DNA of 46,743 nucleotides from Microcaldota archaeon (GTDB lineage: Archaea; Micrarchaeota; Micrarchaeia; Micrarchaeales; CABMGC01): positions 1 to 46,743 of the forward strand of contig JAJZLN010000014.1 in NCBI GenBank assembly GCA_021803425.1, given 5' to 3'. The notes beneath the pieces are model-generated. The model was not told where the DNA came from. It saw nothing but the letters and a program-made list of their open reading frames with translations, and did not search any database. The position numbers and the translations under genes are program-made. Position 1 is the first letter of the stretch, and every line of letters starts with the position of its first letter. This document shows, one piece after another, positions 1 through 46,743 of the stretch.

Positions 1-1
1 A

Positions 2-1480
2 GTTGGAATAAGCTATGACTCAACTTCACAATCTGCAAGTGCGTCTCTGACATCTGGAAATTATGGCCTGCTGCTGCAGAAGAGTGCTGATTCATTTGCG
101 TATCAGAGCGGCACCGCAGCGCTTAACACGCTTTTCAAGTATGAGTACAACTCAATGCTAAGGAAGGACAACTTCATTTCAAACTTCACGCAGTACATGC
201 AATACCTCATGTCTAACGGAATGCTCCCAAATGTACCTCCGGGATCCAGCGATGCAAGGCAGATATCAAATATGATGGGCAGTCTTACCTTCTCTGCATA
301 CAATGACAACATATCGGCGGTTACGGGCACAGGCTCCACTTCAGTCAACATGATCGAAACAACGCCCCAGATTTCGCAAACAAATCCCTATTCAATATCA
401 ATAAAATATTCAGAGTATCTGAGGATAAATTCTTCTTCAGGCACATATTCATTCACGATACCTGTCAATGTGTCAATACCGCTAAACAACACTCCTGACC
501 TGTTCTTTGCGCAGCAGGGCATATACCGACCGATAAAATTTGCAGGTACATCAGGGCTTGCTACCGTGATCGGCGGAGACTATGCAACATATGGAAACAC
601 TAGCGGTTTTGTATACGGTACAGTCTATGCAATACCCAGCCCTACGTCATGCTCGTTTTCCGCAATACCATCTTCATTTCAATCCCCTCCATACAGCACG
701 CAGCTCATAATAGTAACTCCTGATGCTGATAAGATAACATCTGGTTGCCCTGGCCTTAGTGCATATGGCGGACTGATAACAGACAATGCAATGCCAAATC
801 CAGATATTAATGCATACCTTGTCTATAATGCATTGACTTCAAATGTGCTGCAGTACCTTGAAACAGGCCAGCATGCGCTTCTTTACGGCCCTGCCCTTAC
901 CACACTCAACATCACTAATCTGATAAATGCTGTAAACTCAAACAAGTATTTTGCTTCTCCGTTTGCGCCATCCTACATCAGCCGCACAGAAGGCGATTTT
1001 CAGAATCAGTCTGCAGAAGGAATGTACACCTTCTCGCTTCAGGACAGCCAGGCCCTTAGCTTCAACAGCCTTTCACAATACAATCTGCAGTCTACAGAGA
1101 CTCAGGCTTCCGTGGTTGGGTATACTGTTGCAGCATGGGTTTATCCAACATCTCAGAATGGAATCATAATCTCAGACAGGGGCTCGGGAACGGGGCACGG
1201 GCTAATTCTTGGAATAGGCAATGTGCTTGAATGCGGAGGCATGCCTGGAAGTTTTTTCTTCGGTGACAACGGCAATGGGGTAGGATTGGGTTCGAATACA
1301 ATATGGCAGTATCCAATGAATAGATGGTATTTCGTTGCAGGCACGTTCAATGCTCCAACAGGCGGTTCAATATCCAGTTCAGATTTCAATTTATACATAA
1401 ACGGCGTGCCTTCGGCCAAATCGTCATGGTGCAATATCGGTTCAGATACCGCACCGCTTACTGGTTCGGGTGGCATGTAA
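2..1480 (+). CDS. Large secreted/surface protein with LamG (concanavalin-like) domain, 5' partial; open from window start, ends at in-frame TAA
   Basis: Frame 2 is open from base 2 to the TAA at 1478-1480; Ser/Thr/Asn-rich; LamG-like segment (VVGYTVAAWVYPTSQNGIIISDRG...WYFVAGTFN...LYINGV). Confidence 0.75.
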   Translation, partial: VGISYDSTSQSASASLTSGNYGLLLQKSADSFAYQSGTAALNTLFKYEYNSMLRKDNFISNFTQYMQYLMSNGMLPNVPPGSSDARQISNMMGSLTFSAYNDNISAVTGTGSTSVNMIETTPQISQTNPYSISIKYSEYLRINSSSGTYSFTIPVNVSIPLNNTPDLFFAQQGIYRPIKFAGTSGLATVIGGDYATYGNTSGFVYGTVYAIPSPTSCSFSAIPSSFQSPPYSTQLIIVTPDADKITSGCPGLSAYGGLITDNAMPNPDINAYLVYNALTSNVLQYLETGQHALLYGPALTTLNITNLINAVNSNKYFASPFAPSYISRTEGDFQNQSAEGMYTFSLQDSQALSFNSLSQYNLQSTETQASVVGYTVAAWVYPTSQNGIIISDRGSGTGHGLILGIGNVLECGGMPGSFFFGDNGNGVGLGSNTIWQYPMNRWYFVAGTFNAPTGGSISSSDFNLYINGVPSAKSSWCNIGSDTAPLTGSGGM

Positions 1481-1546
1481 ATCGGCCCAACTGCTCCATT
1501 CACAACGTCACAAGGAGGAGTCCCTTTCAATGGCCTGCTCTCAAAC

Positions 1547-3232
1547 ATGCAGGTATACAATTCTGTCCTTTCGCAGCAGCAGATATATCATCTATACCAG
1601 GAAGGGATAGGGGGCGTTCCAATATCAAACACAATGCTATTGGGCTGGTACCCTTTTGATGGAAATCTGAATGATTACGGCGGAAACGGCTACACTGTCA
1701 CATCGCAGGTTCCGGCAAACTTTGTGGTGCTGCCTGGATATGTGAGAGATGGCATCCTCACTGCAAACGCTTCTCAGTATTCATTCCCAATTCCGGGGCT
1801 CGAGAATTGCAACACAAACATCCAATGCGCCAATTATAACACCCCCCATCTTTACTTGGGAGGCATGCCTTTGGGCATAAGCAACGGCGGGATGTCTGCT
1901 GCATACTTCAACGGTCAGACAAGCTACTTTGAGCAGGGTGCAGGATTCAATTCATTCATGTCGGCGTCGCAGCCTTTTTCGATGTCAATATGGGTTGATC
2001 CATTTTCATTAAATGGTGTAATAATAAATGAGCTCGGCCAAAGGCAGGAGTTGCCAGGTACATGGCAGGACACATTCATGGAGCTTTATAAGGGAAATGT
2101 GTATGTGAATGTATGGACATCCGGAGGCAACGTATGTAATCGAATAGGAAGCATACCTGCCGGACAATGGAGCAACATAGTCCTTACTTATTCAGGAAGC
2201 GGTTATTCTTTATCAGGTTACATAAATTATGGTGCGTCAAATACTGTGCATTCAGTCGTAAGGGCAGTGCCTCCTCCTGCAAACAGCATGTTCTATCCGC
2301 TCGGGCTCGCAGCCCCTACAACTTATTGCGGCTCGGAAAGTAACCCTCCCGGCGCTCCGCCATTCTACGGATATATGTCGAATTACCAGGTATATGACAC
2401 TGCCCTCTCTCAGCAACAGGTTTCCCAGCTCTATTCAGAGGGATTGTCTGGAACACCAGTTGCCCCTGGAAATATAATTGGATGGTGGCCCCTCAACGGA
2501 AACCTTAATGATTATACGAGCAACCAGAATACTGGAGTGGGAAATTCTTTGTCTTTCGCATTTTTGCCGACAAATTATGGGCAGTATTCAACAACACAGT
2601 CTGCTTCACAAAATTCGGTCGGGCTTAGCAATCCATCAGCCACTGAGAGCGAGTGGCAGGCGATGGGCTTTCCCACACAATCCTCTCCTCTCGTGTTCTG
2701 GAATGTGACTGCATGGGTAGTTCCATCGGAAATTTCATCGCCTCCATCATCGCCTACTGTAACCCCCTCAAGCGCTGTTGCAAACCAGCTTGGTGGCTGG
2801 TACTCTGGAATAGTGGGGGGAGACCAGCAATGGAATTTTGCAACCACGGGTCCTATACTATATTATTCAGGATCATTCAATCATTATTTTCAAGCTCAGC
2901 CCTCGTTCTTCCCAAATACCCTAAGCATGCTCAACAACAACAATCCAGTACTGCCTGTGGGCTATACCGCTGTAACATCAATGTATCTCAGCGGAACATA
3001 TAACTTTGAGATAGCGGTTGATGATGACATGGAGGTTTACTATCGCCCTATTTCGGGAGGTTCATGGACGCAAGTGTTCGGCGGCGCTGCGTGGCCGTCA
3101 GGCGGAGAAGCGACTACGAAATACGGTCCTGTAAGCGTAACATTTACCTCAGGCATGTACCAGATTGCAGTAGTCTACCAGAACATAGAGTATGCCGGAG
3201 TAAGCGAATTCTCAATGTCTCCACAAAACTGA
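1547..3232 (+). CDS. LamG-repeat surface protein continuation (same frame as upstream ORF), C-terminal PA14-like segment
   Basis: Two repeated LamG-end/start modules (VYNSVLSQQQIYHLYQEG...GWYPFDGNLNDY and VYDTALSQQQVSQLYSEG...GWWPLNGNLNDY); same frame as 2-1480, separated only by the TAA. Confidence 0.7.
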   Translation: MQVYNSVLSQQQIYHLYQEGIGGVPISNTMLLGWYPFDGNLNDYGGNGYTVTSQVPANFVVLPGYVRDGILTANASQYSFPIPGLENCNTNIQCANYNTPHLYLGGMPLGISNGGMSAAYFNGQTSYFEQGAGFNSFMSASQPFSMSIWVDPFSLNGVIINELGQRQELPGTWQDTFMELYKGNVYVNVWTSGGNVCNRIGSIPAGQWSNIVLTYSGSGYSLSGYINYGASNTVHSVVRAVPPPANSMFYPLGLAAPTTYCGSESNPPGAPPFYGYMSNYQVYDTALSQQQVSQLYSEGLSGTPVAPGNIIGWWPLNGNLNDYTSNQNTGVGNSLSFAFLPTNYGQYSTTQSASQNSVGLSNPSATESEWQAMGFPTQSSPLVFWNVTAWVVPSEISSPPSSPTVTPSSAVANQLGGWYSGIVGGDQQWNFATTGPILYYSGSFNHYFQAQPSFFPNTLSMLNNNNPVLPVGYTAVTSMYLSGTYNFEIAVDDDMEVYYRPISGGSWTQVFGGAAWPSGGEATTKYGPVSVTFTSGMYQIAVVYQNIEYAGVSEFSMSPQN

Positions 3233-3254
3233 CTCAAGTTCTACTTTATTCGTT

Positions 3255-4250
3255 TCACGGAGCTGCCAGTGAGGAGAACAATCCTCCCATTACTGTTGAC
3301 ACTATGAAGAATATTATGAGCCCCAGGACGATGAAGACCGGCATGTAGCGTATGCCCCTTATCGTAGCTCCTGACGTTATAGAGGATATTATGAACGACC
3401 CGAATCCGGTAATTATGATTATTGCGGCAACTGAAAATATGTAATATCCCTGCGGAGTAATAAGGGGCTTGCTGAGTTTTACGAATGATATGCCTATGGA
3501 AGGGAGGTTTGAGAGGCTGTTTACCGATATCTTGGACCACACGTTAGATGTCACCGTAATCATCTGGTTCGTAAGCCCGTAAAGTGTAGGCGCACCTATG
3601 AGTGCGGCGAATGCTATGAATATTGTATACATGAAGAGCTGGCCGGCGACTTCCTTCTGCACTATCTGCTGCCCCCTCAAATCCTTGGCTATCTGATTGA
3701 GCAAATCTGCCATGCCTCCTCCATACTGCTCTGCCTGTATTATGACCCGCACCGTTCTCTTGAGCACCACCGACCGGTATTTTGCAGCAAGGTTGTTGAA
3801 TGCGTTTGCCATTGTCTCCCCGGAATACAGCTGCTTTCCGAAAAGGCGTATGTCGTCCGAGAAATATTTGAATTCCGGTCTCACTGCCATGTTCATTGCC
3901 ATGGATAGTGATACGCCGCTTCGCATATTCGCTGCAGTAAGCTGGAGGTAGTCTGGAAGCACTTCCTCTACAAAGCTCTTCCTCTGTTCAATCATGAGTT
4001 CAAGATAAGAATAAAGCATCACTTCATACATTACGCTCATGCCCATTCCGGCAATGAATGCCAGTCCAAATTGCATGGAAACGAAAAGCACTAGAGAGAA
4101 TGAAACAAGCACGGTTATTATAATCCATCCAATTATCGCTATTCCTATGAATGTGTTTGCTGTTGTCTTAATGCCGGCAAGGTCAAGCTCATCTGATATG
4201 AATCTAGCAACATTCCTTCCAACAAGCCTCTCAAAAACTATCACAGCCAT
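3255..4250 (-). CDS. GspF/TadC-like type II/IV pilus assembly membrane protein
   Basis: GspF-type helical domain (LPDYLQLTAANMRSGVSLSMAM...LYSGETMANAFNNLA...AEQYGGGMADLLNQIAKDLR) plus TM segments. Confidence 0.82.
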   Translation of the reverse strand: MAVIVFERLVGRNVARFISDELDLAGIKTTANTFIGIAIIGWIIITVLVSFSLVLFVSMQFGLAFIAGMGMSVMYEVMLYSYLELMIEQRKSFVEEVLPDYLQLTAANMRSGVSLSMAMNMAVRPEFKYFSDDIRLFGKQLYSGETMANAFNNLAAKYRSVVLKRTVRVIIQAEQYGGGMADLLNQIAKDLRGQQIVQKEVAGQLFMYTIFIAFAALIGAPTLYGLTNQMITVTSNVWSKISVNSLSNLPSIGISFVKLSKPLITPQGYYIFSVAAIIIITGFGSFIISSITSGATIRGIRYMPVFIVLGLIIFFIVSTVMGGLFSSLAAP

Positions 4251-4254
4251 AATA

Positions 4255-5274
4255 TCACGTTGCGAATGAAGGCCTCGATGATGACACCATCTTCAGGAAT
4301 ACGAACTGTAGGAACGCAAGCCCGACCACAGCAAGTATCAGGGTCTGGTTGCTTATCGGGAATATGCTTATGAAAGTAGACATTATCGATGCAACCGCAA
4401 GGCCCATGCTCGGGAATATGACCCCGAATAGCATGTAGAACATTGCAACAGCATTCAGCCTCTGTCCGTATCTCCTGAGCTCTATGACCCTCTCCTGGCT
4501 CGCTTCGCTTATGACTTCCTGTATGGCTCCTATCACATCTGATCCCACTTTTATGCTTGTGCTTGCCTGGAGCATCAGCTTCTTGAACGTTTTAGACTTA
4601 GACTTTGCGCTTACCTCGTCTATAGCCTGCTCCATCGGCATGCCCAGCTGCACCCTGTCTATTATCTTCTCGAACTCCCTGCTCGCAGCCCCGTATCCAA
4701 CGCTTACCGTAGCCATCGCATTGAAAAGAGGTATGCCTGACCTCATGCTCACGATCATGTCCCTTGCCGCGTACAATATGTCCTTTTCAACATCATTGCC
4801 TATGCTCCTTACCTTGTTCATCGGATATGCCACAAGCGCATTGAACGACATCATGTAGACCACTATCGCTATCAGCGGAGCCAGTATCAACAGCTTCTGC
4901 AGCGCGATGTAAAACAATATGCCTGAGACAACTCCTCCAATCACAGCGAAGATCAGCGCCCTAGTTTGGCTCTGCGCCACATACTCCTCGGGCTTCATCT
5001 TTATGCCTATTTCTACCAGTGCCGGCCCAAGATCCTTCTTCGAGCCTGCGACTTTCGATGCGTATGTGCGTTTGGCAGACGCCTGCACCGTAGTATTTTG
5101 TACCGCGTCATTCTGCTGCACTGCTGCGGCAGTATTCGCTTCAGTCGAAGACGTTGAGTATATAGGCTTCGGTTTTATCGTGAAGAACAAGAATTTTTTC
5201 GGCTTTGTGAATCCTACTATCCTTCTTCCAATATCTTGTTTTTTGTTTCCAAACATATTGCTTACCCTACACAT
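4255..5274 (-). CDS. GspF/TadB-like type II/IV pilus assembly membrane protein (start may be the internal ATG near 5256)
   Basis: GspF-like domain (AARDMIVSMRSGIPLFNAM...LGMPMEQAIDEVSAKSKS...IKVGSDVIGAIQEV) and flanking TM helices; adjacent to the second GspF gene. Confidence 0.8.
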   Translation of the reverse strand: MCRVSNMFGNKKQDIGRRIVGFTKPKKFLFFTIKPKPIYSTSSTEANTAAAVQQNDAVQNTTVQASAKRTYASKVAGSKKDLGPALVEIGIKMKPEEYVAQSQTRALIFAVIGGVVSGILFYIALQKLLILAPLIAIVVYMMSFNALVAYPMNKVRSIGNDVEKDILYAARDMIVSMRSGIPLFNAMATVSVGYGAASREFEKIIDRVQLGMPMEQAIDEVSAKSKSKTFKKLMLQASTSIKVGSDVIGAIQEVISEASQERVIELRRYGQRLNAVAMFYMLFGVIFPSMGLAVASIMSTFISIFPISNQTLILAVVGLAFLQFVFLKMVSSSRPSFAT

Positions 5275-5884
5275 TCAATTTTGAGGTTATCTCCTTCAAT
5301 CTGCCTTCCCTGATCATGTATAATCCTCTTTGGAACTCATCCTTGGGCAGTACACCCCTATTTTTCGCAAGCCCCTTAATTTCAATAATTATTATCGACA
5401 TCTGTTCCTTGCTGAATGATCCCGAATCGATGCCTCTGCTTATTTTCTCAAGTTCGCTTATCTGGTCCTGCAGCGACAGATTTGTTAGAATAAGCTTGCT
5501 TTTGCCGCTCCCTGTTTTAATATGCATTGAAAAAGTGTTTTCAGCGGCAGAAATAAGCTCTTTAAGCTCCTTTGCAACAACCTCCTTTTCTCTCGATACG
5601 TCTATGCTTTTGAATCTGCCCTGCAAGCCTGCGCCAGCAGGCGGGCTTCCAGCATCATGTTTCGTCGTTTTTGAGGCGCTATCCGAGTTTGCGCCCTGCG
5701 GCATTTTTCCCTGCTCCATATCAATGCTGTTCACATAATTTATTACTTTAAGCGCATCACCGCTGTCGCAATCAAGTATCCCTATCTCCGGGCCAAGTTC
5801 GTATATGTCTATGGAAATAGACTTCATCTCTGTGTCATACGCCTCGCAGCTTTTTATAAATTCTACATATTCATTGTAATCCAT
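5267..5884 (-). CDS. Hypothetical soluble protein in pilus-assembly operon
   Basis: 205-aa ORF tightly packed between ATPase and GspF genes on the same strand. Confidence 0.7.
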   Translation of the reverse strand: MDYNEYVEFIKSCEAYDTEMKSISIDIYELGPEIGILDCDSGDALKVINYVNSIDMEQGKMPQGANSDSASKTTKHDAGSPPAGAGLQGRFKSIDVSREKEVVAKELKELISAAENTFSMHIKTGSGKSKLILTNLSLQDQISELEKISRGIDSGSFSKEQMSIIIIEIKGLAKNRGVLPKDEFQRGLYMIREGRLKEITSKLNV

Positions 5885-5893
5885 ATCTACACA

Positions 5894-7399
5894 TCATAGC
5901 ATGTCATTTGTAAACTTCACTTTGTCCGCAGCAAGCTTCACTATCTTATCCCTGTCCTTGTAGTACTGCGCTATAACGTTGCCTGCCTCGTCTACTCCCG
6001 TTATGTTATTTTCTATCATCCAATTCAATACCGATATCTTCTCCTGCACCTCATCCATAAGCTCCTTGTACGTGTATCCTCCATACAGCGCTATTATTTC
6101 GGCAAGCCTTGTCATCTCCGCTATCTTTCCGAATGAGTCGCTCTTTATGTTCCACCTGTACAATACGTTGGCATCTCCCGTATTCGTCATCTCACCGAAT
6201 TCAAGCGTTCTCCTTAATCCGAGCCTCCTGTGCCTGAACAGCGTCACTATGCCTCCCACGGAATTCAGAAGTATCTTCGGCAGCTCTATCGGGGGATTTG
6301 TCATTCTTATTACGGTATCCTGCACATTGTCCGCGTGTATCGTGCCGTATACTGCATGTCCTGTGTGTATTGCCTCGAAAAGCGTCTGTGCATCCCATTT
6401 GGTCCTGATCTCTCCGACAAGTATTATATCCGGCCTCTGCCTCAATGCGTTAATCATTAGGTTATAAAGGCTTATCTCCCCCTTCCCTTCGGGATTCGGC
6501 TGCCTTGTGAGCATAGGCACCCATTGCAGAAATTTGGGCAGAGTAAGCTCTCTTGTCTCTTCAATTGATATTATTCTGTGGTTTGGGGGCATGAAGACGC
6601 TCATCGCATTCAGAAAACTAGTTTTTCCGCTTGCTGTTCCTCCTGATATAAGCACGCTTATCTCATTCTGTATGCATGTCCATATTATTGCCGCGATCTC
6701 ATGCGAAACCGTGTTGTTTGCCACGAGTGCAGGCATGGTCCACGGATTCTTAGAGAATTTTCTTATTGTTATCGTATTCCCTCCCTGCGATACTGGATAG
6801 AGCGTGGCATTTACTCTTGATCCGTCGCTGAGTTCGGCGTCCATCAGCGGAGCAAGCGTGTTTATCTCCCTTCCGACCCTCCTTCCTATCTGCTCTGCGT
6901 CATCATATATCAGTTCTTCGTTGATGAACTTCAAGTTCGATTTGCACCATCCATATTTTTTGTGGAATACCCAAACTCCCTCTTTCGACGAATTTACTGC
7001 TATCTCTTCTAAGTTATCGTCAGCAAGTATGACCTCGAGGTCTCCAAGTCCAAGCATTATGTTTATTATGTACGCTATGAGTATGGCCTTTGTTTCAGGA
7101 TGCGTGCCTGGCAGGTACTTGTCTATTACAATAGAAGCCGCGGCAGTGTATTTTACTGTAAGCTCCCGGACATAATTTGAATCGGCTATCTTTGTTGGGT
7201 CTATGGGCACTATGCTCAGGAGTTCCTGCCTCAGAGAAAGTATAAGTATCCTTGTCGCTTCGCCAATGCCTGGCATTGTTATGTCATAATTCGGTACAAA
7301 TTCTCCCCTGTCAATTATACGTATGTCTGCCGTTATGCCGTGCGCATTAAGTTCATAGGAAGCAAGCACCTTTTCAATATGTTTATCTTCTCCAGCCAT
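5894..7399 (-). CDS. GspE/TadA/FlaI-VirB11 superfamily secretion ATPase
   Basis: Walker A SGGTASGKTSFLNAM, Walker B RPDIILVGEIR, HTGHAVYGTIHAD motif. Confidence 0.93.
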   Translation of the reverse strand: MAGEDKHIEKVLASYELNAHGITADIRIIDRGEFVPNYDITMPGIGEATRILILSLRQELLSIVPIDPTKIADSNYVRELTVKYTAAASIVIDKYLPGTHPETKAILIAYIINIMLGLGDLEVILADDNLEEIAVNSSKEGVWVFHKKYGWCKSNLKFINEELIYDDAEQIGRRVGREINTLAPLMDAELSDGSRVNATLYPVSQGGNTITIRKFSKNPWTMPALVANNTVSHEIAAIIWTCIQNEISVLISGGTASGKTSFLNAMSVFMPPNHRIISIEETRELTLPKFLQWVPMLTRQPNPEGKGEISLYNLMINALRQRPDIILVGEIRTKWDAQTLFEAIHTGHAVYGTIHADNVQDTVIRMTNPPIELPKILLNSVGGIVTLFRHRRLGLRRTLEFGEMTNTGDANVLYRWNIKSDSFGKIAEMTRLAEIIALYGGYTYKELMDEVQEKISVLNWMIENNITGVDEAGNVIAQYYKDRDKIVKLAADKVKFTNDML

Positions 7400-7408
7400 T
7401 TATACAAC

Positions 7409-8614
7409 TCACTTTCCCTTCCCTATGTTATTCACTTTATCTTCGAACTTAGATACCTTTTCGCCAAGCTCCAAAGTCGATCGCGATGTGTCCTTAACCC
7501 TTGATCTTACCTTTGCTTTAGCTGCACTGGGATTTACCTTAGATTCTTTTGCATTTTTCGCTTCCTGCCTGAGCTTTGACATCTCCATGATTATCCTGTC
7601 CTTCTCTTTGGTTATCTCACCAAGCTCTTTCTTTATCGCAACAAGGTTGTCATTGAGCGTGCTCAACTCTCCTATGTCTTTCTTCATATTGCTTACCCTT
7701 GCATTCAACTCCCTTATCTGCGCCTCTGATCCTACTTTAAGCCTGTCTATCTCAGAGGACCATCGCGTCATTTCATCAAGCATCGACATGCCGCTTCGCT
7801 CCATGAGCTTCTTGGTATTTTCTGTCTTTCTCTTGTAATCCACGTTAAGCTTGTCATATTCGCGTATTTGCCTGTCTTCAAATGCAAGTATATCCTTAAG
7901 CTGATCATGCTTCTCTCTCATGCTTTTTGATATGTCTAGGGCATTTTTCCTGTATTGGTATACCATGCTCTCAAGCGATTTCGAGAGGTCGGCCATGTTC
8001 TTCTCATATGCTGCCAGCGAGTCGTGTATCTCCTGCGTTATGGCCTTTGCATTGTTTGTATCCACTGAGAATGAGGATAGCTCTACAGCATATTTCTGCG
8101 TAGCCTCAAAATCCTTCTTTGCAGTTTCAGATATTTCCGCTATCCTCTTCGATCGCGATTCCATCTTCTTTCCGTATCCGTCTATATAACTATCAAGTTT
8201 GTTGAGTTTATCCAATATTTCGCTCACATCCTTGTATTTCGTTTTGAATAGCTGGTCTATGCTTGCGGCAGATTTGTTGAATGCATCAATGCGTGAAGCT
8301 ATCTGTGTGACTATTGACGACTGGGCGTCTATTTCTGCCTCAATCTCAATCTCTTCAGCCTGCTTTGCTTCCGTCCCTGCAATGCCCTGCCGTCCCGGGG
8401 TCGTCGGCGCTATGTATAATTTACCTCCCTTATGTACCAACTTAACAACGCCTGCTTTCTCAAGCACGCTGGCAAATTCAAGTATGACCGACTCGCTCAT
8501 ATGCAGTGCGCCAACAAGTACAGGCAGGCTGGATTCTCCATGCTCGTTTATATACGCCAATAATGCGTCTATGCTGGTCTTTACCTCCTGGACCGCCATC
8601 CAATCACTCACCAT
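7409..8614 (-). CDS. Coiled-coil protein with N-terminal winged-helix-like domain
   Basis: N-terminal helix-turn-helix-like region (LPVLVGALHMSESVILEFASVLEKAGVVKLVHKGGKLYI) then a long charged coiled coil; first gene of the minus-strand operon. Confidence 0.75.
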   Translation of the reverse strand: MVSDWMAVQEVKTSIDALLAYINEHGESSLPVLVGALHMSESVILEFASVLEKAGVVKLVHKGGKLYIAPTTPGRQGIAGTEAKQAEEIEIEAEIDAQSSIVTQIASRIDAFNKSAASIDQLFKTKYKDVSEILDKLNKLDSYIDGYGKKMESRSKRIAEISETAKKDFEATQKYAVELSSFSVDTNNAKAITQEIHDSLAAYEKNMADLSKSLESMVYQYRKNALDISKSMREKHDQLKDILAFEDRQIREYDKLNVDYKRKTENTKKLMERSGMSMLDEMTRWSSEIDRLKVGSEAQIRELNARVSNMKKDIGELSTLNDNLVAIKKELGEITKEKDRIIMEMSKLRQEAKNAKESKVNPSAAKAKVRSRVKDTSRSTLELGEKVSKFEDKVNNIGKGK

Positions 8615-8630
8615 TAAATTAATCTTTAAG

Positions 8631-8640
8631 CTTATAAAGA
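8631..8640 (-). promoter_or_regulatory. Candidate TATA box for the minus-strand pilus operon (near-leaderless start)
   Basis: cttataaaga about 20-25 nt upstream of the start codon at 8614. Confidence 0.4.
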
Positions 8641-8751
8641 TTAACTACGCTTTTCGCAGGGCAGACTGAATGATACAGCAACTGACCCATGAAAATAAGA
8701 TTCCCGGATCGTTAATGCAATAATATTTAAAATGCGCATCCTGAAGATACG

Positions 8752-8766
8752 AAAGGTATTTAAAGA
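8752..8766 (+). promoter_or_regulatory. Candidate archaeal BRE/TATA promoter of the VirB2-like pilin gene
   Basis: gaaaggtatttaaag about 40 nt upstream of the ATG at 8805. Confidence 0.45.
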
Positions 8767-8804
8767 AGATTGCTTCATACTTACTGCGTATAAAAGTTGG
8801 TAAA

Positions 8805-9191
8805 ATGGCATTGATGGAAAAAATAAGCAGGTATTATTTCATTGTAATGGCGCTTATAGGCGTATCGATATTCTTCGGCCAGGTGGCTGCCCAGTCCTCT
8901 GCCGTTGCCGTTACAACTTCCACGTTGTGTGGCATAATAGGCGGAGTGCGATCGGTGGTGGGAGTCATAGCGCTTGTGCTTTTCATAGTTGGTGGAGCAC
9001 TTTATGCAGTAGCGCACATGATGCCTGCTGCAGGAAATCTCAGGGGAAACGTTCAGGGATGGTCCTTGGGAATGATAGTTGGAGGGATAGTCGGGCTAAT
9101 AATAGTGCTGATTGCTCCTGCTATAATAGGTGCAATAGCCGGTGTCTCGCTTAGCGGATCCGGATCTATAACAAGTCCAAGCTGCATCTGA
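8805..9191 (+). CDS. VirB2/TrbC-like pilin (signal peptide plus two hydrophobic helices)
   Basis: 128 aa; N-terminal signal-like segment ending QVAAQSS, then TM-short polar loop-TM (VIALVLFIVGGALYAVAHMMPAAGNLRGNVQGWSLGMIVGGIVGLIIVLIAPAIIGAI), the classic VirB2/TrbC architecture. Confidence 0.72.
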   Translation: MALMEKISRYYFIVMALIGVSIFFGQVAAQSSAVAVTTSTLCGIIGGVRSVVGVIALVLFIVGGALYAVAHMMPAAGNLRGNVQGWSLGMIVGGIVGLIIVLIAPAIIGAIAGVSLSGSGSITSPSCI

Positions 9192-9206
9192 TAAATTTCA
9201 TGCGGA

Positions 9207-19625: not shown

Positions 19626-21737
19626 ATGATAGCTGCTATTGCAATACTATCTCTTGGCGCAGTAAATGCCCTGATTCCGATAGTTATAGTGCTTGTCCTT
19701 GTAGTAGCTGCCGCAGGATTGAACAGGGGGTACAGCCTATTTAATTTCTTGGGGCTTTCTACTTTTGCGGGTATAAATCCTGGAGGCAAGGGGTCTCTAG
19801 CAGGAAAATCGGCGTTTTCAGTGCTCCTTCTTTCTTCCCCATTGGGAAGCAAATTGGGTTTAGGCAAAAGGCTGCGAGCCAGATATAAGAGATCTAAATT
19901 TGCAAGGAAGCGTGCATTAAGTAAGGAAAATCGCAGGATGGCTAAGCAATCTGTTAAGGAACTTAGAAAAGGTACGTTTGTAGAAAAAAATAATGCTGTC
20001 CAAATAAACAAAGGCAATGGAACAGAAAAACAAAAGTCACAAAGCATTCTTACAAGAAAAGTTTCTGATTTATTAATGAAAAATTCAGTTGCAACCAGGC
20101 TAGGTTTGGGAGCGACTGCATTAAAAACAAGGGGCATCAGCAAGTTTGAAAATGTGTCAAGGCCAAAGTTTACCCGGGCTGCAAGAGAATCTACGGTAAG
20201 GGAAAGAACGATTAAAAATGAAGGCATGCTGTCCAAATTAAAAGGATCGAAGAAGGCAAAATCTGTTTCGGCTCTTAAACAATTGGCATTTTTCGGTGCT
20301 CCAGCAGCATTTATTGGTGCAAGAATCACAAAAAAAGGAATAGAAAGGCATGAAAAAAATAAAAAAGCATCCAAGGAAATAATAAAAGAATATGAATCAG
20401 ACAAAAAATCCGGTGGAAATATTTCAAGCATCGTTGACAGATATAAAAAAATACAAGAAGATCAAGGAAAGCTTACAAGAGACCAAAGGACGGCAATGAA
20501 AAATGAGATGTTCTCAGAACTGCAGAGCAAGAGCAAGATTGCAGAAAAGCAGCAGGCCAAACACAATATTGCTACAGCCACTATTCTTGGCTCTGCTAGA
20601 GTTATAAGCGAGGCAGCAAGAGGTGCAAGCGGCAAGGCAGCCGGCTTGGAAAACGAAAGCGGCTTCAGTGGTGCATATAAGGCTGCATCAGCACACTTAA
20701 AGCGCAGCATGTCTGAGATGGGCACTAAGGAAACTTCTGTAGATCCTGCAAGGCTTGGAAGGGTTGCATGGAATATGATTGGCATTGGTGCATTGTCCAT
20801 TAAAAAAGGCAGTTCATTGAGTCCAGATGATATAAAAAGTTCTTCAAGGAGGGATATGTTTCTTCATGCACAATATACAAAGGTAAAAAATGAGAAAGAT
20901 CCTGAAAAGCTCAATCAATACCTTCAAAACATAAATAAAACTGAAGAACACTTTGAAAGATTAGCTTACTCTGCAGATAAAGCAGCACAGATTGAAGCTA
21001 CAAAACCGGCGCAGAATGCAGAAAGAGAAAATTTATACAAATACATTGCTGCAGCTAACAATCTCAAAGCGGAGATTTTGAAGAATAGGAATACTAGTAA
21101 AAGTGACAGGTCAAATATAGTAAGCGAATTTTTTGATAGAATACCTGAAAAGGAAAGTCAAAATAAAGCGCTTAAAGAAGACAAAGAAAATTTAGAAAAA
21201 GCGTATTCGAAAGCTACAAATGATAAGGAAAGAGAGATGTTGGAAAAACAGATTGAAGAAAAGAAATTACTTATTAATATAAATGAATCTGAAATAAAGG
21301 CCGATACCTCTGCTATTTTAAGTATTGCCCCAACAGAAAACATAAGTGGTATAAATCACGAAAAACTTTATAACTTTTATAAGGGCGGAAAATCGGCTTT
21401 AGATCTTGATGCTGAAAGAAAAGAAGCACTAATCCAGTATTCTGCCGCAAAAGACGACAAGCCTCAAAAAATTGCACTTAATCTTATCAGTGATGTCTCA
21501 AAAATAGCGGAAAATAATGCCTCTGGAGAGCGTGAGCTGAGAAAGCAGGCAGTCAGAGCACTCGAAATCAATGTAAATAGCGAGGATAGGGATATAAGCA
21601 CCGCTTCAAAATTGGGCCTCATAAATTCCGGCCTGGATCTTAACAGATTCAGCATGGATGATAACAAAGAGGTAAGGACGGCAGCATGCAAAGCCCTCGG
21701 ATTAAAAATTGATCCTAGAACCAAAATGCCCATATAA
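19626..21737 (+). CDS. Membrane-anchored, highly basic/coiled-coil protein with HEAT-like C-terminus
   Basis: One N-terminal TM, then a Lys/Arg-rich helical region; C-term ...RELRKQAVRALEINVNSEDRDISTASKLGLIN...DDNKEVRTAACKALGLKI resembles HEAT repeats. Confidence 0.75.
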   Translation: MIAAIAILSLGAVNALIPIVIVLVLVVAAAGLNRGYSLFNFLGLSTFAGINPGGKGSLAGKSAFSVLLLSSPLGSKLGLGKRLRARYKRSKFARKRALSKENRRMAKQSVKELRKGTFVEKNNAVQINKGNGTEKQKSQSILTRKVSDLLMKNSVATRLGLGATALKTRGISKFENVSRPKFTRAARESTVRERTIKNEGMLSKLKGSKKAKSVSALKQLAFFGAPAAFIGARITKKGIERHEKNKKASKEIIKEYESDKKSGGNISSIVDRYKKIQEDQGKLTRDQRTAMKNEMFSELQSKSKIAEKQQAKHNIATATILGSARVISEAARGASGKAAGLENESGFSGAYKAASAHLKRSMSEMGTKETSVDPARLGRVAWNMIGIGALSIKKGSSLSPDDIKSSSRRDMFLHAQYTKVKNEKDPEKLNQYLQNINKTEEHFERLAYSADKAAQIEATKPAQNAERENLYKYIAAANNLKAEILKNRNTSKSDRSNIVSEFFDRIPEKESQNKALKEDKENLEKAYSKATNDKEREMLEKQIEEKKLLININESEIKADTSAILSIAPTENISGINHEKLYNFYKGGKSALDLDAERKEALIQYSAAKDDKPQKIALNLISDVSKIAENNASGERELRKQAVRALEINVNSEDRDISTASKLGLINSGLDLNRFSMDDNKEVRTAACKALGLKIDPRTKMPI

Positions 21738-21839
21738 TGGAGAATTTAGCAGCTCTGATGCATTCGATGTGGCTATTTTCAAGAGTAAATATAAAATAGT
21801 TGATATATAGTATATATTGGTGCTTTTGGGTGTTCAGGC

Positions 21840-22682
21840 TTGGCTGACAAGAACGAGATCCTCTCTGTCGTGCTTTTTGGATCAGGAATGGTCATTTTAC
21901 TGATAATGGGCATGCTGCCTTCAGGCCAGCTGCTTTTCAATGTAATTGCATTAATATTCTCAATAATATGCGTTTCCGTTTCAGTGCTGATGTTTGCGTC
22001 AAAAGATCTGTTCTACATGTTTGAACCTATTATGAAAATGAAGAACAAAGTTGCAGTTATAAATTCAGAAGAACCGTATTATATGTCACCAAACGGAGCT
22101 TCAGTCCTTATAAGGACCGATACAGGTGTATATGCCACATCATTTGTAAAAATCCCTGTCTACAGCTCATCGACAAACATGACGGATGAGGAGAAATTCA
22201 ATTTTTCCGGACTATTTGCAAGGCTTGTGGGACTAAGCAAGGATCCGATGAGGATATCCTCGCAGCTTTACATGATAAACAAGGATGAATACATATCAAG
22301 GATAAATGCCAAGCTCAATGAGGTACAGGAAAGATACAATACCTTGCAGAATGACAAGTCCGCTCAAAAAAGCGCACTTGACAGGGCAAAAGGCGAGGTA
22401 ACGATGTGGCACAATCTCCTTGACAACGTTTCAAGGGCCAATTCCCTTTCGCTTTCGGCGTATGCTAGCATAACTGTCATCGGGGGTACAGAAGATGAGG
22501 CAGTAAACCTTGCTTCGTTAAAGGCAGATGAAATTGCGGTTGCAATAAGCACCACCCTGGGGGTCATGGCCACTGTAGCATCAGGAAATGAAATACGCGT
22601 GTTCATAGAGCCCGATTATCTTCTGCCTCCTGGCACGGTAGGCGGCATGATGAAGTCGAAGGCCTTGCAAAGCAATACATAG
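21840..22682 (+). CDS. VirB3/PrgI plus VirB4-N-terminal-domain-like protein (TTG start)
   Basis: Two N-terminal TM helices followed by a soluble alpha/beta domain; colinear with the next gene product (GTEDEAVNLASLKADEI...SGNEIRVFIEPDYLLP). Confidence 0.6.
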   Translation: MADKNEILSVVLFGSGMVILLIMGMLPSGQLLFNVIALIFSIICVSVSVLMFASKDLFYMFEPIMKMKNKVAVINSEEPYYMSPNGASVLIRTDTGVYATSFVKIPVYSSSTNMTDEEKFNFSGLFARLVGLSKDPMRISSQLYMINKDEYISRINAKLNEVQERYNTLQNDKSAQKSALDRAKGEVTMWHNLLDNVSRANSLSLSAYASITVIGGTEDEAVNLASLKADEIAVAISTTLGVMATVASGNEIRVFIEPDYLLPPGTVGGMMKSKALQSNT

Positions 22683-22689
22683 TGGTTGC

Positions 22690-23511
22690 ATGGATGAAAA
22701 AACAATAATATACCTTGCTGGGTCGCTCGCCATAGCATTCCTCACGCTTATTACAGATTTCAAGTTCGGGCTTCCAGGGCTTATAGCAGCGCTTTTGTCG
22801 TTTTTTGCCATAATCATAATACTCATGCTGGCATTTGCAGATTTCCTTATATACCCAATTTTCACCAAGATGCTGAACATTGCAACAATACCTGCTAAGG
22901 ATTATATCATACCAAAGACGGGCGATGCCGTGATCAAGTACACAAATGGCATATACTACGCTACTGGATACCTTACGGCCAACATATACGGATATACCTT
23001 TGCAGCAGAGCAGATAGAGGATGCTGACGCTGCAATGGCAGCTGCTCCTGAAAAGTGGGAAAGGGCCATAATGAACATAAAATTCCCGTTCAAGTTCAAT
23101 GTAATTTCTGTTGCAGAAGACATACAGAAATACAGGGATGAGATAGAGACCAAGCGGGGGCTGCTCGAATTTCAGTATTCAAAGGAAACTTCATCTACAA
23201 ATCCTAATCCAATGGGACTTGAAGCCATACAGCGCCAGATAAACGTAATGCAGGCGCGGATAGATCGGATAAGCCAAGGCGAAAAGCCCCTAAACGCCCT
23301 GATGTACATTGAAACAACTGCAGTTGGCGTAAGCGAGAAGGAGGCAATAGACAACCTGTCAAACCAGCTTAATGAATTGCAGACAGTATTCAACATAATG
23401 GATATAAGCATAACCAGGGTTACTGGCAGCGAGGTTTACCATCTTTTCAAATTCAATTACATGATACCTAGCTTGAAGGAATTATCAAATATTTTCCAGT
23501 CGCAGGGTTGA
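22690..23511 (+). CDS. VirB3/PrgI plus VirB4-N-terminal-domain-like protein, paralogue 2
   Basis: Two N-terminal TM helices; GVSEKEAIDNLSNQLNELQ...TGSEVYHLFKFNYMIP aligns with the upstream paralogue; abuts the VirB4-type ATPase. Confidence 0.62.
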   Translation: MDEKTIIYLAGSLAIAFLTLITDFKFGLPGLIAALLSFFAIIIILMLAFADFLIYPIFTKMLNIATIPAKDYIIPKTGDAVIKYTNGIYYATGYLTANIYGYTFAAEQIEDADAAMAAAPEKWERAIMNIKFPFKFNVISVAEDIQKYRDEIETKRGLLEFQYSKETSSTNPNPMGLEAIQRQINVMQARIDRISQGEKPLNALMYIETTAVGVSEKEAIDNLSNQLNELQTVFNIMDISITRVTGSEVYHLFKFNYMIPSLKELSNIFQSQG

Positions 23512-23517
23512 AATTTT

Positions 23518-25029
23518 ATGGGATTAATAAAAATGCAAAAGATAATGAGCAATGAAATTGCAAAGAGGGCATTCCTGAGCCGGCCTTCCGAGCCTCCATC
23601 GGAATTCCTACTCAACGATCCGACTAATTCAATATTCATAGGGATAACCAAGAGATTCGGGGTGCCATTCACATGGACATTCGATACCCTCACAAACCCC
23701 CACATTTCAGTAGTGGGCATAACGGGTTCAGGAAAGAGCTTCTTTGTAAAGACATTCATACTTAGGGCAAATTATGTGTGGGGCACCAACGCGCTCATAG
23801 TGGATTTTGCCGGAGAGTACAAATCATGGGTCAAGCAGAGCGGAGGCACAATAATATCGCTTGGCAAAGGGGATTACATAAACATAATGGATCTTGCAGG
23901 TATGAAGCCGCTGGACAGGGTAAAGCAGATCATGACTTCACTTGATATACTGACTGATATAGAGGGGTTTCCGGAACAGAGGAGGCTTACTTCAGAAGCG
24001 ATAGAACAGTCATATCTCAATGCAGGCTTCATACTTGGTAGCTTTCCTGTTGCAGGCAAGGAGGCGCCGACACTCAAGGATGCCGCAAGCCTTCTTGAGG
24101 AGAAGCTGCAGGAAGGCACATATCAGTATCCTGCAGAGCTCGAGAATGCAATATACCGGCTTAGGCAGTTTTCCAGGGAGGGGGAGGATTTCTTTGCAAG
24201 AAAGTCCACTATAGACTTGGACAAGATAGTATCATCAGGCCTCGTAGACCTCGACCTTTCATCCCTTCCTGACGAGAAGTTCAGGGCTCTTGCCGCATTG
24301 TTCATACTGCAGACATTAAAGGAGAAGATGAGGTCCGCAGGATGGAGCGCCTCAAAGGGCCTCAAAGCCCTAATAGTTCTAGACGAGGCGTGGAAGGTTG
24401 CAAGTGATGAAAGAAGTGATGCGATAACAATAGTAAGGGAAGGGAGGAAGTACCAATTCGGGCTTGTAGTCGCTTCGCAGAATCCAACGGATATACATGA
24501 AGCAATTTTCTCAAACGTCGGCTCAAGCTTCATACTGAGAATAAAATTCCAGAAGTTTATGGACTTTCTGCAGGGCTCGTTAAATTTCTCCCAGTTCATA
24601 AGGGACGAGATAAGCAAATTGGGCGTGGGAGAAGCTGCAGTGGATCTTGCATTTCAGACCTCTGCGCAGTTTCCGTCGACATTCATAATGAACAGGATAT
24701 CCGGAGAGGTGCCTCTCGATGTTTTCACAGTGACTCTTGCAGACCTGATCACCCCCGAGGAGAATCGAGATCAGTCCATACAAAAGGAATATTCTTTAGA
24801 GAAGATGCTCTTAAGCTCAAAATTCATAGACAGCGGCATAAATACGGATATAATAGACACTGTTTTTGCGAATCTCGAGGCAAAGGGAAGGATAGTAGAC
24901 CTTAAGGAATTTATAAATATACTTATTGCAAACAAGCTTATGAAGGAACAGGTAGTATCTCTGCTCAGAGGAATAGGCATTCCTGACGCCTTGATAAGCA
25001 AAGCCTTCATGTACGGGGAACAGGTGTAG
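23518..25029 (+). CDS. VirB4/TraC/CedB-type (HerA-FtsK superfamily) conjugative motor ATPase
   Basis: Walker A VVGITGSGKSFFVKTF, NALIVDFAGEYKSWV, Walker B ALIVLDEAWKVA, sensor LVVASQNPTDI. Confidence 0.9.
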   Translation: MGLIKMQKIMSNEIAKRAFLSRPSEPPSEFLLNDPTNSIFIGITKRFGVPFTWTFDTLTNPHISVVGITGSGKSFFVKTFILRANYVWGTNALIVDFAGEYKSWVKQSGGTIISLGKGDYINIMDLAGMKPLDRVKQIMTSLDILTDIEGFPEQRRLTSEAIEQSYLNAGFILGSFPVAGKEAPTLKDAASLLEEKLQEGTYQYPAELENAIYRLRQFSREGEDFFARKSTIDLDKIVSSGLVDLDLSSLPDEKFRALAALFILQTLKEKMRSAGWSASKGLKALIVLDEAWKVASDERSDAITIVREGRKYQFGLVVASQNPTDIHEAIFSNVGSSFILRIKFQKFMDFLQGSLNFSQFIRDEISKLGVGEAAVDLAFQTSAQFPSTFIMNRISGEVPLDVFTVTLADLITPEENRDQSIQKEYSLEKMLLSSKFIDSGINTDIIDTVFANLEAKGRIVDLKEFINILIANKLMKEQVVSLLRGIGIPDALISKAFMYGEQV

Positions 25030-25031
25030 AA

Positions 25032-25328
25032 TTGGCCGGCACGTATTCAATAGAGAAGATAGAACTGAAGAGGATGCTGTCTAACCTCAAGGTAAGCGAC
25101 AAAAATGCGGAATCTATCATATCTTCACTCGACAAGATGCACAAGCACGTCAACATCCTTGTACTAATAGGTATGCTGCAGAAATTCGGTTTAGGCCAGC
25201 CGGATCTGGTAAACATGTTAAGGAGGATTGGTATAGATGATATAACTATATCAAATCTGTTTGACAGTCTGGACGAGCAATCAGTAAGGAACACATTCGG
25301 AAAGCTTATCGAACTCTCGGTTGATTGA
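25032..25328 (+). CDS. Small helical protein resembling the C-terminal domain of the upstream ATPase (TTG start)
   Basis: YSIEKIELKRML...LVNMLRRIGIDDITISNLF aligns with ATPase C-term YSLEKMLLSSKF...VVSLLRGIGIPDALISKAF. Confidence 0.7.
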   Translation: MAGTYSIEKIELKRMLSNLKVSDKNAESIISSLDKMHKHVNILVLIGMLQKFGLGQPDLVNMLRRIGIDDITISNLFDSLDEQSVRNTFGKLIELSVD

Positions 25329-25335
25329 TGGTACT

Positions 25336-25695
25336 ATGGAAGGATATTGCATAATATGCGGCAAGAAGAGGTTAGGGATAGGCATAGCAAATGACCATGT
25401 GATAGAGTTTATAAAGTGGTTCAAGAGGAACATAACCAAAAACGAGAAAGGAAATACACTGGTAGTTTGCAGGACATGCTATCCAGAATACAAGAAAAGA
25501 ATGGATAAATATGTGGGCAGGAGGCTCATTTATGTCGGAATAGGTGTTGCTTTTGCAGTTCTCGGCTTATTGCTTAATCCCAAAATAAGCGTAGTCCTAG
25601 TTTCAATATTTGTAATATTTGTCATGTACCTGGTTTCCCTTGTTAATTACACCCCTGGCCTTAACAAGTTGCAAAAGCGCCCAGAGCACAAATAA
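25336..25695 (+). CDS. Small zinc-finger-like (CxxC...CxxC) membrane protein
   Basis: CIICG and CRTCY cysteine pairs followed by two TM helices; start placed at internal ATG. Confidence 0.65.
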   Translation: MEGYCIICGKKRLGIGIANDHVIEFIKWFKRNITKNEKGNTLVVCRTCYPEYKKRMDKYVGRRLIYVGIGVAFAVLGLLLNPKISVVLVSIFVIFVMYLVSLVNYTPGLNKLQKRPEHK

Positions 25696-25732
25696 TAAAT
25701 ATGCACTTATGGTATAAATCTTGTGTGCAATA

Positions 25733-26509
25733 ATGGCCGACATATCCGCGTTAAGCGTACAACCTGGCGTTCAGGCAACCCCTTCTGCCGATCAGTATGC
25801 CCAGCAGCCGAAGATAGGGGAGTTCTCATTGCCAGGCAAGCTAAACTGTCCTGTTTCGGACCTGAATGAAATCTTCAGCAAACTGCCCCTCTATACCACA
25901 AAACTACAGAGCGACGGCATAGATCTTATAAAGGTAGAGAGCAGGAACATAGCAAAGAAGCCGTACCTATTCCATATAATAAAGATAAGGCCAAACGGCA
26001 TAGATGTTGCATTCTCCATAATACCCGACTCAAGCGTAGAGCTGAGGCGGGCCAACGTGCTGAGCAATGTAGCTGCAATACTTTCAATACTTTCGGACAA
26101 GTATTCTGTGGACTACGAAAAATTCATACAATATGTGGATTCTGTGCTTGAAGGGCTTGTGTCCGGATTATCACAGAATTACACCTCTCTTTACAACAAG
26201 TATGATTCAATCTTAAGCGAGTACAGGGAAATCAAAAGGCAAAACATCGAGCTTTCGGCATCTAACAGGAATCTGGCGCTGCAGTCTGCTCAGCTAAGCG
26301 AGGAGAATAAATCATTGAAGGCGCGTCTGTCTGAGCTGGAGAAGTTCAGCGATGAGTCATTAATGGCTCTTGTTGAAGAATGGATAAAGTCACACAATGA
26401 CTCTATAGATATAGTGGAATTTGCAAAAACCCATAATGTCACTCCGACAAGGATAGAGCAGATATTGGACAAGATGGCTTCAATGGGGTATATCGAACTT
26501 AAGGGATGA
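25733..26509 (+). CDS. Coiled-coil protein with C-terminal winged-helix-like domain
   Basis: Coiled coil (EYREIKRQNIELSASNRNLALQSAQLSEENKSLKARLSELEK), then VEEWIKSHNDSIDIVEFAKTHNVTPTRIEQILDKMASMGYIEL; start at second ATG preferred. Confidence 0.72.
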   Translation: MADISALSVQPGVQATPSADQYAQQPKIGEFSLPGKLNCPVSDLNEIFSKLPLYTTKLQSDGIDLIKVESRNIAKKPYLFHIIKIRPNGIDVAFSIIPDSSVELRRANVLSNVAAILSILSDKYSVDYEKFIQYVDSVLEGLVSGLSQNYTSLYNKYDSILSEYREIKRQNIELSASNRNLALQSAQLSEENKSLKARLSELEKFSDESLMALVEEWIKSHNDSIDIVEFAKTHNVTPTRIEQILDKMASMGYIELKG

Positions 26510-26519
26510 GGGTGCAATC

Positions 26520-26675
26520 ATGGCTTATTCTGTAAACATAATGAAGAAATATCAGCACGTCAGGGTGTATTCCATAAAGAAAAGCGTGAAGGGGAACCAG
26601 AACGAGATATCCAGGATAATCGAATCATTGATAAACAGGTATCTGCAGAAGAGAGCGGAGAAGCAGGAGGCCTGA
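26520..26675 (+). CDS. Small basic protein (~51 aa)
   Basis: ATG-TGA ORF MAYSVNIMKKYQHVRVYSIKKSVKGNQNEISRIIESLINRYLQKRAEKQEA exactly filling the gap between neighbouring same-strand genes; not in the supplied ORF track. Confidence 0.6.
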   Translation: MAYSVNIMKKYQHVRVYSIKKSVKGNQNEISRIIESLINRYLQKRAEKQEA

Positions 26676-26680
26676 ATTCT

Positions 26681-36096: not shown

Positions 36097-36483
36097 TTAC
36101 TCCTTCTTCTCCTTAGGCCTGAATATCTCTTCTGCAGGCTTGCTTCCATATTCCGTTATCACTGTGTTGATTTGTACAGTGTCGGCGCTTATGGTGCTTC
36201 CCCGCACCAGCCTCCTTGTCCTGTATCCTTTTTTAGGATGCCTTATTCCGGGGCCGCTGCCTATAAGGGGCCTCGCCTTCCTCGTCCCCTCTATTTCCGG
36301 CCTTGACGGCGCTCCTGCCGCATCGCTCAGTCCTGTTATCTGCAGTTTATATCCATCAAGCCCTCCTAAAGATCCGTCTATTACGTCTCCCATGGCCTTG
36401 CCTATGACTGTCGTTTCCCTGTCTTTTGGTACGTCTACTTCCGATGTCTTTCCACTTTTTCTGTCTGAATATACCAGTTTCAT
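36097..36483 (-). CDS. rps6e: 30S ribosomal protein S6e
   Basis: MKLVYSDRKSGKTSEVDV...IGKAMGDVIDGSLGGLDGYKLQITGLSDAAGAPSRPEIEG...GYRTRRLVRG. Confidence 0.95.
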   Translation of the reverse strand: MKLVYSDRKSGKTSEVDVPKDRETTVIGKAMGDVIDGSLGGLDGYKLQITGLSDAAGAPSRPEIEGTRKARPLIGSGPGIRHPKKGYRTRRLVRGSTISADTVQINTVITEYGSKPAEEIFRPKEKKE

Positions 36484-36504
36484 AAAATCATCTAGCGTAA
36501 AAAT

Positions 36505-38664
36505 TTATCTGTACATCGACTGCGGCTCGTCCTTGAATCTTTTTATCCTTTCGGCCACTTCTTTAGGTATTGCCGGCCTTATCTCGTTTAATGCATGTTC
36601 AAAGTCCGATACATTAATTATATCCCTGTTGTGCCTTATCGCGTTCATTCCTGCTTCCCTGCATAGGTTTTCTATCTCGGCTCCTGTATAATTCTCAGCC
36701 TGTGTGGCTATGCTCTCAAGGTCAACGCTCTTGTCAAGTGGCATACGCTTTGTGTGTATTTTAAGTATATTAAGCCTCGCATCCTGGTCTGGCATCGGTA
36801 TTTCCAGTATCTTGTCAAACCTTCCAGGTCTCAACAGTGCCGGATCTATATCCTCCGGCCTGTTTGTCGCAGCGAGCACCACCACGTTTTTGAGGTCCTG
36901 AAGTCCGTCCATCTCCGTAAGAAGCGTGTCCACGACTCTTTCCGAAACGTGGGAGTCTCCTGCTCCGTCCCCTCCCCTTATTCTAGATATTGAATCTATT
37001 TCATCTATGAATATTATGCATGGGGCTGCAAGCCTAGCCTTCCTGAATATTTCCCTCACTGTTTTTTCGCTCTCACCTACATACTTCGACAGCACTTCAG
37101 GTCCCTTTATCGATATGAAATTAGATTCCCTTTCGGTCGCCACCGCTTTTGCAAGCAGTGTCTTTCCGGTTCCAGGCGGACCAACCAAAAGCACACCCTT
37201 TACCGGCCGTATTCCCATCTTTTCGAATGATTCAGGATGCTTCAGAGGAAATTCTATGGTCTCCTTCAATTCGTTCTTTGTAGTTTCAAGCGCGCCTATG
37301 TCGCTCCAGTGCACATTCGGCCTCTCTACGAACACCTCCCTTAGTGCGCTCGGTTGTATGTTTCTCATTGCATCTATGAAATTCTCCCTTGAAACCTTCA
37401 GATTAAGCAGTATATCGCTCGGTATTGACTGTTTGTCAGCTATTTTAGGCAGGATGCTCCTCAGCGTGGACATTGCGGCTTCCCTTACAAGCGCATTCAG
37501 GTCTGCGCCCGTGTATCCGTGAGTTATGTCTGCAAGTTCGTCCACCTTTACATCTTCTGTCAACGGCATGTTTCTTGTGTGGATCTGTAGTATCATCTTT
37601 CTGGCGCCCCTGCTCGGCACCCCTATCTCAATCTCCCTGTCGAATCTTCCAGGCCTCCTGAGTGCCGGATCTATTGCATCCGGCCTGTTTGTCGCGGCAA
37701 GTACTATGACCTGGCCCCGCGTCCCCATGCCGTCCATCAGGGTGAGCAGCTGCGATACCATTCTTCTCTCGACTTCATTTGTGGATTCCTCCCTCTTTGG
37801 CGCTATGGCATCAATCTCATCCATGAATATTATCGACGGCGATTTTTCATTCGCAGTCTTGAATATCTCCCTGAGCTTCTCTTCGCTTTCCCCTACAAAT
37901 TTGCTGACGAGCTCCGGTCCAGATATCGATATGAAGTTAGCATCGCTTTCATTTGCCACCGCTTTTGCAAGCAGTGTCTTTCCGGTTCCAGGCGGTCCGA
38001 AGAGCAGCACTCCTTTCGGGGGCTCTATCCCAAGCCTTTCAAATAATTCAGGATACCTTATCGGAAGCTCCACCATCTCCCTTATCTTCTGTTTTGCATC
38101 CTCAAGTCCACCTATATCTTCATAATGGACATCTCCTATCTTTACTGCCGATTCGGGCACTGGCTCTGTCCTAACAACGAAGTTTGTGGTGTTTGCAACC
38201 TTTGCTATTCCGTGAGGCAGCACCTGTATCACTACGAAATTAAATACTATCCCGAACATCGGTATTGGAACCGAGTCACCTTTTGAGAGGGGCCGGCCTT
38301 CAAGCCTCCTTTTTGCATATTCCGAGAAATCCGGTGAGAGCGGCGGCTTCTGTCCTGGCGGAGGCGCTATGACTACCCTTTCAGCATCTTTCACTACCGC
38401 CTTTGATACGAAAATTTTGTCCCCAATTCCCACTCCAAGGTTCTGCCTAAGGTAGCCGTCTATGCGTATGAATCCAAGGCCTTCATCGCTAGGATGTGCC
38501 TGCCATGCTATTGCAGCTGAGGTTTTTGTCTTTCCCTTCATTTCAAGTATGTCTCCTATTTCTATCTCCAATGCGCTTCTTGATTTTGAGTCTATTCTTG
38601 CAATGCTCCTGCCAGAGTCAGTGACTAATGCGTCTGCAACTGTGAGTTCTATAGAATTTGGCAT
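36505..38664 (-). CDS. Cdc48/VCP-like AAA ATPase (two AAA domains)
   Basis: Two [15 protein letters not shown] Walker A motifs, [21 protein letters not shown]-terminal double-psi domain; start at internal ATG. Confidence 0.96.
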
Positions 38665-38820
38665 CAAAAAACACTTATATATAAATAAAAACGACAAAGG
38701 ATATAAATGTTATTCGCAGTAGCAGCATGCACGATTCGCCGCCCTTGCACTGTCATAAATCATTTTAAATATCTTTCTGCATACTTAATACCGTCAATTT
38801 TAAGCTATTCAGGTGTATTC

Positions 38821-38973
38821 ATGGGGAAATTTCCGCAGGCAGACGAAGTTCTTGTAAGTATGGTAATATGCAGGAAATGCAAGGCCAGGAACAAGGCAGG
38901 AATAGAGAAATGCAGGAAGTGCGGATCCCCGTACCTAAGGCCCAAGCGTAAGGATAAAAGAGTAAAGAAATAA
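38821..38973 (+). CDS. rpl40e: 50S ribosomal protein L40e
   Basis: ICRKCKARNKAGIEKCRKCGSPYLRPKRKDKR zinc ribbon. Confidence 0.9.
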   Translation: MGKFPQADEVLVSMVICRKCKARNKAGIEKCRKCGSPYLRPKRKDKRVKK

Positions 38974-39001
38974 TGTCATATCTGATGTTCAAAGTGATTA
39001 A

Positions 39002-39217
39002 ATGGTAGATTTGAACCCTATGGAAAGCATTGTTGTGCAGGCCATGAAGGAGCTTGGCGCAACAAGCGATGACAAGAAGAAGACGGCAGATGACATAGCA
39101 AAGAAGTGCAACAGGCCAAAAAGCATGATAAGCAACATTCTCGTGGAACTTGACAGGAAAGGAGTAATAAAGAGAGTGGTAAGGGAAAAAGCTTCAGGAT
39201 ATTACGTAAAGTCTTAA
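39002..39217 (+). CDS. Small winged-helix DNA-binding protein
   Basis: DDIAKKCNRPKSMISNILVELDRKGVIKRVVREKASGYYV. Confidence 0.75.
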   Translation: MVDLNPMESIVVQAMKELGATSDDKKKTADDIAKKCNRPKSMISNILVELDRKGVIKRVVREKASGYYVKS

Positions 39218-39239
39218 TTCTAAATGCGGCAGATCTAAA

Positions 39240-40151
39240 ATGTCTGAAGAAGATTCCATAGATTTCTTTGCAAAATACAAGGACTGGTCAGTTGCAAGGA
39301 GCATAAAATGCACCAGCTCTGCTTCAGCGAAGGACGTATCCGCTTATCTTGCGTCCCTGCGCGAGGAAGTTGCCGAAAAGGCATTTTCAGTTCTTGGCAT
39401 AGACTCAAAATCTCTGTATTCATATTCAGAAAATATGACGAAGTCCCTGAAAGCCGGCGATTATTCCTCACTTGTTAACATATACAAGTCCCTTGGATCC
39501 GCAGAGCATGAAACGGAAATAAACAAATCTGCTGCCGGGCGCGAGGAGCTCAAGCCTTTTGCAAAGGCATATTTGTTTAGGTCTGCTGTGCGAAGGCTAG
39601 GGCTTCTATGGTATATAACAGGCGATTATGAAGCTTTCAAGGGAGCCAAGGCGGCGCAGAAACAGAGTGCAGCTGCGCCATTCACTTCAGAAGGTATATC
39701 ATTCATGGCAAAGTACAAGGAATGGGTATCAATAAAGAAGCTTTCAATTCATGAAAATACTAAGCCCGAAGAGGTATCGGCTCATCTATCATCGATACGC
39801 ATGGCTGTGGACAGGAAGACAGCCCAGATATTGGGCGTGAATACGGAAAGCCTGGATGCATATGCATACAATGTCACGGAAAACATGCGTAAGAGCGCAG
39901 CTAATCTGGAAAAGATCACAAATACGCTATGCTCCTCCGAAGCCAAAAAGGAAATAGACTCTGCATCCGGAGGTGACGCTTCATTAAGGAATGCCGCAAT
40001 AATATACCTTTTCAGCAAGATGCTGCAGAACATAAAGGTTGACCTTGAGGTAAGCCCCGATACCCTGATGGACATGTTCCCTGGGCTGAAGATTCCAAAG
40101 CCAAAAGGCAGGATGCCTGGACAAAAGAAGATGCTGAAAAAGAAGCAGTAG
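39240..40151 (+). CDS. Helical protein with internal tandem duplication, unknown function
   Basis: Repeats DSIDFFAKYKDWSVARSIKCTSSASAKDVSAYLASLREEVAEKAFSVLGIDSKSLYSYSENMT and EGISFMAKYKEWVSIKKLSIHENTKPEEVSAHLSSIRMAVDRKTAQILGVNTESLDAYAYNVT. Confidence 0.75.
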   Translation: MSEEDSIDFFAKYKDWSVARSIKCTSSASAKDVSAYLASLREEVAEKAFSVLGIDSKSLYSYSENMTKSLKAGDYSSLVNIYKSLGSAEHETEINKSAAGREELKPFAKAYLFRSAVRRLGLLWYITGDYEAFKGAKAAQKQSAAAPFTSEGISFMAKYKEWVSIKKLSIHENTKPEEVSAHLSSIRMAVDRKTAQILGVNTESLDAYAYNVTENMRKSAANLEKITNTLCSSEAKKEIDSASGGDASLRNAAIIYLFSKMLQNIKVDLEVSPDTLMDMFPGLKIPKPKGRMPGQKKMLKKKQ

Positions 40152-40191
40152 CCAACATTTTATAAAGTTGCAAATCTTATACTTACAGTGC

Positions 40192-40264
40192 GGGGAGTTA
40201 GGCTAGCTTGGTAGGCTTTGAGCTTTGGGAGTTCAAGACCCGTGTTCAAATCACGGACTCCCCG
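40192..40264 (+). tRNA. tRNA-Pro (anticodon TGG)
   Basis: Acceptor GGGGAGT/ACTCCCC, anticodon arm TGAGC-TTTGGGA-GTTCA, T-arm CCGTG-TTCAAAT-CACGG; discriminator G; no encoded CCA. Confidence 0.88.
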
Positions 40265-40377
40265 TTTCTCCTTCGCCATGAAAAATTTTCAAAGACAATA
40301 CAAAAAGCTTAATACATATTTAGATATAGAAACTCTGTAGCAAAGAACACAGATAACTTCGTATAAGATATGATAAA

Positions 40378-40624
40378 ATGGGTTTCTTTAATAAATAGGA
40401 AAGATTGCAGAAAAAATGGATAAGGTAAACAGCGAACTGGACCGCTGTCAGGACAGGCTTAAAGACATAAAAGAGGGAAAGAGCTTCGGCAGCCTCATAT
40501 TAATAAAAAATGCGCTGGGCCCCATATGGATCGGGCCTGAGAATGTTTTGCTGGAAAAACACATTAAAAATTAGATGCGCAGAAAGCAAAGCTTGAACTG
40601 AAGCTTGGAATAAGAAAAGAATAA
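40378..40624 (+). pseudogene. Possible frameshifted small coding remnant
   Basis: MGFFNK(stop), then MDKVNSELDRCQDRLKDIKEGKSFGSLILIKNALGPIWIGPENVLLEKHIKN (40416-40574), then DAQKAKLELKLGIRKE in another frame to the TAA at 40622. Confidence 0.35.
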
Positions 40625-40885
40625 AACAGTCCCTTAATAGTTAAAGCAAGGCGGTCTTTGACAAGTGTCTCCTAAACGGTTTTTGACCGGATTTAAATAT
40701 GACATGCTATATGGACAGTCGCTCATCTGATTGTTGGAACTCGAGACAGCGGCTCAATCCAAGCCATAAGGCCAGAGCAGAATTGCAACGCCTTTGTTTA
40801 TGAAGAATAAGTGCGGTTTCTAGACCAAAATCTGCCTTGGAATAAACTGCAATACACTATCCATTCGTTTATTTTTTTTCTGTTG

Positions 40886-41518
40886 TCAGCGCCTTAGCGA
40901 CAGCGCAAGCTGCGATGAAAGTTCATTTACAATGCGCTTTTCAAGCTCTGATATACTGTAATTAGGGTTAATTTTTATTATAACAGATGCATGTTTGCTG
41001 TCTATTTCTTTATATCGACCGTATACCTCTAATGCATAAGACAATGCATCATCTCCCCGTACATTCGAGCTGCTGTCTCTCCGTTCATTTCTAAGCCTAA
41101 GCCTGTCAGACAGGAATGAGGCAGGGTCATCTATCAGATTTAGGTTAGGCACCACTGCCATGAGTTTTGCAGAAGCATTTTCTGCTGCAGTGCTTGCCAT
41201 ATCATGATATTCCTCTTTGGAGTGCGTTGCAACCACTGCTACTGCGCTTTGTTTATTCAATTCTATCTCAGCTCTTCTATACATCTCTTTATAGCACTTC
41301 AACATGACCTCCCTTTCCCTCTCATTGGGAAGTATCACTCCTACCTCCTCCCTGGGACATATTTCAGCCCTGATATCATCGATATCTATAACCGCTATTC
41401 CAAGCGTATTGCAAACATTTTTTGCAAGAATAGTCTTTCCAGTTAGGCAAGGTCCAGCAAAAACTACCAATGTCTTACTTTTGTTGGCACCGGCGTCAGG
41501 ATTGCTATGTATCTTCAT
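40886..41518 (-). CDS. P-loop kinase-like protein
   Basis: Walker A VVFAGPCLTGKTILAKNV, DIDDIRAE, AVVATHSKEEY. Confidence 0.75.
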   Translation of the reverse strand: MKIHSNPDAGANKSKTLVVFAGPCLTGKTILAKNVCNTLGIAVIDIDDIRAEICPREEVGVILPNEREREVMLKCYKEMYRRAEIELNKQSAVAVVATHSKEEYHDMASTAAENASAKLMAVVPNLNLIDDPASFLSDRLRLRNERRDSSSNVRGDDALSYALEVYGRYKEIDSKHASVIIKINPNYSISELEKRIVNELSSQLALSLRR

Positions 41519-41607
41519 AAACTATGTGTTATATTTCTTCATATAAAAATATTTACATTGCCTGCATTATTTGACGAATATGGGCTGCATAACGCCAAAT
41601 AAGCCAT

Positions 41608-42783
41608 TCAAAGCCTATTTACGTAATCCTCATATCCAAATCTCCTGACAACCTTTACCCTTCCGCTTTCCTTGCTGTATAATGCTATTGAGGGGTGCTT
41701 TACCCCATTGAACATTGTCGTCTTTACCATAGAGTAATGCGCCATGTCAAGGAACACAAGCCTGTCTCCTATTTTCAGTTCATTCGGAAAGGAATAATCT
41801 CCTATAACATCTCCGGCAAGGCATGTGAGCCCTCCAAGCCTGTACGTATAATCCTGCTCTCCAGGCTTTCCTGCGCCTATTATGTTCGGCCTGTAAGGCT
41901 GTGCAAGTACATCCGGCATATGCGCCTCTGCCGAAGTGTCCAGTATTGCTATGTTCTTCTTGTTTTTCTTAATGTCGAGGACAGTGGATACAAGCACTCC
42001 CGCATTCAATGCAACTGCCTCTCCAGGTTCAAGATGCACCTGCACTTCATACTTCCTCTTGAAATCATTGACTGTCCGTATAAGCAATTCTATGTTATAA
42101 TCCTGCCTGGTTATATGGTGGCCTCCGCCGAAATTTACCCATTTCATGCCTTTTATGTACTTACCGTATCTTTTTTCAAACTCCTTTAGTACTACTACAA
42201 GCGATTCCGCATTCTGTTCGCACAGTGCGTGGAAATGGAGTCCATCTACAAGTTCAAGGTCCTCTTCAACTATATCCTCAGGCAGAACTCCAAGCCTAGA
42301 TCCAGGCAATGTGGTGTTATATAGCTTTGTTTTCACTTCAGAATGGCCAGGATTCACCCTAAGTCCTATCTCCAGTTTCTTGTCTTTATCTAATGCGAAG
42401 CGTCCATATCTCTTTAACTGACCTGAAGAATTGAATATTACAGCATTTGAATACTTGATTACCCTTTTTATGTCCTCGTCAGAATAAGCCACAGCAAATG
42501 TGTGCACCTCCTTTCCAAACTTCTCATAACCTAGCCGTGCTTCTATAGGTCCGCTTGCACACACTCCATCGAGATATTGCCTTATTATAGGGAAGGTGCT
42601 GTGCATTGCAAATGCCTTAAGCGCAAGGAGTATCTTTGCGCCTGTTTTTTCTTTCACATATGACAGTGTCTTAAGATTTCTCTTTATGGCATCCTCGCTT
42701 ATCAAAAAGCATGGACTATCAACGCAATCAGTTATATTTTTTGGAAAATCCTCTAATGCATCATTGTAAAAGTGCTTATTCAT
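41608..42783 (-). CDS. nspC: Carboxynorspermidine decarboxylase (PLP, alanine racemase-fold)
   Basis: LLALKAFAMHSTFP, GVCASGPIEARLGYEKFGKEVHTF, LHFHALCEQN, WVNFGGGHHITR, LTCLAGDVIGDYSF. Confidence 0.88.
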   Translation of the reverse strand: MNKHFYNDALEDFPKNITDCVDSPCFLISEDAIKRNLKTLSYVKEKTGAKILLALKAFAMHSTFPIIRQYLDGVCASGPIEARLGYEKFGKEVHTFAVAYSDEDIKRVIKYSNAVIFNSSGQLKRYGRFALDKDKKLEIGLRVNPGHSEVKTKLYNTTLPGSRLGVLPEDIVEEDLELVDGLHFHALCEQNAESLVVVLKEFEKRYGKYIKGMKWVNFGGGHHITRQDYNIELLIRTVNDFKRKYEVQVHLEPGEAVALNAGVLVSTVLDIKKNKKNIAILDTSAEAHMPDVLAQPYRPNIIGAGKPGEQDYTYRLGGLTCLAGDVIGDYSFPNELKIGDRLVFLDMAHYSMVKTTMFNGVKHPSIALYSKESGRVKVVRRFGYEDYVNRL

Positions 42784-42794
42784 GCGAAATCCTC

Positions 42795-44012
42795 CTAATC
42801 TGGAAGTTTACCCTTGAAATTTACTTGGTGCCACTTCAATCCATACTTATTAAGCGCCTCCATAAACGGGTCAGGATCAAGCTCTTCGGTATTGAATACC
42901 CCCTTTTCATTCCATATACCTTTCAGCATCATCATTGCCCCTATCATTGCCGGCACACCTGTGGTGTAAGATACCGCCTGTGCTCCCAATTCCTTATAAG
43001 CTTCGGCGTGATCGCATACATTGTATATGTACACTGATCTACTTTTTCCGTCCTTTATGCCTGAGATTACATTGCCTATTACCGTCTTCCCGGTATAATT
43101 AGATCCTAATTTTGCAGGATCAGGTAGCAGCGCCTTCAATAATTTTATCGGAATTATTTTTTGACCTTCACAGTCAACCTTATCTATCCTGGTCATGCCA
43201 ACGTTTTGAAGAACTCTGAGATGGGTAAGATAATTTTCTGAAAACGTCATCCAGAACCTTATCCTCTTAAGCCCTTTTATGTTTTTAACCAAAGATTCAA
43301 GCTCCTCATGATACAAAAGATAGCTATCCTTTTCATTTACCACTGGATATCTAAATTTGAATTTTACGCTTTTTGGATCCAGTATTGGCGGAGTCAGTAT
43401 CCATTTCCCGTTTTTCCAGTGCTTTACCGTCTGCGTAACCTCCCTGATATTTATCTCAGGATTGAAGTTTGTCGCAAATGGATGGCCATGACTTCCCGCA
43501 TTGCAATCAAGTATGTCTATGTAATGTATCTGGTCAAACAGGTGCTTTTGCGCGTACGCGCAGAATATATTAGACACTCCCGGATCAAATCCGCATCCAA
43601 GTACTGCCATAAGCCCCTTTTTCCTGAATTTCTCTTTATACGCCCATTGCCAACTGTATTCAAAATGGGCCACGTCTGGTGGCTCGTAATTCGCAGTGTC
43701 TAAATAGTTTACCTCTGCTTTAAGGCAGGCATCCATTATGCTAAGATCCTGATATGGCAGTGCCACATTTATTACAAGATCCGGAGCAACTTTTTTAATT
43801 AGGGAAACTAGCGCTTCAGTTTCGTCGGCATCGACTTGTGCCGTATCTACATTGCGCCCTGTTCTCTTTTTAATCTCCCTTCTTATATCCTCGCATTTCG
43901 AAATGTTTCTGCTGGCCACCACTATCTTTTCAAATACATCTGGTATATCTGCGCATTTCTGTGCAACTACTCTTCCAACTCCTCCTGCGCCAACAATAAG
44001 TACTCTGCCCAT
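42795..44012 (-). CDS. Carboxynorspermidine dehydrogenase / saccharopine dehydrogenase-like
   Basis: MGRVLIVGAGGVGRVVAQKCA Rossmann motif, VINVALPYQDLSIMDACLKAEVNYLDTANYE, GCGFDPGVSNIFCAYA; start at internal ATG; next to nspC. Confidence 0.87.
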   Translation of the reverse strand: MGRVLIVGAGGVGRVVAQKCADIPDVFEKIVVASRNISKCEDIRREIKKRTGRNVDTAQVDADETEALVSLIKKVAPDLVINVALPYQDLSIMDACLKAEVNYLDTANYEPPDVAHFEYSWQWAYKEKFRKKGLMAVLGCGFDPGVSNIFCAYAQKHLFDQIHYIDILDCNAGSHGHPFATNFNPEINIREVTQTVKHWKNGKWILTPPILDPKSVKFKFRYPVVNEKDSYLLYHEELESLVKNIKGLKRIRFWMTFSENYLTHLRVLQNVGMTRIDKVDCEGQKIIPIKLLKALLPDPAKLGSNYTGKTVIGNVISGIKDGKSRSVYIYNVCDHAEAYKELGAQAVSYTTGVPAMIGAMMMLKGIWNEKGVFNTEELDPDPFMEALNKYGLKWHQVNFKGKLPD

Positions 44013-44207
44013 TTTTATTCCCCTATCTAATTTATATATCGTACAATTATTAAATATTTTTGAAAAAGCTGTGAAAGACAATGCATATCACTTAATGGAG
44101 CCTAAATACGACGTTTTTATCCATGCGCAAAAGCAGTTCTGTAAAAAAATATAAAGAAAGTATTTTTATTCTTGATTATACAATTTAAAATGGAGGTCAA
44201 AGGTATA

Positions 44208-45527
44208 ATGATAGTAATGAAGTTTGGGGGCACTTCAGTAGGCGACTTCGAAAGAATAAAGAATGTCGCGAGTATAATAAAGTCTAATCTTAATGAGAAT
44301 CCCGTAATCGTGGTATCCGCTCTCGGCGGAGTCACCGATAATCTAATTTCTATTGCAAACCTTTCCCTCACGGAAGACGAGGTAAGGGCCATATTCAACA
44401 AGATAATAGAAAAGCACCACACCACAATAGAAAAATTGAATATCGATGAGAAAATAATTCAAGAAGACATAAATCGGCTAAATGAATTGGTAAATAAGAT
44501 AATAACCGTAAAAAAGACAACATCTCAGGATATGGACCTGCTAATGTCATTCGGGGAGCGCATGTCGTCAAAAATACTTGCATCGTATTTATCCGCTATC
44601 GGCATAAAAGCTCTTCCTTATAATGCCTATGACATAGGGATGATTACCAATTCAAATTTTGGCAATGCGGACATACTTCCGTACACCTACCAAAAGCTAA
44701 AGAAGAACCTTTCTAGCGTAATAAATAAGGGGGTTGTACCGGTAATAACCGGTTTCATCGGCAAGAGCAAGGATGGAAGCATAACAACACTGGGAAGGGG
44801 AGGCAGCGACTACACGGCTTCTATAATCGGCGCTGCAATGGGCGCGTCTGAGATACAGATATGGACTGATGTGGACGGTATACTTACTGCAGACCCAAAA
44901 ATAGTTAAGACAGCAAAAAGCATAGATGTGGTTTCCTATGAAGAGGCATCAGAGCTTGCACTGTCAGGAGCAAAGGTCCTTCATCCAAAGACAATACTGC
45001 CTGCCATAGAGAAGAACATACCTGTAAGAATACTAAACACATTCAATCCAAGCCATAAGGGCACGCTTGTTTTAAACCGAACTGCCGAAAAATCAAGGGT
45101 TGTGTCAATAACGTACAAAAAACACATAGTCGTGATTTCCCTATCAAACCGTTCAATGCTTAAAAATGAGTTATTGAAGGCTGCATCTGGAGTGCTCAGT
45201 TCCAACGGCATATTCGAGTATTCAATATCTGCTTCAGAATCCTCGGTATCCATCACCATAGATGAAAAGGAGCATACGCCTGCACTAATATCCGACCTTA
45301 AAAAGATAGGAAATGTCGAATCCAGCATCAACGGGGTAAAAGTGTCCATAGTTGGCAACGACATCTCTTTCATACCAAAGATTTCAGATTTGATATCATC
45401 TTCACTTAAGGGAATAAAGATCGAAATAATGCCTTCCAGTGAGTCAAATATAAACCACAGCATCGTGGTGACCGAAAGGCAGGCAAACAGTGCAGTAAAG
45501 AGGCTTCATACTGCCTTCTTCAGCTGA
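44208..45527 (+). CDS. lysC: Aspartate kinase
   Basis: MKFGGTSVGDFERI, GFIGKSKDGSITTLGRGGSDYTA, WTDVDGILTADP; ACT-like C-terminus; ggaggt SD before ATG 44208. Confidence 0.94.
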   Translation: MIVMKFGGTSVGDFERIKNVASIIKSNLNENPVIVVSALGGVTDNLISIANLSLTEDEVRAIFNKIIEKHHTTIEKLNIDEKIIQEDINRLNELVNKIITVKKTTSQDMDLLMSFGERMSSKILASYLSAIGIKALPYNAYDIGMITNSNFGNADILPYTYQKLKKNLSSVINKGVVPVITGFIGKSKDGSITTLGRGGSDYTASIIGAAMGASEIQIWTDVDGILTADPKIVKTAKSIDVVSYEEASELALSGAKVLHPKTILPAIEKNIPVRILNTFNPSHKGTLVLNRTAEKSRVVSITYKKHIVVISLSNRSMLKNELLKAASGVLSSNGIFEYSISASESSVSITIDEKEHTPALISDLKKIGNVESSINGVKVSIVGNDISFIPKISDLISSSLKGIKIEIMPSSESNINHSIVVTERQANSAVKRLHTAFFS

Positions 45528-45531
45528 TTTA

Positions 45532-46584
45532 ATGTCTAAAATATCCGTAGGTATACTCGGCGCAACTGGCATGGTCGGACAGACAATCGTCAGCTTGCTT
45601 GGCAAGCATCCGTGGTTTGAGGTAACTGAGCTTGCAGCCTCCGATAAATCCGCAGGTAGCACATATGAGGAGGCCGTCGGAACAAGATGGAATGTAAGCC
45701 ACTCCATGCCTGATTATGCACGGGACATGGTTGTAAAAGAGTGCAAACCGGATCTTGACTGCGATTTAGTACTATCTGCTTTAGATTCAAGCGTTGCATC
45801 AGAAATAGAAGAAAGTTTTGCAGGTGCAGGGTATGCTGTTTCAAGCAATGCTAAAAACCATAGAATGGACAATGATGTGCCGCTTCTCATACCTGAGATA
45901 AATGCTGATCATGTGGATTTAATAAAAACGCAGCAGAAGAGAAGAGGTTGGAAGGGGTTCATTGTAACTGATCCAAACTGCTCAACTATACACATGTGTC
46001 TTGCATTGAAACCATTATTTGATTCATTCGGCCTTGAAAAGGTGATGGTAACTACTATGCAGGCGCTTAGCGGTGCCGGATATCCTGGGGTGTCGTCAAT
46101 GGATATAATTGATAATCTCATACCTTTCATACGCGATGAGGAAGACAAGGTGGAGATAGAGCCATCAAAGATATTCGGCACGTTGTCAAAGAGTAACATA
46201 AAGTTTGCAGACCTCCCAATCAGTGCGCAGTGCAATAGGGTTGCAGTCAGGCATGGTCATACCGAATGCGTGAGCGTTAAGCTGTCTAAAAAAGTCGATA
46301 AAAAAGACATAATATCTGCATTTGAAAATTTCAAGCCAAACAAATCGCTTAAATTACCTTCATCTCCAGAGCATCCTGTAGTCTATCTTGATTCCGATAA
46401 CAGGCCGCAGCCAAAGCTCGATGTGGGGCTTGAGAATGGCATGGCATCAATTGTAGGAAGGCTAAGGCCGTGCAACATACTCGATTATAAGTTTGTAGTC
46501 CTTGGCCACAATCTTATAAGGGGCGCAGCAGGGGCCGCAATATTAAACGCCGAACTTCTTAAGTCAAGAGGATTTATAGGCTAA
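45532..46584 (+). CDS. asd: Aspartate-semialdehyde dehydrogenase
   Basis: VGILGATGMVGQTIVSLL, FIVTDPNCSTIHMCLALKPL, ISAQCNRVAVRHGHTECV. Confidence 0.94.
   Translation: MSKISVGILGATGMVGQTIVSLLGKHPWFEVTELAASDKSAGSTYEEAVGTRWNVSHSMPDYARDMVVKECKPDLDCDLVLSALDSSVASEIEESFAGAGYAVSSNAKNHRMDNDVPLLIPEINADHVDLIKTQQKRRGWKGFIVTDPNCSTIHMCLALKPLFDSFGLEKVMVTTMQALSGAGYPGVSSMDIIDNLIPFIRDEEDKVEIEPSKIFGTLSKSNIKFADLPISAQCNRVAVRHGHTECVSVKLSKKVDKKDIISAFENFKPNKSLKLPSSPEHPVVYLDSDNRPQPKLDVGLENGMASIVGRLRPCNILDYKFVVLGHNLIRGAAGAAILNAELLKSRGFIG

Positions 46585-46743: not shown

Follow-up and report, generated by a model that had tools for sequence, protein, structure and literature searches.

A probable VirB2/TrbC-like pilin and the order-conserved, T4SS-like operon around it in Micrarchaeota

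The pilin gene and its product

The open reading frame at 8805-9191 (plus strand) begins with ATG and encodes 128 amino acids. It lies in a stretch of 46,743 nucleotides (the window), contig C6 of an assembly of 880,901 bases that is 93% complete, and it is followed by a long run of genes on the same strand (Table 1). The N terminus of the protein carries positive charge first and then a hydrophobic run up to GQVAAQSS; a cut site is predicted between VAA and QSS, which would leave a mature pilin of ~99 aa. The hairpin consists of two long hydrophobic helices, the second rich in Gly and Ala, joined by a short polar basic loop (AAGNLRGN). An AlphaFold model based on an alignment of 41 natural sequences placed helices at residues 3-28, 34-72, and 77-111, with a pLDDT of ~80 to 92 across the hairpin. 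The signal-like segment, the two hydrophobic helices, the GNLRGN loop, and the Gly/Ala-rich second helix named in a preliminary description of this frame are thus all present in the sequence and the model. That description had also held that the protein lacks the class III signal peptide of type IV pilins, and the class III (type IV prepilin) motif was not found in the window pilin. By pattern matching, 37 of the 41 family members have a signal peptidase I-like site ([AVSTL]-x-A), and 4 of the 41 show a loose KR-G/A pattern. These results confirm the earlier observation on the frame.

Differences between the pilin gene and four orthologs at codon positions 1/2/3 numbered 31/21/70, 43/25/68, 42/29/70, and 39/28/69. 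The dominance of third positions in all four comparisons indicates that the frame is translated and under purifying selection and is not a chance ORF. Homologs of the pilin were detected in 59 of the 61 genomes searched (its own genome and relatives).

Two cysteines that the preliminary description overlooked flank the hairpin: C42, where helix 1 begins, and C127, close to the C-terminal end. Among the 41 family sequences, C127 is invariant and C42 is at least 90% conserved. Since both residues are expected to lie outside the membrane, a C42-C127 disulfide tying the two ends of the pilin together is plausible.

The operon around the pilin

The conserved gene order runs from one or more pilin genes through an optional gene for the 618-aa protein, the gene for the 245-aa protein, six genes for polytopic proteins, an optional gene for the basic protein, two genes for proteins with TM and soluble parts, and the ATPase gene to four further genes. 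Followed to the limits of the contigs, this order was seen in most of the 18 neighbourhoods that were read (two families) and in 80 named loci, and the block usually ends at Top6B/KH genes.

Table 1 Features of the pilin locus (positions are those of the window unless a locus label is given)
Feature	Position	Strand	Evidence
VirB2/TrbC-like pilin, 128 aa	8805..9191	+	Profile match, alignment, AlphaFold, codon divergence
Polytopic membrane protein, 618 aa, fast-evolving	9250..11106	+	Gene neighbourhoods
Polytopic membrane protein, 245 aa, between pilin and six VirB6-like genes	11147..11884	+	Gene neighbourhoods
CedA/VirB6-like polytopic paralog 1 (B6a)	11948..13249	+	Shared motif, neighbourhoods
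CedA/VirB6-like paralog 2 (B6b), N-terminal hairpin homologous to pilin	13246..14475	+	Pilin HMM, neighbourhoods
CedA/VirB6-like paralog 3 (B6c)	14472..16127	+	Shared motif, neighbourhoods
CedA/VirB6-like paralog 4 (B6d)	16135..17304	+	NF041796 match at 16819-17088
CedA/VirB6-like paralog 5 (B6e)	17301..18398	+	Shared motif, neighbourhoods
CedA/VirB6-like paralog 6 (B6f), matched by the lone VirB6-like protein of the C19 system	18403..19530	+	Neighbourhoods, sequence match
703-aa protein, N-terminal TM segments and long basic tail	19626..21737	+	Neighbourhoods
Two TM helices and a domain, candidate VirB3/VirB4-N-like subunit	21840..22682	+	hhalign E = 3e-12 to neighbour 22690-23511
N-terminal TM helices and alpha/beta domain, candidate VirB4 N-terminal-domain subunit	22690..23511	+	AlphaFold, Foldseek
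VirB4/CedB/CedD/TraC-type ATPase domain protein, 503 aa	23518..25029	+	Pfam and NCBIfam
Conserved soluble protein, 98 aa	25032..25328	+	Neighbourhoods
124-aa protein, CxxC...CxxC and two TM helices	25321..25695	+	Neighbourhoods
Coiled-coil protein, 262 aa, possible C-terminal winged helix	25721..26509	+	Neighbourhoods
Membrane protein, 809 aa, last of conserved block	26681..29110	+	Neighbourhoods
Fused and four-fold pilin hairpins	L044:4313-11188, L045:8459-16583		

Two members of the run are found at varying frequency or place. The 618-aa protein is present in some Micrarchaeota only, with ~24 to 36% identity among relatives, and it matched no Pfam family. Its DDE and FLSGINPY motifs recall GT-C glycosyltransferases, an unconfirmed likeness; it could be a glycosyltransferase of the pilin. 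The 703-aa basic protein is accessory, and its place differs between genomes.

On the minus strand, a divergent block (3255-8614) encodes a TadA-type secretion ATPase, two T2SSF/TadC-like membrane proteins, and coiled-coil proteins. It neighbours the pilin gene within the genus and at a few loci elsewhere, and it may act as a partner type IV pilus in the way that Ups does for Ced. Beside the TadC genes lie two large ORFs at 155-3232 (plus strand), judged by eye to be LamG-like; similar LamG proteins have been tied to pilus loci in Mia14 (PMC5498576).

Channel and ATPase candidates

The six polytopic proteins are paralogs that share the motif GIxLRxxxxTRxxGG. The CedA model NF041796 had a sole match in the genome, to B6d (E = 1.9e-6, 26 bits against an equivalog cutoff of 330); being local and weak, the match suggests a relative of CedA and no equivalog. 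Across this genome and 60 relatives the model had 15 matches, spread over 14 genomes; 14 of the 15 matches lay 3.7 to 8.3 kb from the operon's 22690 gene, and among the control genomes it matched Sulfolobus acidocaldarius only. The pilin HMM matched the N-terminal hairpin of B6b in 24 loci at an E value of ≤1 (best E = 1.4e-6), and the same hairpin relation between CedA and CedA1 was reported by Beltran et al. (PMC9905601). An hhalign comparison of the pilin profile with the B6f profile gave no match, the homologous hairpin sitting in B6b, and a PDB sequence search with the VirB6-like profile returned nothing relevant.

The ATPase matched DUF87 (1.5e-14) and HerA/VirB4 models, and its best NCBIfam matches were CedD (2.2e-19), TraC (TraC-F; 2.7e-17), and CedB (4.4e-17). 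A Ced-type CedB/CedD ATPase would be expected to have its own TM segments and N-domain; here the ATPase is a stand-alone protein, with TM and N-domain-like parts in separate genes. The 21840 and 22690 proteins are paralogs of one another (hhalign E = 3e-12). The AlphaFold model of the 22690 protein (pLDDT 79) consists of N-terminal TM helices and an alpha/beta domain; in a Foldseek search of the PDB with this model, chains of the R388 TrwK/VirB4 complex took ranks 1 to 3, 5, 6, and 14, as weak matches (E = 0.05 to 0.4, TM 0.3 to 0.4; top match E = 0.05, TM 0.38). A Pfam scan of the 22690 family matched no VirB4 N-domain model, hhalign of the 21840 and 22690 N-domain proteins against the R388 VirB4 sequence found nothing, and a PDB sequence search with the 22690 profile gave nothing relevant. 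In Sulfolobales, the VirB4 N-domain is shared out between CedB and CedD (PMC11868833). This sharing and the Foldseek ranking make a split VirB4, composed of two TM/N-domain proteins and a free ATPase, a reasonable but unproved reading of the models.

No relaxase was found with PF03432, the one relaxase model tested, and the model for the VirD4 coupling protein (PF02534) had only a 16-bit, subthreshold match, on another contig.

Conservation of the operon

Micrarchaeota MAGs or cultures are the source of the named operon loci; depositors filed some of the MAGs under Marsarchaeota and two simply under uncultured archaea. One of the sources is "Ca. Micrarchaeum sp. A_DKE" (complete genome, NZ_CP060530.1, L095), the "Ca. 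Micrarchaeum harzensis" of PMC8975820, and another is a "Ca. Mancarchaeum" MAG (L118). By these relatives and the 881-kb size of its assembly, the genome belongs to the Micrarchaeota, which bears out the earlier attribution of the pilin to a DPANN archaeon.

A pilin gene lay upstream of the first polytopic gene in 40 of the 55 loci that have at least 2.5 kb there, and several of the others were cut by the fetched range. Exceptions to the order are L128, L129, and L131, where the ends are rearranged, and isolated pilins, such as that at L039. At those three loci the 26681 and 25721 genes are inverted, and the genes from 21840 to the ATPase were not detected within the fetched range. In one subclade (L092:241-3422), the operon comes after a gene for a basic protein, next to two genes resembling ribosomal proteins L18 and S5, and no pilin was found adjoining the operon within the fetched stretch.

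Of 148 genomes in the class, 118 had a match to the pilin profile and 121 a match to the 22690 profile; among the 83 near-complete genomes, each profile matched 76. Both families were present in 114 genomes and neither in 23, with 11 genomes discordant (Fisher P = 5e-17, a value that ignores the relatedness of the genomes and hence overstates the evidence). Across the phylum, 180 of 197 genomes gave relatives of the ATPase, a count that mixes large and minimal systems. We considered a mobile element and rejected it, since the block keeps one site beside the Top6B/KH genes in most loci. What the sequences show is the pilin family, the linkage of the pilin with CedA/VirB6-like and VirB4-like genes, and how broadly it occurs in the class.

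A minimal second system lies in the same genome at C19:10807-14680 (also L050/L051/L002). It encodes, in order, a pilin-like protein of 121 aa, a VirB6-like protein of 341 aa, a protein of 239 aa related to the 21840 and 22690 proteins, an ATPase of 370 aa, and a coiled-coil protein of 244 aa; the last, downstream of the ATPase, is a weak counterpart of the 25721 coiled-coil protein of the large operon. Each core part of the large operon recurs here in a single copy, which independently picks out the pilin, VirB6-like, N-domain, and ATPase genes as a functional set. Many genomes carry tandem pilins. At L044 and L045, single pilin hairpins occur in the C-terminal part or middle of secreted-type proteins of 250 to 1284 aa, and one 632-aa protein ends in four consecutive hairpins; such fusions would suit the display of adhesive domains on a filament.

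Family assignment of the pilin

The preliminary description had putatively assigned the protein to the VirB2/TrbC family. PF04956 (TrbC/VirB2) was the top Pfam match of the window pilin (E = 5.7e-4), at 20.5 bits, below the gathering threshold of 27.9. The model matched 19 of the 41 family members at an E value of ≤0.01; the L037 ortholog, scored singly, reached 32.2 bits, above gathering, and PF18895 (T4SS_pilin) also matched five of the 41. At E ≤ 1e-3, PF04956 had matches in 53 of the 148 class genomes versus 3 of 14 control genomes, and 20 of the 148 have an ORF above its cutoff. PF04956 is noisy at E ≤ 1, where it matched in 12 of the 14 control genomes, and single pilin homologs also match other Pfam families by chance. 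A genome-wide PF04956 search of the pilin's own genome listed only the second pilin (contig C19) and not the window pilin; the other window membrane proteins scanned gave no TrbC match.

Comparison by hhalign with single R388 sequences gave a weak match to TrwL in the hairpin region (E = 0.009) and none for VirB6. Foldseek with the pilin model, uninformative for a two-helix protein, returned chance matches only and no solved pilin. The NCBIfam scan of the 41 pilins likewise gave chance families only, PDB sequence searches with the pilin and its profile gave nothing relevant, and tblastn of a high-scoring ortholog against plasmids gave no match. By protein sequence alone, a distant relationship to VirB2/TrbC is supported for the family and suggestive for the window protein. 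The operon context, in which the pilin is linked to CedA/VirB6-like and VirB4-like genes, counts as stronger evidence than the pilin sequence. No holin or S-layer family appeared in the profile searches. The earlier interpretation is supported by these data; the larger fact that it missed is the order-conserved, T4SS-like operon around the pilin.

Discussion

We conclude, with a probability of about 0.78, that the product of 8805-9191 is the major pilin of a machine related to conjugation systems (Ced/Ted/T4SS-like), which Micrarchaeota carry on the chromosome. Judged from its genes, the operon appears to encode a previously undescribed T4SS/DNA-import-like machine, with the pilin usually its first gene.

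Filament formation and cargo we infer as follows. By the biology of VirB2, CedA1, and TedC, Sec would insert the pilin and type I signal peptidase would cut it after VAA, as in TedC. The pilin would then sit in the membrane as a hairpin, its basic loop facing the cytoplasm and later the pilus lumen, and C42 and C127 would pair outside to link its two ends; if so closed, it would be an analogue of the head-to-tail cyclic TrbC/TrhA pilins. The VirB4-like ATPase, the two TM/N-domain subunits, and the six-protein VirB6/CedA-like channel would extract the pilin, which may polymerise into a thin, lipid-associated filament, and the channel would pass DNA or other macromolecules between the micrarchaeon and neighbour or host cells. 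Since no relaxase was detected and the chromosomal site is fixed, domesticated exchange or import is favoured, and plasmid-style conjugation is unlikely. The machine could serve DNA import or exchange, like Ced, or exchange between symbiont and host, the role put forward for the T4SS of Patescibacteria (PMC12102498, PMC12857230).

Like the Ced/Ted systems of Thermoproteota (PMC9905601, PMC11868833), the proposed machine has a two-helix VirB2-like pilin (TedC/CedA1) with a predicted TedC-like signal peptide, a CedB/CedD-type ATPase, and a CedA/VirB6-like channel with a pilin-homologous N-terminal hairpin; both are chromosomal, and a relaxase was found in neither. Ced/Ted systems have one or two CedA proteins, whereas the Micrarchaeota operon has six VirB6/CedA paralogs, an apparently split VirB4 (two TM/N-domain proteins and a free ATPase), two conserved pilin cysteines, and tandem and fused pilins. 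The T4SS of Patescibacteria (PMC12102498) likewise belong to ultra-small, probably symbiotic cells, with VirB2-like arrays near virB4 and virB6 and a relaxase mostly absent, but they are of the MPF-FATA type, in contrast to the Ced-like components, split VirB4-like subunits, and lack of a VirD4 above cutoff in Micrarchaeota. With the conjugative R388 Trw system the operon shares VirB2-, VirB4-, and VirB6-type parts, TrwK/VirB4 chains holding the top Foldseek rank for the 22690 model; it differs in being chromosomal, with no PF03432 relaxase and no coupling protein above cutoff. Outer-membrane T4SS parts are not expected in an archaeon. We file the locus as a VirB2-like pilin with a variant of the Ced/Ted/T4SS-type machines, not as a Ced system.

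The same machine could serve as a symbiont-to-host conduit or an apparatus for the exchange of effectors or nutrients, not of DNA, and we give this a substantial chance, somewhat short of even. It would fit near-universal presence in the class despite reduced genomes, tandem pilins resembling the VirB2 arrays of Patescibacteria (PMC12102498), pilin hairpins fused to large secreted domains, and the parallel of an episymbiotic patescibacterium in which a T4SS is essential. Filaments have been seen at Micrarchaeum-host contact sites (PMC8975820), and ARMAN cells have pili-like and synapse-like links, with ARMAN-Thermoplasmatales connections among the published contacts (PMC4110969). However, the filaments were attributed largely to the host by their authors, no effector is known, no VirD4-like coupling protein scored above cutoff, and the nearest named components are the Ced DNA-import proteins. 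Tentatively, and with slightly less assurance, we suggest that a near-universal, vertically inherited machine, in which six VirB6-like parts form a hetero-oligomeric channel, VirB4 is split, and a disulfide closes the pilin, might build contacts for the exchange of DNA or other macromolecules between these symbionts and their archaeal hosts.

The pilin might instead form no extracellular pilus and belong to a membrane channel complex as one of its small subunits, the role suggested for CedA2. The hairpin is in essence a membrane protein, a related hairpin lies within the polytopic channel protein B6b, and no filament has so far been tied to the pilin; the cleavable-type signal peptide, the tandem arrays, and the large N-terminal extracellular-type domains nevertheless suit a surface polymer, and we consider a channel subunit unlikely. 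Far less credible is that the protein serves as pilin for the TadA/TadC (type IV pilus-like) genes at 3255-7399: these genes are adjacent and divergent in the genus and a few further loci, but the pilin lacks a class III signal peptide and has two helices where a type IV pilin would have one, and in most relatives its conserved neighbour is the VirB6/VirB4 block, not TadA, so we rejected this assignment on signal peptide and synteny. An archaeal type IV pilin was rejected as well, since the class III signal peptide and the single N-terminal helix are both missing in the alignment and the AlphaFold model. It is just as improbable that the protein is holin-like, S-layer-associated, or another small membrane protein whose PF04956 match is compositional. 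The subthreshold score of the window pilin, the matches in control genomes at E ≤ 1, and the chance families of single homologs would allow this, but the remaining window membrane proteins scanned gave no TrbC match, and the excess of class over control genomes at E ≤ 1e-3 and the operon context speak for the VirB2-like pilin.

A full-text literature search of incomplete coverage returned no description of a T4SS, a Ced-like system, or a VirB2-like pilin for Micrarchaeota or other DPANN, and a prior mention is possible. In Mia14, Golyshina et al. described type IV pili but no T4SS and speculated on conjugative elements in its genomic islands (PMC5498576), and a 2025 review of T4SS does not mention DPANN (PMC12857230).

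Micrarchaeota are tiny, probably host-dependent archaea, and how they connect to their hosts is a long-open question; the imaged contacts had no gene assignment (PMC4110969, PMC8975820). The pilin operon in the complete genome of the cocultured "Ca. Micrarchaeum harzensis" names a protein to seek in such filaments. The machine proposed here would bring into a DPANN class the Ced/Ted-type systems that the papers found describe so far from Thermoproteota, and, set beside the T4SS of Patescibacteria, it would point to a solution that ultra-small symbionts have in common.
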